Source of the DNA: Streptomyces natalensis ATCC 27448
GTDB lineage: Bacteria; Actinomycetota; Actinomycetes; Streptomycetales; Streptomycetaceae
Direction: 5' to 3'
DNA: 64,000 nt
Assembly: GCF_000935125.1 (NCBI RefSeq)
Contig: NZ_JRKI01000063.1
Span: 1-64,000 of the forward strand
Shown here in pieces: positions 1 through 64,000 of this stretch (position 1 is its first letter; every line of letters starts with the position of its first letter). The notes under the pieces were generated by a model. That model had not been told where the DNA came from. It saw only the letters and a program-made list of their open reading frames with translations, and made no database searches. Made by a program: the position numbers and the translations under genes.

Positions 1-18
1 CCGCACCGTATGGTGCGG
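1..18 (+). terminator. Terminator hairpin of the gene to the left
   Basis: CCGCACC at 1-7 and GGTGCGG at 12-18 pair perfectly around a 4-nt loop, followed by a T-containing stretch. It probably ends a transcript that enters from outside the window. Its upstream side cannot be seen. Confidence 0.5.
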
Positions 19-69
19 GGCCTTTCTGCGTTTAGGGTCCGGTGGTTCGGGGGTCGGTACGCTCGGGGC

Positions 70-717
70 ATGCGCTACGACCTGGTTATTTTTGATAATG
101 ATGGCGTCCTGGTGGACAGCGAGCCGATTTCTAATCGGGTGCTGGCCGGTTACCTCACGGAAGTGGGGCATTCGACCACATATGAGGAATCGCTGCGGGA
201 CTTCATGGGCGGGGCGATGCACCGTAATCATGAGGTGGCGCTGGGGCGGTCGGGGCGCCGGCTGCCGGCGGACTTTGATGCGACGTTCCATGAGCGGGTA
301 TTTACGGCGTTTCGGCGGGAGTTGGAGCCCGTCGACGGTGTGGCCGAGGTGCTGGAGAAGCTGGCGGCGGACGGGGTGCCGTACTGCGTCGCCTCGTCGG
401 GGAGTCATGAGCGGATCCGGGTGGGGCTGACGAAGGCCGGGCTGTGGGAGCGGTTCGAGGGGCGCGTCTTTTCCTCGCAGGATGTGGGGCGGGGGAAGCC
501 GGCGCCGGATCTGTTTCTGCATGCGGCGAGGGTGATGGGTGTCGCGCCGGAGCGGTGTGCGGTGGTGGAGGACAGCGTTCTCGGGGTGCGGGCGGCGGTG
601 GCCGCGGGGATGGAGGTGTACGGGTTCACGGCGATGACGTCGGGGGAGCGGTTGGCGGAGGCCGGGGCGACCGCGTTGTTCGGGGCGATGGGGGAGTTGC
701 CGGCGCTGCTTCAGTAG
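70..717 (+). CDS. HAD-superfamily hydrolase (phosphoglycolate phosphatase / beta-phosphoglucomutase type)
   Basis: A soluble 215-aa protein of the HAD IA subfamily, likely a phosphatase acting on a small phosphorylated metabolite. Motif I is FDNDGVLVDSE at residues 8-18, with the nucleophile and acid aspartates at 9 and 11. A Ser of motif II lies in the ASSGSHERIR stretch. GKPAPDLF gives the motif III lysine and VEDSVLGVRAA gives motif IV. ATG 70 is preferred over the upstream in-frame ATG at 10, because it places motif I at the usual distance from the N-terminus and the extra N-terminal residues look non-coding. It sits alone ahead of the MFS gene. The substrate cannot be told from sequence. 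Confidence 0.9.
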   Translation: MRYDLVIFDNDGVLVDSEPISNRVLAGYLTEVGHSTTYEESLRDFMGGAMHRNHEVALGRSGRRLPADFDATFHERVFTAFRRELEPVDGVAEVLEKLAADGVPYCVASSGSHERIRVGLTKAGLWERFEGRVFSSQDVGRGKPAPDLFLHAARVMGVAPERCAVVEDSVLGVRAAVAAGMEVYGFTAMTSGERLAEAGATALFGAMGELPALLQ

Positions 718-798
718 GCGCGCAGGCAGGAAGCGGGCAGGAATTGGGCGTGTGATCCATCTACCCAGCAGTAGCGGGGAGTTCTAGGCTGTGCGGCC

Positions 799-2025
799 AT
801 GACGGCCCCACGGGTACCAGGAGCTCGGCTGCGGCACGGCCGGGTGTCGCTGGCGATCAGCTTCTTCATCCAGGGGGCGGTCTTTGCGCTCCTGGTGACG
901 CGCATTCCGGCGATTCAGGAGCGATACGGGATTTCGGACGCGCTGTTGCCCGTCTTTTTGGCGGCGGTTCCGGTGCTGGCCGGAGTCGGCAGCGTCGGTA
1001 CCGAGCATCTGGTGAAGCGGGTGCGGCCGAGCCGGGTGCTGCGGTGTGTGCAGCCGGTGGTGTGCCTGGCGTTGCTGGCCGCGGGGTCGGTCGGGTCGAT
1101 GGCGCAGGTGGCGTGTGCGCTGGCGGTGTTCGGGCTGTCGGTGGGGGCGCTGGACGCGTCGATGAACATGCTGGGCGTCAGCCTTCAGCGGGCTTACGGG
1201 CGGAGCATCATGCTGGGCTTCCACGCCGCGTACAGCCTGGGCGGGATCGTCGGTGCGTCGCTCGCATGGGCGGGGGCGCACTGGCATCTGTCGCTGGCGG
1301 TGCTGTACGGGCCGGTGGTGCTGGTGGTGGTGCCGTTGGCGGTGGTGGTGGGCCGGTGGTTCGTGGATCAGCACGGTGCCGTCGGAGAGCACGCGCCCGT
1401 AAAGGCGGCCCCCGTTGCGATGCGGATGCTGTTGCCGCTGTGTCTGGTGATGGCGTTCGCGTATATCGGGGATTCGACGGTGTCGAACTGGAGCGCCAAG
1501 TATCTCCAGGACGTGCTGGGGAGCTCGGAGCAGCTGGCGACCGTTCCGTACAACGTCTATATGGTCACCACGCTGCTCGGGCGGGCGGTCGGGGATCTGG
1601 GGGTGCGGCGGTTCGGGGCGGTTGCCGTGGTGCGGTGCGGGACGGTGGTCGCGGCGGGCGGCTTTGCCGTGGTGGCCGCGGCGCCGGGGGCGTGGGCCGG
1701 GATGGCAGGTTTCACGCTGGTGGGGCTCGGGCTGTGTGTGATCGTGCCGCAGACCTTTGCGGCGGCGGGGCGGCAGGCGTCCGGAGAGGGCGGAGCCGGG
1801 TCTTCGGACACGGCCATCGCGCGGCTGAATATTTTCAACTATGTGGGGTTTTTGATCGGGTCGCTGTTGGTCGGCGCCCTCGGGGACGCCTGGAGCTATC
1901 GGGGCGCGATGCTCGTCCCGATGGCGCTCGTCCTGGTGACGTTGGTGTATGCCCGCTCGTTCGGGTCTCCGCAGGCCCGATACGGTGACGCGTATGAGCG
2001 GCCGCGCACAGCTGATGTGGGATGA
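799..2025 (+). CDS. MFS transporter
   Basis: A 408-aa integral membrane protein of the major facilitator superfamily, with about 12 hydrophobic segments (for example around residues 15-40, 50-70, 80-105 and 135-185) and a polar stretch near residues 190-215 separating two six-helix halves. No selectivity motif identifies the substrate; sugar or drug exporters of this type are both possible. Its 3' end overlaps the start of the downstream AcuC-like gene by 32 nt, so the two are probably co-transcribed. Confidence 0.88.
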   Translation: MTAPRVPGARLRHGRVSLAISFFIQGAVFALLVTRIPAIQERYGISDALLPVFLAAVPVLAGVGSVGTEHLVKRVRPSRVLRCVQPVVCLALLAAGSVGSMAQVACALAVFGLSVGALDASMNMLGVSLQRAYGRSIMLGFHAAYSLGGIVGASLAWAGAHWHLSLAVLYGPVVLVVVPLAVVVGRWFVDQHGAVGEHAPVKAAPVAMRMLLPLCLVMAFAYIGDSTVSNWSAKYLQDVLGSSEQLATVPYNVYMVTTLLGRAVGDLGVRRFGAVAVVRCGTVVAAGGFAVVAAAPGAWAGMAGFTLVGLGLCVIVPQTFAAAGRQASGEGGAGSSDTAIARLNIFNYVGFLIGSLLVGALGDAWSYRGAMLVPMALVLVTLVYARSFGSPQARYGDAYERPRTADVG

Positions 2026-3169
2026 GGCAGTAACGGGCTACGACTTCGGGCCCGGCCATCCGATGGACCCGGTCAGGCTTGCGCTGACCATGCGCCTGGT
2101 GGAGGCGTACGAGCTCGACCGCGGGCCTCTGGAGGTCGTCGCGGCCAAGCCGGCCGGGGATTCGACGCTGCGGCTGGTGCATCGCGAGGATTACATCGAG
2201 GCGGTGCGGGCGGCCTCGGCCGATCCGTCCGCGGCGGATGTCTCGTACGGCCTGGGGACCGAGGACGATCCGGCGTTCGCGGGGATTCATGAGGCGTCGG
2301 CGCTGATCGCGGGGCAGTCGGTCGGGGCGGCGGAGGCCGTCTGGCGGGGCAATGTGCTCCATGCGGTGAATTTCACGGGCGGGCTGCACCATGCGATGCC
2401 GGGCGGGGCGTCCGGGTTCTGTATCTACAACGATGCGGCGCTGGCCATTGCCCGGCTGTTGGAGCTGGGCGCCGAGCGGGTGGCGTATGTGGATGTGGAC
2501 GTGCACCACGGGGACGGCGTCCAGGCAGCGTTCTGGGAGGACCCGCGGGTGCTGACGATCTCGCTGCACGAGCATCCGCGGACGCTGTTTCCGCAGACCG
2601 GCTGGCCGGAGGAGACCGGTGGTGAGGGTGCGGAGGGCAGCGCGGTCAATGTGGCGCTGCCGGCCGGGACCGGTGACGAGGGGTGGCTGCGGGCCTTTCA
2701 TGCGGTGGTGCCGGAGCTGCTGGGGGCCTTCCGGCCGCAGGTTCTGGTGACGCAGCACGGCGCGGACACCCATTTCGAGGATCCGCTGGCCCATTTGGCG
2801 GTGAGCCTGGATGCGCAGCGGGCGGTGGCGGAATCCTGCCACTCGCTGGCGCACACGGTGGCCGACGGGCGATGGGTGGCGCTCGGCGGTGGCGGCTATG
2901 CGGTGGTGGATGTGGTGCCGCGCAGTTGGACGCATCTGGCGGCGATCGCGGCGGGCCGGCCGATCGATCCGGCCTCGGTGATTCCGGACGCCTGGCGGCA
3001 TGAAGTCTTCCGCCGGACACGGCAGTTGGCGCCGCAGCGGATGACGGACGGCCGCACGCCGGTATGGCGGGATTTCGCCGAGGGCGGCTACAACCCCGCC
3101 GACCGGCTGGACCAGGCGGTGCTGGCGACCCGGCGCGCGGTGTTTCCCGCGCACGGCCTGCTGCCGTAG
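1994..3169 (+). CDS. acuC: AcuC-like protein, histone-deacetylase family
   Basis: A 391-aa zinc-dependent deacetylase-fold protein. The HDAC signature is intact: FTGGLHHAMPGGASGFCIYND carries the paired active-site His residues, and YVDVDVHHGDGVQ carries the Asp-x-His metal ligands. In other bacteria AcuC removes acetyl or acyl groups from protein lysines, including acetyl-CoA synthetase. ATG 1994 starts MSGRAQLMWDEAVTGYDFG, the usual N-terminus; an in-frame ATG at 1949 lies deeper inside the MFS gene and adds non-homologous-looking residues. It overlaps the MFS gene by 32 nt. In Streptomyces it precedes the phosphatase-like, small HTH and bS22 genes, as here. Confidence 0.9.
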   Translation: MSGRAQLMWDEAVTGYDFGPGHPMDPVRLALTMRLVEAYELDRGPLEVVAAKPAGDSTLRLVHREDYIEAVRAASADPSAADVSYGLGTEDDPAFAGIHEASALIAGQSVGAAEAVWRGNVLHAVNFTGGLHHAMPGGASGFCIYNDAALAIARLLELGAERVAYVDVDVHHGDGVQAAFWEDPRVLTISLHEHPRTLFPQTGWPEETGGEGAEGSAVNVALPAGTGDEGWLRAFHAVVPELLGAFRPQVLVTQHGADTHFEDPLAHLAVSLDAQRAVAESCHSLAHTVADGRWVALGGGGYAVVDVVPRSWTHLAAIAAGRPIDPASVIPDAWRHEVFRRTRQLAPQRMTDGRTPVWRDFAEGGYNPADRLDQAVLATRRAVFPAHGLLP

Positions 3170-3345
3170 CGACGGGCCGTCACCGGTCTCTGCCTGTAAC
3201 GGCGTTGCAGGCGCCGTCCCGCCGGACGGTGTATCTAACGTGGGCCCCGTCCCGTTACGGCCGGACTCGCGCCCGTACCCCACGGATGTGTGACTACCCG
3301 TCGGTTGGGGCGGCCTGCGGGCGGCCGGCGGATGAGCATGGGGGC

Positions 3346-4158
3346 GTGGGCACCGAGGCGCTGCGGGCGCACCTGGTCGAGGCGCGGCTGGCGGGGGAGA
3401 TCGCGACCCTGCGGGAGACGAGTCTGGGGCGTTACCGGCTCTTCGCGGCGCGCGATCCGCGGGTGCTGCTGGGGCTGGACCCCGACGGGGACTGGCCGAT
3501 GGGGGAAGTGCTGCGGCTGATGGGGCAGAAGTGCGGCGTTTCGGCCGATCCCGCGCACACTTCTGGCCCCGATGTGATCGATCCCGATCGTACGATCGCG
3601 GCGCTGGACGGATTCGCGGACCGGGTGGGCGAGGCGGCCGGCCGGCGGACGCCGGTGCTGCTCGGTACCGGCCATCCGCACCGGCTGCTGGCGTTCTACG
3701 CCGCCCTCGCAGACGCTCTCTCGTCGGCGGGCTGCCCCGTCCTCACCCCGGCGTATGGCTGCCATGTCGACATGGCGACCAGGTTCGGAGTACGCACCCG
3801 GTCGCTCGCCTACGTACGGGGAGTCGCGCTGATGCGCGAGGCGGGCGCGCGGGGAGCATCCGTGGCGGGGGGCGTGCACACCCATTCGCCGCTCCCGGTA
3901 CGGACCGCTCTGGCGGCCGCGGCGGACGCCGGAGGGCCGCTGCCGGGCCTGGTGATCGGGGACCACGGATGGGTCTGCGGAGCAGGTCAGCTGGGCATCG
4001 AGGCGGTCGGGCTGGCCGATACGGACGACCCCGCGCCGTTCGTCGGACAGGCGGAGGGGCGGGTGTCCGTGGTGGTGCCGCTCGATGACTCCGTACGGTC
4101 GGGGCACTACCGACCCCTGGTGCGTTATGTCCTTAATCGATCGGGTCTGTCACGATAG
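3346..4158 (+). CDS. Conserved actinobacterial protein, often labelled phosphatase
   Basis: A 270-aa soluble protein that I recognise as a Streptomyces neighbour of acuC, usually annotated as a phosphatase without experimental proof. Conserved-looking stretches are LLGTGHPHRLL, LTPAYGCHVD, HTHSPLPVR and IGDHGWVCGAGQLG, rich in His and Asp that could bind metal. GTG 3346 (MGTEALRAHLVEARLAGE) is chosen because upstream residues from ATG 3286 look non-coding; that longer start remains possible. No classical HAD, PTP or histidine-phosphatase motif is visible, so the reaction is uncertain. Confidence 0.75.
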   Translation: MGTEALRAHLVEARLAGEIATLRETSLGRYRLFAARDPRVLLGLDPDGDWPMGEVLRLMGQKCGVSADPAHTSGPDVIDPDRTIAALDGFADRVGEAAGRRTPVLLGTGHPHRLLAFYAALADALSSAGCPVLTPAYGCHVDMATRFGVRTRSLAYVRGVALMREAGARGASVAGGVHTHSPLPVRTALAAAADAGGPLPGLVIGDHGWVCGAGQLGIEAVGLADTDDPAPFVGQAEGRVSVVVPLDDSVRSGHYRPLVRYVLNRSGLSR

Positions 4159-4253
4159 GCGGCCGTTAGCTGCTCCTCTTCCCCACTCGCATCACTGGCC
4201 CCTAATCTGGGGAGTGAGCGCATAGCGACGAAGAGTCACCGGAGGGGAAGCCG

Positions 4254-4496
4254 GTGACCGTCTTATGCGGAAGGTGCAGGTGTGGCATGGCTGGAGACCA
4301 GAGGCCTCTGAACGAGGTCGTGTTTCTTACCGTGGCCGAAGTGGCCACGGTGATGCGAGTGTCGAAGATGACCGTGTACCGCTTGGTGCACAGCGGTCAT
4401 CTGCCCGCGATCCGGGTGGGGAGGTCTTTCCGGGTGCCGGAGCAAGCCGTTCACGACTATCTCCGTGAGTCCTATGTGGGGGTGGAATCAGCCTGA
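4254..4496 (+). CDS. Small helix-turn-helix protein (excisionase/BldC-like fold)
   Basis: An 80-aa DNA-binding protein with a MerR-like winged helix: FLTVAEVATVMRVSKMTVYRLVHSGHLPAIRVGRSFRVPEQAVHDYL. The family acts as a transcription factor, and a Streptomyces orthologue sits at this position next to the bS22-like gene. GTG 4254 has a strong Shine-Dalgarno (GGAGGGG, 6 nt upstream). Starting there adds MTVLCGRCRCG, which contains a CxxCxC cluster and a rare TTA leucine codon at position 4. ATG 4287 (MAGDQRPLNEVVFL) is the conservative alternative and matches the usual length of about 70 aa. The core gene is certain; the start is not. Confidence 0.85.
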   Translation: MTVLCGRCRCGMAGDQRPLNEVVFLTVAEVATVMRVSKMTVYRLVHSGHLPAIRVGRSFRVPEQAVHDYLRESYVGVESA

Positions 4497-4616
4497 CGGG
4501 ACCCTCGGCGACCCTCGGATTACGCCGTACGCCCGGCGCCGGGTAGGCTGGCCCGATGTAGGTAGTGTGGGCTCGGACGCCCCGCACCGAGTGATTCGAA
4601 GTGAGCGAGGGTAGTC

Positions 4617-4715
4617 GTGGGCTCTGTTATCAAGAAGCGGCGCAAGCGGATGGCTAAGAAGAAGCACCGCAAGCTGCTCAAGCGCACCCGTGTTCAGCGT
4701 CGTAACAAGAAGTAA
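4617..4715 (+). CDS. bS22-like / AURKAIP1-COX24 domain small ribosomal protein
   Basis: A 32-aa, extremely basic peptide ([19 protein letters not shown] then [13 protein letters not shown]) of the family known from actinobacterial 30S subunits as bS22. GTG 4617 has GAGG about 6 nt upstream. It lies 120 nt after the HTH gene and is followed directly by a strong terminator, so it is probably highly expressed. It is short enough to be missed by length-filtered gene callers. Confidence 0.93.
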
Positions 4716-4734
4716 GCGACGCTGAATCGCGATT

Positions 4735-4773
4735 CCGCGGCCCCCTGCCACTCCTTGTGGCAGGGGGCCGCGG
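4735..4773 (+). terminator. Terminator after the bS22-like gene
   Basis: A perfect 17-bp inverted repeat, 4735-4751 against 4757-4773, with a 5-nt loop (TCCTT). It has no long T run, as is common in Streptomyces. Confidence 0.88.
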
Positions 4774-4918
4774 TGCGCTGTGGGCCGTATGGGCGGGCCT
4801 TGGCCGCGAAATGGAGCGAAGGGCATCCTGCGGTCATCACCACGCAACACCGACCCGATAGCGTGGCCCGTACAGCTCGACTCAGGCGCAGGCCGAGGGC
4901 GGGAAGGAAGGGCTGAAC

Positions 4919-5980
4919 TTGGGCAAGGTCGTGCTCGTCACGGGAGCCGCACGCCAGCTGGGGGGCCGGTTCATCCGCCGTATCCGGCGCGATCCGGACA
5001 TCGACCGGGTGATCGGAGTGGACGCCGTACGACCGGAGCACCATCTGGGCGGTGCCGAATTCCTCCAGGCCGACATCCGGCAGCCCACCATCGCCAGGGT
5101 CCTGGCCGAGACGGGTGTGGACACCGTCGTCCACATGGACATCAACGGCAGGCCCCTGGGCAGCCGCGGCGGCCGCACCGCCGTGAAGGAAACCAACGTC
5201 ATCGGGACCATGCAGCTCCTCGGCGCCTGCCAGAAGGCTCCGAAAGTGCAGCGCCTGGTCGTCAAATCCAGCGCCAGTGTCTACGGTTCCGCCCCCCGGG
5301 ACCCGGCCGTCTTCACCGAGACCACCCCGCCCAAATCGCTGCCCAGCGGTGGCTTCGCCAAGGACGTCGTCGAGATCGAGGGATATGTCCGCGGTTTCGC
5401 CCGGCGCCGGCCCGATGTCGCGGTGTGCGTGCTGCGCTTCGCCAGCATCCTCGGGCCGTGCGCGGACTCCCCGCTCGCCGAGTACTTCTCACTGCCCGTC
5501 TGGCCGACGGTCCTGGGCTACGATCCGCGGCTTCAGTTCGTCCATGAGGAAGACGCCCTCGAAGTGCTGCGGATCGCCTCCTCGGCGCCGCGCCGGGGCA
5601 CCCTCAACAGCGGGACGTTCAATATCGCCGGGGACGGTGTGCTGCTGCTCTCACAGATCTCCCGGCGGCTGGGGCGGCCCACCCTGCCGCTCTTCCTGCC
5701 GACGGTGACCTGGGCCGGTACGGCGCTGCGCGCCATCGGCATCACGGACTTCTCGCCGGAGCAGATCCGGATGCTGACGCACGGCCGGGTGGTGGAGACG
5801 ACCCAGATGCGCGAGACGCTCGGCTTTGAACCGCAGTACACCACCGCCGAGACCTTCGCGGAATTCGCCCGCAGCCGCGGCCCCGGGCTGCTGCCGCCCG
5901 AATCTCTCGCCCGTACCGTAGACCGGCTCGCCGGTGTGCTGCCCGCACGCTGCGGCCCGGCCAGAGACTCGACCCAGTAA
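4919..5980 (+). CDS. NAD-dependent epimerase/dehydratase family protein
   Basis: A 353-aa Rossmann-fold extended-SDR protein. The N-terminal dinucleotide motif is VLVTGAARQLGGRF (residues 4-17), and the SSASVYG stretch resembles the catalytic Ser region of UDP-sugar epimerases. The second half has low similarity to known sugar epimerases, so the substrate is unknown. TTG 4919 is the start, preceded by GGAAGGAAGGG about 8 nt upstream. A 14-nt gap separates it from the acyltransferase gene, so the pair forms an operon, which suggests a role in cell-envelope lipid or polymer synthesis (inference). Confidence 0.87.
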   Translation: MGKVVLVTGAARQLGGRFIRRIRRDPDIDRVIGVDAVRPEHHLGGAEFLQADIRQPTIARVLAETGVDTVVHMDINGRPLGSRGGRTAVKETNVIGTMQLLGACQKAPKVQRLVVKSSASVYGSAPRDPAVFTETTPPKSLPSGGFAKDVVEIEGYVRGFARRRPDVAVCVLRFASILGPCADSPLAEYFSLPVWPTVLGYDPRLQFVHEEDALEVLRIASSAPRRGTLNSGTFNIAGDGVLLLSQISRRLGRPTLPLFLPTVTWAGTALRAIGITDFSPEQIRMLTHGRVVETTQMRETLGFEPQYTTAETFAEFARSRGPGLLPPESLARTVDRLAGVLPARCGPARDSTQ

Positions 5981-5994
5981 GGAGTTCACCCACG

Positions 5995-6993
5995 ATGGCG
6001 GACGCCAAGGTCATTCCCTTCGGCGAGGAGCCTCGGGCGCGCAGAAAGGCCAGACGGGCCGAGCGCGCGGGCCAGGGCGCGACGCTGGCGCCCGTACCGG
6101 AAGCGCGCAGCGAGCCCGAGGAGCCGGCGGTGCGCCGTCGGCCGAGCGCCGGGCGGTCCCTGGACGAGATGCTCGCGGGCGGGCTGGCGTTCCTGCGGCG
6201 CCGGATCACCGGCGACTACGAGGTCGACGACTTCGGCTACGACGAGGAGCTGACCGACCAGGTCCTGATGTCGTTGCTGCGGCCCTTCTACGAGAAGTAC
6301 TTCCGGGTCGAGGTCAGGGGCGTCGAGAACATCCCCTCCGACGGCGGTGCGCTGATCGTCGCCAACCACTCCGGGACGCTGCCGCTGGACGGGCTGATGC
6401 TCCAGGTCGCGGTGCACGACCACCATCCGGCCGAGCGTCATCTGCGGCTGCTGGCGGCCGATTTGGTGTTTGTGCTGCCGGTGATAAACGAGCTGGCGCG
6501 CAAGGCCGGGCACACCCTGGCGTGCGCGGAGGACGCGCAGCGGCTGCTGGAGCGCGGTGAGGTCGTCGGGGTGATGCCGGAGGGCTTCAAGGGCATCGGC
6601 AAGCCGTTCGCGGACCGCTACAAGCTCCAGCGCTTCGGGCGGGGCGGGTTCGTCTCGACGGCGCTGAAGGCCGGGGTGCCGATCGTGCCGTGCTCGATCG
6701 TGGGGGCGGAGGAGATCTACCCGATGATCGGGAACGCCAAGACGCTGGCGCGCGTCCTGGGGCTGCCGTACTTCCCGGTGACGCCGACGTTCCCCTGGCT
6801 GGGGCCGCTGGGTGCCGTGCCGCTGCCGACGAAGTGGACGATCCAGTTCGGCGAGCCGATCTCGACGGAGGGGTATCCGCCGGAGGCGGCGGACGACCCG
6901 ATGCTGATGTTCAACCTGACCGATCAGGTACGGGAAACGATTCAGCACACGCTGTACAAGCTGCTGGTGCAGCGGCGGTCGGTGTTCTTCTGA
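5995..6993 (+). CDS. Lysophospholipid acyltransferase family protein (PlsC type)
   Basis: A 332-aa acyltransferase. The catalytic motif NHSGTLPLD (HX4D) is followed by the substrate-binding block VMPEGFKGIGKPF (the EG-type motif) and a C-terminal VPIVPCSIVGAEEIYP block. The first roughly 60 residues are basic and low in complexity and probably lie in the cytosol. The family transfers acyl groups to lysophosphatidic acid or similar lipids at the membrane. It ends at a very strong hairpin shared with the converging rsbN gene. Confidence 0.9.
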   Translation: MADAKVIPFGEEPRARRKARRAERAGQGATLAPVPEARSEPEEPAVRRRPSAGRSLDEMLAGGLAFLRRRITGDYEVDDFGYDEELTDQVLMSLLRPFYEKYFRVEVRGVENIPSDGGALIVANHSGTLPLDGLMLQVAVHDHHPAERHLRLLAADLVFVLPVINELARKAGHTLACAEDAQRLLERGEVVGVMPEGFKGIGKPFADRYKLQRFGRGGFVSTALKAGVPIVPCSIVGAEEIYPMIGNAKTLARVLGLPYFPVTPTFPWLGPLGAVPLPTKWTIQFGEPISTEGYPPEAADDPMLMFNLTDQVRETIQHTLYKLLVQRRSVFF

Positions 6994-7005
6994 CGCTGCG
7001 CCGCG

Positions 7006-7050
7006 GCGCGTACGGCGGGAGCGCGGGGTCCGCGCTCCCGCCGTACGCGC
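7006..7050. terminator. Bidirectional terminator between the acyltransferase gene and rsbN
   Basis: A perfect 21-bp inverted repeat (7006-7026 with 7030-7050) around a GGT loop. The right arm touches the last base of the rsbN stop codon. Both converging transcripts could use it. Confidence 0.9.
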
Positions 7051-8249
7051 TACTTCGACGCGTCCTCGCCGTCGATGCCCAGGCCGGGAAGCAGTCCGGG
7101 CAGCAGCGGCGGAAGGGTGACGCCGGGCTGGGCGGGGGTGTGATGGCGGGTGTGCGGGGCGGGGCTGGTCTTGCCCGGCGGGTCGAACAGGCCGCCCGTA
7201 TCGCCGCCGAGCAGGCCCTCGTCCTGGGACGGTGAGGCCGACGGGCGCGGCGCATGGGAGCCGTCGCCGTGCGCGCCGGCGGAGTGCTTGCCGCCGGACG
7301 GTGTGGCACGGTCGCCGGGGGCGGACCGGGTGTCCGGGGCTGCGGGCGCGCCGTGGCGCGGCCGCTTGGCCTCGTCCGGGGGCTGCGGCAGCAGCGAGCG
7401 CAGCGGGCCGACCTCGTGGTCTATGGCGTCGAAGACCGAACTGACCTCGTCGCCGGCGTCCGCGAGCTGTACGGGGAGCCTGTCGCGCAGCTCCCTCCAG
7501 CTGGTGTGGTGGGCCTTGCTGAAGGAGTTCAGCGTCTGGATGGGATCCAGCGAGCCGTTGCGCTCATAGGCCGCGTGCAGCAGGCGGTGGCCCTCGCCCG
7601 CGTCATGGGTGACGCCGACCAGCGTCCTGCGGATCTCCGCGAGCGACTCGTGGTCGAGGTGGGCGCCGCCCCGGCCGCGCTCCATCAGGCGCCGGGCCTC
7701 CGCGATGCGGGTGCCCGCCTGGTCGAGGTAGAGCCGGCCGCGGTCGGAGTCGTCGCCGGCGAGGTTGAGCCGGAGGTCCTCCATGCCGCGTTTGAAGCCG
7801 TAGAGGGAGTCGCCGGGCAGGGCGCCGGCGCTGGCTGCGGCGACGCCGCTGAAGGCCCCTGCGGCGACGCCGACCGTCAGCCCCCCGGCGGCCAGCCCCT
7901 TGGAGAGCCGGGAGCGGGGCCGCAGTTTGCCGAGGGCCGGGGCTGCGCGGTGGCTGCGCCTGTGCGTGCGCTGTTCGGGCACCTTGCCGTCGTCGGACGG
8001 GGCGCCTTCGGCGAAGGCGGCCTCCATCGCGGCGACGAGCTGGGCGCGCTGTACGGTCTTGACCTCCGTGGCCAGCTCCGGCTTCGGGAGCCGGCCGAGG
8101 CCGTCGGTGACCTTCAGCAGATGTGCCTCGTCCGGCGCCCGCGCCGGAGTGTCGACCTGGTCCTCGGCCGCCGTGCCCTGGAGGACCTGCTCCTCCAGGG
8201 CCTGGGCGAAGGCGTTGGCCCGCCGGTGCGCCGAGACATTCGCGATCAC
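7050..8249 (-). CDS. rsbN: RsbN-like anti-sigma factor of BldN (DUF5667)
   Basis: A 399-aa single-pass membrane protein. The cytosolic N-terminal domain (about residues 1-115) should bind the sigma factor; a membrane segment lies at about 118-140 (GLAAGGLTVGVAAGAFSGVAA); it is followed by a DUF5667 extracytoplasmic region (GALPGDSLYGFKRGMEDLRL) and a disordered Pro/Ser/Gly-rich tail. In Streptomyces RsbN holds sigma-BldN inactive until development. GTG 8249 (MIANVSAHRRANAFAQALEE) is preferred over GTG 8258, because the Shine-Dalgarno GGAGG is correctly spaced only for 8249. It lies downstream of bldN in the same direction, with a 297-nt gap. Confidence 0.93.
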   Translation of the reverse strand: MIANVSAHRRANAFAQALEEQVLQGTAAEDQVDTPARAPDEAHLLKVTDGLGRLPKPELATEVKTVQRAQLVAAMEAAFAEGAPSDDGKVPEQRTHRRSHRAAPALGKLRPRSRLSKGLAAGGLTVGVAAGAFSGVAAASAGALPGDSLYGFKRGMEDLRLNLAGDDSDRGRLYLDQAGTRIAEARRLMERGRGGAHLDHESLAEIRRTLVGVTHDAGEGHRLLHAAYERNGSLDPIQTLNSFSKAHHTSWRELRDRLPVQLADAGDEVSSVFDAIDHEVGPLRSLLPQPPDEAKRPRHGAPAAPDTRSAPGDRATPSGGKHSAGAHGDGSHAPRPSASPSQDEGLLGGDTGGLFDPPGKTSPAPHTRHHTPAQPGVTLPPLLPGLLPGLGIDGEDASK

Positions 8250-8545
8250 CTGCGGCACCTCCTCTCGTCATCCCGCTCGACTCCCCGGACTGGCTTTGAC
8301 TGTCCAGACGGACCGGACGGTTGAACGCCATATCGCTGCCACCCGAAAGAGTGAGAGGCGGTGCGCATGGCGTGACCGTATGGAGCCTGCATTCCGTGCA
8401 ACGAGCGCCGCGGCACTCGGGTTACGCACTCACGATGATCTGACCGACCGTAGATGGGCGGCTACCAAACGTAAGTGCCGTACGGCGTGGCGGAGTTGGC
8501 GGATGCGACGGAGGGCGGGTGGTCGGGGCGGTGGGTCAGCGGGCG
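8250..8545 (-). promoter_or_regulatory. Spacer between bldN and rsbN, likely holding the rsbN promoter
   Basis: This is 296 nt without a credible gene. In S. coelicolor rsbN has its own BldN-dependent promoter, and a gap of this size fits that. I cannot place -10/-35 elements with confidence. Confidence 0.4.
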
Positions 8546-9331
8546 TCAGCGGGCGTCTTCGGGCAGGAGCCGCGCCAGGGTGCGGACGGCCCGGTACTGG
8601 AGGGTCTTGATCGCGCCCTCGTTCTTGCCCATGACGCGGGCGGTCTCGGCGACCGAGAGGCCCTGGAGGAAGCGCAGGGTGACGCATTCCTGCTGTTGGG
8701 GGTTGAGCTTACGGACCGCCTCCAACAGGGCGGCGTTGGAGAGGGATTCGAGGACCGAGTCCTCGGGGCTGCGCTCGACCTCGTTGGCGTCGAGCATCTC
8801 TCCGGTGGTGACTTCCAGGCGGAAGCGGGAGGACTTGAAGTGGTCGGCGACGAGATTGCGGGCGATGGTCACCAGCCAGGCGCCGAAGTCGCGGCCCTGC
8901 CAGGTGAAGGTGCCGATACGGCGCAGGGCGCGCAGGAAGGTCTCGCTGGTGAGGTCCTCGGCCGTGGCCCGGCCGCCCACGCGGTAATAGATGTAGCGGT
9001 AGACCGTGTCGGCGTACTGGTCGTAGAGGCGGCCGAAGGCGTCGGCCTCGCCGGCCTGGGCGCGTTCGACGAGATCCATCATGCGACGGCTGTCGCTGTC
9101 GGCGGGACGACGGGCGGTGGTCGTGCCGGCGCCCGAGCGGCGGGTTCTGCCGGCGGCCTTGGCGACCGCAGCACTCCCGTCGGCCAGGGCATAGCAGGGG
9201 CCGGCAGCGGGGACGGCTGAGGCGAATGCGGGGACGGCGTACGCGGTGGGGACGAAACTGCGCAGGTGGCCGACAAGCGTCGTACGCAGCGTAGCCAGGC
9301 CCGAGGCGTCAACCCCGACGTGTGGGTACAC
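8546..9331 (-). CDS. bldN: Developmental ECF sigma factor BldN, made as a pro-protein
   Basis: A 261-aa extracytoplasmic-function sigma factor. Residues 1 to about 85 form the unusual N-terminal pro-region (MYPHVGVDASGLATLR, then an Ala/Gly/Pro-rich part) that is cleaved in S. coelicolor. Region 2 begins at MMDLVERAQAGEADAFGRLYDQY and region 4 ends in LSVAETARVMGKNEGAIKTLQYRAVRTLARLL. The protein directs transcription of chaplin and rodlin genes during aerial growth. GTG 9331 is the start, with GGGAG 4 nt upstream. Its anti-sigma gene rsbN follows. Confidence 0.96.
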   Translation of the reverse strand: MYPHVGVDASGLATLRTTLVGHLRSFVPTAYAVPAFASAVPAAGPCYALADGSAAVAKAAGRTRRSGAGTTTARRPADSDSRRMMDLVERAQAGEADAFGRLYDQYADTVYRYIYYRVGGRATAEDLTSETFLRALRRIGTFTWQGRDFGAWLVTIARNLVADHFKSSRFRLEVTTGEMLDANEVERSPEDSVLESLSNAALLEAVRKLNPQQQECVTLRFLQGLSVAETARVMGKNEGAIKTLQYRAVRTLARLLPEDAR

Positions 9332-9710
9332 GGGACTCCCAGAGGCAGAGCTTCCATCACGTGCAGTGCGGGACCATTCACTCGTCGTAGGGACGTGTGG
9401 GTTCCGAATTGCGTCTGAGGAGAATAACGCTTCGTACAGGCAGCGCTACACCCAGTTGCTCAAATCATCGATTACTTACGGTCCGTGTCGGGTTGGTGGC
9501 GGATTAAGTATCGAATATTGCGCGACTATTGATCGGAAGGTGACGCAATCTGCCTGGTTGGAGGGCGTGTTGTGGTTGACCGCCAGCAACGGGACTGACG
9601 GGGCGGCGGCGCGGGTAGGCAGCATGGATGGTCCGCCGGATCGCCTTGTGATCAAGGACGGTCAGCGGTGGGTGCCCGAGACGGCCGGTGAGGGGCGCGC
9701 CGGGGCGCGG
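9332..9710. promoter_or_regulatory. bldN upstream region and the tail-side spacer of the HAD-IB gene, no gene
   Basis: This is 379 nt with no supported gene. The part nearest bldN, roughly 9400-9560, is markedly more AT-rich than its surroundings and should hold the bldN promoter. bldN is a known BldD target in S. coelicolor, but I could not find a clear BldD box here. Confidence 0.5.
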
Positions 9711-10640
9711 TCAGCGGCGGCGGCGCTGGAGCGCGACCGCGGCCGCGGCGCCGCCGGCGAGGGCGCCGACTCCCGCCGCGGCGGGGATGCCGATCTTGAC
9801 GGCCTTGCGGCCCGTTCGGTAGTCGCGCAGCCGCCAGCCCTGTTCGTGGGCGTGCTTGCGCAGCCGGCTGTCGGGGTTGATCGCGTAGGGGTGCCCGACG
9901 AGCGAGAGCATCGGGATGTCGTTGGACGAGTCGCTGTAGGCGGCGCAGTGCGAGAGGTCCAGGCCCTCGGCGGCGGCGAGCGCGCGCACCGCCTCGGCCT
10001 TGGCCGGGCCGTGCAGCGGTTCGCCCACCAACTTGCCCGTGTAGACGCCGCCGACGGACTCGGCGACGGTGCCCAGGGCGCCGGTCAGGCCCAGCCGGCG
10101 GGCGATGATCGTCGCGGTCTCGACCGGCGCCGCGGTCACCAGCCAGACCTTCTGGCCCGCGTCCAGATGGGCCTGGGCGAGCGCGCGGGTGCCCGGCCAG
10201 ACGCGCTCGGCCATGTACTCGTCGTAGATCTCCTCGCCGATGGACATCAACTCGGCGACGCGATGGCCCTGGACGATGGACAGCGCGCTGTTGCGGACGT
10301 CCGCCATGTGCTCGGGGTTCTCCGAGCCGGCCAGCCGGAAGTAGACCTGCTGCCAGGCGAAGCGGGCCAGATCGCGCTTGTGGAAGAAGTGCCGCTTGTA
10401 CAGGCCGCGGCCGAAGTGGAAGAGGGCGGCGCCCTGCATGACGGTGTTGTCGAGGTCGAAGAAGGCGGCGGCCGCCTCGTCGCCGGCGACCGGGAACTCC
10501 GGCTCCTCCGGGGCCTCCTCGGCCTCGGGCACCTCCTGCGAGGACTTACGGGCAGCCTCGGCCGCGGCCTCGCCGGCCAGCACGCTGCGGGCCGTGGCGG
10601 GTCGTCTGCGGCGGGTGAACCATTGGGGAGCGGGCGCCAT
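9711..10640 (-). CDS. HAD-IB family phosphatase (SerB-like)
   Basis: A 309-aa protein with HAD motif [18 protein letters not shown], a helical cap, motif [14 protein letters not shown] and motif [30 protein letters not shown], as in the SerB and PSP-like subgroup IB. It ends in a hydrophobic Ala/Gly-rich segment ([22 protein letters not shown]) and a basic tail, a possible membrane anchor. A Streptomyces orthologue lies beside bldN. A phosphoserine or lysophospholipid substrate is possible; none can be assigned. Confidence 0.87.
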
Positions 10641-10760
10641 GACGGTAGCGTAGCCAGTTTGTTCGGTGCGACTGGTTACGGGCGCGTGTCTGTACGGCCT
10701 GGGGTGAGAAAAGGTTGGGTAAGAGCGTGCTGTACCGCCCTGCCCAGGATGACCCGGGTC

Positions 10761-11039
10761 TCAGGCGCCCAGGGCCGCGCGCAGCCGCTTGGGGTCGACG
10801 CGCCAGAAGTCGTGCTGTTTGCCGTCCACCAGGATCACCGGGATCTGCTCCCAGTACTTGTGGTGCAGCTCGGCGTCCTCGGTGATGTCCTTCTTCTCCC
10901 AGGAGGCGCCCGTCTCGGCGCAGACCTTCTCGATGACGGCCTGGGCGTCGTCGCACAGATGGCAGCCCGGCTTGCCGATGAGGGTGACCATCGCCTCGGC
11001 GGGATTCCTGCGGGAGCTGCGGCTGAACAAGGGGGCCAT
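10761..11039 (-). CDS. Glutaredoxin-like protein (DUF836)
   Basis: A 92-aa thioredoxin-fold protein. The redox motif GKPGCHLCDDA (CxxC) and the cis-Pro loop YWEQIPVILVDGKQHDFWRVD are intact. ATG 11039 starts MAPLFSRSSRRN; ATG at residue 17 (MVTLIGKPG) is an alternative. It sits between the HAD-IB gene and the rex promoter in conserved Streptomyces order, which suggests but does not prove a link to redox sensing. Confidence 0.88.
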   Translation of the reverse strand: MAPLFSRSSRRNPAEAMVTLIGKPGCHLCDDAQAVIEKVCAETGASWEKKDITEDAELHHKYWEQIPVILVDGKQHDFWRVDPKRLRAALGA

Positions 11040-11279
11040 ACCGCCATTGTGCCGGTTTCGCGGCGGCGCTCCGGTGGCGGCGGGTCGCTTACCATCGGTG
11101 GGCGATTGGTCAGTGTCCGGGGGTATGGCGGCAAGGAGTGAGGGCCTGTGCTCCCCTCGGCTCTCCCGCGATACCAGTGGGAAGCGAGTGAACGGTGTGA
11201 CGTGGGAGTTGGTTCCGCGGACACCGGTAAAAGGTGCGTGAGCCCGGTCACTTTGGGCGGACAAACCGGACACCATCTT

Positions 11280-11295
11280 TGTGCACGCGTTCACA
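11280..11295 (+). promoter_or_regulatory. Rex operator (ROP) upstream of rex-hemACD
   Basis: TGTGCACGCGTTCACA matches the known Streptomyces Rex operator consensus TGTGAACGCGTTCACA at 15 of 16 positions, with flanking TT and AA that extend the dyad. It lies 78 nt upstream of the rex start codon. When the NADH/NAD+ ratio is low, Rex bound here would repress its own operon. Confidence 0.93.
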
Positions 11296-11372
11296 AAGGC
11301 ATAGCCTGCGAGAGACAGGGCGGTCGGGTTCCGTGCCGGCGCCCGCAGCCCCGCTCTACCCGCAGGAGCACC

Positions 11373-12143
11373 GTGGCAACTGGCCGAACTCACCGACCGG
11401 CGACCCGAAGCCGAGGGATCCCCGAGGCCACCGTCGCCCGGCTTCCGCTGTATCTGCGTGCACTGACCGCGCTCTCCGAGCGCTCGGTCCCCACGGTCTC
11501 CTCCGAGGAGCTCGCGGCCGCGGCGGGGGTCAACTCCGCCAAGCTGCGCAAGGACTTCTCCTACCTCGGCTCGTACGGCACGCGTGGCGTGGGCTACGAC
11601 GTGGAGTACCTCGTCTACCAGATCTCGCGCGAGCTCGGCCTGACCCAGGACTGGCCCGTGGTCATCGTCGGTATCGGTAACCTCGGCGCCGCCCTGGCCA
11701 ACTACGGCGGCTTCGCCTCCCGCGGCTTCCGCGTCGCGGCTCTGATCGACGCCGACCCGGCCATGGCCGGCAAGCCCGTCGCGGGTATCCCGGTCCAGCA
11801 CACCGATGAGCTGGAACACATCATCGAGAGCAACGGCGTGTCGATCGGTGTGATCGCCACGCCCGCGGGCGCCGCCCAGCAGGTCTGTGACCGCCTGGTC
11901 GCCGCCGGTGTCACCTCGATCCTCAACTTCGCACCGACCGTACTGACCGTCCCGGACGGGGTGGACGTACGCAAGGTCGACCTGTCCATAGAGCTTCAGA
12001 TCCTCGCCTTCCACGAGCAGCGCAAGGCGGGCGAGGAAAGCGGCCAGGAAGGCGGCACGCCGGCCGCGGTGACCCGTGCCGCGTCCGTCGAGGCCGATCG
12101 CAAGGGACCTGACGGGGATGTTCCCGCCGTGATGCCGGCATGA
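11373..12143 (+). CDS. rex: Redox-sensing transcriptional repressor Rex
   Basis: A 256-aa repressor. The N-terminal winged helix (IPEATVARLPLYLRAL to RKDFSYLGSYGTRGVGYDV) is followed by a Rossmann NAD(H)-binding domain (VVIVGIGNLGAALANY) and the C-terminal swapped helix (VDLSIELQILAFHEQRK). The tail past residue 220 is low complexity. GTG 11373 has CAGGAG 4 nt upstream. It responds to NADH/NAD+ and controls respiratory genes such as cydABCD and nuo. It overlaps hemA by ATGA. Confidence 0.96.
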   Translation: MATGRTHRPATRSRGIPEATVARLPLYLRALTALSERSVPTVSSEELAAAAGVNSAKLRKDFSYLGSYGTRGVGYDVEYLVYQISRELGLTQDWPVVIVGIGNLGAALANYGGFASRGFRVAALIDADPAMAGKPVAGIPVQHTDELEHIIESNGVSIGVIATPAGAAQQVCDRLVAAGVTSILNFAPTVLTVPDGVDVRKVDLSIELQILAFHEQRKAGEESGQEGGTPAAVTRAASVEADRKGPDGDVPAVMPA

Positions 12144-13522
12144 GTCTTCTTGTTGTCGGGCTGAGCCATCGCAGCGCGCCGGTGAGCGTGCTGGAGCGGG
12201 CCGCGCTGCGCCCGGAGGCGCGCGGCAAGCTGCTCCAGGACGCGGTGTCGGCCGAGCCGGCCACCGAGTCCGCGGTGCTCGCCACCTGCAACCGCATCGA
12301 GCTCTACGCCGACGTGGACAAGTTCCACGCCGGTGTCGCCGAGCTGTCCACCCTCCTGGCGCGCCACGGCGGCGCCGCCCTGGAGGAGCTCACTCCGTAT
12401 CTCTACGTCCACTACGAGGACCGCGCCGTCCACCACCTCTTCTCGGTGGCCTGCGGCCTGGACTCGATGGTCATCGGCGAGGGCCAGATCCTCGGCCAGA
12501 TCAAGGACGCGCTCGCCGTCGCCCAGGAGCAGCACACCGCCGGGCGGCTGCTGAACGACCTCTTCCAGCAGGCGCTGCGGGTCGGCAAGCGCGCCCACAG
12601 CGAGACCGGTATCGACAAGGCCGGCCAGTCGCTGGTCACCTTCGGGCTGGAGCAGCTCGCCCGGTCCGCCGACGTGGAGTCCTGGGCCGCCGGCAAGCGG
12701 GCGCTGGTGATCGGCGCCGGCTCGATGTCCTCGCTTGCCGCGACCACCCTCGCCCGCGTCGGCGTGGCCGAACTGGCGGTCGCCAACCGTACGGTCGAGC
12801 GTGCCGAGCGGCTCGTCGGGATCCTCACCGAACCGGGCGCCCCCGGGGCGGCCAGGGGCCTGACCGCTCGCGCCGTGCCCATGGACGCCGTCGGCGCCGA
12901 GCTGGCGCAGGCCGATGTCGTCGTCTCCTGTACGGGCGCGGCCGGGCTGGTGCTGGGCGCCGACGCGGTGGCCGCCGCGCTGGCCGGACGTGCGGACCGT
13001 ACGGACGGTCTGGCGCTGCTCGACCTGGCCATGCCCCGCGACATCGACGCTGCGGTCCACCGGATCGACGGCGCTCACCTCGTCGACATCGAAACGCTCG
13101 CCGACGCCTCCGCGGACGCGCCGATGGCGGCCGATGTGGACAAGGTGCGCGGCATCGTCTCCGACGAGGTCGCCGCCTTCGGCGCCGCCCAGCGCGCCGC
13201 GCACATCACCCCCACCGTGGTCGCCCTGCGCACCATGGCCGCGGACGTCGTCACGAGCGAGATCGCCCGGCTCGACGGCCGCCTGCCCGATCTGGACGAC
13301 AAGCAGCGCGCGGAGATCACCCAGACCGTGCGCCGCGTCGTCGACAAACTCCTGCACGCGCCGACCGTGCGGGTCAAGCAGCTCGCCAGCGAGCCCGGCG
13401 GCGCCGGGTACGCGGACGCGTTGCGCGAACTCTTCGATCTCGACCCGGAGACGGTTGCCGCCGTCAGCCGGGCCGACACGCGCGCCGACAGGCACGACGC
13501 AGCACGGGAGCGCACCTCATGA
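12140..13522 (+). CDS. hemA: Glutamyl-tRNA reductase
   Basis: A 460-aa enzyme that reduces glutamyl-tRNA(Glu) to glutamate-1-semialdehyde, the first step of C5 tetrapyrrole synthesis. The catalytic Cys is in VLATCNRIELYADV, the substrate loop is GLDSMVIGEGQILGQIKDA, and the NADPH motif is VIGAGSMSSLAATTLARVG. There is a long helical dimerisation domain near the C-terminus. It has ATGA overlaps with rex upstream and hemC downstream, so translation is probably coupled and expression Rex-controlled. Confidence 0.97.
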   Translation: MSLLVVGLSHRSAPVSVLERAALRPEARGKLLQDAVSAEPATESAVLATCNRIELYADVDKFHAGVAELSTLLARHGGAALEELTPYLYVHYEDRAVHHLFSVACGLDSMVIGEGQILGQIKDALAVAQEQHTAGRLLNDLFQQALRVGKRAHSETGIDKAGQSLVTFGLEQLARSADVESWAAGKRALVIGAGSMSSLAATTLARVGVAELAVANRTVERAERLVGILTEPGAPGAARGLTARAVPMDAVGAELAQADVVVSCTGAAGLVLGADAVAAALAGRADRTDGLALLDLAMPRDIDAAVHRIDGAHLVDIETLADASADAPMAADVDKVRGIVSDEVAAFGAAQRAAHITPTVVALRTMAADVVTSEIARLDGRLPDLDDKQRAEITQTVRRVVDKLLHAPTVRVKQLASEPGGAGYADALRELFDLDPETVAAVSRADTRADRHDAARERTS

Positions 13523-14532
13523 CCGACCGCACCACACCCCTGCGACTGGGCACCAGGCGCAGCAAGCTCGCCATGGCCCAGTCCGGGCAGATCGCCGAGG
13601 CGGTGCGCGAGCTGACCGGCCGCGCCGTCGAACTGGTGGAGATCACCACCTACGGCGACACCTCTCGCGAGCACCTCGCACAGATCGGGGGCACCGGCGT
13701 CTTCGTCTCCGCGCTGCGCGATGCGCTGCTCGCCGGGGACATCGACTTCGCCGTCCACTCGCTCAAGGACCTGCCCACCGCGCAGCCCGAGGAGCTGACC
13801 CTGGCGGCCGTGCCCGAGCGGGAGGACCCGCGCGATGCGCTGATCGCCGCCGGCGGGCTGACCTTTGCGCAGCTGCCCGAGGGCGCCCGCATCGGTACCG
13901 GCTCGCCCCGGCGGATGGCCCAGCTCAACGCCTGGGCCCGGACGCTGGGCAAGCGCATCGAGACCGTACCGATCCGCGGGAACATCGACACCCGCATCGG
14001 CTTCGTCGCCAACGGCGAGCTCGATGCGGTCGTCCTGGCCGCCGCCGGGCTCACCCGGATCGGCCGTATCAGCGAGGCGACGCAGCTGCTGTCGCCCGAC
14101 ATGGTTTTGCCCGCCCCCGGCCAGGGGGCCCTGGCGATCGAGTGTGCAGCCACAAATGTGCAGCTCGCCGCCCAGCTCGCCGGACTCGACGACCCGTACA
14201 CGCGGGCCGCCGTGACCGCCGAGCGATCCCTGCTCGCCGCCCTGGAGGCCGGCTGTTCCGCACCCGTCGGAGCGCTGGCCGACCTTTCCCCAAGCTCTCG
14301 ACTTCGCTCGAGCAGGGGAGGCCCCAAGCGTGACGAGCAGGCTGTCACCGAATTGCACCTGCGCGCTGTCGTCGGCACGACCGACGGCAGCACGCTGGTG
14401 CAGCTGTCCACCACCGCGCACGTACCTGCCTCTCTTGACGACGACGCGACCTGGCTCACCATGGGCCGGGAGCTCGCCGCCGAGATGCTCGCAAAGGGTG
14501 CGGCCGGTCTGATGGGGGAGCGAGCACTTTGA
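13519..14532 (+). CDS. hemC: Porphobilinogen deaminase with an in-frame repeat insertion
   Basis: A 337-aa hydroxymethylbilane synthase that condenses four porphobilinogens. LRLGTRRSKLAMAQSGQIA opens domain 1; HSLKDLP carries the catalytic Asp region; the dipyrromethane cofactor Cys lies at about residue 246 in LEAGCSAPVGA. Directly after it, residues 257-270 (LSPSSRLRSSRGGP) come from a 38-bp repeat element (14288-14325) inserted in frame, which lengthens a surface loop of domain 3. The protein probably still works, since it is the only hemC seen. It overlaps hemA by ATGA and hemD by TTGA. Confidence 0.95.
   Translation: MTDRTTPLRLGTRRSKLAMAQSGQIAEAVRELTGRAVELVEITTYGDTSREHLAQIGGTGVFVSALRDALLAGDIDFAVHSLKDLPTAQPEELTLAAVPEREDPRDALIAAGGLTFAQLPEGARIGTGSPRRMAQLNAWARTLGKRIETVPIRGNIDTRIGFVANGELDAVVLAAAGLTRIGRISEATQLLSPDMVLPAPGQGALAIECAATNVQLAAQLAGLDDPYTRAAVTAERSLLAALEAGCSAPVGALADLSPSSRLRSSRGGPKRDEQAVTELHLRAVVGTTDGSTLVQLSTTAHVPASLDDDATWLTMGRELAAEMLAKGAAGLMGERAL
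14288..14325 (+). repeat. 38-bp dispersed repeat, copy 1 (inside hemC)
   Basis: The element starts CCCC, contains CTCTCGACTTCGCTCGAGCA and ends GGCCCC. It matches the copy at 53439-53476 at 35 of 38 positions. Its CCCC and GGGG ends and the CTCGAG core allow partial folding. The two copies lie in unrelated genes, which marks it as a small mobile or spreading repeat. Confidence 0.88.
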
Positions 14533-16175
14533 ACCCCACCGCCCCAAACCACTCCGCCTCTGGTCAGGTCACCTTCCTGGGTGCCGGGCCGGGAGACCCG
14601 GGCCTGCTGACGCTGCGCGCCGTGGAGGCGCTGGCCTCCGCGGACGTACTGATCGCCGATCCACCGGTGCTGGACGTCGTGCGCGTGCATGCCCGCGCGC
14701 ACGTGGACACACCGCAGGCGTCGGCTGACGAGGCGTCAATCCCCGCCGGTGTCCCTGCCCTTAGGGACACCGCCAATCTTGTCATGGCGGCCGCCCGAGC
14801 GGGCAAGCGGGTCGTGCGTGCGGTCGCCGGCGACCCCGGTCTCGACGGGAACGTCGCCGGGGAGATGCTGGCGTGCGCCGCCGAGGGAATCGTCTTCGAG
14901 GTGGTCCCCGGTATCGCCGCGGCCGTCGGCGTGCCCGCGTACGCCGGTGTCCCGCTGCGCGACGCCCAGGGCACCGATGTGCGGTTCATCGACGCCCGCA
15001 CGGCCGACGACCGCTGCTGGTCCGAGGTCGGTGCCAGCGACGCCACGGCCGTCGTCTCCACCACGCTCGACTCGGTGGCCGCGGCCGCCGGCGAGCTGGT
15101 CACCGCGGGCCGCAAGCCCGACACCCCGCTCAGCGTCACCGTCGCCGGCACCACCACGCGCCAGCGCACCTGGACCGCGACCCTCGGGTCCGTCGCCCAG
15201 GTGCTCAAGTCGGCCAAGGTGCTGCCGTCCCCGGACGGCGGCCAGCCCGTCATAGCCGTGGTCGGTGAGCGGTGCGCCGCCGCGCAGCGCGAGCAGCTCT
15301 CCTGGTTCGAGTCCAAGCCGCTGTTCGGCTGGCGGGTCCTCGTACCGCGCACCAAGGAGCAGGCCGCGTCGCTTTCCGACCAGCTCGTCTCCTACGGCGC
15401 GGTGCCGCACGAGGTCCCGACGATCGCCGTCGAGCCGCCGCGCACCCCGCAGCAGATGGAGCGCGCGGTCAAGGGCCTGGTCACCGGCCGTTACGAGTGG
15501 ATCGCCTTCACCTCCGTCAACGCGGTCAAGGCGGTCCGTGAGAAGTTCGAGGAATACGGCCTCGACGCCCGTGCGTTCGCCGGGATCAAGGTCGCGGCGG
15601 TCGGCGAGCAGACCGCCAAGGCCCTGGTCGCCTTCGGCGTCAAGCCGGACCTGGTGCCGAGCGGCGAGCAGTCCGCGGCGGGCCTGTTGGAGGACTGGCC
15701 GCCGTACGACCCCGTCTTCGACCCGATCGACCGGGTCTTCCTCCCCCGTGCCGACATCGCCACCGAGACGCTGGTCGCCGGGCTGATCGAGCTGGGCTGG
15801 GAGGTCGACGACGTCACGGCCTACCGGACCGTGCGCGCCTCGCCGCCCCCGGCCGAGACCCGTGAGGCGATCAAGGGCGGCGGCTTCGACGCGGTCCTGT
15901 TCACGTCCTCGTCGACCGTACGGAACCTCGTCGGCATCGCCGGCAAGCCGCACAACGTCACCGTGATCGCCTGTATCGGCCCGGCCACCGCCAAGACCGC
16001 CGAGGAACACGGGCTGCGTGTGGACGTCATGTCGCCCGAGCCCTCGGTCCACAAACTGGCCGAAGCCCTCGCCGACTTCGGCGCGGCCCGCCGCGACGCC
16101 GCCATGGAGGCGGGCGACCCGGTCACCCGCCCGAGCGAGCGGCGGCCGGGCTCGCGGAGGCGTGCTCGGAGCTGA
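14529..16175 (+). CDS. hemD: Bifunctional uroporphyrinogen-III C-methyltransferase / uroporphyrinogen-III synthase
   Basis: A 548-aa fusion. Residues 1 to about 250 form a SUMT/CobA-type methyltransferase (VTFLGAGPGDPGLLTLRAVEAL, VVRAVAGDPGLDG). Residues about 265-520 form HemD (GWRVLVPRTKEQAASLSDQL, DAVLFTSSSTVRNL, IACIGPATAKTA). It cyclises hydroxymethylbilane to uroporphyrinogen III and may methylate it towards sirohaem or B12. The methyltransferase half looks diverged in places. It starts at TTG overlapping the hemC stop; a tandem hairpin pair follows the gene. Confidence 0.94.
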   Translation: MNPTAPNHSASGQVTFLGAGPGDPGLLTLRAVEALASADVLIADPPVLDVVRVHARAHVDTPQASADEASIPAGVPALRDTANLVMAAARAGKRVVRAVAGDPGLDGNVAGEMLACAAEGIVFEVVPGIAAAVGVPAYAGVPLRDAQGTDVRFIDARTADDRCWSEVGASDATAVVSTTLDSVAAAAGELVTAGRKPDTPLSVTVAGTTTRQRTWTATLGSVAQVLKSAKVLPSPDGGQPVIAVVGERCAAAQREQLSWFESKPLFGWRVLVPRTKEQAASLSDQLVSYGAVPHEVPTIAVEPPRTPQQMERAVKGLVTGRYEWIAFTSVNAVKAVREKFEEYGLDARAFAGIKVAAVGEQTAKALVAFGVKPDLVPSGEQSAAGLLEDWPPYDPVFDPIDRVFLPRADIATETLVAGLIELGWEVDDVTAYRTVRASPPPAETREAIKGGGFDAVLFTSSSTVRNLVGIAGKPHNVTVIACIGPATAKTAEEHGLRVDVMSPEPSVHKLAEALADFGAARRDAAMEAGDPVTRPSERRPGSRRRARS

Positions 16176-16197
16176 GCGGGACGGTTGGCGAACTGCG

Positions 16198-16259
16198 GGA
16201 AGGGCGCTCCCTTTTGGGGGCGCCCTTCGCGTCATGGCCCGTGGGGGGCCGCCACGGGC
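16198..16259 (+). terminator. Two tandem hairpins after hemD
   Basis: Hairpin 1 pairs GAAGGGCGC (16198-16206) with GCGCCCTTC (16219-16227). Hairpin 2 pairs GGCCCGTGG (16235-16243) with CCACGGGCC (16251-16259). Together they probably end the rex-hemACD transcript. Confidence 0.75.
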
Positions 16260-16393
16260 CTGCGCATGGGGTGACCGGAATTAGCCATTCCGGTCAGATT
16301 TGGCGATCATTTGGGGCGCGGGCCATGGTTCCTGGCCAAGGGCCTGATTTACGTTCGCGCTACAGCACTTGTCAGGCACCTTCAGGGGGAACC

Positions 16394-17140
16394 GTGCCCG
16401 CTCAATACACCACGAACACGCAGGGCGCCCGGAGCACTTCGGACGCGAGGGCGGCTCAGGCATATGAGCGCCCGATGCCGCCGGCCCGGTCCGGGGGTGC
16501 CGCCGCGGCCGGCTGGATCCTCACCATCGCCCTCAACGTCGTTGCCCCGATTCTCACGTACAACTCGCTCCACGACCACGGCTGGAGCGAGTTCGCCGCG
16601 CTCCTGGCGGGCAGTGCCTGGCCGGTGCTCGACAGCGTCGTCCACCTTGTATGGCGCCGCCGTCTCGACGAGTTCGCCCTCGTCACCCTGGTGTTCCTGG
16701 TGATCACGGCCGTGATGTCGCTCGTGGGCGCGCATTCGGCCCGGGCCCTGCTGCTCAAGGACTCCGCCGTCACGGGGCTGTTCGGGCTGCTGTGTCTGGC
16801 GACGCTGCTGGCTCCGCGCCCGCTGATGTTCTACTTCGGCCGCAAGTTCGCGACCGACGGCACCGCCGCGAGCACCGCCTGGTGGAACGGTCTGTGGCAG
16901 TTCGAAGGATTCCGCAAGACCGTCTTCACGATGACAACGGTCTGGGGCGTGGCCTACTGCCTGGAGGCCGTGGTCCGGGTCGGGCTTGCGTACACGCTGA
17001 GCACGGACACCATGGTGGCCGTCAGCCCGCTCCTGATCTACGGCCTCCTCGGCGCCCTCATCGTGTGGACCTCCCGGTACGGCAAGCGGGCGCGGCGCAA
17101 AGGCGAGGAGCGCGCCGCCGCGGCCGCTGTCCAGGGCTGA
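16394..17140 (+). CDS. VC0807-family integral membrane protein
   Basis: A 248-aa protein with about five or six hydrophobic segments between residues 35 and 230 and a charged C-terminus. It resembles the uncharacterised VC0807-type membrane family. GTG 16394 is preceded by CAGGGGGA. It lies between hemD and hemB in conserved Streptomyces order, but no haem-related motif is visible, so function is unknown. Confidence 0.78.
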
Positions 17141-17367
17141 CAAACCGGCGTCCGGAAACGCGGGACCCGGTGGGCCGGGTCGCGGTGCGGCAGGCGACTG
17201 CGACGGCTGCGAGCGCGCGTTCCGTGCCCTGGGGCCCGGGCGCTGTCGTGACTGCCGCCCCGCACCGCCCACGACCGCCGACACCGCCCGCGCGGCCTGA
17301 ACGAGGCGGCCTCCGGCCGACGTCGCGTCGGCAAAGGCGGGTGCGGGGCGGGCGTAGCGTGGGTGGT

Positions 17368-18360
<993 letters not shown>

Positions 18361-18393
18361 CCGGTGCCTGTTGCCTGTTGCCTGATGGCTGTT

Positions 18394-18427
18394 GAGCCCC
18401 GCTGTCCCGGGAGGGACGGCGGGGCTC
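18394..18427. terminator. Bidirectional terminator between hemB and the beta-lactamase gene
   Basis: A 15-bp stem (18394-18408 with 18413-18427, one G-T pair), with T-rich DNA after it on the plus strand. The flanking genes converge. Confidence 0.82.
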
Positions 18428-18482
18428 TTGCGTTGGCCTCTTGCGTTGTCTCTTGGGTTGGCTTTCGCGTCGGCTTTCGTGG

Positions 18483-19409
18483 TCAGCCGACGGCCGAGGC
18501 CAGGACCTTGGCCGTTTCGGCGATGAGGGGGTTGTCGTACGGGGCCGACGGCAGGCCGGGTTTGCGGGTGAGGACGGCGAGGACGACCGGGGCGCCGTCG
18601 GGGGCCCAGGCGATGCCGACGTCGTTGGCGGCGCCGTAGCGGCCGGCGGAACCGGTCTTGTCGGCCACCGTCCAGTCCTTGGGCAGGCCCGCCCGGAAGC
18701 GTTCGCCGCTGGTGGTGCTGTGCAGCAGCCAGTCGGTCAGGCGGGCGCGGTCACGCCGGTCAAGTGCCCTGCCTGTGAGAAGAGTTCCGTAGCAGTGGGC
18801 GATGGCGTACGGGGTGGTGGTGTCCGTGCGGCGCCAGGGCTCGGCGGAGTTGAGGTCGGTTTCCCAGCGGTCCAGGCGGGTGGTCGGATCGCCGAGCGAG
18901 CGGCAGAAGCGGGTGATCGCGGTGGGGCCGCCCAGCTGCCGCAGGAGCAGGTTTCCGGCGGTGTTGTCGCTGTAGCGGAGGGCCGCGTCGCACAGGTCGG
19001 CGACGGTCATGCCGTCGGCGAGGTGCTGGGAGGTGATGGGGGAGTTGTCGACCAGGTCCCGGCGCGTGTAGCGGATGCGGCGGGAGAGGGTTTCGCCGTG
19101 GTGGTCGAGGTCGCGCAGGACCGCCGCGGCGGCGAGGGTTTTGAAGACGGAGAGGATCGGGAAGCGGGTGTGGGCGCGGTGGCGGACCTGCGCGCCCGTG
19201 GCGAGGTTGTGGGCGAACGCGCCGATGACGGCGTGGTGTTGGTGCTCCAGGTGGCGGAGGCGGGCGGTGGTCCGGCCGTGCCGCGCGGCGGCCGTGGCGG
19301 CGGGGGCCGCGGCCAGGAGTCCGGCGGCGGCGAGGCCCGTGCCCGTGGCCAGGAGGGCGCGGCGGGGTAACGCGGTCGGTGCGGTTGATCCGGTGGGTGT
19401 CGTGGTCAT
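18483..19409 (-). CDS. Class A beta-lactamase, Tat-exported, with a TTA codon
   Basis: A 308-aa serine beta-lactamase. All class A landmarks are present: S87-V-F-K90 (SxxK), S147-D-N149 (SDN), E183-T-D-L-N187 (omega-loop ExxLN) and K251-T-G. The signal region PRRALLATGTGLAAAGLLAAAP has a twin-arginine and an AxA-type cleavage site near residue 40, so export via Tat is likely. It should hydrolyse penicillins or protect the cell's own penicillin-binding proteins. Leu14 is coded by TTA (19368-19370), which predicts dependence on the bldA tRNA. It is the last gene of a leftward group with a winged-helix regulator. Confidence 0.93.
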   Translation of the reverse strand: MTTTPTGSTAPTALPRRALLATGTGLAAAGLLAAAPAATAAARHGRTTARLRHLEHQHHAVIGAFAHNLATGAQVRHRAHTRFPILSVFKTLAAAAVLRDLDHHGETLSRRIRYTRRDLVDNSPITSQHLADGMTVADLCDAALRYSDNTAGNLLLRQLGGPTAITRFCRSLGDPTTRLDRWETDLNSAEPWRRTDTTTPYAIAHCYGTLLTGRALDRRDRARLTDWLLHSTTSGERFRAGLPKDWTVADKTGSAGRYGAANDVGIAWAPDGAPVVLAVLTRKPGLPSAPYDNPLIAETAKVLASAVG

Positions 19410-19452
19410 GGTGGGGGGTCCTGTCGTGTCGGGGGCTCACGGGCCCGGAGGC

Positions 19453-19761
19453 TCAGTCGCCCGCTCCCGTGACCCGTGCTGCTGCCACGATTCTCTCCAG
19501 GGCCGAGGCGTGCCGCTGAAGTGCCCGTCGCCCGTGCGCGGTGAGCTGGAGGTGGGTGTGGCGTCCGGTGCGGTTCCGGGTTTTGCGCACCTCCACGTAG
19601 CCGGCGTCGGTCAGCGCCGCGACCTGTTTGGACAGGGCCGAGTCGCTGGTGTCGACGGCATCGCGCACGAAGCCGAACTCCACCCAGTCGGCCGGAGCCA
19701 GCAGCGCGACGATCGACAGCCGGGCCGGTACGTGCAGGAATTCATCGAAGTCCGGGTCCAT
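19453..19761 (-). CDS. Small winged-helix (MarR/PadR-like) transcriptional regulator
   Basis: A 102-aa winged-helix DNA-binding protein of the HTH_27 type (ARLSIVALLAPADWVEFGFVRDAVDTSDSALSKQVAALTDAGYVEVRKT). There is no effector domain. It overlaps the end of the upstream membrane-protein gene by 20 nt, so the pair is translated together. The dyads at 20245-20294 ahead of the pair are candidate autoregulatory sites. Confidence 0.85.
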   Translation of the reverse strand: MDPDFDEFLHVPARLSIVALLAPADWVEFGFVRDAVDTSDSALSKQVAALTDAGYVEVRKTRNRTGRHTHLQLTAHGRRALQRHASALERIVAAARVTGAGD

Positions 19762-20212
19762 CGGCCTGCTCGTCCCTCCTGGAGATGATCTTCTTGACGA
19801 TCGGGCGGGCCGTGTACGTGGCCACCAGCGTCACCAGGGCGGCGACGGCTGCGGCGGGCACGGAGGGGACCGGCAGGTCGATCAACCGGGCGGTGATCGA
19901 TGCCGCGATGAAGACCGCGAGAGCAACTGCCGCCACCGACACCGCGAAGAGCGTCCCCGCGGCGGAGCGCTTCTTGTGCACGCGGGTCCGGCGGTACTGC
20001 ACGGCCAGTCCGGCCGCGATCAGGACGCCCCCTGCCAGCTGGGCGACGAGGCTCCAGGGCCTCGGCAGATCGATGGACGATCCCGTGGCGAACACGGTGA
20101 GTGCCGCGATGATCCCGTAGCTGGAGGAGGCGTGGTGCGCGTATGCGTCACGGGTCTGCGCTTGGCGGTGGCGTATGGCGTCGAGTGCGGTCTGGGCGTC
20201 GTAAGAGGTCAT
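19742..20212 (-). CDS. Membrane protein partner of the winged-helix regulator
   Basis: A 156-aa protein with four hydrophobic segments: about residues 31-45, 51-70, 83-105 and 112-135. In this arrangement (four-helix membrane protein plus short winged-helix regulator) the regulator usually controls both genes. ATG 20212 (MTSYDAQTALDAIRHRQAQ) has GGGGA 5-6 nt upstream; ATG 20218 is two codons longer. No enzymatic motif is seen. Confidence 0.8.
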   Translation of the reverse strand: MTSYDAQTALDAIRHRQAQTRDAYAHHASSSYGIIAALTVFATGSSIDLPRPWSLVAQLAGGVLIAAGLAVQYRRTRVHKKRSAAGTLFAVSVAAVALAVFIAASITARLIDLPVPSVPAAAVAALVTLVATYTARPIVKKIISRRDEQADGPGLR

Positions 20213-20244
20213 GAGCATCCCCGATGTGCTGGCCGTCCGAGTAT

Positions 20245-20294
20245 TTTCCCCTAAGGAAAGTACCACCTTCTTTCCTTAGGGGAAAGAAGGTGGT
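20245..20294 (-). promoter_or_regulatory. Overlapping inverted repeats ahead of the membrane-protein/regulator pair
   Basis: TTTCCCCTAAGGAAAG (20245-20260) pairs perfectly with 20270-20285. The middle arm also forms a second perfect 14-bp pairing, 20262-20275 with 20281-20294 (ACCACCTTCTTTCC / GGAAAGAAGGTGGT). Inside each arm lies a TTTCC-N5-GGAAA dyad (20245-20259 and 20271-20285), centres 26 bp apart. It could be a double operator for the small regulator, a terminator for mycP, or two exclusive RNA hairpins. Confidence 0.7.
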
Positions 20295-20318
20295 GGGTGC
20301 GGCCGGACCGGGCGGTTC

Positions 20319-21530
20319 CTAAAGCGGCGGGCCCGGGGGCGGGGCCTGGCCCGGGAAGGCGGGCGGTGGGCCCACCGGGCTCACCGGGCCCGTCGGCGCC
20401 CCGTCCGTCCGCGTCTTGCGGCGGCCCAGGACGCTGATCAGGATCGCGCCGAGGACCATCACCAGACCCACGCCCGCCGCGCTGTACCCGACCGTCGTCA
20501 TACCCGTCTCCAGGGACGGGTGGGTGGTCTTGGACGTGCCGTCCTGCCCGGCCGGGTGCTCGTTGCCGTGGAACTTCGCCGGGGTCGCCGCGACGGTGGG
20601 CGGATGGGTGGCGGCGCGGACCGCGGCCGCGGCGTTGATCTGCCCGTAGCCGACCAGGGGGCTGTACCCGCCGGACGGATGGTGGGCCGTCTTCGTCAGC
20701 ACCGCCCGCACCTGAGCGGGCGTCAGCTGGTGGTTGCGGGAGAGCATGAGGGCCACGGTTCCGGAGGTCAGCGCCGCGGCGGGAGAGGTGCCGCTGACCG
20801 GCTCGTAACCGCCGGTGTTCTTCGCGCTGACGATGCCGACGCCCGGTGCGGCCACCGCGTTGTAGGTCCGTACGGTGGAGAACGTGGCGCGGTTGCCGCC
20901 CTGCTGGGTGGCGGCGACGGCGATCACTTCCGGATAACCGGCCGGGAAGGACGTCTCGTTGAAGACCTCGGCGTCGTTGCCCGCGGAGGCGATGACCGGA
21001 ATGCCCTTCTGCGTCGCGCGGGCCAGTGCGTCGGTCTCGTCCTCGTTGAATTCGCGGCCGAACAGCTCGCCGCCGAGCGACATGGAGATGATCTGGGCGC
21101 CGTGCTCCACGGCGTAGTTGATGCCCTCGGCGACGGGGCTGGGCCCGTGCCGCAGGCCGCTGTGCTCCTTCTTGTCGTCGATCACCCTGACGGACAGGAT
21201 GTGCGCCTTCGGGGCGACCTTGAGGACGTCCGAGGCCATCGCGGTGCCATGGCTGCCCCAGCGGGAATCGCCGGGGTGGAGGCCGTCCTTGAAGTAGTCG
21301 GGGCCGGTGGTCACCCTGCCCGCCACCGCCGGGTGGTCCTTCATGACGCCGCTGTCCAGGACCGCGACGGTGATGCCCGCACCCTGCGCGGTCCGCTGCG
21401 CCGCGGCGAGGCCGAGCGCCTGGTACTCCCAGCTCCTGGGGGTGGCGGACGCGGGCGTCGCGGCCGTCACGCACAGCAGCGCGCCGAGCCCGGCCGCGGC
21501 CGCCGCCGATCCGATGCGCCGGACCCTCAT
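20319..21530 (-). CDS. mycP: Mycosin-type subtilisin protease (MycP-like)
   Basis: A 403-aa secreted, membrane-anchored S8 serine protease. Signal peptide about 1-29; catalytic Asp59 (VAVLDSGV), His94 (GSHGTAMA) and Ser249 (SGTSPAAAL), with oxyanion Asn185 (ASAGND). A Pro/Thr-rich linker leads to a C-terminal transmembrane helix near 345-370 and a short Pro-rich tail. This is the layout of type VII secretion mycosins. It overlaps the upstream membrane-protein gene by ATGA. No EccC, EccD or EsxA-like gene is visible in the window, so this may be an orphan copy. Confidence 0.9.
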   Translation of the reverse strand: MRVRRIGSAAAAAGLGALLCVTAATPASATPRSWEYQALGLAAAQRTAQGAGITVAVLDSGVMKDHPAVAGRVTTGPDYFKDGLHPGDSRWGSHGTAMASDVLKVAPKAHILSVRVIDDKKEHSGLRHGPSPVAEGINYAVEHGAQIISMSLGGELFGREFNEDETDALARATQKGIPVIASAGNDAEVFNETSFPAGYPEVIAVAATQQGGNRATFSTVRTYNAVAAPGVGIVSAKNTGGYEPVSGTSPAAALTSGTVALMLSRNHQLTPAQVRAVLTKTAHHPSGGYSPLVGYGQINAAAAVRAATHPPTVAATPAKFHGNEHPAGQDGTSKTTHPSLETGMTTVGYSAAGVGLVMVLGAILISVLGRRKTRTDGAPTGPVSPVGPPPAFPGQAPPPGPPL

Positions 21531-22579
21531 GTCGTCGTCTCCTTGTCCAGCAGGTCGGTGGTGTGCAGGTTCAGCTGGTTGACCAGGCTCGATGCGGCGC
21601 CCTCCCAGGGCACGCGGTCCTGCTCGCCGTGATCGCCGGCGCTGCCGAACTCGCCGGGCAGCCGGCCCGCCGTGCGGCCGTCGACCGCGCCGGCGGAGAC
21701 GGCGAAGACGTAGGGGAGGTCCGAGGAACTGCCCGCTCCCGCCGAGGCGTTGCGGCGCGCATCGCTCCACCGGGCCGCGAGGGAGCCCGGGACGGCATAC
21801 GCCTTCACCTGCTGCGGAGGGACGTCCTTGTCCTCCTCGTCGCTGAAGAAGGCGTGCATCTCCTCGGGGTCGGTGCCCTTCGGCAGGGCGATCATGGCGA
21901 CCGTCGCGACGGTGTTGCCCGTCGGATCGACGTAGGTGGCCCGCAGGGCGCCCAGGCAGCCGAGCTTGTGCACCTTGGCCGCGAGGGGGCCGCTCAACGC
22001 CTGGTCACATCCGGTCTGTTCGGAGATGCCGAGGCGGTGCCACTGGGCGTGCTTCGGGTCGGTGTCCAGGGTCCGGGTGTCCTTCGCGGTGCCGAGGACC
22101 TCGGGGAAGAGCTTGTCGACGGGCTCGTCGCGCCACATCGTGGCGCCGTAGCCGCTGCGGTTGGACGTGACCTGGCTCGCGTTGGAGTACGCGTGGGCGA
22201 CCAGCCCGCCGCCGCCGAGCAGCCCGAGGACGCCGACGACGCCGAGGAAGGCGGCGAGGCAGGAACGGGCCGTGCTGCCGCCCGTGGCGGGGGCGGGGAC
22301 GGGCGGCATGCCGGGTATTCCTGGGCCGGGCATGGCGGGGCCGGGCATTCCCGGGACCGGCATCCCCGGGACGGGAGGCATGCCGGGGGGCGGTGCCATT
22401 CCCGGGCCGGGCGGTATCCCCGGTCCGGCCTGCATCCCTGGAGCAGGCGGCATCCCTGGGCCGGGCGGCATCCCCGGCGCGCCCTGGGGAGCCCATCCGC
22501 CGGGCGGGCCTCCCTGCTGGGGCGGCTGCCCGTACGGCCCGGCCTGGCCGGGGCCTCCGGGCGGTGGCGGGTAGGACAT
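21527..22579 (-). CDS. Membrane protein with Pro/Gly/Met repeats, paired with the mycosin
   Basis: A 350-aa protein. Residues 1-100 are a collagen-like, disordered stretch of PGM/PGP repeats (PGMPPGPGMPPAPGMQ and similar) in the cytosol. One transmembrane helix follows near 108-130 (SCLAAFLGVVGVLGLLGGGGLVAHAY), then an extracytoplasmic domain of about 220 residues with Cys residues at CDQALSGPLAAKVHKLGC. ATG 22579 starts MSYPPPPGGPGQAG. It is coupled to mycP by ATGA and is commonly paired with it in Streptomyces. Function unknown. Confidence 0.83.
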   Translation of the reverse strand: MSYPPPPGGPGQAGPYGQPPQQGGPPGGWAPQGAPGMPPGPGMPPAPGMQAGPGIPPGPGMAPPPGMPPVPGMPVPGMPGPAMPGPGIPGMPPVPAPATGGSTARSCLAAFLGVVGVLGLLGGGGLVAHAYSNASQVTSNRSGYGATMWRDEPVDKLFPEVLGTAKDTRTLDTDPKHAQWHRLGISEQTGCDQALSGPLAAKVHKLGCLGALRATYVDPTGNTVATVAMIALPKGTDPEEMHAFFSDEEDKDVPPQQVKAYAVPGSLAARWSDARRNASAGAGSSSDLPYVFAVSAGAVDGRTAGRLPGEFGSAGDHGEQDRVPWEGAASSLVNQLNLHTTDLLDKETTT

Positions 22580-22737
22580 GGCGGGCTCCCCCTCTTCGGT
22601 GTCGGCGTCCAGCGCGCCGGCGTCGAACAGCGGGGGACGGACCGGTTGTCGGCGCACGCCCCCGCGCGTGCAGAGGAGAACCCTATCGATCACCTGTCCG
22701 ATACCGCGAGGCGCGTTCTCCTGCGGCGGAACGACGA

Positions 22738-22768
22738 AGCGGTGGCCCGGAAGATCCGGGCCACCGCT
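22738..22768 (-). terminator. Terminator of argS
   Basis: A perfect 14-bp inverted repeat, 22738-22751 with 22755-22768, and a 3-nt loop, 39 nt after the argS stop codon. Confidence 0.8.
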
Positions 22769-22806
22769 CCTGTCCGTACCGCGATGCGCTGTCCGTACCG
22801 CGAAGC

Positions 22807-24585
22807 TCAGAGCCGCTCGGGCGTGCGGATCCCCAGCAGCGCCATGCCCTGGTGCAGGGTCCGGCCGGTCAGATCGCACAGGAACAGACGGTTCTCGACG
22901 ACCTCCGCCGGGTTGTCCGCGCTGACGACCTGGCACTGGTCGTAGAACGTCGTCAGATGCGACGCCAGCTGGTACAGATACGCGGCCAGCCGGTGCGGCT
23001 CGTACGACGCCGCCGCCTCCGCGATCACCTCGGCGAAACCGTCGAGATGCAGGCCCAGCGCCCGCTCGGCCGGGGCCAGCGGCAGCTCCGGGTGCGCGAC
23101 CGGGCGGGTCTCACCGGCCCGCCGCTTGATCGACTGGATACGGGCGTAGGCGTACTGGAGGTAGACGGACGTGTCGCCGTTCAGCGACACCATCTGGTCC
23201 AGGTCGAACTTGTAGTCGCGGCTCGCGGACGTCGACAGATCGGCGTACTTGACCGCGCCGATGCCGATCTGGGTGCCGTTCTCGACGATCTCTTCCTCGG
23301 TGAGGGCGATCTTCTCGTTGTTCTTCTCGCGCACGACCGTCGTCGCCCGCTCGATCGCCTCGTCCAGAAGATCCACCAGCCGCACCGTCTCGCCCGCCCG
23401 GGTCTTGAACGGCTTGCCGTCCTTGCCCAGGACCGTGCCGAACGCGAGCTGGACGGCGTGCGCCTTGTCGTCCAGCCAGCCGGCCCGCCGCGCGGTCTCG
23501 AAGACCATCTTGAAGTGCAGCGACTGGCGGACGTCCACGACGTACAGAAGGGTGTCCGCGCCGAGGTTCTGGACGCGGTCGCGGATCGCGGAGAGGTCGG
23601 TGGCGGCATAGCCGTAGCCGCCGTCGGACTTCTTGACGATCAGCGGGACGGGGTTGCCGTCCGGGCCCTTCACATCGTCGAAGAAGACGCACAGTGCGCC
23701 CTCGGAGCGCACCGCGACGCCGGACTCCTCCAGCAGCCGGCAGGTCTCCTCCAGCATGGCGTTGTAGCCGGACTCGCCGACGATGTCGGGGTCGCGGACG
23801 TCCATGTCGAGCTTGTTGAAGACCGAGTAGAAGTAGATCTTCGACTCGTCGACGAACCGCTGCCACATGGCCAGCGTCTGCTCGTCGCCCGCCTGGAGGT
23901 CGACGACCCGGCGCCGGGCCCGCTCCTTGAACTCCTCGTCGGAGTCGAACAGGGCGCGCGAGGCCTTGTAGAGCCGGTTGAGGTTGGACGCGGCCTCCTC
24001 GCCGGAGACCTCGGCGCCCTCGCCGCCCTCGTGGTCCAGCTCGTGCGGGTGCTCGGTCAGATACTGGATGAGCATGCCGAACTGGGTGCCCCAGTCGCCG
24101 ATGTGGTGGCGCCGGATCACCTTCTCGCCGGTGAACTCCAGGATCTCGACCATCGCCGCACCGATCACCGCGGACCGCAGATGACCGACGTGCATCTCCT
24201 TGGCGACGTTCGGCTGCGCATAGTCGATGACGGTCGTACCCGGGCTCGCCGCGTACGGCACACCCAGCCGGGCGTCGGCGGCGCGCTCGGCGAGGGTCTT
24301 GACGATCGCCTCGTCCGCGATGGTGATGTTCAGGAAGCCGGGCCCGGAGACCTCGATCTCCTTGAGGACGTCGCTCTCGCCGATCGCGTCCACGACCTTG
24401 GCGGCCAGCTCCCGCGGATTGCCCTTGAGCTTCTTGGCCAGCGCCAGCATGCCGTTGGCCTGGAAGTCGGCCCGGTCGCTGCGTCGCAGCAGCGGGTCCG
24501 CGGCGCCGGCCTCCGGCAGGGCTGCCGAGAGGGCGTCCGTGACGCGCTGATTGACCGAAGCTGCGAGGGAAGTGACCGAGGCCAT
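22807..24585 (-). CDS. argS: Arginyl-tRNA synthetase
   Basis: A 592-aa class I aminoacyl-tRNA synthetase. The HIGH-type motif is [20 protein letters not shown]; an N-terminal Add1 domain ([14 protein letters not shown]) and a C-terminal anticodon-binding DALR domain ([15 protein letters not shown] to [12 protein letters not shown]) are present. ATG 24585 ([15 protein letters not shown]) fits the family; the longer upstream reading is rejected. It is divergent from lysS across a 256-nt spacer with a parS site. Confidence 0.97.
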
Positions 24586-24741
24586 GGAAGAGAGCCGTTC
24601 CGTTGGAGTGGAAAGGGTTTGCCAGTGAGTATCCCACGCCGGTACCACTGAATTTCTGACCGGGCGACGTCTGGGAGAATGGCACCGTCAGGCTTATGTG
24701 TGCCCTCCGGCGTATGTGTGCCGTCAGGCCGAGCCGGTCGA

Positions 24742-24757
24742 TGTTTCACGTGAAACA
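24742..24757. promoter_or_regulatory. parS centromere site (ParB-binding)
   Basis: TGTTTCACGTGAAACA is a perfect 16-bp palindrome identical to the bacterial parS consensus. ParB should nucleate here and help chromosome segregation during sporulation. It lies in the argS-lysS spacer, 100 nt before lysS. Most Streptomyces parS sites cluster around oriC. Confidence 0.95.
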
Positions 24758-24841
24758 GCGACCCCGCCGGCGGCCCGGACCGCGCCGCCGGGCACACCAC
24801 AGGGCGCAACGGGAAAGCACCAGGAAGAGGAAGGGCCGATC

Positions 24842-26566
24842 GTGGCTCAGCAGAGCACCGAGACCGACTGGGTCTCCAGGTTCGCGGACGAGGTCATTGC
24901 CGAGGCGGAGCGCCGCGCCCCCGGCAAACCGGTCGTCGTCGCCTCGGGCCTGAGCCCGTCGGGCCCCATCCACCTGGGCAACCTCCGCGAGGTCATGACC
25001 CCGCATCTGGTCGCCGACGAGATCCGCCGCCGCGGACACGCCTGCATCCACGTCCTGAGCTGGGACGACTACGACCGCTACCGCAAGGTCCCGGCCGGTA
25101 TCGACCCGTCCTGGGCGGAGCACATCGGCAAGCCGCTGACCGCCGTGCCGGCCCCGCCCGGCAGCCCGTACGGCAGCTGGGCCGAGCACTTCAAGGCCGC
25201 CATGGAGGAGTCGCTGGCCGAGCTGGGCATCGAGTACCGCGGCATCAGCCAGACCGAGCAGTACACCTCCGGCGCCTACCGCGAGCAGGTCCTGCACGCG
25301 ATGAAGCACCGCGGCGACATCGACGCCGTGCTCGACCGCTACCGCACCAAGGACAAGGCCACCGGCAAGCCGAAGAAGCAGCAGAAGCCGGTCGACGAGG
25401 CCGAGCTGGAGGCTGCCGAGGGCTCCGGCGCGGCCAGCGAGGACGACGGCAGCGCGGGCCGCGCGGGCTACTACCCGTACAAGCCCTACTGCACGGTCTG
25501 CAACAAGGACCTCACGACGGTCACCGGCTACGACGACGAGACCACCGACCTCAGCTACGAGTGCACCGCCTGCGGCCACTCCGAGACCGTCGCGCTGCGC
25601 GAGTTCGACCACGGCAAGCTGGTGTGGAAGGTCGACTGGCCGATGCGGTGGGCCTACGAGGGCGTGGTCTTCGAGCCGTCCGGCGTGGACCACTCCTCGC
25701 CCGGCTCGTCATTCGTCGTCGGCGGCCAGATCGTCCGCGAGGTCTTCGGCGCCGACCAGCCCATCGGCCCGATGTACGCCTTCGTCGGCATCAGCGGCAT
25801 GGCCAAGATGTCCTCGTCCAAGGGCGGCGTGCCCACCCCGGGCGATGCGCTGAAGATCATGGAGGCGCCGCTGCTGCGCTGGCTCTACGCCCGCCGCAGG
25901 CCCAACCAGTCCTTCAAGATCGCCTTCGACCAGGAGATCCAGCGGCTCTACGACGAGTGGGACAAGCTGGCCGCCAAGGTCGCCGACGGCTCCGCGCAGC
26001 CCGCCGACGCCGCCGCCTACAAGCGCGCCATCGGCACCGCCGCCGGCGAGCTGCCCGTCACCCCGCGCCCGCTGCCGTACCGCACGCTGGCGTCCGTCAT
26101 GGACATCACCGCGGGCCACGACGAGCAGACCCTGCGCATCCTGAGCGAACTGGACCCCGACAACCCGGTCCGCTCGCTGGACGAGGCCCGGCCGCGGCTC
26201 GACAAGGCCGAGTACTGGATCACCACCCAGGTCCCCACCGACCAGCGCACCATCGTCCGCGACGAACCGGACAAGGAGCTGCTGGGCTCGCTGGACGAGG
26301 AGGGCCGTACCTCGCTGCGGCTGCTGCTCGACGGGCTGGACGAGCACTGGTCGCTGGACGGTCTGACCACGCTGGTCTACGGCGTGCCCAAGATCCAGGC
26401 CGGCCTGGACCCGGACGCCAAGCCGACCCCCGAGCTCAAGGTCGCCCAGCGCGCCTTCTTCGCCCTGCTCTACAACCTGCTGGTCGGCCGGGACACCGGC
26501 CCGCGCCTGCCCACGCTGCTGCTGGCGGTCGGCGCCGACCGGGGGCGCAGGCTGCTGGGCGGGTGA
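24842..26566 (+). CDS. lysS: Lysyl-tRNA synthetase, class I type
   Basis: A 574-aa class I LysRS, the form typical of archaea and a minority of bacteria including streptomycetes. The HIGH-type motif is SGLSPSGPIHLGNLREV and the KMSKS-type motif is MAKMSSSKGGVPTPG. A treble zinc-ribbon-like insert carries CTVCNKDL and CTACGHSET. GTG 24842 (MAQQSTETDWVSRFADEV) has GAAGGGC upstream. A Lys/Glu-rich low-complexity insert of about 40 residues precedes the zinc ribbon. Confidence 0.96.
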   Translation: MAQQSTETDWVSRFADEVIAEAERRAPGKPVVVASGLSPSGPIHLGNLREVMTPHLVADEIRRRGHACIHVLSWDDYDRYRKVPAGIDPSWAEHIGKPLTAVPAPPGSPYGSWAEHFKAAMEESLAELGIEYRGISQTEQYTSGAYREQVLHAMKHRGDIDAVLDRYRTKDKATGKPKKQQKPVDEAELEAAEGSGAASEDDGSAGRAGYYPYKPYCTVCNKDLTTVTGYDDETTDLSYECTACGHSETVALREFDHGKLVWKVDWPMRWAYEGVVFEPSGVDHSSPGSSFVVGGQIVREVFGADQPIGPMYAFVGISGMAKMSSSKGGVPTPGDALKIMEAPLLRWLYARRRPNQSFKIAFDQEIQRLYDEWDKLAAKVADGSAQPADAAAYKRAIGTAAGELPVTPRPLPYRTLASVMDITAGHDEQTLRILSELDPDNPVRSLDEARPRLDKAEYWITTQVPTDQRTIVRDEPDKELLGSLDEEGRTSLRLLLDGLDEHWSLDGLTTLVYGVPKIQAGLDPDAKPTPELKVAQRAFFALLYNLLVGRDTGPRLPTLLLAVGADRGRRLLGG

Positions 26567-26633
26567 CCAGGGCGCCTGCCGCCGAGGCGGAGGAACCAGC
26601 GGCGGGTGTGCGACTTCGGTAGGAGAACGGGTT

Positions 26634-26663
26634 CGGCCCCGGGGACGAGGATCCCCGGGGCCG
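26634..26663 (+). terminator. Terminator after lysS
   Basis: A perfect 12-bp stem, CGGCCCCGGGGA (26634-26645) with TCCCCGGGGCCG (26652-26663), loop CGAGGA. Confidence 0.87.
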
Positions 26664-26682
26664 TTCGCATCACCCTTGATCC

Positions 26683-26925
26683 ATGAGGGGATTCAGGGTG
26701 TTCATCGGCTACTTCGGGTTCTTCGTCCTGCTTCAGGGGGCACTGGGCTTCATCGGCCAGGTGTTCTTCGGCGGCGCCTGGGGCATGTTGCACCACTTGG
26801 CCGACCTGCCGTCGGTCGCCTACCTGGGGGTCTTCGCGGCGGGCGCGGGGCTGGCCGTGTGGGGCGAGGGGGACAAGAAGAAGCGCGAAGCGGGCGAGGC
26901 GGGGGGAGAGGGGTCGGGCGCGTAG
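26683..26925 (+). CDS. Small two-helix membrane protein
   Basis: An 80-aa protein with two hydrophobic segments (about residues 5-27 and 45-62) and a charged tail (GEGDKKKREAGEAGGEGSGA). No Shine-Dalgarno precedes ATG 26683, which lies only 19 nt past the lysS terminator, so a leaderless transcript is possible. I do not recognise the family. Confidence 0.65.
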   Translation: MRGFRVFIGYFGFFVLLQGALGFIGQVFFGGAWGMLHHLADLPSVAYLGVFAAGAGLAVWGEGDKKKREAGEAGGEGSGA

Positions 26926-26949
26926 AGGGTGTGTCGGGCCCGGTGCGCG

Positions 26950-28221
26950 TCAGGCGATGTGGTCGTTCATCAGCTCTGTGTTGAGGCGGTTGGTGAACTG
27001 GTCCATGAAGCGGGTCAGGTCGCGTGGCGGCAGGTGGAGCCCGTACTGCGCCTCCAGGTTCGCCGCGAACGCATCCGGCGTCGGCATGCCTTCGCCCTCC
27101 AGTGAGCGCCGGAACACCAGGTAGAGGTCGTCAACGGTCGGGGCCGCGGCGGGTTCCTGGGCGGGCTGGGGGTCCGGCTTCGGGACGCCCTTGCCGAGCG
27201 GGCGGGTTCCGCCCGCACCGGTCGGCACCGGGACCTGCGGCTCGTGCTCCGGCTCGGGCTCTGGGGCACGCGGCGCCGGGACCGGGACCGGGGCCTGGTC
27301 GTGCGCCGCGTGCGCCGGGATCCCCTGGTGCTCGTCGTGCGAGGGCTCATGCCCCTGCCCCTGCTCCGGCACGAACGTCGGGTCGTAGTCCCCCTGATAC
27401 GTCACCTGCTGCGGCGCCGCGAACCACGGGCTCGGCAGTTCCTCGGCGGGCTCGTGGGCCTGCGGCCCGTGGGCCGTGGGCGCCGGAGCGGCGGAGGTCA
27501 CGGCCTGCTGTGGCGCCGCCGGGAGCAACTGCGGTTCGATGCCCGCCGCGGCGAGCCCCGCGGGAGCGGTCCGGGCCAGCGGCACCCCGTACCGGGCGAG
27601 CCGCAGGGGCATCAGCGACTCCACGGGAGCCTTGCGCCGCCAGCCCCGCCCGAATCGCGACCGCAGGCGCGCCTGGTACACGAGGCGTTCCTGCTCCAGC
27701 TCGATCACCGCGTCGTACGACCGCAGCTCCCACAGCTTCATCCGCCGCCACAGCAGGAACGTCGGGAGGGGCGACAGCAGCCAGCGCGTGAGGCGCACGC
27801 CCTCCATGTGCCTGTCCGCCGTGATGTCGGCGATCCGCCCGACGGCATGCCGGGCGGCCTCGACGGTGACGACGAACAGCACCGGGATGACGGCATGCAT
27901 GCCCATGCCCAACGGGTCGGTCGCCGCCGCTGCGTTGAATGCCACGGTCGCGACGGTCAGCAGCCATGCCGTCTGCCGCAGCAGTGGGAAGGGCATGCGG
28001 ATCCAGGTCAGCAGCAGATCCAGGGCGAGCAGAACGCAGATGCCCGCGTCGATGCCGATGGGGAAGAAGTAGGCGAAGTCGCCGAACCCCTTTTTGATGG
28101 CCAGTGCACGCACGGCCGCGTAGGAGCCGGCGAAGCCGATGCCGGCGATGACCACCGCGCCGGTGATGACCACTCCGATGAGTATCCGGTGTGTGCGTGT
28201 CAGCTTCAGTGCCGCGGCCAC
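26950..28221 (-). CDS. DUF2637 membrane protein with a long Pro/Glu-rich tail
   Basis: A 423-aa protein. Four hydrophobic segments lie between about residues 10 and 135, matching the DUF2637 domain that is frequent on actinomycete conjugative plasmids and chromosomes (Spd-like). A basic region (WRRMKLWELRSYDAVIELEQERLVYQARLRSRFGRG) follows, then a low-complexity Pro/Glu/His tail, and a conserved-looking end (TVDDLYLVFRRSLEGEGMPT). GTG 28221 has GGAGGGG 7 nt upstream. It diverges from a small secreted protein gene. Function unknown; a plasmid-derived transfer-related origin is possible. Confidence 0.8.
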   Translation of the reverse strand: MAAALKLTRTHRILIGVVITGAVVIAGIGFAGSYAAVRALAIKKGFGDFAYFFPIGIDAGICVLLALDLLLTWIRMPFPLLRQTAWLLTVATVAFNAAAATDPLGMGMHAVIPVLFVVTVEAARHAVGRIADITADRHMEGVRLTRWLLSPLPTFLLWRRMKLWELRSYDAVIELEQERLVYQARLRSRFGRGWRRKAPVESLMPLRLARYGVPLARTAPAGLAAAGIEPQLLPAAPQQAVTSAAPAPTAHGPQAHEPAEELPSPWFAAPQQVTYQGDYDPTFVPEQGQGHEPSHDEHQGIPAHAAHDQAPVPVPAPRAPEPEPEHEPQVPVPTGAGGTRPLGKGVPKPDPQPAQEPAAAPTVDDLYLVFRRSLEGEGMPTPDAFAANLEAQYGLHLPPRDLTRFMDQFTNRLNTELMNDHIA

Positions 28222-28496
28222 CCGAGGACCCCTCCTAGTCGGTCTGTTGCGAGCGACAGCCTGGCACATGCGTACGGGAGAGCGTGTGGCGGTACTGGGG
28301 AGCCGGGTCACTAGGGCGATAGGGCACTGGCAAGCGGCCGGGCTCGTCTCGGACGGAACCTGTGCGTCTTCCTCCTGTGTACCTCGCCGTGCCGTCACCT
28401 CGACGGAGTAATAGGGCGTGATTTATCCGTTACTCGCGCGTTATGGCGAATGATCCCGGTGCAAGACCGGGACCAGTACAGGGAGGACAATCCGTC

Positions 28497-28754
28497 ATGG
28501 GTAAGGCATTGCGTGTGGTCGCGGGCACCCTTGGGGCCGGTGCGCTGCTGGCGTCGGCGGCAGGCGCGGCCGGAGCCGAGGGGCGCGTCCATCAGAATGC
28601 CGAGTGCGCGCCGGCGTTCAGCCTCCTGCTCCCCCCGAGCGGCAGTTGCACCATCCTTATCGACAACCACAAGAATCTCGCCCTCCTCAAGCAGGCCGCC
28701 AGCGGCGACATCAGCGGCGACGCCTCCTTGGTCGGCCCGAGAGGCCTCCGCTGA
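28497..28754 (+). CDS. Small secreted protein with two cysteines
   Basis: An 85-aa protein with a clear Sec signal (MGKALRVVAGTLGAGALLASAAGAAGA, cleavage near residue 27), leaving a mature peptide of about 58 residues with Cys37 and Cys51 spaced to form a disulfide loop. It is small like a chaplin or rodlin but lacks their repeats and motifs. GGGAGGA lies 9 nt upstream of ATG 28497. A small hairpin (TCCCGGT/ACCGGGA, 28454-28472) lies just before. It is followed by a strong terminator. Family not recognised. Confidence 0.75.
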   Translation: MGKALRVVAGTLGAGALLASAAGAAGAEGRVHQNAECAPAFSLLLPPSGSCTILIDNHKNLALLKQAASGDISGDASLVGPRGLR

Positions 28755-28794
28755 CACAAGCGTGGCACCGCGGTGGTGCGATGCACAAAGGACG

Positions 28795-28829
28795 AGAGGG
28801 CCCGCACCGTTTGTCGGTGCGGGCCCTCT
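28795..28829 (+). terminator. Terminator of the small secreted protein gene
   Basis: A perfect 15-bp stem (28795-28809 with 28815-28829) with loop TTTGT. It is the strongest hairpin near this gene. Confidence 0.88.
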
Positions 28830-28950
28830 TCGGCTGAGGTGGTTGGGCGGGGAGGTGGTGCTGCTGCTGAGCGGACAACGGGCGGAATGAATGACCTCCA
28901 TGGCGGGGGGCGGCCCGGGACCAGCCTGGTTCCCACACCTCGCTGTCGCG

Positions 28951-29814
28951 CTACTTCTCCGGCCAGGCCGTTCGTTCCGCCCTGGCAGACGGTGGTGGCG
29001 CTTCGGAACTCGGCGTGGTGGTGCCGTCCGGGGTCGTTCGGGTTCTGGTGTAGAGGACTTCGCGTCCCTGTTCCGCGGCGCGGATGAGTCCTTCGCTGAC
29101 GAAGTCGAGGAAACGGGCGGCGTTTTCGAGGCGGGTGGCGGCCGGGGTGCCGTGGCCGAGGATGCCGATGCCCTGCCGTGCGGTCTCGATGAACTGGTCG
29201 TTGGCCCGGGCGCTGCGGATCATCGACTGGTACCAGAGGTCGTCGTCGACGACGTAGCGCTCGCGGCGGCGTTCGTCGCGTTCCCGGCGGACGAGGTCCA
29301 GGCCCTCGAGGAACGTGATCGCTTTGGAGACGGACGCCGGGCTGACCGTCAGCCGCTGGGCGAGTTCGGAGGCGGTGAGGCTGCCGGTGTCGGTGGTGTA
29401 GAGGCAACCCAGTACCCGGGCCATCATCTTGGGCAGACCCGAGGTCATGAAGACGGTCGTGAGGGTCTCTTGGTAGTCGCGCACGGCCGCCGCGTCGCGT
29501 CCGTGGGCTTGCGGAAGTGCCTGCGCTGCCCGGGGCGCGGTCTGCCTGCGGCTGTGGGTGCGTTGCTGGGTGGCGCGGTGGGCGAGGTCGGCGCGGTAGC
29601 CGGCGGGGCCGCCGTTGCGCATCACCTCGCGCGTGATGGTGGAGGTCGGACGGTCGAGACGGCGGGCGATCTCGGCGTAGGCCAGACCGTCGGCCAGCCC
29701 CACCGCGATCTGCTGGCGCTCCTGCTGGGTGAGCCTGCCTCCCGGCATCACGGCCCCCTTCATGTTCCACGGGTGCTCCGTGGTGCTGCTCGGTGTTCCT
29801 GACGCCTCCACCAT
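28951..29814 (-). CDS. MarR/GbsR-like transcriptional regulator with an extra N-terminal HTH
   Basis: A 287-aa regulator with two DNA-binding parts: an IS30-like HTH near the N-terminus (LTQQERQQIAVGLADGLAYAEIARRLDRPTSTITREVMRNGG) and a MarR/GbsR winged helix (MMARVLGCLYTTDTGSLTASELAQRLTVSPASVSKAI). The C-terminus is a low-complexity tail. ATG 29814 has AAGGTG 6 nt upstream; TTG 29829 is a longer alternative and ATG 29763 a shorter one. It diverges from a DUF4097-type gene across a spacer full of GCAACG/CGTTGC sites, the likely operators. Confidence 0.87.
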   Translation of the reverse strand: MVEASGTPSSTTEHPWNMKGAVMPGGRLTQQERQQIAVGLADGLAYAEIARRLDRPTSTITREVMRNGGPAGYRADLAHRATQQRTHSRRQTAPRAAQALPQAHGRDAAAVRDYQETLTTVFMTSGLPKMMARVLGCLYTTDTGSLTASELAQRLTVSPASVSKAITFLEGLDLVRRERDERRRERYVVDDDLWYQSMIRSARANDQFIETARQGIGILGHGTPAATRLENAARFLDFVSEGLIRAAEQGREVLYTRTRTTPDGTTTPSSEAPPPSARAERTAWPEK

Positions 29815-29834
29815 AGCGTTCACCTTCAATGTAT

Positions 29835-29957
29835 TGCAACGAACGACGGTCTGGTCGTTGCATTAAACGAGAGGGCGTTGCAACGATTAATAGGCTCTCA
29901 CCTGCATGTATGCCATCTCTAAGCAAAAGTGTCGTTGCCTGAATCTGGAAAGCAACG
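29835..29957. promoter_or_regulatory. Cluster of GCAACG/CGTTGC operator-like sites
   Basis: The sites are TGCAACGA (29835-29842) facing TCGTTGCA (29855-29862); the palindrome CGTTGCAACG (29876-29885); and CGTTGC (29933-29938) facing GCAACG (29952-29957). They fill the divergent spacer between the MarR-like and DUF4097-type genes and probably bind the regulator. Confidence 0.75.
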
Positions 29958-30009
29958 TAGCGTTTCACTCGTCCGGAAACGCCGGGCCGCAAGCGCAAGG
30001 GAGAGCACC

Positions 30010-30669
30010 ATGCAGAAGTTCGACACCTCCGCCCCGATCTCCGTCGTCCTGGACATCCCCGCGGGGCGCGTCCAGTTCATCGCCGCCGACCGGGCCGACA
30101 CCTCGGTCGAGGTCCTGCCCGCGAACGCCTCGAAGAGCCGCGATGTGAAGGCGGCGGAGCAGACCACGGTCGCCTACGCCGACGGAGTCCTGCGGATCGT
30201 GAATGCGGCGAAGACCCAGTACCTGGGCCCCACCGGATCCCTCGACGTGACGGTCAAGCTGCCCGCCGGATCCCGCATCGGGGCCAAGACGGCCGGCGCC
30301 GAACTGCGCACCCTCGGCCGCCTCGGCGATATCGCCTTCGAAGGCGCCTACCGCCAGATCAAGCTGGACGAGGCCGCGAGCCTGCGCCTCACCGCGGTCG
30401 AGGGCGACGTCGAGGTCGGCCGGTGCGGCCCCGCGGAGATCAGCACCGCACGGGGCGACATCCGCATCACCGAGGCCACGGGCGGCAAGGTCGTGCTGCG
30501 TACCCAGTCCGGCGACATCACGGTCGGCGCCGCCGCCGGCGTCTCCGCCGCCCTGGACGCCGGCACCAGCCACGGCCGCATCAGCAACGCCCTCAAGAAC
30601 GACGGCACCGCCGAACTCGACATCCACGCAACCACTCCCCACGGCGACATCACCGCCCACAGCCTCTGA
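30010..30669 (+). CDS. DUF4097-type beta-helix (putative adhesin-like) protein
   Basis: A 219-aa protein built almost wholly of short beta repeats such as LRLTAVEGDVEVGRCG, IRITEATGGKVVL and GDITVGAA, the pattern of DUF4097 right-handed beta-helices. There is no signal peptide, so it is likely cytosolic. The partner MarR-like regulator is divergent and probably controls it; a serine hydrolase gene follows 84 nt downstream. No catalytic residue is evident. ATG 30010 has AAGGGAGAG upstream. Confidence 0.86.
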   Translation: MQKFDTSAPISVVLDIPAGRVQFIAADRADTSVEVLPANASKSRDVKAAEQTTVAYADGVLRIVNAAKTQYLGPTGSLDVTVKLPAGSRIGAKTAGAELRTLGRLGDIAFEGAYRQIKLDEAASLRLTAVEGDVEVGRCGPAEISTARGDIRITEATGGKVVLRTQSGDITVGAAAGVSAALDAGTSHGRISNALKNDGTAELDIHATTPHGDITAHSL

Positions 30670-30753
30670 CCCGCTCCCTCCGAAGGAGCACCCGCAACGC
30701 CCCCGGCCATCAACCACCCACCCACCCGCACACCCCACAAGGAGCACACAGAT

Positions 30754-31995
30754 ATGTCCCTCAACCTCACCGGCCGGCACGGCGGCTTCTCCGAAACAGG
30801 GCTGCGCAGAATCCGCGAGGTACTGGCACGCCATGTCGACTCCGGGAAGATTCCCGGGCTCGTCGCCCTGGTCAGCCGGGGCGGCGAGACGCACGTCGAA
30901 GCGCTGGGGACGATGCGCCATGACGGTGGCGCGCCGATGCGCCGGGACGCGATCTTCCGGATGGCCTCGACGTCCAAGCCGGTCACCATGGCGGCGGCGA
31001 TGGTCCTCCTGGACGAGTGCCGGCTGCGGCTCGACGACCTGGTGGATCCGTGGCTGCCCGAGCTCGCCGACCGTCAGGTGCTGAAGCGGTTCGACGGCCC
31101 GCTGGACGACACCGTGCCGGCGCGGCGGCCGATCACCGTACGGGACCTGCTGACCTCCACGTTCGGGCTCGGCGTGGATCTGACGTCGATGGGCACCCCG
31201 ATCATGGACGCGATCTTCGAGCGGGGCGTCTTCTCCCAGAGTGCGCAGGACACGCCCGGCGCGGATGAGTGGATGCGCCGCCTCGGCACGCTCCCGCTCA
31301 TGCACCAGCCCGGAGAGCGCTGGCAGTACCAGGTCAGCAACGATGTGCTCGGCGTGCTGGTGGAGCGCGTCACCGGCCAGTCGTTCGAGGCGTTCCTGCG
31401 CGAACGTGTCCTCGACCCGCTGGGGATGGCCGACACCGGTTTCCATGTGCCCGCCGGCAAGATCGACCGGCTGCCCACCAGCTACGTCCCCGACCCGCAG
31501 ACCGGGGAGTTCACCGTGTGGGACGAGGCGGCGGGCGGGCAGTACAGCCGGCCTCCGGCCTTCCAGTCAGGTGGCGGTGGACTGGTCTCCACCGTGGACG
31601 ACTACCACGCCTACTTCCAGATGCTGCTGAACGGCGGGATGCACGGGAGCGAGCGGATCCTGTCCCGGCCCGCCGTCGAGCTGATGACCACCAACTGCCT
31701 CACGCCCGAGCAGAACACCGCCCGCAGCGCCATGGCCCGCGACAACGTCCACATCTCGTTCGGCCAAGGACAGCACGGCGGCTGGGGCTTCGGGATGGCG
31801 GTGCGCACCTACCGCGGCGACTACGCGCCCATCGGCCAGTTCGGCTGGGACGGCGGAACCGGCACCACGACCTACGCCGACCCGCACCACCAGCTCTCCG
31901 GAACCCTGCTCACCCAGGTCGGGATGTCCACCCCGGATTCGGCGCGGGTCATCCACGACTTCTGGACGACGGTCTACCAGGCGATCGACGACTGA
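30754..31995 (+). CDS. Serine hydrolase of the class C beta-lactamase / DD-peptidase fold
   Basis: A 413-aa protein. The active-site SxxK is in RMASTSKPVTMAAAM; the YxN motif is WQYQVSNDVLGVLVE. A conserved C-terminal stretch (GGAGTTTY-like: GWDGGTGTTTYADPH) takes the place of the KTG box. There is no signal peptide, so this is probably a cytosolic esterase-type member rather than an antibiotic-resistance enzyme. AAGGAG lies 9 nt upstream of ATG 30754. It probably shares a transcript with the DUF4097-type gene. Confidence 0.9.
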   Translation: MSLNLTGRHGGFSETGLRRIREVLARHVDSGKIPGLVALVSRGGETHVEALGTMRHDGGAPMRRDAIFRMASTSKPVTMAAAMVLLDECRLRLDDLVDPWLPELADRQVLKRFDGPLDDTVPARRPITVRDLLTSTFGLGVDLTSMGTPIMDAIFERGVFSQSAQDTPGADEWMRRLGTLPLMHQPGERWQYQVSNDVLGVLVERVTGQSFEAFLRERVLDPLGMADTGFHVPAGKIDRLPTSYVPDPQTGEFTVWDEAAGGQYSRPPAFQSGGGGLVSTVDDYHAYFQMLLNGGMHGSERILSRPAVELMTTNCLTPEQNTARSAMARDNVHISFGQGQHGGWGFGMAVRTYRGDYAPIGQFGWDGGTGTTTYADPHHQLSGTLLTQVGMSTPDSARVIHDFWTTVYQAIDD

Positions 31996-32030
31996 CACCC
32001 GGCCCACCGGCCCACCGGCCCACCAGCCCA

Positions 32031-32067
32031 CCAGCCCACCGAGGGTGAGATCCCCTCGGTGGGCTGG
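32031..32067. terminator. Bidirectional terminator between the serine hydrolase and a lipoprotein gene
   Basis: CCAGCCCACCGAGGG (32031-32045) pairs perfectly over 15 bp with 32053-32067. It is preceded by five tandem GCCCACC repeats at about 32001-32040, the last within the stem. The two flanking genes converge. Confidence 0.85.
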
Positions 32068-32092
32068 TGCGGACGGTGTGGGCGGTGCGCGG

Positions 32093-32803
32093 TCAGCCGT
32101 TGGCCTTGACGGCGGCGGCGACCGCCTCCTTGGCGGCGGCCTGGGCGGACTTCAGCAGTTTGGCGGCCTTGGGGGTGTCGGCTCCGGCCATGCCCGCGCC
32201 GTTGTAGTTGACCGTGACCACGATGTTGGCCGCCCGGGCGACGATCGTCGTGTTCTTGAAGGGCGTCTTGTCCTTCTTGATGTCGTACGTGATCGCGGTC
32301 GACTCGTCGCCGGCGCCGTCGGTCTTGGCCGTCTGCACCTTCTTGGCGCCCTCGGTGCCCTTCGCGTTGGCGACCTGCTTGGCGTAGAAGTCCGCGGCGC
32401 GCTTCTCGCCGGTTCCGACGGCCGGGTTGGCGTCGGAGTCATAGCGCTGGAAGCCGACGTCCAGCCAGCGGAACTGGGTGCCGTCGACGCCGTTCTCGTC
32501 GGAGCTGTCCCAGGAGCAGGTGCCGTGCGAGGTGGCGTCGTCGGAGGTGCCCGGTTCGCCACCCTTGTTCTTCGTCTTGGGCACCAGCTTGCCCAGGGTG
32601 TCCTTGGAGAACGCCTCGCACGGGTTGGGCAGCTTCTTGTACTTGGCGGCCGCAACGGTCGCCGACGGCTTGGCCGACGTGCTGGGCGCGTCGGAGGAGC
32701 CGTCGGAGCCGTTGCTGTCCGAGCCGGAGCAGCCGGCGACGAGCATCACCGGGACTGCGGCGCAGGCGAGAAGGCTGGCGAGTCGCTTGGCTGAACGGTG
32801 CAT
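32093..32803 (-). CDS. DUF3558-type lipoprotein
   Basis: A 236-aa secreted lipoprotein. Signal peptide MHRSAKRLASLLACAAVPVMLVAGC has a lipobox LVAGC with Cys25, followed by a Ser/Asp/Gly linker (SGSDSNGSDGSSD). The mature domain (PCEAFSKDTLGKLVPKT to CSWDS) matches DUF3558 with paired Cys residues. Function in the envelope is unknown. A second DUF3558-like lipoprotein lies just upstream on the same strand, suggesting tandem duplication. Confidence 0.88.
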   Translation of the reverse strand: MHRSAKRLASLLACAAVPVMLVAGCSGSDSNGSDGSSDAPSTSAKPSATVAAAKYKKLPNPCEAFSKDTLGKLVPKTKNKGGEPGTSDDATSHGTCSWDSSDENGVDGTQFRWLDVGFQRYDSDANPAVGTGEKRAADFYAKQVANAKGTEGAKKVQTAKTDGAGDESTAITYDIKKDKTPFKNTTIVARAANIVVTVNYNGAGMAGADTPKAAKLLKSAQAAAKEAVAAAVKANG

Positions 32804-33005
32804 GGTTCCTTCGCTGTTCGTCGTCGTGGCGGCGGCCCGCCTCGCGTACGAGGGTCGTACGGGGGTCCGTACGAGGGGCGGCGCTAGACGGCACGGTACG
32901 CGGCGGAACGGGATCGGTGGCCGTTTCGTACCGTGCACGCAATCGCGCGAATGGTGGTATTTAACTTCTAACAGGGCTATAGAGGGTGAGCGGCGTGAAG
33001 TGGTG

Positions 33006-33911
33006 CTATTCGGACAGGCTGTCCGCCAGCTCGTCGGCCAGCGAACGGGCCTTGTCCTGCAGTTCCTGGCTCTGCGGCAGGTTGGTCTTGTCCGTCGACC
33101 ACTGGTCGTAGGTGATCGTCACGATCACATTCGACGTGCGAAAGACCACAGTGACATCACGGTGCACACCGGAGTCCGCGGTGGCCAGTTTGTCGTTCAG
33201 GAAGGCCGCGTCGCCGAGGCCGCCCGGGACGCGCGGCGCGGTGGAGCCGCCGGGGTCCGCGCTCGCCCCCGTGGAGGGCGACGCGGTGTCCGCCGCGCCC
33301 TTTTTGCCGCCCTTGGCCTTGCTCGTGGCCTTGCTCTTGGGGGTGCTCCCGGCCGTGCTCTCGTCCGGGGTGGCGCCCTTCGCCTCCGGGGAGCCCTTGG
33401 TGGACGGTGTCGGTGAGGCGGGAGTGGCGGAGCCGTCGGAGGGGATTTCGGCGGCCAGCTCCTTGCCCGAGTAGATCTCCTGCGCGCGGTCGTCATCGCT
33501 CACGGACGGGTCGTACGAGACCACCCGCACGATGTCGAGCGCCAGGTGGCGGGTGCCCTCGGTGGTCTCGCGCTTCCAGTGGCAGCCGACGCGGCGGTCG
33601 GTGTCATAGGTGACGTCGGGCTGGCCCGCGTAGATCTTGTCCGCGTCCTCCTGCGAAAGCTGCTGGTCATCGCCGGGCAGCAGGCTGCGTACGGTGCTGC
33701 GCGCGGGGAGCCGGCAGGCCTCGGGGAGGGTCTGGTAGCGGCCCGGCTCGGCGCTCTGGCTCGACGTGGTGGCATCGCCGCCCTTGGCGTCGGCGCCCCC
33801 GTCGTCGCTGCCGGAGCCGGCGGTGCAGCCGGTGAGGCCGACGGCGAGCGCCGCGGCCGCCACCACTGCGGCACCGGGTACGAACGACTTCCGTAGCGTT
33901 TTCGGTCGCAT
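33006..33911 (-). CDS. Second DUF3558-type lipoprotein with a long low-complexity insert
   Basis: A 301-aa lipoprotein. Signal peptide MRPKTLRKSFVPGAAVVAAAALAVGLTGC has lipobox LTGC with Cys29. The DUF3558 core (ACRLPARSTVRSLLPGDD to VGCHWKRE) is interrupted by a Lys/Ala/Ser/Thr-rich insert (roughly residues 150-235) absent from the smaller paralogue. The C-terminal helix returns to sequence resembling the neighbour (FRTSNVIVTITYDQWSTDK). ATG 33911 is the start. Confidence 0.86.
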   Translation of the reverse strand: MRPKTLRKSFVPGAAVVAAAALAVGLTGCTAGSGSDDGGADAKGGDATTSSQSAEPGRYQTLPEACRLPARSTVRSLLPGDDQQLSQEDADKIYAGQPDVTYDTDRRVGCHWKRETTEGTRHLALDIVRVVSYDPSVSDDDRAQEIYSGKELAAEIPSDGSATPASPTPSTKGSPEAKGATPDESTAGSTPKSKATSKAKGGKKGAADTASPSTGASADPGGSTAPRVPGGLGDAAFLNDKLATADSGVHRDVTVVFRTSNVIVTITYDQWSTDKTNLPQSQELQDKARSLADELADSLSE

Positions 33912-34116
33912 CGTTCGCGGGCTCCTTTCCGTGCTTCGCCTGTGCTTCGCGCGTACCTCGCCTGCGAAGATCCCCAGGAAATATGTTGCCGCCGAGCGGC
34001 GGCCGGTGGACACAATGTCTACCGCACGTGGCGACGCGGATGCCGGTCAACCGTCCAAGATCCGATGATTTGTCCGCGTTTTGCGTTTTCACTGTTTTCG
34101 GGGGAATGAGAAAGTT

Positions 34117-35310
34117 ATGTCGTACACCGAAGTGCCCGGTGCGCAGGTACCGATCCGCATGTGGACGGATCCGGCCGCGGTCGAGGGCGTCGCCATGCAG
34201 CAGCTGCGCAATGTCGCGACCCTCCCGTGGATCAAGGGGCTCGCCGTCATGCCGGACGTGCATTACGGCAAGGGGGCCACCGTCGGCTCGGTGATCGCGA
34301 TGCGCGGCGCCGTCTGCCCGGCGGCGGTCGGTGTCGACATCGGCTGCGGAATGAGCGCCGTCAGGACCTCGCTCACCGCCAACGACCTCCCCGGCGATCT
34401 CTCCCGCCTGCGCTCCAAGATCGAGCAGGCGATTCCGGTCGGGCGGGGCATGCACGACGCCCCGGTCGACCCGGGACGGCTGCACGGCCTGGCGACGGCG
34501 GGCTGGGAGGACTTCTGGGCGCGGTTCGACGGGGTGGCCGACGCGGTCAGGTTCCGCCGCGAACGGGCCGTGAAGCAGATGGGCTCGCTCGGCGGCGGCA
34601 ACCACTTCTGGGAGTTCTGCCTCGACACCGACGACTCCGTATGGATCATGCTGCACTCCGGATCGCGCAACATCGGCAAGGAACTGGCCGAATACCACAT
34701 GGGCGTGGCGCAGAAGCTTCCGCAGAACCAGGGGCTGGTCGACCGCGACCTCGCCGTCTTCATCTCCGACACCCCGCAGATGGCGGCGTACCGGAACGAT
34801 CTGTTCTGGGCGCAGGAGTACGCCAAGCACAACCGCGAGATCATGATGGCGCTCTCCCAGGACGTCATCCGCCGGGAGTTCAAGAAGGCCAGGGTCACCT
34901 TCGGCGAGGTCATCTCCTGCCACCACAACTATGTGGCCGAGGAGCAGTACGACGGCATGGACCTGCTGGTGACCCGTAAGGGCGCCATCCGGGCGGGCGG
35001 CGGCGAGTACGGCATCATTCCGGGCTCGATGGGCACCGGCTCGTACATCGTCAAGGGCCTGGGGAACCCGGCCAGCTTCAACTCGGCCTCCCACGGCGCC
35101 GGCCGCAAGATGAGCCGTACCGCCGCCAAGAAGCGCTTCTCGACGCGGGACCTGGAGGAGCAGACGCGGGGCGTCGAGTGCCGTAAGGACTCCGGGGTGA
35201 TCGATGAGATCCCGGGCGCCTACAAGCCGATCGAGAAGGTCATGGAGCAGCAGCGGGACCTGGTGGAGGTCGTCGCGCACCTCAAGCAGGTGGTGTGTGT
35301 GAAGGGCTGA
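34117..35310 (+). CDS. rtcB: RtcB-family RNA ligase/repair protein
   Basis: A 397-aa RtcB protein. The metal-binding Cys region (GVDIGCGMSA), GGGNHFWEF, HSGSRNIGK and CHHNY motifs are all present, and the GMP-linked His lies in the SHGAGRKMSR stretch near residue 330. RtcB joins 2',3'-cyclic phosphate and 5'-OH RNA ends with GTP and Mn. ATG 34117 (MSYTEVPGAQVPIRMW) is the start; an upstream in-frame TTG at 34081 is rejected. No RtcA or archease gene is nearby. Confidence 0.94.
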   Translation: MSYTEVPGAQVPIRMWTDPAAVEGVAMQQLRNVATLPWIKGLAVMPDVHYGKGATVGSVIAMRGAVCPAAVGVDIGCGMSAVRTSLTANDLPGDLSRLRSKIEQAIPVGRGMHDAPVDPGRLHGLATAGWEDFWARFDGVADAVRFRRERAVKQMGSLGGGNHFWEFCLDTDDSVWIMLHSGSRNIGKELAEYHMGVAQKLPQNQGLVDRDLAVFISDTPQMAAYRNDLFWAQEYAKHNREIMMALSQDVIRREFKKARVTFGEVISCHHNYVAEEQYDGMDLLVTRKGAIRAGGGEYGIIPGSMGTGSYIVKGLGNPASFNSASHGAGRKMSRTAAKKRFSTRDLEEQTRGVECRKDSGVIDEIPGAYKPIEKVMEQQRDLVEVVAHLKQVVCVKG

Positions 35311-35368
35311 GCGCCTGGGCCCGGCCGGGGGCCCGGGTCTCGGGCCTCTCCGATCGCCGGCCCGGGGC

Positions 35369-36190
35369 TCAACTGGTGCGGTGGACCTTGGAGTTGGATG
35401 CCTGGGCGCGGGGGCGGACGACCAGGAGGTCGACGTTCACGTGGGAGGGGCGGGTGACGGCCCAGGCGATGGTGTCGGCGACATCGTCCGCGCTGAGCGG
35501 TTCGGCAACACCCTCGTAGACCTTCGCGGCCTTGGCGGCGTCACCGCGGAAGCGGGTGGTGGCGAACTCCTCGGTCTTGACCATGCCCGGCGCCACCTCG
35601 ATGACCCGTACGGGCTCGCCGCACAGCTCCAGGCGGAGGGTCTCGGCCAGGACATGCGCGCCGTGTTTGGCGGCGACATAGCCACCGCCGCCCTCGTACG
35701 CGGCATGGCCGGCGGTGGACGACAGCACGACAACGGTGCCGTCCCCGGTCGCGGTGAGGGCGGGCAGCAGCGCCTGGGTCATATGAAGCACGCCGAGGAC
35801 GTTGACGTCGTACATCGCGCGCCAGTCCTCCGGGTCGCCGGTCGCGACCGGTTCCGCACCGAAGGCGCCGCCCGCGTTGTTGATCAGGACGTCGCAGCGG
35901 TCGAGGGAGGCGGCGAAGGCGTCGACGGCGGTGCGGTTGGTGACGTCGAGCGCGTACGCCTCGGCATGCGGCAGCTCGGCGGCGAGCTTCTCGATACGGT
36001 CCTTGCGGCGGGCGGTGAGGACGACGCGGTAACCGGCCGCGGCCAATTGCCGCGCGGTGGCGGCGCCAATGCCGCTGCTCGCTCCGGTGATGACGGCGAT
36101 ACGGCCCGCGCCGGCGCTCCGCTCCGGGGTGCGGTCTTCGGCGGTGCCGGCTTCGGTGGTGCCGGCGTCGGCGCTGCTGGCGCTGGTCAT
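35369..36190 (-). CDS. Short-chain dehydrogenase/reductase
   Basis: A 273-aa classical SDR. TGASSGIGAATARQL is the cofactor-binding glycine motif and NNAGGAFG the structural motif. Ser is in VVLSSTAGH and Tyr-x-x-x-Lys in YVAAKHG. The extended Thr/Ala/Ser-rich N-terminus (about 25 residues) precedes the Rossmann fold. The substrate is unknown. It stands next to a YnfA-like gene in the same direction. Confidence 0.92.
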   Translation of the reverse strand: MTSASSADAGTTEAGTAEDRTPERSAGAGRIAVITGASSGIGAATARQLAAAGYRVVLTARRKDRIEKLAAELPHAEAYALDVTNRTAVDAFAASLDRCDVLINNAGGAFGAEPVATGDPEDWRAMYDVNVLGVLHMTQALLPALTATGDGTVVVLSSTAGHAAYEGGGGYVAAKHGAHVLAETLRLELCGEPVRVIEVAPGMVKTEEFATTRFRGDAAKAAKVYEGVAEPLSADDVADTIAWAVTRPSHVNVDLLVVRPRAQASNSKVHRTS

Positions 36191-36269
36191 GCGCTCTCCT
36201 CGTGGCCTGCTGGTGGCCTGCTCGTGGTGGCCGGTGTGGGCGGCCTGTGGTCAGGATAGGCAGACGGGG

Positions 36270-36605
36270 TCAGCGGCCGCGGGGGATATACATGATCACC
36301 GCCATGCCGGCCAGGCAGATCAGTGCGCCGATGACATCCCAGCGGTCGGGGCGGTAGCCGTCCGCGACCATGCCCCAGGCCAGCGACCCGGCGACGAACA
36401 CCCCGCCGTACGCGGCCAGGACACGCCCGAAATCGGCGTTGGGCTGGAGGGTCGCGACAAAGCCGTAGAGCCCGAGGGCGATCACCCCCGCACCGATCCA
36501 GACCCAGCCCCGGTGCTCCCGCACCCCCTGCCACACCAGCCAGGCGCCGCCGATCTCGAAGAGCGCCGCGACGACGAACAGGGCGATGGAGCGAGCGATG
36601 AGCAT
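36270..36605 (-). CDS. YnfA/UPF0060-family small membrane protein
   Basis: A 111-aa protein with four hydrophobic segments (about 5-20, 34-50, 62-78 and 88-105) and the family signature [19 protein letters not shown] and [18 protein letters not shown]. The family resembles small multidrug-type membrane proteins, but its role is unproven. It lies 80 nt before the SDR gene on the same strand. Confidence 0.92.
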
Positions 36606-36647
36606 GGAGCCAGGGTAAGGAGCGGGGGCGGGCGGGCCGTGTGGGGC

Positions 36648-36728
36648 ATGCGGGCGGTCGTCGCCGTTGTACTGGCACTTGCCGTCTTCGTGGCCTCCCT
36701 TTCGTCAACTGGCCTGCTTGACGGATGA
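36648..36728 (+). CDS. Possible 26-aa hydrophobic membrane peptide
   Basis: [20 protein letters not shown], then a short tail to TGLLDG, has the composition of a single membrane helix. It overlaps the last 24 nt of the converging FAD monooxygenase gene. AAGGAG lies too far upstream (about 30 nt) for the ATG. This may be chance; I rate it low. Confidence 0.2.
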
Positions 36729-38330
36729 GTTGAGCCCCGCGGCGGCTACCGGGGCTGTCCCGGCGCCCGTCCAGTGGGCGAGCGCCGTACGGAGCGCCGC
36801 GCCGCGGTCGGCGGGGCCGGTGGCGTCGGTGGCCCAGGCGATATAGCCGTCGGGGCGGACGAGCAGCGCGGTACCGCGGTCGCTCGCCCAGGAGACCGTA
36901 AGGACGCGGTCGGCGGCGGGGCCGAGGGCGGCGGTGTCCTCGGCGGGGGCTATGAGCACGAAGGTGCCCCTGCGGAGAAGTTCGTACAGGCGGCTGCCGT
37001 CGGCCAGGCGGATGTCGGGGGCGCGACGACCGGCGAGCGGGTGGGCGCCGCGCCCGGCCGGATAGGAGACGGCGATACCGGAGACGGTGCCGATCGCGCG
37101 GCGGGAGAGCGGCCGCACATGGTTGACGACCTGGGCGAGGAATCCGCGCAGGGCGCGGCCGGGCGCCGAGGGCAGCAGCGCGAGCCGGACCATGGCGCCG
37201 CTGCTGCGAAGCACCGTCTTGCCGACCGGGTGCCGCTCGGTCTGGTAGCTGTCCAGCAGTGTGTCGGGGGAGTGGCCCTTGAGCACCGCGGCCAGCTTCC
37301 AGCTGAGGTTGGCGGCGTCCTGGAGGCCGACGTTCATACCCTGGCCGCCGGCGGGTGAGTGGACATGAGCGGCGTCGCCGGCGAGGAAGACGCGGCCGAC
37401 GCGGTACTGCGGGGCCTGGCGCTCGTCACTGTGGAAGCGGGACATCCAGCGGGGGTCATGCATGCCGTAGTCGGTACCGAGGGCGAGCCGGGCCACCTCG
37501 CGGACCTCGGCGAAGTCGACGGCACCGCGGTCGTCGGCCTGGGCGTGGCGGTTCCAGCCGATGACGCGGTACCAGCCGTCGCCGAACGAGCCGACCAGAG
37601 CGAACGCCTCCGGTGAAGCGCTCACGGTAAAGGGGGAGGGGGGCTCCTCGGCCAGCCGGACATCGGCCAGCAGCACGGAGCGGATGACGGTCTTGCCGGG
37701 AAAGGGCAGGCCGATGGCCTGGCGGACCGTACTGCGGGCACCGTCCGTACCGACGACATACGAGGCGCGGGCGCTGCCGATTCCGCCGCCGTCGCGCAGC
37801 CGTATCGTCATGCCGCCCGCGTCCTGATCGAGGCCGAGGACCTCGGAGTCGTACCGGAAGGTGACGCCGGCCTGCCGGGCCCGGCGCTCCAGCAGCCGCT
37901 CGACCTCGAACTGCGGGGTGATCAGGACGAACGGGAAGCGGGTCGGCAGCTGGGCCGGGGCGAGGACGGCGCTGCCGAACAGGCCGAGCTCGGTGAGCCG
38001 GTGACCGCCGGCGACCAGCTCGTCGGCGAGCCCGCGGGCATCGAGTTGCTCAAGCGAGCGGGCGTGCACGGCGAGGGCGCGGGTGAGGTTGCTGAGCGTC
38101 GCGGGGCGGCGCTCCAGGAGCGTGACGCTCAGCCCGGCCTGGGCGAGATCGCCGGCGAGCAGCAGTCCGGTGGGGCCGGCGCCGACGACGATGACGTCGC
38201 TGCGCGGGGGAGCCGGGGTTCCGGGAGGGTCCGGGGCCTCGGCGACCGCCTGCGGGTCGGTGGCCGTCTCCAGGTCGGGGGTCGTCTGCGGGTCGGGGGT
38301 GGTGCCGGGCTTGCGGTGGGTCTCCGTCAT
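36705..38330 (-). CDS. FAD-dependent aromatic monooxygenase (PheA/TetX type)
   Basis: A 541-aa class A flavoprotein hydroxylase. GxGxxG is at VIVVGAGPTGLLLAGDLAQAGLSVTLLERRP, the NADPH-interacting DG motif is YVVGTDGARSTVR, and the GD motif is RVFLAGDAAHVHSPAGGQGMNVGLQD. A C-terminal thioredoxin-like domain follows. The first 45 residues are disordered. It is divergent from a TetR regulator, with three copies of one operator between them, so the substrate or a related compound probably induces it. It may hydroxylate an aromatic antibiotic or metabolite. Confidence 0.92.
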   Translation of the reverse strand: MTETHRKPGTTPDPQTTPDLETATDPQAVAEAPDPPGTPAPPRSDVIVVGAGPTGLLLAGDLAQAGLSVTLLERRPATLSNLTRALAVHARSLEQLDARGLADELVAGGHRLTELGLFGSAVLAPAQLPTRFPFVLITPQFEVERLLERRARQAGVTFRYDSEVLGLDQDAGGMTIRLRDGGGIGSARASYVVGTDGARSTVRQAIGLPFPGKTVIRSVLLADVRLAEEPPSPFTVSASPEAFALVGSFGDGWYRVIGWNRHAQADDRGAVDFAEVREVARLALGTDYGMHDPRWMSRFHSDERQAPQYRVGRVFLAGDAAHVHSPAGGQGMNVGLQDAANLSWKLAAVLKGHSPDTLLDSYQTERHPVGKTVLRSSGAMVRLALLPSAPGRALRGFLAQVVNHVRPLSRRAIGTVSGIAVSYPAGRGAHPLAGRRAPDIRLADGSRLYELLRRGTFVLIAPAEDTAALGPAADRVLTVSWASDRGTALLVRPDGYIAWATDATGPADRGAALRTALAHWTGAGTAPVAAAGLNSSVKQAS

Positions 38331-38344
38331 GACCGTCTCCAATG

Positions 38345-38414
38345 CCAACGTGTGTTGGTCAACGCTTGTTGGCAAGCGTAGGCCGTCCAGCACTGGCACG
38401 TCAACAGGTGTTGG
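38345..38414. promoter_or_regulatory. Three TetR operator copies, YCAAC-N4-GTTGG
   Basis: CCAACGTGTGTTGG (38345-38358), TCAACGCTTGTTGG (38359-38372) and TCAACAGGTGTTGG (38401-38414). The first two are head to tail with no gap; the third lies 28 bp on, just upstream of the TetR start. The spacing suits cooperative dimers that block both divergent promoters. Confidence 0.85.
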
Positions 38415-38429
38415 CCTACATTTGTGGAC

Positions 38430-39086
38430 ATGGCCGAGCGCAGACCCTCCCAGCCCCCTTCCCCCGCCCCTGACCTGGACCTCGACGAACTTCCCGTCGC
38501 GGCCACCGCCCCCGACGCCGGGGCCCACCCCCGCCCCCGCCGCTCCGACGCCACCCGCGCCGCGATCCTCGCCGCCGCCCGGGACCGCTTCGCCGCCGAC
38601 GGCTACGAGCGCGCCACGATCCGCGCCATCGCCCGCGACGCGGGGATCGATCCGTCGATGGTGATGCGTTATTACGGCAACAAAGAGGGCCTCTTCGCGG
38701 CCGCCTCGGAGATCGAACTTCACTTCCCCGACCTCACCCAGGTGCCGCCCGACGAGATCGGCGGCCGCCTCGTCCGTCATTTCATCGAGCGCTGGGAGGG
38801 CGACGAGACGCTGACCGGCATGATGCGCGTCGGCGTCACCAATGCCGCGGGCGCGGAACGGATGCGCGGGATCTTCGCCGAACAGATCAGACCGGTGGTC
38901 GACGCCGTCTGCCCGGCCCCCGAGGAAGCGGCCACCCGCGCCGCACTGATCGCCTCACAGGTCCTGGGCATGGCGCTGTGCCGCTACGTCCTGCACATGC
39001 CGCCCGCCGTCGCCCTCACCCATGACGACCTCATCGCCTGGCTGGCCCCCACGGTCCAGCGCTATCTGACGGCCGAACGCCCCTGA
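38430..39086 (+). CDS. TetR-family repressor of the monooxygenase
   Basis: A 218-aa TetR protein. The HTH (TRAAILAAARDRFAADGYERATIRAIARDAGIDPSMVMRYYGNKEGLFAAA) lies at about residues 42-95, after a disordered Pro-rich N-terminus of about 40 residues. The ligand domain follows, with TetR_C-like sequence (LVRHFIERWEGDETL). ATG 38430 starts MAERRPSQPPSP; GTG 38424 adds two residues. No Shine-Dalgarno is visible, so the transcript may be leaderless. Its operators are the copies at 38345-38414. Confidence 0.92.
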   Translation: MAERRPSQPPSPAPDLDLDELPVAATAPDAGAHPRPRRSDATRAAILAAARDRFAADGYERATIRAIARDAGIDPSMVMRYYGNKEGLFAAASEIELHFPDLTQVPPDEIGGRLVRHFIERWEGDETLTGMMRVGVTNAAGAERMRGIFAEQIRPVVDAVCPAPEEAATRAALIASQVLGMALCRYVLHMPPAVALTHDDLIAWLAPTVQRYLTAERP

Positions 39087-39122
39087 GCAACGGGTGCATT
39101 GCCCCCGCCCGGCGCCGGCCTC

Positions 39123-39557
39123 TCAGGAGGACCCCGCCCGCCTCACCACCCGCCCCACATGCCCCTCGAACACCCGCCGCGCGTCCGGTGTCAGGGTCCG
39201 CAGGGCCACCATCGCCGTCACGATCACATCGCACAGCTCGCTCTGTACGTCGTCCCAGGTGTGGCTGCGGCCCTTGCGTGGGTTCTGGCCGGTGGCCCCG
39301 ATGACGGCCTGCGCCACCTCGCCCGCCTCCTCCGAGAGCTTCAGGATCCGCAGCAGCCGCGCCTGCTCGGTCGGCAGCGCGTTCTCCTGGTCGAGCCAGC
39401 GCACCAGCTTTTCGACGGCGTCCCACAGGGCCGCCCCGTCCAGCGGACCGGCCGTAACGGACCGGGCGTCAGGGGCGCGAGGCGTGACGACGGGCGTGAC
39501 ATCGGGCGAGTCGCCGGAGAGGTCATCGGACGAGCCACCGGAGAAGTCATCGGACAT
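39123..39557 (-). CDS. MazG-like nucleotide pyrophosphohydrolase
   Basis: A 144-aa protein. The core RLLRILKLSEEAGEVAQAVIGATGQNPRKGRSHTWDDVQSELCDVIVTAMVAL has the EExxE...ExxD pattern of MazG-type metal-binding helices. The N-terminal 40 residues are a Ser/Asp/Pro-rich linker with a GSSDDLSGDSPD repeat. The family hydrolyses nucleoside triphosphates to monophosphates for housecleaning or stress. It converges on the TetR gene. Confidence 0.88.
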   Translation of the reverse strand: MSDDFSGGSSDDLSGDSPDVTPVVTPRAPDARSVTAGPLDGAALWDAVEKLVRWLDQENALPTEQARLLRILKLSEEAGEVAQAVIGATGQNPRKGRSHTWDDVQSELCDVIVTAMVALRTLTPDARRVFEGHVGRVVRRAGSS

Positions 39558-39636
39558 GGCCCGATTCTGCCTGCCCCGGCCGGTCCGCTGCCTAGGGTGT
39601 GGACCACGCCAGGAGCAGCAGAACGGGAGGCCGTGG

Positions 39637-40125
39637 ATGCGCCAGCCGACGCCCGAGGCCCTGATCGACTTCTACGGGCTGGTGCCGCTGCCCCGGGAGG
39701 GCGGGCGGTTCCGGAGTACCTGGGCCGGGCCCGAGCGGGCCGATGGGCGGCCGGAAGGTTCGGCGATGGTCATGCTGCTGACCGCCGAGCCCGGCGATTT
39801 CTCCGCGCTGCACCGGCTGCCGACCGACGAGATCTGGCACTTCTACCGGGGCGATCCGCTCACCCTGTTGCTGCTGCACGACGACGGCACCACCCGTACG
39901 GCCGTCCTCGGCCCGGACATCCTGGGCGGGCAGCACGTCCAGTTCGTCGTCCCGGCCGGTACGTGGATGGCCGCCGCGGTCGCCGAGGGCGGCTCCTGGT
40001 CGCTGTTCGGCTGCACCATGGCGCCGGGCTTCTCGTACGAGGACTACGAGCACGGGGACGCCGTCGCACTCGCCGAGCGCTTTCCGCAGGAGGCGGCGCG
40101 GATCGCACAGTTGAGTCGGCCATGA
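39637..40125 (+). CDS. DUF985 cupin-domain protein
   Basis: A 162-aa single-cupin protein (MRQPTPEALIDFYGLVPLPREGGRFRSTW; SALHRLPTDEIWHFYRGDPL; VPAGTWMAAAVAEGGSWSLFGCTMAPGF). The RLxxDEIWHFYxG block is the DUF985 signature. The family is often near sugar or nucleotide metabolism genes, with no established activity. ATG 39637 is used (GTG 39634 is one codon longer). Its stop overlaps an in-frame ATG of the next SDR gene. Confidence 0.9.
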   Translation: MRQPTPEALIDFYGLVPLPREGGRFRSTWAGPERADGRPEGSAMVMLLTAEPGDFSALHRLPTDEIWHFYRGDPLTLLLLHDDGTTRTAVLGPDILGGQHVQFVVPAGTWMAAAVAEGGSWSLFGCTMAPGFSYEDYEHGDAVALAERFPQEAARIAQLSRP

Positions 40126-40289
40126 CAGGGGTGACGCCCCCCTTTGGGGCCCTCAACGAGGTGGGTGGGCGGGGTGCTCCCGTAAGGTCCGGCGGCGACG
40201 GAACTACGCCCGAACGTGGTAGGGACACGCCCGGCCACCGGGAGCGCGGCGGCCGCCAAGGGCAGCGGGGGCATCGAGGCCGCCCCTGG

Positions 40290-41111
40290 ATGCCCGCTGC
40301 CGCCGGCCCCGCTGCCGCCTCTGCCCACCCGGACGCTCCCGACGTCACCGGCCTCCCCGATCTCACCGGGCAGGTGGCGCTGATCACCGGCGCCTCCGGC
40401 ACCGTCGGGCGGGGCATCGCTCTGCGCTTCGCCGCCGCGGGGGCCGCCGTGGCGGTGCACTACCGTACGGCGGCCGAGGCCGCGCAGCAGCTGGTCCGGC
40501 AGATCGAGGAGGGCGGCGGGAGCGCCCTGGCGCTGGCCGCCGATCTGGCCTTCGAGGACGAGTGCCACCGCTTGGTGGCGCGGGCGGCCGCCTGGCGCGG
40601 GCGGCTGACCGCGCTGGTCAACAACGCCGGGGTGCAGCCGACGCAGGACCTGGCGGACATGTCGCTGGCCGACTGGCGGGCGGTGGCGGATCCCAACGTG
40701 CACAGCGTGTTCGCGTGCACGCAGGCCGCGGCGCGGGTGATGCGCGAGGGCGGCGGCGGTTCGGTGACCCATATCGCGTCCATCGAAGCGCACCGGCCGG
40801 CGCCCCTGCACGCCCACTACAGCGCGGCCAAGGCGGCGGTGGTGATGCATGCGCGCTCGGCGGCGCTGGAGTACGGGGCGTACGGCATCAGGGTCAACAG
40901 CGTGTCGCCCGGACTGATCGCGCGCCCCGGGCTGGAGGACGACTGGCCCGACGGCGTACGGCGCTGGCAAGCGGCGGTGCCCACCGGGCGGTTGGGACGG
41001 CCCGAAGACGTGGGCGATGCCTGCGTCTTTCTCGCCTCGCCGATGGCCTCCTGGATCACCGGTCACGATCTCGTCGTGGACGGCGGAGTCTCGGCCCGGC
41101 CTACGTGGTGA
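40290..41111 (+). CDS. Short-chain dehydrogenase/reductase (FabG-like)
   Basis: A 273-aa SDR. LTGQVALITGASGTVGRGIALRFAAAGA gives the cofactor motif, NNAGVQPTQDLADM the NNAG motif, Ser in THIASIEAH and YSAAKAA the Tyr-Lys pair. ATG 40290 starts MPAAAGPAAASAHPDAPD, a plausible N-terminus; ATG 40122 overlaps the cupin stop as ATGA and would add 56 low-complexity residues. Neither has a good Shine-Dalgarno. The substrate is unknown. It appears co-transcribed with the DUF985 gene. Confidence 0.88.
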   Translation: MPAAAGPAAASAHPDAPDVTGLPDLTGQVALITGASGTVGRGIALRFAAAGAAVAVHYRTAAEAAQQLVRQIEEGGGSALALAADLAFEDECHRLVARAAAWRGRLTALVNNAGVQPTQDLADMSLADWRAVADPNVHSVFACTQAAARVMREGGGGSVTHIASIEAHRPAPLHAHYSAAKAAVVMHARSAALEYGAYGIRVNSVSPGLIARPGLEDDWPDGVRRWQAAVPTGRLGRPEDVGDACVFLASPMASWITGHDLVVDGGVSARPTW

Positions 41112-41145
41112 GCGCCACCCTCGCGCCCCGGCGGCGGACGGCTGT

Positions 41146-41215
41146 CCCCGAGCCGGCCCGACGATGCGCAACCACCCCGGAGCCGGCCCGGCGATGCGCA
41201 GCCACCCCGAAGCCA
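41146..41215. repeat. 30-bp tandem repeat, two copies plus a partial third
   Basis: Units beginning CCCCGAGCCGGCCCG at 41146 and CCCCGGAGCCGGCCCG at 41176, with a truncated third from about 41205. They lie between the SDR gene and the converging hypothetical gene. Confidence 0.7.
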
Positions 41216-41258
41216 CCGCCCCGGACCGGCGCCCGTACCACCCCGGGCGCCGGTTCGA

Positions 41259-41696
41259 TCAGGGCCAGACCAGGCAATACGCCTGATGCCCCGCCTCGTG
41301 CAGCCGGTGGCTGAAGTCCTGCCACTCGTGCAGGAGCTGGTAGACGGTGTAGGCGTCGCGCGGGCCGCCGCGGTCGGGGACGGTGGACCAGATGAAGGCG
41401 GCCGCGCCGACCGATTCCTCGCCGACGCCGCGCAGCGGGTCGACCACGGTCATGGGCAGCTTGACGACGGCGTAGTCCGGGTGGAGGACCACCAGCTCGA
41501 GCGGCGGGACCTTGTGGAGGGGTATGCCCTCTATGCCGGTCAGCACCATGGCGGCCATGGTCTCGGGCTTGATCTTGGAGAACATGCCGCCCATGCCCAG
41601 CTCGTCACCGCCGAGTTCCTCGGGGCGCATCGAGATCGGGACCCGGGCCGCCGTGGCGCCATTGGGCGCACCGAAGTATTTGTACGTCACCCCCAT
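41259..41696 (-). CDS. Conserved Streptomyces protein of unknown function
   Basis: A 145-aa soluble protein (MGVTYKYFGAPNGATAARVPIS, then a His/Trp-rich end LLHEWQDFSHRLHEAGHQAYCLVWP). I recognise no domain. ATG 41696 is chosen because the preceding 120 in-frame residues are low-complexity. CAGGGGC is the only Shine-Dalgarno-like sequence and is poor. It is moderately certain as a gene from codon bias alone. Confidence 0.68.
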   Translation of the reverse strand: MGVTYKYFGAPNGATAARVPISMRPEELGGDELGMGGMFSKIKPETMAAMVLTGIEGIPLHKVPPLELVVLHPDYAVVKLPMTVVDPLRGVGEESVGAAAFIWSTVPDRGGPRDAYTVYQLLHEWQDFSHRLHEAGHQAYCLVWP

Positions 41697-42399
41697 GCGG
41701 CCGCCCCTGTTTCCCCCGGTGATGTCCCCGCCCGCGACGTCGTCGACGTTCCCGGTGTCCTCGGCGCCCCTGATGTCCGCGACGTCCTCGCGCCGGTGCC
41801 GGCCGCGCTGGGCGCGCTCGGGACCCCGGTCATTGGTCCCCTCACCCAGTTCGCCACCGCGATGCATATCTCCACCCGACCACTCGCAGCTCCAGCCGCG
41901 CAACCCGATCATCGTCTCAGAGACCTCCCCCGTCACCGGCGTGTGAAACGCCCGGCCACGCGCCCCTGTGCGCCTCTGAGACCATTGCTTGCGTGACTTA
42001 CTCGTACGTCGACCCCAGTTTTGCAGACGCATGGGGGCTGACGCCCGGTCGTGCGCGAGAGGAATCAAAAAGGAATCGAAGAACGGGACGAAGCGGGACC
42101 CGGTGAGGACCGAGGCCGGGGGCGGGCGCGGTCCGCAGCAGGGACCGAAGCCGGGACCGAGGCAGCGGCCGAAGTAGGGGCCGTGGAGAGACCGGCCGGG
42201 CCCCCGAGGCGGCCCCGCAACGGCCCCTCAACGAACCCCCAGGCCCTCGACGGCCCTCGACGAACCCGCCACGAGCCCATCAGAAACCCGCCCCCGAACG
42301 GCACCCGAAAGGGCCGCCCGGGGATTCCGTACCGTTGTCAGCCCGGGGCCGTGTCCGCGTGTCGCTGCCCGCCCTCCGTTTATGCAGGTCAGGATCACA
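41697..42399. other. Gene-poor, low-complexity spacer before hemL
   Basis: No gene is supported across these roughly 700 nt. 41700-41850 is full of GACGTC/GATGTCC-type imperfect repeats (cccg cgacgtcgtcgacg and similar), and 42085-42200 of GGGACCGA-type repeats. The promoter of hemL should lie in the last 150 nt. This segment lies within the interval where I place the inversion junction. Confidence 0.55.
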
Positions 42400-43707
42400 G
42401 TGTCTTTTCCGTATGAAGCCCCTGTTTCGCAGTCGCTGTTCGACCGGGCGTCCGTGGTGACGCCGGGCGGCGTCAATTCCCCGGTGCGGGCCTTCCGGGC
42501 CGTGGGCGGTACGCCCCGGTTCATGGTGTCCGGTACGGGTCCCTACCTCACGGACGCCGATGGGCGGGAATATGTCGATCTGGTGTGTTCGTGGGGGCCG
42601 ATGATCCTCGGTCATTCGCACCCGCAGGTGATCGCCGCGGTCCAGGAGGCGGTCGCCCGCGGGACGTCGTTCGGCACGCCCGGCGAGGGTGAGGTCGAGC
42701 TGGCCGAAGAGATCGTCGCCCGCATCGGGCCGGTCGAGCAGGTGCGGCTGGTCTCCTCGGGCACCGAGGCCACGATGTCGGCGATCCGGCTGGCGCGCGG
42801 GTTCACCGGCCGGGCAAAGGTCGTCAAGTTCGCCGGCTGCTACCACGGGCATGTCGACGCCCTGCTGGCCGCGGCCGGTTCGGGCGTGGCGACCTTCGGG
42901 CTGCCCGACACGCCGGGCGTGACCGGTGCGCAGGCCGGCGACACGCTGGTGCTGCCGTACAACGACCTGGAGGCGGTGCGCGCCGCGTTCGCCGCGCACG
43001 AGGGCGAGATCGCCTGCGTCATCACGGAGGCGTCGCCCGGGAACATGGGCGTGGTGCCGCCGCTGCCGGGCTTCAACCAGGGGCTGAAGGACCTGTGCGC
43101 CGCCAACGGTGCGCTCTACATCTCCGACGAGGTCATGACCGGCTTCCGGGTCAGCAAGGCCGGCTGGTTCGGGCTCGACGGCGTGGTGCCGGACCTGATG
43201 ACCTTCGGGAAGGTGATGGGCGGCGGGTTCCCGGCGGCGGCGTTCGGCGGCCGCGCGGACGTCATGGCGCATCTGGCGCCGGCCGGTCCCGTCTACCAGG
43301 CGGGCACCCTGTCCGGAAACCCGATCGCCACCGCGGCCGGTGTCGCGCAGCTGCGGCTGCTGGACGACGCCGCGTACGCGAAGGTCGACGCGGCCTCGGC
43401 CGAACTGCGGTCGCTGGTCGGCGAGGCGCTGACCAAGGCGGGCGTGGCGCACCGGCTCCAGGTGGCGGGGAACATGTTCTCCGTCTTCTTCACCGAGCGG
43501 GACGTGACCAACTACGACGAGGCCAAGAAGCAGGAGTCCTTCCGCTTCACGGCCTTCTTCCACTCGATGCTGGCGCAGGGCGTCTACCTTCCGCCGTCGG
43601 CCTTCGAGTCGTGGTTCGTCTCGACCACGCACGACACGCGGGCGATCGAGAAGATCGCCGCCGCGCTGCCGGCCGCCGCGCAGGCCGCCGCCGAGGCGCG
43701 TGCATGA
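42400..43707 (+). CDS. hemL: Glutamate-1-semialdehyde 2,1-aminomutase
   Basis: A 435-aa PLP enzyme that makes 5-aminolevulinate from HemA's product. The PLP lysine lies in [39 protein letters not shown] and [17 protein letters not shown] are family blocks. GTG 42400 ([18 protein letters not shown]) is preferred over ATG 42382 because AGGA lies 5 nt upstream of it. It works with the hemA, hemB, hemC and hemD genes 24-30 kb to the left. It overlaps the next gene by ATGA. Confidence 0.94.
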
Positions 43708-44459
43708 GCGGGGCGGACGAAAACGTGGCGGACCTCCGGAAGAACGAGGCGGACCTCGGGAAGAAGGACGGCGACGGGATGAGCGGCGACGACATCACCG
43801 TGGTGCATCTGATGCGGCACGGCGAGGTGCACAACCCGGAGGGTGTCCTTTACGGGCGCCGGCCCGGCTATCACCTCTCCGACCTGGGGCGGAAGATGGC
43901 CGACCGGGTCGCGGAGCATCTGGCGGAGCGGGACATCACCCATGTCGTGGCCTCCCCGCTGGAGCGCGCGCAGGAGACCGCGCTGCCGATCGCGGGGGCG
44001 CACGGCCTGGAGCTGGCCACCGACGAGCGGCTGATCGAGGCGGCCAATGTCTTCGAGGGCAAGACCTTCGGGGTCGGCGACGGTGCGCTGAAGAAGCCGG
44101 GGAACTGGAAGTACCTGACCAACCCGTTCCGGCCCTCGTGGGGCGAGCCGTACATCGAGCAGGTCGTACGGATGATGGCGGCGCTGGGCGCGGCGCGGGA
44201 TGCGGCGCGCGGGCACGAGGCGGTGGCGGTCAGCCATCAGCTGCCGATCTGGATCGTGCGGAGCTTCGCCGAGCGGCGGCGGCTGTGGCACGACCCGCGG
44301 AAGCGGCAGTGCACGCTGGCCTCGCTGACGTCGTTCACCTTCCACGGCGAAAAGATCATTTCGGTGGGGTACAGCGAGCCGGCGCGCGACCTGGTTCCCT
44401 CCCATCTTCTGGCGGGCGCCAAACCCGCCAAGGGAAAGTCCAAGGCTTTTGGTGCTTGA
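43704..44459 (+). CDS. Histidine phosphatase (phosphoglycerate mutase superfamily)
   Basis: A 251-aa protein. The catalytic motif [10 protein letters not shown] holds the phospho-His; [17 protein letters not shown] and [11 protein letters not shown] carry the second and third conserved blocks. The N-terminal 30 residues are charged and disordered, and the C-terminal tail is Lys-rich. It overlaps hemL by ATGA. Substrate unknown. Confidence 0.92.
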
Positions 44460-44492
44460 CAGCGCCTCATTTGGCGCAACGTCATATGGCGC
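44456..44492 (+). promoter_or_regulatory. Candidate promoter with a direct repeat ahead of the deacetylase-like gene
   Basis: TTGACA (44456-44461) is a consensus -35, followed by a spacer that contains a dyad GCGCC-TCATTT-GGCGC (44462-44477) and a direct repeat TCATTTGGCGC / TCATATGGCGC (44467-44477 and 44482-44492, period 15). No good -10 is at the right distance. The repeat looks like a regulator site. Confidence 0.5.
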
Positions 44493-44604
44493 GAAGGTGA
44501 GAGATTTGAGCGCTTGATCCGGAGCCCCATCCGTCGACATGCCCTCCACTCGGTTGTCCGTTTATATGGACATTGAGTACGGCGAGTACGGATGGGGTCA
44601 CGGA

Positions 44605-45828
44605 ATGCGCACACTGAGTCGGCGGGACCTGCTGGGCCTGGGAGTTGGTGCCGCGGCGGCCTTCGGCATAGCAGGCTGCTCCTCGTCCGGCGAGGGCGAC
44701 GGGGCGGACAAGCAGCGGGTGAAGGATTCCGTGCAGGCCCGTTCGAAGCTGATAGGCGACGGCTCCACCGCTGATTCGGGGGCGCAGCCCCATCAGCCCG
44801 AGCGGCCCGAGCGGCTGGAGCCCGGCCAGACCCCGCCGCAGTTCGTGGTCTTCTCCTGGGACGGCGCCGGAGAGGTGGGCAACGGCCTTTTCCCGCGTTT
44901 CCTCAAGCTCGCCAAGGACCACGGCGCGGCCATGACGTTCTTTCTCTCCGGCCTGTATCTCCTGCCGGAATCCCAGCGGCACCTCTACGAGCCGCCGAAC
45001 AACCGGCTCGGCGCCTCCGCCATCGGCTATCTCGCCGATGACCACATCAAGGAGACGCTGAAGTACGTGCGCCAGGCCTGGCTGGACGGCCATGAGATCG
45101 GCACCCACTTCAACGGCCACTTCTGCTCCGGCACGGGCACCGTAAAGCTCTGGACGCCGCAGCAGTGGCAGTCCGAGATCGACCAGGCGATGGAATTCGT
45201 CACCAAGTGGCGTACGCATACGGGGTTCACGGACATAGAACCGCTGCCGTTCGACTACCGCAAGGAATTGGTCGGCGGCCGCACCCCCTGTCTGCTCGGC
45301 CAGGAGAATCTGCTGCCGACCGCCCGGAATATGGGCTGGCGCTATGACGCCAGTTCGCCCGGCGGACAGCAGAAGTGGCCCAGGAAAAAGTCCGGCCTGT
45401 GGGACTTCCCGCTCCAGCAGGTTCCCTTTCCGGGTCACTCTTTCGAGGTCCTCTCGATGGACTACAACATGCTCGCCAATCAGTCGCGGAACTCCACCAA
45501 GGCCCCGCCCGCCAACTACCCCGTATGGCGGGAGCAGGCGACCGACGCCTATATCAAGGGATTCCAGCGGGCCTACGAGACCAACCGCGCGCCGTTCTTC
45601 ATCGGCAACCACTTCGAGCAGTGGAACGGCGGTATCTACATGGACGCCGTGGAAGAAGCGCTCAAGCAGATCGCCGACGACCGGAAGCGGGATGTGCATC
45701 TCGTCTCGTTCCGGCAGTTCACCGACTGGCTCGACGCCCAGGACCCCGAGGTGGTCGACCGGCTCCAGCGGATGGATGTCGGCGAGCGCCCGGCCGGCGG
45801 CTGGAACGCGTACCTCTCGGCGGCCTGA
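44605..45828 (+). CDS. Tat-exported lipoprotein with a polysaccharide-deacetylase-like fold
   Basis: A 407-aa protein. The twin-arginine signal (SRRDLLGLGVGAAAAFGIAGC) ends in a lipobox with Cys25. The mature domain resembles NodB-type deacetylases: SWDGAGE (Asp86), FFLSGLYL and the metal-binding HEIGTHFNGHF with His168 and His172. The motif is degenerate compared with TFDDGP, so the activity may differ. ATG 44605 is the start. It lies between the histidine phosphatase and the cytochrome c maturation genes; a role in cell wall or extracellular polymer is an inference. Confidence 0.86.
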   Translation: MRTLSRRDLLGLGVGAAAAFGIAGCSSSGEGDGADKQRVKDSVQARSKLIGDGSTADSGAQPHQPERPERLEPGQTPPQFVVFSWDGAGEVGNGLFPRFLKLAKDHGAAMTFFLSGLYLLPESQRHLYEPPNNRLGASAIGYLADDHIKETLKYVRQAWLDGHEIGTHFNGHFCSGTGTVKLWTPQQWQSEIDQAMEFVTKWRTHTGFTDIEPLPFDYRKELVGGRTPCLLGQENLLPTARNMGWRYDASSPGGQQKWPRKKSGLWDFPLQQVPFPGHSFEVLSMDYNMLANQSRNSTKAPPANYPVWREQATDAYIKGFQRAYETNRAPFFIGNHFEQWNGGIYMDAVEEALKQIADDRKRDVHLVSFRQFTDWLDAQDPEVVDRLQRMDVGERPAGGWNAYLSAA

Positions 45829-45948
45829 GCCCCCGTCCGGGGCGCGCCCATACGTCCTGACACGCCCCTTTGCGCCGGTCGGTGCCGTGCCGGGGCCGTG
45901 CGAGGGGGGTGCGGAAGATCCGGAATCGGCCCATGCGAAACTTTTCAC

Positions 45949-46560
45949 ATGAGTGCCTGCCGTCCACGCCGCACCGGCCGCCGCCGACTCGTCCTGTTCG
46001 CCGCAGGGGCCGCGGCCGCCTCGCTGACGCTGAGCGCCTGTGGTGAGGGCACCTCCGGCGGCTCGGCCCAGACCCGGTTCGTCCAGGGCAAGAACGGCAT
46101 CGCCACCGTGCCCAAGGCAGACCGCCAGCCGGCGCCCGAGCTGTCCGCGCAGACCACCACCGGCACCAAGAAGCTGAGCCTCGCCGACTACAAGGGCAAG
46201 GTCATCGTCCTCAACGTCTGGGGATCGTGGTGCGGGCCGTGCAGTGCCGAGGCGCCCAACTTCGCCAAGGTCGCGGGCGAGACCAAGGGCAAGGGCGTCC
46301 AGTTCCTCGGGATCAACACCCGCGACACCGACAAGACGCCGGCGGTCAGCTTCGAGGAAGAGCACAAGATCCCCTACCCGAGCCTGTACGACCCGGAGGG
46401 GAAGCTGATGCTGCGCTTCCCCAAGGGCAGCCTCAACCCGCAGTCGGTGCCCTCCACCCTTGCCATCGACCGGCACGGCAAGCTCGCCGCCCGCTCGCTG
46501 GGCCCCCTCACCGCGGCCGATCTGCACAAGATGATCGACCCGCTGATCGCGGAGAAGTGA
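45949..46560 (+). CDS. TlpA/ResA-like thiol-disulfide lipoprotein
   Basis: A 203-aa membrane-anchored thioredoxin. Signal peptide with lipobox LSAC, Cys31; redox CxxC Cys95-Gly-Pro-Cys98 (WGSWCGPCSAE). It probably reduces apocytochrome c before haem attachment, with electrons from the CcdA protein encoded next. It is 4 nt upstream of ccdA. ATG 45949 is the start. Confidence 0.93.
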   Translation: MSACRPRRTGRRRLVLFAAGAAAASLTLSACGEGTSGGSAQTRFVQGKNGIATVPKADRQPAPELSAQTTTGTKKLSLADYKGKVIVLNVWGSWCGPCSAEAPNFAKVAGETKGKGVQFLGINTRDTDKTPAVSFEEEHKIPYPSLYDPEGKLMLRFPKGSLNPQSVPSTLAIDRHGKLAARSLGPLTAADLHKMIDPLIAEK

Positions 46561-46564
46561 TCGC

Positions 46565-47326
46565 GTGATCGAGCTCGCCGCCGCCGCGGAGAACCACACC
46601 ATCGTCTCCGGGGCCCTGCTCGCCGCCGTGCCCGTCGCCCTGCTCGCCGGGCTCGTCTCCTTCTTCTCGCCCTGCGTCCTGCCGCTGGTCCCCGGCTATA
46701 TGTCGTACGTCACCGGCGTCACCGGCACCGACCTCGCCGAGGCCCGCCGCGGCCGGATGCTGGCCGGCGCCTCCCTCTTCGTCCTCGGCTTCACCGCCGT
46801 CTTCGTCTCCACCGGCGCCCTCTTCGGCTACTTCGGGCAGACCCTCCAGGAGTACCGCGACGTCATCTCGCGCATCCTGGGCGTGCTGATGATCCTGCTC
46901 GGGCTGGCCTTCGCCGGCGTCCTGACCCGCTTCGGCCAGCGCGAGCTGCGCTTCCACATCAGGCCCACGATGGGGCTGGTGGGCGCGCCGGTGCTCGGAG
47001 CCCTCTTCGGCATCGGCTGGACGCCGTGCATGGGCCCCACCCTCGCCGCCGTCGGCACCCTTTCGTTCTACGATGCCAGCGCCCTGCGGGGCGCCCTGCT
47101 CACCGTCGCCTACTGCCTGGGCCTGGGCCTGCCGTTCATCGCCGTCGCGCTGGCCTTCCGCCGGGTGCTCGGCGCGTTCGGCTGGGTCAAGCGCCACTAC
47201 CAGTGGGTCATGCGGATCGGCGGCGGCATGATGATCGCGCTCGGCGTCCTCCTGGTCACCGGCGTCTGGGACAGCCTGATGCAGGATCTCCAGGTCTGGA
47301 CGCGAAGCTTCAATGTTGGGATCTGA
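46565..47326 (+). CDS. ccdA: Cytochrome c biogenesis protein CcdA
   Basis: A 253-aa membrane protein with about six transmembrane segments. The two functional Cys motifs FFSPCVLPLVPGY and GWTPCMGPTLAA are present, as expected for transfer of reducing equivalents from cytosolic thioredoxin to TlpA/ResA. GTG 46565 is the start. It is followed 3 nt later by resB. Confidence 0.95.
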   Translation: MIELAAAAENHTIVSGALLAAVPVALLAGLVSFFSPCVLPLVPGYMSYVTGVTGTDLAEARRGRMLAGASLFVLGFTAVFVSTGALFGYFGQTLQEYRDVISRILGVLMILLGLAFAGVLTRFGQRELRFHIRPTMGLVGAPVLGALFGIGWTPCMGPTLAAVGTLSFYDASALRGALLTVAYCLGLGLPFIAVALAFRRVLGAFGWVKRHYQWVMRIGGGMMIALGVLLVTGVWDSLMQDLQVWTRSFNVGI

Positions 47327-47329
47327 CTG

Positions 47330-49174
47330 ATGGCCACCACGACCGGCACCCCCCGCGAACCGGACACCGGCGCAGCCGCCGCCTCCGACGCGGGGGGCGA
47401 TCTCGGCGCCGCCGGATCCCAGCTCTCCACCGCCCCCAAGGAGGACATCTCCTTCCCCTCGCTCGGCCCGATCGGCTGGGCGCGCTGGTTCTGGCGCCAG
47501 CTGACCTCCATGCGGGTGGCGCTGCTGCTGCTCTTCCTGCTCTCCATCGGCGCGATCCCCGGCTCGCTGATCCCGCAGACCAGCATCGACCCGGTCAAGG
47601 TCGAGCAGTTCAAGTCCGAGCACGACACCCTGGGCGCGATCTACGACAAGCTGGGGATGTTCCACGTCTACAGCTCGGTGTGGTTCTCGGCGATCTATCT
47701 GCTGCTGTTCATCTCGCTGATCGGCTGCATCGTGCCGCGCACCTGGCAGTTCGTCGGCCAGCTCCGCGGCCGCCCCCCGGCCGCACCCCGCCGGCTGACC
47801 CGGCTGCCCGCGTACACCACCTGGCGTACGGACGCCGAGCCCGAGGCCGTCCTGGACGCGGCGCAGCGGATGCTGAGGAAGCGGCGCTTCAGGGCGCACC
47901 GCGCCGGCACCGCGGTCGCCGCCGAGAAGGGCTATCTGCGCGAGGTCGGCAACCTCGTCTTCCACGTCGCGCTGATCGTGATGCTGGTGGCGTTCGCCGT
48001 GGGCAGCCTGTGGAAGTCCGAGGGCGGCAAGCTGGTCACCGAGGGCGACGGCTTCTCCAACAGCCTCGTCCAGTACGACGACTTCAAGTCCGGCCCGTTC
48101 TTCGACACCGACACCATGGAGCCCTTCGGCTTCTCGCTGAAGCGGTTCGTGGCGACGTACGAGCGGACCGGGCCGCAGAAGGGCACCCCGCGTATCTTCC
48201 GCGCCGACATCAGCTACTTCACCGGCGCGGACGGCACGGAGCACCACAGGTCGATCGAGGTGAACAGCCCCCTCGACATCGCGGGCAACAAGGTCTTCCT
48301 GCTCTCCCACGGCTATTCGCCGGTGGTCACCGTCAAGGACGGCCGCGGCAAGGTCGTCTACCACGGCGCGGTGCCCTTCCTGCCCCAGGATCCAAAGAAC
48401 TTCACCTCGACCGGCGTCGTCAAGGTGCCCGGTGCGCAGACCAAGGACGGCAAGCGCAACCAGCTCGGATTCAACGGGCTGTTCGTGCCGACCTTCGGCG
48501 GCAAGAACTCCGGGTCGATGTTCTCGCAGTTCCCCGCGCCGGACTTCCCCGTCCTGGCGGTCAACGCCTGGCACGGCGATCTGGGCGTCGACTCCGGCCT
48601 GCCGCAGAACGTCTACCAGCTCGACACCAAGCGGATGAAGCAGTACAAGGACGCCAAGGGCAACATCTTCAAGAAGATGCTGATGCCCAAGGACCGTCTG
48701 GAGCGGGGTGTCCGGCAGCACGCCGGCGTCAAGGGCGGCCTGACGGCGAAGGACGTCGCGGCCGACAGCACGATGCAGCTGCCCGGCGGCCAGGGCTCGA
48801 TCACCTTCGAGGGCATCAAGTCCTGGGCCAGCTTCAAGATCACCCACCAGCCCGGCAACGGCCTCGCGCTGACCGGTGCGGTCGCCGCCCTGCTGGGCCT
48901 GGCCGGCTCGCTGTTCATCCAGCGGCGCCGGGTGTGGGTGCGGGCCGAGCGGGTCGAGGAGAACGGCGTCGGCGTCACCGTCGTCGAGATGGCGGGCCTG
49001 GGCCGCAGCGAATCGCCCCGGCTGCCGGACGAACTCGGCCACCTCGCCGAGGCGCTCGCCCCGCACGCGCCGCTCGCCCCCGAACCCCCCGCGGCCGAGG
49101 CCGCCGACGAAGACCCGACGGAGCCCACCGACTCTGCCGATCCTGCTGATCCCTCCGAAGGAGCGCGTGCGTGA
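47330..49174 (+). CDS. resB: Cytochrome c biogenesis protein ResB (Ccs1-like)
   Basis: A 614-aa protein with four transmembrane segments and a large extracytoplasmic domain, matching ResB/CcsB. The first segments (RVALLLLFLLSIGAIPGSLIPQ) and a final membrane helix near residue 515-535 flank the domain. A Glu/Asp/Ala/Pro-rich C-terminal tail (about 40 residues) is unusual in length. It overlaps the next gene by GTGA. Together with the CcsA protein it attaches haem to apocytochromes (system II). Confidence 0.94.
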   Translation: MATTTGTPREPDTGAAAASDAGGDLGAAGSQLSTAPKEDISFPSLGPIGWARWFWRQLTSMRVALLLLFLLSIGAIPGSLIPQTSIDPVKVEQFKSEHDTLGAIYDKLGMFHVYSSVWFSAIYLLLFISLIGCIVPRTWQFVGQLRGRPPAAPRRLTRLPAYTTWRTDAEPEAVLDAAQRMLRKRRFRAHRAGTAVAAEKGYLREVGNLVFHVALIVMLVAFAVGSLWKSEGGKLVTEGDGFSNSLVQYDDFKSGPFFDTDTMEPFGFSLKRFVATYERTGPQKGTPRIFRADISYFTGADGTEHHRSIEVNSPLDIAGNKVFLLSHGYSPVVTVKDGRGKVVYHGAVPFLPQDPKNFTSTGVVKVPGAQTKDGKRNQLGFNGLFVPTFGGKNSGSMFSQFPAPDFPVLAVNAWHGDLGVDSGLPQNVYQLDTKRMKQYKDAKGNIFKKMLMPKDRLERGVRQHAGVKGGLTAKDVAADSTMQLPGGQGSITFEGIKSWASFKITHQPGNGLALTGAVAALLGLAGSLFIQRRRVWVRAERVEENGVGVTVVEMAGLGRSESPRLPDELGHLAEALAPHAPLAPEPPAAEAADEDPTEPTDSADPADPSEGARA

Positions 49175-50259
49175 CTCTCGCTGCCGCGGCCAACGAGACA
49201 CTGGCCCACCAAAGCAATGTGCTGGTCTATTCGGCGATGGCGGTCTATACGCTCGCCTTCCTCGCCCATATGGCGGAGTGGGTGTTCGGCAGCCGCAGCA
49301 AGGTCGGCCGTACGGCCGCGGCGCTGACCGGCGAGGCCACGGCGCCCGCCGCGGTCACCGTTCAGAAGGCCCAGCAGGGCGGGGGCACCGCCGTACTGGA
49401 GCGCCCCAAGATCGTCACCCGGTCGGTCTCCGGCAGCCGTGACGTCCCCGACGGCCCCGGCGCCCACGGCGGCACCGAGAAGGGCGACCTCTACGGCCGG
49501 ATCGCGATCTCGCTGACCGTCCTGGCCTGGGCGCTGCACGTCGGCGGCGTGATCACCCGCGCCCTGTCCGTACAGCGCGCCCCCTGGGGCAACATGTACG
49601 AGTTCTCCACGACGTTCGCCGCCGTCGCGGTCAGCTTCTACCTGCTGCTGCTCGTCCTGAAGAAGAACGTCCGCTGGATCGGCCTGCCCCTGGTCACCAC
49701 CGTCCTGCTGGACCTGGGCCTGGCCATCAGCGTCCTGTACACCGCCAGCGACCAGCTGGTGCCCGCGCTGCACTCCTACTGGCTGTGGATCCACGTCAGC
49801 TGCGCGATCATCTCCGGCGCTGCGCTCTACCTCGGCGCGGTCGCCACCCTGCTCTTCCTCTTCCGCGACCGTTACGAGGACAAGCTCACCGACCCCGACG
49901 GCCCGCAGCCCGGCGCCTTCGCCGTCTCCGTCCTGGAACGGCTCCCCTCGGCCGCCTCCCTGGACAAGTTCGCCTACCGGATCAACGCCATCGTCTTCCC
50001 GCTGTGGACGTTCACGATCATCGCGGGCGCCATCTGGGCCGAGGCCGCCTGGGGCCGCTACTGGGGCTGGGACCCCAAGGAGGTCTGGGCCTTCATCACC
50101 TGGGTCGGCTACGCCTGCTACCTGCACGCCCGCGCCACGGTCGGCTGGAAGGGCCGCAAGGCCGCCGTGCTGGGCCTGATCGCCTTCGCCTGCTACCTGT
50201 TCAACTACTACGGCGTGAACATCTTCGTCACCGGTCTGCACTCCTACGCGGGAGTCTGA
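49171..50259 (+). CDS. ccsA: Cytochrome c biogenesis protein CcsA/ResC (system II haem handler)
   Basis: A 362-aa membrane protein with about eight transmembrane segments and the haem-handling WWD-like motif (WGRYWGWDPKEVWAFITW) near residues 293-312. A Gly/Ala/Thr-rich loop of about 60 residues follows the first segment. GTG 49171 overlaps the resB stop. Its last codons are repeated tandemly downstream (50248-50323). The gene is named ccsB in some Streptomyces annotations. Confidence 0.94.
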   Translation: MTLAAAANETLAHQSNVLVYSAMAVYTLAFLAHMAEWVFGSRSKVGRTAAALTGEATAPAAVTVQKAQQGGGTAVLERPKIVTRSVSGSRDVPDGPGAHGGTEKGDLYGRIAISLTVLAWALHVGGVITRALSVQRAPWGNMYEFSTTFAAVAVSFYLLLLVLKKNVRWIGLPLVTTVLLDLGLAISVLYTASDQLVPALHSYWLWIHVSCAIISGAALYLGAVATLLFLFRDRYEDKLTDPDGPQPGAFAVSVLERLPSAASLDKFAYRINAIVFPLWTFTIIAGAIWAEAAWGRYWGWDPKEVWAFITWVGYACYLHARATVGWKGRKAAVLGLIAFACYLFNYYGVNIFVTGLHSYAGV

Positions 50260-50323
50260 TCGCGCGGGGAGTCTGACGACGCCGGGAGTCTGACCGCACG
50301 GCAGTCCGACCACGCGGGAGTCC
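50248..50323 (+). repeat. Tandem repeats of the ccsA 3' end
   Basis: GCGGGAGTCTGA (50248-50259, last codons and stop of ccsA) recurs as GCGGGGAGTCTGA (50264-50276) and GCCGGGAGTCTGA (50281-50293). Two more diverged units (GCACGGCAGTCCGA, and ACGCGGGAGTCC near 50312) follow; period about 17 bp. Confidence 0.75.
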
Positions 50324-50338
50324 CCCCACACACACCAC

Positions 50339-50387
50339 GGTGCCGTACGGAACCGGGCCCGCCATGAGCCCGGCCCCGTACGGCACC
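50339..50387. terminator. Bidirectional terminator between ccsA and the phospholipase gene
   Basis: GGTGCCGTACGG (50339-50350) pairs with CCGTACGGCACC (50376-50387); a small inner GGGC/GCCC stem lies in the loop. Confidence 0.82.
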
Positions 50388-50421
50388 GCCGTCTTTCCGC
50401 CGTCCGGCCGTCGTCCGCGGC

Positions 50422-51849
50422 TCAGCGCCGCTTGCGCCGCCCCCGTTCCTGGCGGGGCATCTGCTGGTCCGCACCCGGCAGCGCCGGCCGCGGCAGATGC
50501 GCCACCTCCCACTGCGCCTCGACCAGCTGCTCGGCGGTGTCGTCCGGCAGGCGCGGGGGCCGGGGCGCGGCGTTGCCGAAGCCGAAGGCGGAGGTCAGGT
50601 CGCCGAAGGCGGAGCGCCGCCAGGCGCTGATATTGGGCTCCCGGATGCCCGTGAACCGCTCCAGGAACTGGAGCACCGAGGTGTGGTCGAACGGGTCGCC
50701 CGCGGCCCAGCCGCCGACCGTCCAGGGAGAGACGATCACACACGGCACCCGGAAGCCGCCGCCGATCGGCAGGCCCCCCACGAACTCGTCCTTCGTCCCC
50801 GGTGGCGGCACCGGCGGCGCCACATGGTCGAACAGCCCGTCGTTCTCGTCGTAATTGAGGATGAAGACGGTTTTGCGCCATACCTTCGGGTTCGAGGCGA
50901 TCGCCTCGATCTTCTTGGCGACGTAGTCGGCGCCGGCGGCCGGCAGATAGTCCGGGTGCTCGGACTGGGTGCTGGTGGGGATCAGCCAGGAGACGGCCGG
51001 CAGCCGGTCATTGCGGGCGTCGTCCTCGAAGGTCCCGGCCGGCTGCGCCCGCACCCCGCGCTCGTGGAGCGGATCGCCCGGCTTGGCGTCCCTGAACGCC
51101 TGGAACTGCTCCAGCAGATTGCACCCGTAGTCGTCCTCCTCCTGGTACACCTTCCAGCTGATGCCGGCCGCCTCCAGCCGCTCCGCATACGTCGTCCAGC
51201 GGTACGGCCTGGGCGCGGTGTTGTTCAGGACCGGCCCGCCGCGGGTGCCGCCGGGGTCGAGGGTGCCGGTCATCCAGTAGAGGCGGTTGGGCCAGGTGGG
51301 GCCGAAGACCGAGCAGAAGTAGTTGTCGCAGAGGGTGAACGCCTCGGCGAGGGCGAACTGGAAGGGGATGTCCTCGCGGGTGTGATAGCCCATCACATAG
51401 GGCCCGTTGATCCCGTCGGCCTTGCGGTGCGCGGGCAGCCAGCGGTCCATCTTCCCGCCGTTCCACGCCTCGTGCTGGACGGACCAGGCGTGGCTGGTGG
51501 AGGGGATGACCTGTGCGCTGGAGGAACGGGTGTCGAGGTGGAACGGCAGCAGATAGCCGTCCGGATTCTGCGCGTCCGGCTGGTGGAAGACCGACCGGCC
51601 GTCAGGCAGTGTCAGCGCGTCCGGATCGGCGAAACCGCGGACCCCGCGCAGCGTGCCGAAGTAGTGGTCGAACGAGCGGTTCTCCTGCATGAGCATCACG
51701 ACGTGCGCGATGTCCCGCAGTGAACCGCGACGCGGCGGACCGGCGGCGACGGCCTTTTGGACGCTGGGCGGCAGCAGCGACAGCGCGGCTTCGCCGCCGA
51801 TCGCTCCGGCCGCTGAGCCGAGGAGTCTGCGTCGGGTCATATCAGGCAT
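50422..51849 (-). CDS. Phospholipase C, phosphoesterase family, Tat-exported
   Basis: A 475-aa secreted enzyme. The Tat signal MTRRRLLGSAAGAIGGEAALSL precedes the phosphoesterase domain: MLMQENRSFDHYFGTLRG, SEHPDYLPAAGADYV and ILNYDENDGLFDHVAPP hold the catalytic and metal residues. Streptomyces and mycobacterial homologues cleave phosphatidylcholine. The C-terminus is a short basic tail. ATG 51849 (MPDMTRRRLL) has GGGAG 9 nt upstream. Confidence 0.94.
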   Translation of the reverse strand: MPDMTRRRLLGSAAGAIGGEAALSLLPPSVQKAVAAGPPRRGSLRDIAHVVMLMQENRSFDHYFGTLRGVRGFADPDALTLPDGRSVFHQPDAQNPDGYLLPFHLDTRSSSAQVIPSTSHAWSVQHEAWNGGKMDRWLPAHRKADGINGPYVMGYHTREDIPFQFALAEAFTLCDNYFCSVFGPTWPNRLYWMTGTLDPGGTRGGPVLNNTAPRPYRWTTYAERLEAAGISWKVYQEEDDYGCNLLEQFQAFRDAKPGDPLHERGVRAQPAGTFEDDARNDRLPAVSWLIPTSTQSEHPDYLPAAGADYVAKKIEAIASNPKVWRKTVFILNYDENDGLFDHVAPPVPPPGTKDEFVGGLPIGGGFRVPCVIVSPWTVGGWAAGDPFDHTSVLQFLERFTGIREPNISAWRRSAFGDLTSAFGFGNAAPRPPRLPDDTAEQLVEAQWEVAHLPRPALPGADQQMPRQERGRRKRR

Positions 51850-52425
51850 ATGTGCCACTCTCCCTGAATCGCGTACGGCCTCGGTGGCCGATGCGACTGT
51901 GGCGGCGGCCCGGTTTCCCGGGCAGGGGGAGATGGCTGAACGCTGCCTCAACTGGCCGTGAACGGCCGCGAGTTGGCTGGTCAACGCCACGTCCGCCACG
52001 CCGCACGCCGCAGCGCGCCGCGGACGGTACATCGCCCGGACTGCGTGTTTCCGGCCACGTGTCAGGACACGCGGACAAGCCCCGGAGTTCCCTCGGGTGC
52101 CGGGTAGGGACGCGCTACGGGCGGCAGCGCGGCGGCCGCCGCCGGCTCGCCCGCGCGCACCCGCGCAGGGACCTCATGGGCGAGCCCGGTGACGTCCGTG
52201 ATGCCCACCGTCCGCTCATCGGCGAAACCGGCCCGGTCGATCTCGATGGCCGGCCCGGTCTCCTGGCCGGCGCCACAGGTGCCACCCGATCGGTGGAGGC
52301 GGCGAGAACCCTGGCACAGTGGCTTCGCCGAAGCAGTGCCTCGTTCCGCGTGGTGGCGGCGGAGGCGCGGTGGTGCAAGTGGCTCCGTCGCCGAGTAAGT
52401 CGATTGTCCTGGGATAGAGGTGCGC
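51850..52425. other. Intergenic region, mostly without a gene
   Basis: 576 nt between the phospholipase gene and the DsbA-like gene, with the phospholipase promoter near 51860-51960. From 52062 to about 52270 the minus strand keeps Streptomyces-like third-position GC; see the separate remnant entry. The GAGG before ATG 52426 belongs to the next gene. Confidence 0.5.
52062..52270 (-). pseudogene. Possible 3' remnant of a gene of unknown type
   Basis: About 65 codons ending in RPYPAPEGTPGLVRVS then a stop show high third-position GC, but upstream residues in the same frame look random and no start with a Shine-Dalgarno is present. This resembles the tail of a lost gene. The plus strand of the same stretch also has some bias, so chance is possible. 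Confidence 0.3.
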
Positions 52426-53202
52426 ATGGTGACGTCAAAGGCAACCAAGGAGCGCGAGAGCGAGTCCGCTCGACAGGGAGGACCTCGTTCGACGCGAGGC
52501 AACTGGAGCAACTACGCGGTGATCGCTGTCGGCCTCGCGGTGGTGTGTGGAGCGGCGGCGGCGGTCGGCCATGGTGTGCGTGCCGGCAGAGCGAGTGTGG
52601 TGGACGCACCCACCAACGCGGTGGGGACGGGGAGCACGAAACTGGAACTGCCGGTGCGGCCGACCGTACCGGTGACGCTCACGGTGTTCGAGGACCCTCG
52701 CAGCCCGCAGTCCAAGAAGTTCGCCCAGGAGTACGCCTCCACGTTCTCCCGGCTTCTGGCCTCCGGACAGGTCCAGATCAACTACCGACTCGTCACGCAG
52801 AGCGATGCACAGTACGGCGGAAACGGTGCCAAGGAAGCGGCGGCCGCGGCCGCCTGCGCACAGGACCAGGGGCGGTTCAGTGCGTTCATGGATCAGGTGT
52901 GGCAGCACCAGCCCGCTCCCGGAAACGACGCCCTGAAGGACCGGGAGCTGCTCACCAAGCTGGCGAAGAAGGCCGGGAAGATCGAACACGACGCGTTCAA
53001 GCTGTGTGTTGACAGGGACGAGCGAACAGGGTGGGTGGCAACGTCCCAGTCGGAATACGCCAACGCGCACCTTGGCGACGTCCCCATCATCCGGCTCAAC
53101 GGCCGTACCCTTCCCGCCCCCGCGACGCAGCTGACGCCCGCCAAGTTGACCGGTCTCGTGGGCAAGGAGGCGCGGCGCGTCATTGCCGCAGCGGCCCCCT
53201 GA
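52426..53202 (+). CDS. DsbA-like thioredoxin-fold protein lacking the CxxC
   Basis: A 258-aa single-pass protein. Basic N-terminus, then a transmembrane helix at about 30-48, then a DsbA/thioredoxin_4 domain (VTLTVFEDPRSPQSKKFAQEY; AQDQGRFSAFMDQVW; VPIIRLNGRTL). The usual CPxC is replaced by S93-P-Q-S96, so dithiol exchange cannot occur there. Cys in the AAACAQDQ and KLCVDRDE stretches remain. ATG 52426 is chosen; GAGG lies 5 nt upstream. GTG 52420 adds two residues. It may be a chaperone or a dead paralogue. Confidence 0.88.
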   Translation: MVTSKATKERESESARQGGPRSTRGNWSNYAVIAVGLAVVCGAAAAVGHGVRAGRASVVDAPTNAVGTGSTKLELPVRPTVPVTLTVFEDPRSPQSKKFAQEYASTFSRLLASGQVQINYRLVTQSDAQYGGNGAKEAAAAAACAQDQGRFSAFMDQVWQHQPAPGNDALKDRELLTKLAKKAGKIEHDAFKLCVDRDERTGWVATSQSEYANAHLGDVPIIRLNGRTLPAPATQLTPAKLTGLVGKEARRVIAAAAP

Positions 53203-53245
53203 CCGCCGCCGTCCCGCTCCCGCCGGCCTCGCCCCCGGCCCGCGC

Positions 53246-53728
53246 CTACTCCTTGGCGGCCGGGGGTGTGTCCTCGGGACCGTTCGCCGTGCCGTCCTGG
53301 GCGCCCTCCTGCTTGCGGCGCAGTTCCTCCTCGCGGCGGCGCAGATCGGCCTCCCAGTCCTTCAGCAGCGCCTCGTCCTTCTTGTTCTCCTCCTTGAGGG
53401 ACCTGAGGAACTCCGGGTTGTCGTCCGGCGCGATCCATCCCCGAGCTCTCGGCTTCGCTCGAGCAGGGGAGACCCCATCCGCACTGCTGTGGTTGCGGTG
53501 CCATTCCGCGGGCGTGCTGCCGCCGCCCGTCACCGGCCCGCGGTGCTTGCCCGCCGCCAGCCAGGCGATCGGCCCGACCAGCACCTCGCCGAAGAGCAGG
53601 ATGACCAGCACCCACACCACCTTCGGCAGCCCGCGCACCTGCGATTCGGGGGTGTTCAGGCAGTCGATGAAGGCGTAGATCCACAGGGCCAGGACCAGCA
53701 GGAACGGCAGATACCTGAGGAGGAACAT
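53246..53728 (-). CDS. PLDc_N-type small membrane protein with an inserted repeat
   Basis: A 160-aa protein with two transmembrane helices in residues 3-55 of the PLDc_N (phospholipase D nuclease N-terminal) type (YLPFLLVLALWIYAFIDCLNTPESQVRGLPKVVWVLVILLFGEVLVGPIAWLAAGK), then a charged helical tail (LRSLKEENKKDEALLKDWEADLRRREEELRRKQ). Residues about 85-97 derive from the 38-bp repeat (53439-53476) inserted in frame between membrane domain and tail. It converges with the DsbA-like gene. Confidence 0.85.
   Translation of the reverse strand: MFLLRYLPFLLVLALWIYAFIDCLNTPESQVRGLPKVVWVLVILLFGEVLVGPIAWLAAGKHRGPVTGGGSTPAEWHRNHSSADGVSPARAKPRARGWIAPDDNPEFLRSLKEENKKDEALLKDWEADLRRREEELRRKQEGAQDGTANGPEDTPPAAKE
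53439..53476 (+). repeat. 38-bp dispersed repeat, copy 2 (inside the PLDc_N gene)
   Basis: Begins CCCCGAGCTCTCGGCTTCGC and ends GACCCC; 35 of 38 bases match the copy in hemC (14288-14325). It lies antisense to the host gene's coding strand, unlike copy 1. Confidence 0.88.
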
Positions 53729-53819
53729 GGTCGCAACGACCCCCGGCGCGACTGGACGGCGGGCCCGCGACGGGGCCCGGTGACCCGTACAGGGTAGTGC
53801 GTACCGGATACTGGAGCGC

Positions 53820-55274
53820 ATGGCTTACGACGATCTTCGCGCGCTGCTGCGGGCCCTGGAACGCGAGGGCGACCTCAAGCGGATCAAGGCCGAGGTCGAC
53901 CCGTATCTGGAAGTCGGCGAGATCGTGGACCGGGTGCAGAAGTCCGGCGGCCCGGCGCTGCTCTTCGAGAACGTCAAGGGCTCGGCGATGCCGCTCGCGA
54001 TGAACGTGTACGGCACCGACCGCCGCCTGCTCAAGGCGCTCGGCCTCACGGCGTACGGCGATATCAGCGACAAGATTGCCGGACTGCTCAAACCGGAGCT
54101 GCCGCAGGGCTTCGTCGGCGTGCGGGAGGCGTTCGGCAAGCTGGCCGGGATGACGCATGTCCCGCCGAAGAAGGTGAAGGGCGACGCGCCCGTCCAGGAG
54201 GTCGTGCTGCGGGGCGACGAGGTCGATCTCGACCGGCTCCCGGCGCTGTTCACCTGGCCCGAGGACGGCGGTTCCTTCTTCAATCTGGGCCTGACCCACA
54301 CCAAGCACCCCGAGACCGGCGTGCGCAACCTGGGCCTCTACCGCCTCCAGCGCCACGACAAGCGCACCATCGGTATGCACTGGCAGATCCACAAGGACAG
54401 CCGCAACCACTACCAGGTGGCCGCCAAGCGCGGTGAGAAGCTGCCGGTCGCCATCGCCTTCGGCTGCCCGCCGGCCGTCACCTACGCCTCGACCGCGCCG
54501 CTGCCCGGCGATATCGACGAATACCTCTTCGCGGGCTTCGTCCAGGGCAAGCGGATCGAAATGGTCGACTGCAAGACCGTTCCGCTCCAGGTCCCGGCGA
54601 ACGCGGAGGTCGTGCTGGAGGGGTGGCTGGAGCCCGGCGAGATGCTGCCGGAGGGCCCGTTCGGCGACCACACGGGCTTCTACACGCCGCAGGAGCCGTT
54701 CCCGGCGCTGACGATCGACTGTGTGACGATGCGTCGGCGGCCGCTGCTCCAGTCGATCGTGGTGGGCCGCCCGCCGACCGAGGACGGTCCGCTGGGCCGC
54801 GCGACGGAGCGTTTCTTCCTCCCCCTCCTCAAGATCATCGTGCCGGACATCGTGGACTACCACCTCCCCGAGTCCGGCGGTTTCCACAACTGCGCGATCG
54901 TCTCGATCGACAAGAAGTACCCCAAGCACGCACAGAAGGTCATGCACGCCATCTGGGGCGCGCACATGATGTCGCTGACCAAGTTGATCGTGGTCGTCGA
55001 CGCCGACTGCGATGTGCACGATCTGCACGAGGTGTCCTGGCGGGCGCTCGGCAATACCGACTACGCCCGTGACCTGACCGTCGTCGAGGGCCCCGTCGAC
55101 CATCTCGACCACGCCTCCTACCAGCAGTTCTGGGGCGGCAAGGCGGGTATCGACGCGACGAAGAAGTGGCCCGAGGAGGGCTATACGCGCGACGGGGGGT
55201 GGCCCGACATGGTCGAGTCCGACCCGCGGACGGCCGCCCTGGTGGACCGCCGCTGGAAGGAGTACGGACTGTGA
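53820..55274 (+). CDS. mqnL: Menaquinone biosynthesis decarboxylase, UbiD family (MqnL)
   Basis: A 484-aa UbiD-like decarboxylase of the futalosine menaquinone pathway, needing prenylated FMN. MAYDDLRALLRALEREGDLKRIKAEV, the MNVYGTDRR block, EGPFGDHTGFYTP (Glu-Asp metal and flavin residues) and HAIWGAHMMSLTKLIVVVDAD are family blocks. It works with MqnM (flavin prenyltransferase) and MqnP, encoded nearby. It overlaps mqnP by four bases. Confidence 0.94.
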   Translation: MAYDDLRALLRALEREGDLKRIKAEVDPYLEVGEIVDRVQKSGGPALLFENVKGSAMPLAMNVYGTDRRLLKALGLTAYGDISDKIAGLLKPELPQGFVGVREAFGKLAGMTHVPPKKVKGDAPVQEVVLRGDEVDLDRLPALFTWPEDGGSFFNLGLTHTKHPETGVRNLGLYRLQRHDKRTIGMHWQIHKDSRNHYQVAAKRGEKLPVAIAFGCPPAVTYASTAPLPGDIDEYLFAGFVQGKRIEMVDCKTVPLQVPANAEVVLEGWLEPGEMLPEGPFGDHTGFYTPQEPFPALTIDCVTMRRRPLLQSIVVGRPPTEDGPLGRATERFFLPLLKIIVPDIVDYHLPESGGFHNCAIVSIDKKYPKHAQKVMHAIWGAHMMSLTKLIVVVDADCDVHDLHEVSWRALGNTDYARDLTVVEGPVDHLDHASYQQFWGGKAGIDATKKWPEEGYTRDGGWPDMVESDPRTAALVDRRWKEYGL

Positions 55275-56176
55275 CCGCCTCGGCCGCCGCGGTCCCGCAG
55301 CAGCCGGGCCGGACGAAGGCTTTTCTCCGCCTGGTGATGATCGAGCACTCGGTCTTCGCGCTGCCCTTCGCCTATATCGCCTCGCTCACCGCGATGTTCC
55401 AGTGGGACCGGACCGTCCACTGGGCCCGGCTGCTGCTGGTCACCGTCGCCATGGTCGGCCTGCGCACCTTCGCGATGGCCTGCAACCGCATCATCGACCG
55501 TGAGATCGACGCCCGGAACCCGCGCACCGCGACCCGGGAGCTGGTCACCGGCGCGGTCACCGTGAAGTCCGCCTGGACCGGCGCGCTGATCGCCGTGGTG
55601 GTCTTCCTGGGTGCCGCGGCGCTGCTCAACCCGCTGTGCCTGGCCCTCGCACCCATCGCGGTGATCCCGATGGTGGTCTATCCGTACGGCAAGCGCTTCA
55701 CCGACTTCCCGCATGCGATCCTCGGCCTCGCCCAGGCGATGGGGCCGGTCGGCGCCTGGATCGCGATCAGCGGGAGCTGGTCGTGGGACGCGGTCATCCT
55801 CGGGCTGGCGGTCGGCGTCTGGATCGGCGGCTTCGACCTGATCTTCGGCTGCCAGGACGTCCAGGCCGACCGGGCGCACGGCGTGAAGTCCGTGCCGGCC
55901 CGCTTCGGCATCCCGGCGGCGCTGCACGGCGCCCGCGCCAGCCATGTCGTCACCACCGCGCTGCTGGTCTGGTACGCGCTGGCCACCGGCGCCGGGGTGT
56001 TCTTCTGGGCCGGTCTGGTGATCGTGGCCGTCGCGTTCCTCTACGAGCACACCATCGTCCGCCCGCACGACCTGTCCCGGCTCAACCGGGCCTTCTTCAC
56101 GGTCAACGGATTCATCGGCATCGCGCTGTTCGTCTGCGCGCTGCTGGATCTGCTGGTGCGGGGGCTGACGGTCTGA
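55271..56176 (+). CDS. mqnP: Polyprenyltransferase, UbiA family (MqnP)
   Basis: A 301-aa membrane enzyme with about eight or nine hydrophobic helices. Asp-rich motif 1 (NRIIDREIDARNPRTA) and motif 2 (FGCQDVQADRAHGVKSVP) bind prenyl diphosphate and Mg. It attaches the isoprenoid side chain to the 1,4-dihydroxy-6-naphthoate precursor. GTG 55271 overlaps the mqnL stop. Confidence 0.94.
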   Translation: MTASAAAVPQQPGRTKAFLRLVMIEHSVFALPFAYIASLTAMFQWDRTVHWARLLLVTVAMVGLRTFAMACNRIIDREIDARNPRTATRELVTGAVTVKSAWTGALIAVVVFLGAAALLNPLCLALAPIAVIPMVVYPYGKRFTDFPHAILGLAQAMGPVGAWIAISGSWSWDAVILGLAVGVWIGGFDLIFGCQDVQADRAHGVKSVPARFGIPAALHGARASHVVTTALLVWYALATGAGVFFWAGLVIVAVAFLYEHTIVRPHDLSRLNRAFFTVNGFIGIALFVCALLDLLVRGLTV

Positions 56177-56249
56177 CGGGCCGGCCCGCGGCCGGGGCCG
56201 GGACGGCCCGGCGGGGCCGGGGGACGGCTCGGAGCGGGGCCCGGACGGC

Positions 56250-56873
56250 TCAGACCTTCACCATCGGAAAGGCGATCAGCCGCGGGTAGGTCCACAGCTG
56301 GCCGCTGTTGGCCTTCACCGTGCCGATGATGGCGCAGACCATGCCGGATATGGCGTAGGCGGCCATGATGCCCATCACCGTCAGGAGCGGCACCGCAATA
56401 CCGTCGTTGTTCGCCTTCTCGCCGCCGGAGAGGGCCTCGAAGGTGAAGCCGCTGGCGAACCACAGGCCCACGCCGAAGAACACCACGATGGCCTGGGTGA
56501 AGCCGAAGTTCATCGCCTGGGTGGCGTGGTGGCGGACATAGGGGTCGTGCTGGTTCTTGGCGCTGCTGCGGATGGACAGCGGGGCGACCCAGCCGAGGAA
56601 GCCGCCGAGGCCGCAGCACAGCCCGGAGCCCACGACGACGGTCAGCAGCGCGCCCAGATGCGCCCACATCGCGGGCCCCTTCGAGGGCGGGGACATCTGG
56701 GGGTCGTAGCCGGGACCGGGCTGCTGGTAGGCGGGGCCCGCCGGATAGCCGGGAACGGGGGCCTGATAGCCGTAGCCGCCCGCCGAGGGGTCGCCCCAGC
56801 CGGGCTGGGCGCCGTACGGCTGCTGTGGCCCGCCGGGATACGGTCCGTATCCGGGCTGGTGGTAGTCCGACAT
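56250..56873 (-). CDS. DUF4870 small membrane protein
   Basis: A 207-aa protein. Residues 1-75 are a Tyr/Pro/Gly-rich disordered segment (YHQPGYGPYPGGPQQPYGAQ), followed by four hydrophobic helices of the DUF4870 type (MWAHLGALLTVVVGSGLCCGLGGFLGWVAPLS; NQHDPYVRHHATQAMNFGFTQ; GIMAAYAISGMVCAIIGTV). ATG 56873 is the start. It reads against mqnLP and mqnM. Function unknown. Confidence 0.88.
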   Translation of the reverse strand: MSDYHQPGYGPYPGGPQQPYGAQPGWGDPSAGGYGYQAPVPGYPAGPAYQQPGPGYDPQMSPPSKGPAMWAHLGALLTVVVGSGLCCGLGGFLGWVAPLSIRSSAKNQHDPYVRHHATQAMNFGFTQAIVVFFGVGLWFASGFTFEALSGGEKANNDGIAVPLLTVMGIMAAYAISGMVCAIIGTVKANSGQLWTYPRLIAFPMVKV

Positions 56874-56963
56874 GCTGGCTCACCCCGTGTCGCTGCTGCT
56901 GTCGCCCGTCGCCGCGCCGGTGCCAACTGGCCGCGGCAGCGGGCGGTTTCCGTCGATGTGAGA

Positions 56964-57566
56964 CTACGGGACGGGTCGGACAGCGGTTCGGGCAGTGACC
57001 GCACGCGGGCGCTGCCGCACGACGAACGCGGCCGCCACCCCGCCTATCAGCCCGAACAGATGGCCCTGCCAGCTGATCTGGCCGGCCGTCGTCGGCAGGG
57101 CGCCCCAGAGGATCGAGCCGTACACGACGGCGACGGCCAGGCCGATGGCGATGTCCAGGGCCTTGCGCTCGATGAAACCGCGCACCAGCAGATAGCCGAA
57201 GAGACCGAAGACCACGCCCGAGGCGCCCGCGGTGTTGCTGCCCGGCGCCGCGGTCAGCCAGACGCCCAGGCCGCTGGCGACGATGACCAGCAGGACGACG
57301 CCGAGGAAGCGGCGTATCCCGCTGCGCAGTACGGCGACGAAGCCGAGGAGCAGCAGCGGCAGGGTGTTGGCGGCCAGATGCCCGAAGCCGAAGTGCATGA
57401 AGGCGGCGGGGACGATGTCGACCAGCTCGGCGGGCTCGCGCGGCTGGATGCCGAAGGTGTCCAGGGCGCCGCCGGTCAGGACGTCGACGCCCTCCAGCAG
57501 CCACAGGAGCGCGACCCAGCCCAGCATCAGCATCAGGCAGATCACGGGCTTCGCACGTGCGGTCAT
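56964..57566 (-). CDS. Rhomboid-family intramembrane serine protease
   Basis: A 200-aa membrane protein with about six helices. The catalytic dyad is Ser116 in GASGVVFGLFG and His169 in WQGHLFGLIGG; the first-helix HFGFGHLAANTLPLL carries the His-x-x-x-Asn oxyanion motif. It is encoded beside the DUF4870 gene on the same strand and divergent from mqnM. The substrate is unknown. Confidence 0.92.
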   Translation of the reverse strand: MTARAKPVICLMLMLGWVALLWLLEGVDVLTGGALDTFGIQPREPAELVDIVPAAFMHFGFGHLAANTLPLLLLGFVAVLRSGIRRFLGVVLLVIVASGLGVWLTAAPGSNTAGASGVVFGLFGYLLVRGFIERKALDIAIGLAVAVVYGSILWGALPTTAGQISWQGHLFGLIGGVAAAFVVRQRPRAVTARTAVRPVP

Positions 57567-57662
57567 CGTCCGGCCATCCCTTCCCGTCCCCCCACCCGCG
57601 AGGGGCGCACAGGTAAGAACGGTCGTGACGGGGTCGGTGGTTCCTGCGGATAGGCTCAAGTT

Positions 57663-58394
57663 GTGGAGCCGCCGCACAACGACATGAGTAACGCCAGTAA
57701 GCCGGATCCCGGCCGCCGCCGCCGTCCGTGGGTCGTGGGAGTCTCCGGCGCGTCCGGAACGCCGTATGCGGCATCCGTGCTGCGGGGGCTGCTCGCCGCG
57801 GGCGAGGCGGTGGACCTGGTCGTCAGCCGGGCCTCGCGGCTGACGCTGCTGGACGAGACCGGTATCGCGTTCCGGGATGCGCATTGGCGCACCGACCTGC
57901 GGGAATGGCTGGCACTCGGGGCGGACGGCAAGCCGGGGGCGTTCCCGGTGACCGAGGCGGATCTGGCGGATGTGCGGTACTGGCCGGCCGGTGATCTGGC
58001 GGCCGGCCCGTCGTCCGGTTCGTATCCCGTCAAGGGGATGCTGATCGTCCCGGCCAGCACGGCGTGTGTGGCCGGGGTCGCGCTCGGGCTCTCGAAGGAT
58101 CTGCTCCAGCGGGTGGCGAGCGTGACGCTCAAGGAGCGCCGCCGGCTGGTGGTCGCGGTGCGGGAGACGCCGCTGAGCGGACCGACGCTGAAGCAGCTGG
58201 TGATGCTGGACGAGGCGGGCGCGGTCGTGCTGCCCGCCTCGCCGGCGTTCTATGCGGGGGCGACGCACATCCAGGATCTGGTGGACTTCGTCGCGGGCCG
58301 GGTGCTCGATGCGGCCGAGGTGCCGCACGGGCTGTACCGGCGCTGGGAGGGGGAGCTGCGGGGAGGCTCCAAGGAGGAGGCGGACCCGTCGTAG
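57663..58394 (+). CDS. mqnM: Flavin prenyltransferase, UbiX family (MqnM)
   Basis: A 243-aa UbiX-like protein that makes prenyl-FMN, the cofactor for MqnL. VVGVSGASGTPYAASVLRGLLAAG binds FMN, and PASTACVAGVALGLSKDLLQR and VVAVRETPLSGPTLKQLVML are family blocks. GTG 57663 or ATG 57684 (MSNASKPDPGRRRRPWVV) may be the start; I list the longer. Rhomboid is divergent. Confidence 0.92.
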   Translation: MEPPHNDMSNASKPDPGRRRRPWVVGVSGASGTPYAASVLRGLLAAGEAVDLVVSRASRLTLLDETGIAFRDAHWRTDLREWLALGADGKPGAFPVTEADLADVRYWPAGDLAAGPSSGSYPVKGMLIVPASTACVAGVALGLSKDLLQRVASVTLKERRRLVVAVRETPLSGPTLKQLVMLDEAGAVVLPASPAFYAGATHIQDLVDFVAGRVLDAAEVPHGLYRRWEGELRGGSKEEADPS

Positions 58395-58403
58395 CTCCCG
58401 TGG

Positions 58404-58538
58404 TCAGCGCTTCTTTGCCGCGGCGGCGCGGCCGAAGAGGCGCCGGGTCCGCGGGGCCGCTTCCCGGTGGGCACGTGAACGATTGGCCTGGTCCTGAAGC
58501 TCGCGCATGCGGGCGTAGGCCATCTCGATCGAGTACAC
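58404..58538 (-). CDS. Conserved 44-aa basic small protein
   Basis: MYSIEMAYARMRELQDQANRS and a basic tail to RLFGRAAAAKKR. GTG 58538 has GGAG 8 nt upstream. I recognise it as a small ORF seen beside the Lrp gene in streptomycetes. Amphipathic helix plus basic tail; function unknown. Confidence 0.8.
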   Translation of the reverse strand: MYSIEMAYARMRELQDQANRSRAHREAAPRTRRLFGRAAAAKKR

Positions 58539-58730
58539 GGTGACTGCTCCTGTGAAGGTCGTCTTGAAGGTCGTCGCTGGTGGACGCTGATTGTGGGAAG
58601 GTCCGAGCCGGTTACCGGAATCGGTGATCCGAATCGAATGATCCAACAGATTCGCAGGGTTTGAAGCCCTGATGCCTTAGATTCTACATGCAGAACTCGA
58701 AAATGCGTAAAGATTGGAAGGCTTGAGGGC
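58539..58730. promoter_or_regulatory. Divergent promoter region for the 44-aa gene and the Lrp gene
   Basis: Contains GAATCGGTGATCC / GAATCGAATGATCC direct repeats (58618-58630 and 58631-58644) and an AT-rich stretch (58670-58715) with TTAGATTCTACAT. Lrp-type regulators often bind such repeats at their own promoter. Confidence 0.5.
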
Positions 58731-59189
58731 ATGGACGCGGTGGATAGGCAGCTCATCCAGGCACTTCGCGAGAACGGCCGGGCCTCATACGCGGAGCTGG
58801 GCCGGCTGGTGGGCCTCTCCGGGCCCAGCGTCACCGACCGGATCAACCGCCTGGAGGCGGCCGGCGTGATCACCGGCTACCGTGCCACGGTCGACGCCGC
58901 CTCCCTCGGGCTCGGCGTCACCGCGCTGGTCGGCATCTCCCTGTCGGACGCCGCCGACCACGAGGACGTGGCGCGCCGGCTCAAGGACCTCGCCGAGATC
59001 GAGGACTGCTGGTTCATCGCCGGCGACGACTCGTACATGCTCAAGGTGCGGGTGGGCGATGTGGACGGCCTGGAGCGCACCATCCGGCGGCTGTCCGGCA
59101 CCAAGGGCGTCTCCCGTACGCGCACCACGATCGTGCTCTCCACCAAGTGGGAGAACCGCGTCGGTGAGCTGCCCGAAGAGGACCGGTAA
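58731..59189 (+). CDS. Lrp/AsnC-family transcriptional regulator
   Basis: A 152-aa regulator. N-terminal HTH (DAVDRQLIQALRENGRASYAELGRLVGLSGPSVTDRINRLEAAGVITGYRATVD) and C-terminal RAM effector domain (EIEDCWFIAGDDSYMLKVRVGDVDGLERTIRRL). It stands between mqnM and mqnE; a role in menaquinone control is inferred only from position. ATG 58731 is the start. Confidence 0.94.
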   Translation: MDAVDRQLIQALRENGRASYAELGRLVGLSGPSVTDRINRLEAAGVITGYRATVDAASLGLGVTALVGISLSDAADHEDVARRLKDLAEIEDCWFIAGDDSYMLKVRVGDVDGLERTIRRLSGTKGVSRTRTTIVLSTKWENRVGELPEEDR

Positions 59190-59403
59190 GGCGGCCAGAA
59201 CCGTACGGGAGCACGGGCGGACGGGGCGGGCACACGGCCCCACTCCGCCCGACCCCGGGGGCTTCCCGTCGCCCGGAGAACGGGGGAGTAGGCTCGGCGA
59301 AGCCGATTTTTCGGTACCGAACGGCATCGAAGCGGTACCGGAACGGCACGGATACGGCACGCATACGGGCACGGACGTGGCCGGGACACTGGGAGGCGAC
59401 GGG

Positions 59404-60579
59404 ATGGCTGCATCTATGGATGCGGGCCTCAAGCGCGAGCTGGAGGCGAAGGTCCACGCCGGAGAACGGCTGACCCGCGAGGACGGTATCGCCCTCTACG
59501 AGTCCGACGACCTGGCATGGCTGGGCGGCCTCGCCCACGAGGTACGCACCCGTAAGAACGGCGACGTCGTCCACTTCAACGTCAACCGTCACCTCAACAT
59601 GACCAATGTGTGCACCGCGTCGTGCGCCTACTGCTCCTTCCAGCGCAAGCCGGGCGAGAAGGACGCGTACACGATGCGCATCGAGGAGGCCGTCCGCCTG
59701 GCCAAGGCCATGGAGGGCGAGAACCTCACCGAACTGCACATCGTCAACGGGCTGCACCCGACCCTCCCCTGGCGCTACTACCCGCGGTCCCTCAAGGCGC
59801 TCAAGGAAGCCCTCCCGTCGGTCTCCCTGAAGGCGTTCACCGCCACCGAGATCCACCACTTCGAGACCATCTCCGGGCTCACCGCCTCCGAGATCCTCGA
59901 CGAGCTGATCGACGCGGGCCTGGAGTCGCTCACCGGCGGCGGCGCCGAGATCTTCGACTGGGAGGTCCGGCAGCACATCGTCGACCACCGCACCCACTGG
60001 GAAGACTGGTCGCGCATCCACCGCCTCGCCCACGAAAAGGGCCTCAAGACCCCCTCGACCATGCTCTACGGGCACATCGAGGAGTCCCGCCACCGCGTCG
60101 ACCACGTTCTCCGTCTCCGTGAACTCCAGGACGAGACCGGCGGCTTCCAGGTCTTCATCCCCCTGCGCTACCAGCACGACTTCGTCGACATGCAGGACGG
60201 CAAGGTCCGCAACCGCCTCCAGGCGCGTACGACGATGGCCAGCGGCGCCGAGGCCCTCAAGACCTTCGCCGTCTCCCGGCTCCTGTTCGACAACGTCCCG
60301 CACATCAAGTGCTTCTGGGTGATGCACGGTCTCCAGACCACCCAGCTCGCCCTCCAGCACGGCGCGGACGACATGGACGGCTCGGTCGTCGAGTACAAGA
60401 TCACCCACGACGCGGACAACTACGGCACGCCCAACAAGCTCACCCGCGAGGACCTGCTGGAGCTGATCCGCGACGCCGGCTTCCGCCCCATCGAGCGCAA
60501 CACCCGCTACGAGGCCATCCGCGAGTACCCGGGCCCGGACCCGGACCGCCGCGAGGCGCCGCAGCCGATGCGCCTCTGA
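59404..60579 (+). CDS. mqnE: Aminofutalosine synthase, radical SAM (MqnE)
   Basis: A 391-aa radical SAM enzyme. The cluster motif C70-TAS-C74-AY-C77 is intact (CxxxCxxC). It joins 3-[(1-carboxyvinyl)oxy]benzoate to SAM to make 6-amino-6-deoxyfutalosine, the second step of the futalosine pathway. ATG 59404 starts MAASMDAGLKRELEAKVHAG. The 214-nt gap before it holds GGTACCG-like imperfect repeats near 59310-59345. Confidence 0.95.
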   Translation: MAASMDAGLKRELEAKVHAGERLTREDGIALYESDDLAWLGGLAHEVRTRKNGDVVHFNVNRHLNMTNVCTASCAYCSFQRKPGEKDAYTMRIEEAVRLAKAMEGENLTELHIVNGLHPTLPWRYYPRSLKALKEALPSVSLKAFTATEIHHFETISGLTASEILDELIDAGLESLTGGGAEIFDWEVRQHIVDHRTHWEDWSRIHRLAHEKGLKTPSTMLYGHIEESRHRVDHVLRLRELQDETGGFQVFIPLRYQHDFVDMQDGKVRNRLQARTTMASGAEALKTFAVSRLLFDNVPHIKCFWVMHGLQTTQLALQHGADDMDGSVVEYKITHDADNYGTPNKLTREDLLELIRDAGFRPIERNTRYEAIREYPGPDPDRREAPQPMRL

Positions 60580-60681
60580 GGCGGCGGGGCGGACGCGACG
60601 GGGCCGGAGAAGATCGCCCCCGTCGCTGTGCTTCACTGGCAGGAGACCCTTTCGGTTGCCGTTGAGAAGAAGGTCCCCTCC

Positions 60682-60969
60682 GTGAGTAGCCCCAAGTTCG
60701 CCACGCTCCGCTACACCGCCCTCCGGATCGGTCTCTTCCTCGCGTCCTTCGCCGTGGTGTGGGTGCTGGCCTACTTCCGGATCATCCCGATCGCCGTCGC
60801 CGGCTCCAACTTCGTCTGGCTGCTGCTGCTGGCCATCGTGATCTCCGCGCCGCTCAGCTTCGTGCTGCTGCGCAAGCAGCGGGATGCGATGTCCGAGCAG
60901 ATCGTGGCCAAGGTCGACCGCCAGCGCGAGCGCCTCACGGCCAACCGCAGCTCGGAAGACGACCTCTAG
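60682..60969 (+). CDS. DUF4229 small membrane protein
   Basis: A 95-aa protein with two hydrophobic helices (about 12-30 and 42-62) and a coiled, charged C-terminus (QRDAMSEQIVAKVDRQRERLTANRSSEDDL). GTG 60682 has AAGG 8 nt upstream; GTG 60628 is a longer alternative. Its last codons and stop start an array of 11-bp repeats. Function unknown. Confidence 0.85.
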   Translation: MSSPKFATLRYTALRIGLFLASFAVVWVLAYFRIIPIAVAGSNFVWLLLLAIVISAPLSFVLLRKQRDAMSEQIVAKVDRQRERLTANRSSEDDL

Positions 60970-61012
60970 ACGACCTCTGGACGAGCTGTAGACGACCTCT
61001 GGACGACCTGTA
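60958..61012 (+). repeat. Five 11-bp tandem repeats of the DUF4229 gene 3' end
   Basis: GACGACCTCTA, GACGACCTCTG, GACGAGCTGTA, GACGACCTCTG, GACGACCTGTA. The first unit supplies the last two codons and most of the stop of the DUF4229 gene. Unit length 11 bp, so reading frame is not kept. Confidence 0.92.
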
Positions 61013-61060
61013 AGGGACAGCAGCGCGGCGTGTAAGACGCCTCACACCAAGCCTTGCGCC

Positions 61061-61112
61061 GTAGGCGCCCGGTAGGGGAGAACCCCCAACTACCGGGCGC
61101 CTACGGTTTTTT
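61061..61112 (+). terminator. Strong intrinsic terminator
   Basis: A perfect 15-bp stem, GTAGGCGCCCGGTAG (61061-61075) with CTACCGGGCGCCTAC (61090-61104), 14-nt loop, then GGTTTTTT. It is the only classic stem-plus-T-run terminator in this window. Confidence 0.95.
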
Positions 61113-61146
61113 CGGCCCTTTTCCGGCAGTCCGGTGACCTGCCCAA

Positions 61147-61190
61147 CCCAAAGATTCTCTTTGGGTCTCTCAAAGTTTGAGTGTTAACGT
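61147..61190 (+). promoter_or_regulatory. Promoter and operator-like dyads of the leader-peptide/symporter unit
   Basis: CCCAAAG-ATTCT-CTTTGGG (61147-61165) is a perfect 7-bp dyad overlapping the possible -35 TTGGGT (61161-61166). A second dyad CTTTG...CAAAG (61159-61175) shares its right arm. TAACGT (61185-61190) is a likely -10, 7 nt before ATG 61198, which predicts a leaderless leader peptide. Confidence 0.7.
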
Positions 61191-61197
61191 ATTTCTC

Positions 61198-61302
61198 ATG
61201 AAGACAGCAGCCGCGCCCCCGTTCCCCATGAGCGTTCCGCTCGTGGCGCGCCTGCACGTCGATCTTTGCCGCTGTCTGTCCGCGGCCTGTCGCCGCGTCT
61301 GA
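61198..61302 (+). CDS. Cys-containing leader peptide (attenuator type)
   Basis: A 34-aa peptide (24 aa if started at ATG 61228) ending in RLHVDLCRCLSAACRRV, with three Cys codons near its end. The RxHVDL...SAxC pattern is the actinobacterial leader-peptide family linked to cysteine-dependent attenuation of sulfur genes. It lies 156 nt before the symporter gene. No Shine-Dalgarno precedes ATG 61198, in line with a leaderless transcript. Confidence 0.85.
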   Translation: MKTAAAPPFPMSVPLVARLHVDLCRCLSAACRRV

Positions 61303-61337
61303 CCTTCCCGTCATCGGCGGCCGGAGATCCCGACAGA

Positions 61338-61370
61338 ACTCCCCCACCCTCCGGGCGGGAGGTACCCCCA
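61338..61370 (+). repeat. Streptomyces intergenic C/G-rich repeat
   Basis: A stretch starting ACTCCCCCACCCTCCGGGCG and ending GGTACCCCCA, resembling the short palindromic repeat scattered between Streptomyces genes. It lies in the untranslated leader between the leader peptide and symporter start, followed by a TTCGCAGC direct repeat. Confidence 0.6.
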
Positions 61371-61458
61371 TTCGCAGCTGCTTCGCAGCCGCTCGACCTC
61401 CCGGCGCGTTCCGCACGCCACACCCCTCAAGCCTTTCCTCTCCACCGGAGTGTTTCCG

Positions 61459-62838
61459 TTGTCCTCATCCCCGTCTCCCCAGGCCGCCCCGAAGGGGTCG
61501 CGCATACCCAAGGTCCCGTTCTGGGTCCAGATCCTGGCCGGCCTCGCCGTCGGCGTGCTGCTCGGCTGGGCCGCCAAGAGCAATGACCTCGGCTGGCTCA
61601 CCTCGACGCTCCAGCACATCGGCGACCTCTTCGTCCAGCTGCTGAAGCTGGCCGTCGCCCCCCTCGTCTTCTTCGCGATCCTGGTGTCGATCACCAACCT
61701 GCGGCAGGTCAACAACGCCGCCCGGCTCGCCACCCGCACCCTGCTGTGGTTCATGGCCACCTCGCTGATCGCCGTCGCGATCGGCCTGGCCATCGGCCTG
61801 CTCACGCACCCCGGCGCGGGCACCGGCCTGACCCCCAAGGACGGCAAGCTCCCGGACCACGCCGGTTCCTGGATCGACTTCCTGACCGGCATCGTCCCCA
61901 CCGACGTCATCACGCCGTTCACCGAACTGAACGTCCTCCAGATCGTCTTCATGGCGGCGGTCGCGGGTATCGCCGCCCTCCAGCTCGGCGAAAAGGCCGA
62001 ACCCATACTGAAGATCAGCCGCTCGGCCCTCGAACTCCTCCAGAAGGCCCTGTGGTGGGTCATCCGCCTCGCCCCGATCGGCACCGTCGGCCTCATCGGC
62101 AACGCCATCGCCACCTACGGCTGGAACCTGATCGGCAAGTACGCGACCTTCACCGTCGACGTCTACCTCGGCTGCGCCCTCGTCCTCTTCGGCGTCTACC
62201 CGCTGCTGCTCTCGACCGTCGCCAAGGTCAACCCGCTCCAGTTCTTCCGCGGCGCCTGGCCCGCCATCCAGCTGGCCTTCGTCTCCCGCTCCTCGGTCGG
62301 CACCATGCCGGTCACCCAGAAGGTCACCGAACGCCTCGGCGTACCGCGCGAGTACGCCTCCTTCGCGGTGCCGTTCGGCTCGACGACCAAGATGGACGGC
62401 TGCGCCTCGATCTACCCAGCCATCGCCGCGATCTTCATCGCCCAGATCTTCGACGTCCACCTCAGCATCGCCGACTACGTCCTGATCGCCTTCGTCTCGG
62501 TCATCGGCTCCGCCGCCACCGCGGGCCTGACGGGCGCCACGGTCATGCTGACCCTGACCCTCTCCACCCTGGGCCTGCCCCTGGAGGGCGTCGGCCTGCT
62601 GATGGCCATCGACCCGATCCTGGACATGATGCGGACGGCTACGAACGTTGCCGGCCAATCAGTCATCCCCATCCTGGTCTCGGCCAGGGAGAAGATCCTC
62701 GACCGCGAGGCGTTCGCCCGCGCGACCAGCATCCGCATCGGCGAGACCGAGCCGACCGAGCTGTCCGAGCCGACCGAATCGACCGAGCCGTCCGAGCAGA
62801 ACGCGACGACGGCCCCGGTTCCCGTGGCTGCGGGCTGA
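61459..62838 (+). CDS. Dicarboxylate/amino acid:cation symporter (DAACS family)
   Basis: A 459-aa membrane protein with about eight helices and two re-entrant loops. The serine-rich loop SRSSVGTMPVTQ and the motifs AVPFGSTTKMDGCASIYPAI and DPILDMMRTATNVAGQ are DAACS/GltP features. TTG 61459 has GGAG 8 nt upstream; GTG 61450 is a longer start. The C-terminus is a TEPTE repeat tail. The upstream Cys leader suggests cystine rather than glutamate uptake, as in TcyP of the same family (inference). Confidence 0.91.
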   Translation: MSSSPSPQAAPKGSRIPKVPFWVQILAGLAVGVLLGWAAKSNDLGWLTSTLQHIGDLFVQLLKLAVAPLVFFAILVSITNLRQVNNAARLATRTLLWFMATSLIAVAIGLAIGLLTHPGAGTGLTPKDGKLPDHAGSWIDFLTGIVPTDVITPFTELNVLQIVFMAAVAGIAALQLGEKAEPILKISRSALELLQKALWWVIRLAPIGTVGLIGNAIATYGWNLIGKYATFTVDVYLGCALVLFGVYPLLLSTVAKVNPLQFFRGAWPAIQLAFVSRSSVGTMPVTQKVTERLGVPREYASFAVPFGSTTKMDGCASIYPAIAAIFIAQIFDVHLSIADYVLIAFVSVIGSAATAGLTGATVMLTLTLSTLGLPLEGVGLLMAIDPILDMMRTATNVAGQSVIPILVSAREKILDREAFARATSIRIGETEPTELSEPTESTEPSEQNATTAPVPVAAG

Positions 62839-62876
62839 CCGAGCCGGCGGTTACGGACGCCGCGACGCGCACAGGT

Positions 62877-62909
62877 GACGGGCCCCAGTCTTGTTGGCTG
62901 GGGCCCGTC
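62877..62909 (+). terminator. Terminator after the symporter gene
   Basis: GACGGGCCCCAG (62877-62888) pairs perfectly with CTGGGGCCCGTC (62898-62909), loop TCTTGTTGG. Confidence 0.87.
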
Positions 62910-63020
62910 GCCGTCTGGGTGGCCGATTTGCAGCGCCGGTGCCGTCTCGCTACGGCCAGGTCCGTACTGTGCGAGTGAGCTTCCGGTGCTATTGATCAAA
63001 ACGGGGGGGGCAAGGGCGAG

Positions 63021-63281
63021 ATGTGGTCAGGCACACACGATGGCTACTTCGAAGAGACCGCACGGATGATCGCCGAGGAGTTGCACCGACGCCGCTCCAG
63101 GCAGCGTGCCAAGGCCGTCAAGTACAGCAGGGAGCAAGTGGAGCAAAGCCGCGCAATCGCCCATGAAACCGAGGCCGCCGAGCTGGAACGCCTCGCGGCC
63201 CTCGGGCAGATCCCGCTGGCTGAATACAAGGTCCGCGTGGCAGATCTGGAAGAAGACTCCGAGGACGGAATCGGACTGTAG
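63021..63281 (+). CDS. Hypothetical small coiled-coil protein
   Basis: An 86-aa, highly charged protein likely to form one long helix (TARMIAEELHRRRSRQRAKAVKYSREQVEQSRAIAHETEAAELERLAAL). No signal or membrane segment. AAGGGCGAG precedes ATG 63021. I do not recognise the family. Confidence 0.65.
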   Translation: MWSGTHDGYFEETARMIAEELHRRRSRQRAKAVKYSREQVEQSRAIAHETEAAELERLAALGQIPLAEYKVRVADLEEDSEDGIGL

Positions 63282-63453
63282 AAATCGGACTGTAGAAACC
63301 GAACACACCGTGCGTCTCACCCGAAGGTGCCGCAAATCTCCGTCCGTTGGTCCGCGCTCATGCCCGCATCCCCGTCCCGCATCCCAGCCCCGGAGCCCCT
63401 CTCGCTAGGCTGCCTCCGCGCATAGTGGATCCGCATCGACTTTCGGGGGACTC

Positions 63454-64000
63454 GTGACCGCACCACCACCGCCGCCCGGCTCGTCCGGCCAGCCGCCGTA
63501 CGGCTTCCCGCCGCAACAGCCGAACTCGGGCCAGCCGTACGGGCAACCGGGCCAGCCGTACGACGCGTCGCCACCGCCGCCGCAATACGGTCAGCAGCCC
63601 GCATACGGCCAGTCGCAGCCCCCGGCGTACGGTCAGGGTCAGCAGTCCTACCCGCCGCCCCCGCCCGCACCCACGCCCCCGGCCGGTACCGGCAGCCGCT
63701 GGAACTTCGGCTGCGTCGGCTGGGGCATCGTCATCCTGTGCGTGCTCATCGTGGTCGGCCTGGTGGCGAAGTTCTTCTTCAGCGGCTCCAGCGACAGTCC
63801 GCGCTACGCCAAGGTCGGAGACTGTCTGCACGTCACCAGCACCGCCCCCGGCAGCGATGCGAACAAGACCGAGTGCTCCGATTCCAAGGCGAACTACACC
63901 GTCGCGAAGCGGTACGAGTACGACGGCGTGTTCAGCACCCGCACCTGCCAGGACGTTCCTGGCGCCTTCAGCTACCACGGCCGGTACTACAGGACGGTGC
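63454..64000 (+). CDS. LppU-like membrane protein, cut by the window edge
   Basis: The first 182 codons are present. Residues 1-82 are a Pro/Gln/Tyr-rich disordered segment with QPY/QQPxYGQ repeats; a transmembrane helix lies near 87-107; the extracytoplasmic part (SPRYAKVGDCLHVTSTAPGSDANKTECSD and RTCQDVPGAFSY) resembles the LppU/SCO3897 family. GTG 63454 starts MTAPPPPPGSSGQPP. The reading frame stays open to the last base. Confidence 0.83.
   Translation, partial: MTAPPPPPGSSGQPPYGFPPQQPNSGQPYGQPGQPYDASPPPPQYGQQPAYGQSQPPAYGQGQQSYPPPPPAPTPPAGTGSRWNFGCVGWGIVILCVLIVVGLVAKFFFSGSSDSPRYAKVGDCLHVTSTAPGSDANKTECSDSKANYTVAKRYEYDGVFSTRTCQDVPGAFSYHGRYYRTV

Follow-up and report, generated by a model that had tools for sequence, protein, structure and literature searches.

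A conserved Cys-codon leader ORF upstream of a DAACS symporter in Streptomyces suggests cysteine-responsive control of amino-acid uptake

In the window analysed here, a stretch of 64,000 nucleotides from Streptomyces natalensis, a short leader ORF that carries Cys codons towards its end lies directly upstream of the gene for a symporter of the DAACS superfamily (Table 1). We propose that this ORF, translated from a leaderless mRNA, senses charged tRNA-Cys and thereby controls an uptake symporter for a sulfur amino acid, a model that we consider probable as a whole. Comparison of the locus with its relatives makes control of the symporter by cysteine very likely, and our best guess is that the symporter takes up cystine or a sulfur amino acid related to it.

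Table 1. Sequence features of the leader–symporter locus, in window coordinates
Feature	Position	Strand	Remarks
Triple half-site dyad CAAAG-N6-CTTTGgG-...-CTCAAAG	61148..61175	+	Conserved in upstream alignment; putative operator/activator site
−10 element TAACGT	61185..61190	+	7 nt before leader ATG; predicted leaderless start
Leader peptide ORF	61198..61302	+	34 aa, MKTAAAPPFPMSVPLVARLHVDLCRCLSAACRRV
5′ arm GATCTTTGCCGCTG	61261..61274	+	Covers D-L-C-R-C codons; pairs with 61315-61329 in MFE and consensus folds
3′ arm CGGCGGCCGGAGATC	61315..61329	+	Non-coding element past leader stop; conserved within otherwise variable spacer
CCTCCGG, candidate partner of Shine-Dalgarno region	61348..61354	+	MFE fold
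Shine-Dalgarno GGAG of symporter	61447..61450	+	Conserved as GGAGTGTGTCCGTTG in relatives
DAACS/SDF symporter	61459..62838	+	459 aa, TTG start; Pfam PF00375, E 6.6e-106

Results

The leader ORF and its conservation

The leader ORF runs for 34 codons, from an ATG at 61198-61200 to a TGA at 61300-61302, and the encoded peptide ends in RLHVDLCRCLSAACRRV. Its Cys codons (TGC, TGT and TGT) stand near the end of the short frame in the arrangement C-R-C...C, with no contiguous Cys run; runs of CC to CCCC occur in the leaders of many relatives. The best library matches of the peptide are NCBIfam NF042934 (‘putative leader peptide', cis_reg_atten; E 7.9e-5, 22.2 bits, below the curated cut-off of 27, with 17 of the 19 profile positions aligned) and NF042936 (the Ms4527A leader; 18 bits, under the curated cut-off of 45). 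The NF042934 score of the window leader in the genome search, 21.1 bits, is also below the cut-off. An Rfam scan of 60900-61600 returned one miRNA match only, at chance level.

By our count, 139 of the 199 Streptomyces genomes have an orthologue of the symporter. For the survey of leaders upstream of orthologues that the earlier note had proposed, 80 named loci were used, the best 80 of 555, all of them from Streptomyces and biased to near relatives. A strict leader motif is present within 700 bp upstream of the symporter at 75 of these 80 loci and has no match elsewhere in them (0 in 569,293 bases, both strands), and a looser search, for a Cys-bearing frame with H-[VILF]-[DE], finds a leader upstream of 76. 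Two loci carry variant leaders with an intact frame, one with HVGLCRC (L032) and one with an insertion (L043); the leader is decayed in L081 and lost in Streptomyces fildesensis (L071), and L041, with just 95 bp upstream, was left out as non-evaluable. A leader is thus kept at 77 of the 79 evaluable best Streptomyces loci. A second sample, drawn against the bias of the first, comprises the 20 lowest-ranked full-length Streptomyces orthologues (identity 70–79%; species overlap with the first sample is possible); 18 of them are preceded by a leader, L212 and L214 being the two without. The leader of locus L211 carries a duplicated unit (CRCMSAICRCMSAPC...CCCA).

Leaders of this class also stand ahead of orthologues in several other actinobacterial genera. 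Among 15 actinobacterial members of the subfamily from outside Streptomyces, seven have one (L169, L170, L171, L180, L181, L182 and L199; that of L180, read by eye from the DNA, is RLYVDLRRQASGVC), two have a doubtful Cys-rich frame upstream (L167 and L168), and no leader was found upstream of L183, L184, L185, L186, L196 and L200, nor upstream of three alphaproteobacterial members. On these comparisons, the putative leader ORF upstream of the symporter is not due to chance.

Similar leaders elsewhere in the genome

A search of the 8.65-Mb genome with the pattern R.H[VIL]D[LF].R..[ST]..C gave seven matches, against zero for the reversed control, and the genome search with NF042934 yields eight matches with E < 0.005, the window leader included. 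The genes that follow the leaders of both sets comprise a MoaD/CysO-like gene with cysteine synthase (cysO-cysM) and genes of the NirA/sulfite-reductase, SsuA, SsuD, rhodanese and cysteine dioxygenase (CDO_I) types; such leaders also precede flavin reductase, GNAT and GST-like genes, which have no clear sulfur link. The genome search lists no NF042934 match on contig C61, the site of the symporter paralogue L002. The company that such leaders keep in this genome, together with the conservation described above, assigns the window leader to the actinobacterial cysteine type and bears out the claim of the earlier note that a leader of this type stands before a DAACS symporter.

A Cys leader of the class lies ahead of the cysteine dioxygenase-type gene (G000:C56:177046-177099; L162, L229), where starvation-induced control of a degradative gene would be odd. 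A second leader type, RDHIDFGRVWS.SC, precedes an SsuD-type monooxygenase gene and a GNAT gene (G000:C17:57425 and C17:205204; L115 and L116). A weak leader-like frame (13.7 bits; G000:C26:416736-416768; L165, L227) is found upstream of an amino-acid ABC importer. The ATPase of this importer resembles TcyN most closely, although below the TcyN cut-off; the importer, most like TcyN/FliY, is possibly a second cystine importer, and this weaker frame suggests that the leaders are not confined to sulfur assimilation genes.

Promoter and upstream dyad

A TAACGT-type −10 element placed 7 nt ahead of an ATG or GTG is present at 70 of the 80 loci, and that of the window fits the TAnnnT element given for S. 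lividans in excerpts of PMC8079986. This spacing points to a leaderless mRNA that would start at the leader ATG. That this is also the promoter of the symporter is indicated by natural deletions of the leader, each of which keeps the promoter in front of the symporter: in L071 and L212 leader and spacer are both gone and the symporter starts 7 nt past the −10 element, so that its own mRNA would be leaderless, and L214 lacks the leader and retains the Shine-Dalgarno (SD) sequence.

The dyad just upstream of the promoter is the sole occurrence of its sequence in the genome at up to three mismatches and is a putative site of a dedicated regulator. NdgR was considered as the factor and rejected, the motif given for it in excerpts of PMC4340878, [GT]T[CT]CAC...GGAC, being unlike CTCAAAG.

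Complementarity between the Cys codons and the spacer

Three blocks of the spacer are kept in 22 relatives of the window type, namely the complement of the D-L-C-R-C codons, the CCTCC block and the SD sequence. The Cys-codon helix is nearly invariant in the alignment of these 22 sequences, with zero compensatory pairs. Set against 200 shuffles per locus, the contiguous helix between the Cys arm and the spacer has no more than 2 equals in 40 of 99 loci and no more than 10 in 50 of them, counts that are taken over related sequences and are not independent. The contiguous helix of the window itself is unremarkable (55 of 200 shuffles are as good), and none is evident in the most divergent leaders. 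In the clade whose leaders read CRR...CCCC, it is instead the C-terminal Cys codons that the spacer element matches, at eight of the eight loci with a long enough spacer (two more, with too short a spacer, were left out); for each match, 10 to 29 of 200 shuffles do as well. Compared with those of shuffles, best-duplex energies have a median z of −0.3 (101 loci), and just 8 loci have no more than 10 equally good shuffles among 200, a null result that we think is due to the high G+C.

A switch that would release the SD sequence was modelled at 94 loci by comparing folds in the presence and absence of a stalled ribosome. Mean SD accessibility is about equal in the two states (0.209 versus 0.224), with eight loci up by more than 0.1 and three down (Wilcoxon p 0.035). 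As this gave no useful difference, the switch was dropped and the helix was kept.

The symporter forms its own DAACS clade

The symporter matches PF00375 with 355 bits (gathering score 27.9); an alternative in-frame GTG start at 61450 overlaps the SD sequence and is less likely. DctA and GltP of E. coli and the own-genome paralogue L002 belong to the same superfamily, and the closest relatives among solved structures are aspartate transporters. The subfamily of the symporter is a clade of its own (support 100/100) with the signature TTKMDGCASIYPA / DPILDMMRTATNV, and TTKMDGCA[AS]-[IVL]YP and one residue missing in HP2 are common to all 25 members aligned. Support is 85/36 for a split of the subfamily from TcyP and SstT, and a weak 81/92 for its join with TcyP when long rows are left out. 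These results do not place the symporter within TcyP: identity to E. coli TcyP (29.5%) is no higher than to other DAACS proteins, and the subfamily has a clade of its own. TcyP/YdjN and the symporter, both DAACS proteins, have in common SRSS in HP1, GCA-x-[IL]YPA with a one-residue insertion in TM7 and [DE]P..DM.RTA.NV in TM8, whereas TM7 has KMDG in the symporter and GQNG in TcyP/YdjN.

TM8 of the symporter reads D-x-x-R-T, as in GltP and TcyP, unlike DctA and L002, which cluster together and both have S-E-A-R-A. In GltPh, where the residues with known roles include R397, D394, N310 and T314, the TM8 Asp binds the amino group. Since this Asp is present in the symporter and replaced in DctA and L002, an amino acid is the likelier substrate than a C4-dicarboxylate. 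The gene neighbours of the alphaproteobacterial relatives that were examined give no clear substrate hint.

Across the whole subfamily, a Lys stands in TM7 where the NMDG motif has Asn. The corresponding residue of GltPh helps to bind Na+, and the coupling ion of the symporter may differ.

Discussion

The ORF, its conservation, the sulfur-gene company of such leaders, the promoter spacing and the complementarity of Cys codons and spacer are the observed parts of the model. Transcription would begin with the first base of the leader start codon, the A of ATG, and ribosomes would translate the leader at once. With ample cysteine they would move on past the Cys codons to the stop codon, the Cys stretch would pair with the conserved element that follows, and the symporter would be poorly made; with cysteine in short supply they would stall at the Cys codons, the pairing would be blocked and the symporter would be expressed. 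We infer the response to cysteine, the direction of control and the release of expression in this scheme, and also the substrate: the symporter would be an ion-coupled amino-acid importer, most likely supplying cystine or another sulfur amino acid that yields cysteine.

Loss of the leader in three relatives and its decay in one might suggest that the frame is a relic or arose by chance and regulates nothing, but its sequence and position are conserved across genera and the losses take leader and spacer and spare the promoter, which leaves such a reading hardly credible. A different question is how expression is controlled. In place of control at translation initiation, a finished leader might expose the C-rich spacer to Rho, with stalled ribosomes blocking termination; such a scheme rivals the mechanism and not the role of the leader. 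The spacer is C-rich and U-poor, no U-tract intrinsic terminator is seen by eye in the spacer alignment, the SD switch has no support from accessibility modelling, and Rho is put forward for the mycobacterial cys leaders in excerpts of PMC1262725. However, Rho would need neither the conserved spacer elements complementary to the Cys codons nor the CCTCC block that matches the SD sequence, and we regard Rho-dependent termination as less likely than not, if a serious contender.

As for the substrate, the Cys leader and the TcyP-like features of the symporter together point to cystine. The same Cys-responsive leader might instead serve an importer of glutamate/aspartate or of a broad range of amino acids, answering a general need or the glutamate demand of thiol synthesis. 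The residues of TM8, D-x-x-R-T-x-x-N, are those of acidic amino-acid transporters, in keeping with the aspartate transporters found as nearest solved relatives; yet the TM7 Cys with the one-residue insertion and the TM8 [DE]P are common to the symporter and TcyP and absent from GltP, and there would be no obvious logic in placing a glutamate importer behind a Cys leader. We consider this quite unlikely. Import of a relative that is oxidised or sulfonated, such as S-sulfocysteine or cysteate, or of another sulfur compound, in place of cystine would suit the annotation of E. coli TcyP as a cystine/sulfocysteine:cation symporter and the sulfonate genes among the leader targets of this genome, but those targets cover cysteine synthase too, and we rate it as unlikely. 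In a wider view, the symporter could found a second DAACS subfamily for cystine/organosulfur amino acids, separate from TcyP and spread over Actinomycetota and Alphaproteobacteria, with a Streptomyces RNA switch in which the Cys codons form one arm of a control helix that moves with them. This proposal is plausible, although we stop short of favouring it.

The model gives a testable substrate to a subfamily annotated merely as ‘dicarboxylate/amino acid:cation symporter', and it would widen the Streptomyces cysteine leader set from synthesis to uptake. The literature searches listed no earlier report of a Cys leader before a DAACS symporter, and none of the eight leader peptides in the reannotation of S. 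lividans is termed cysteine-dependent in excerpts of PMC8079986. Cys leaders of mycobacterial and other cys operons were predicted in PMC1262725, excerpts of which call the remaining attenuator parts missing; against these, the present locus offers conserved spacer elements. Mycobacterial Cys leaders are also discussed in excerpts of PMC4633059, and Canestrari et al. 2020 is cited in those of PMC9031893 and PMC13236596 for leaders that respond to cysteine. The window differs from the mycobacterial attenuators, as these texts describe them, in its target, a DAACS symporter, and in Cys codons set as C-R-C...C and not as a run. It resembles the mycobacterial polycysteine attenuators in its predicted leaderless-type start, its short ORF, its late Cys codons and a gene directly downstream with a probable link to cysteine.
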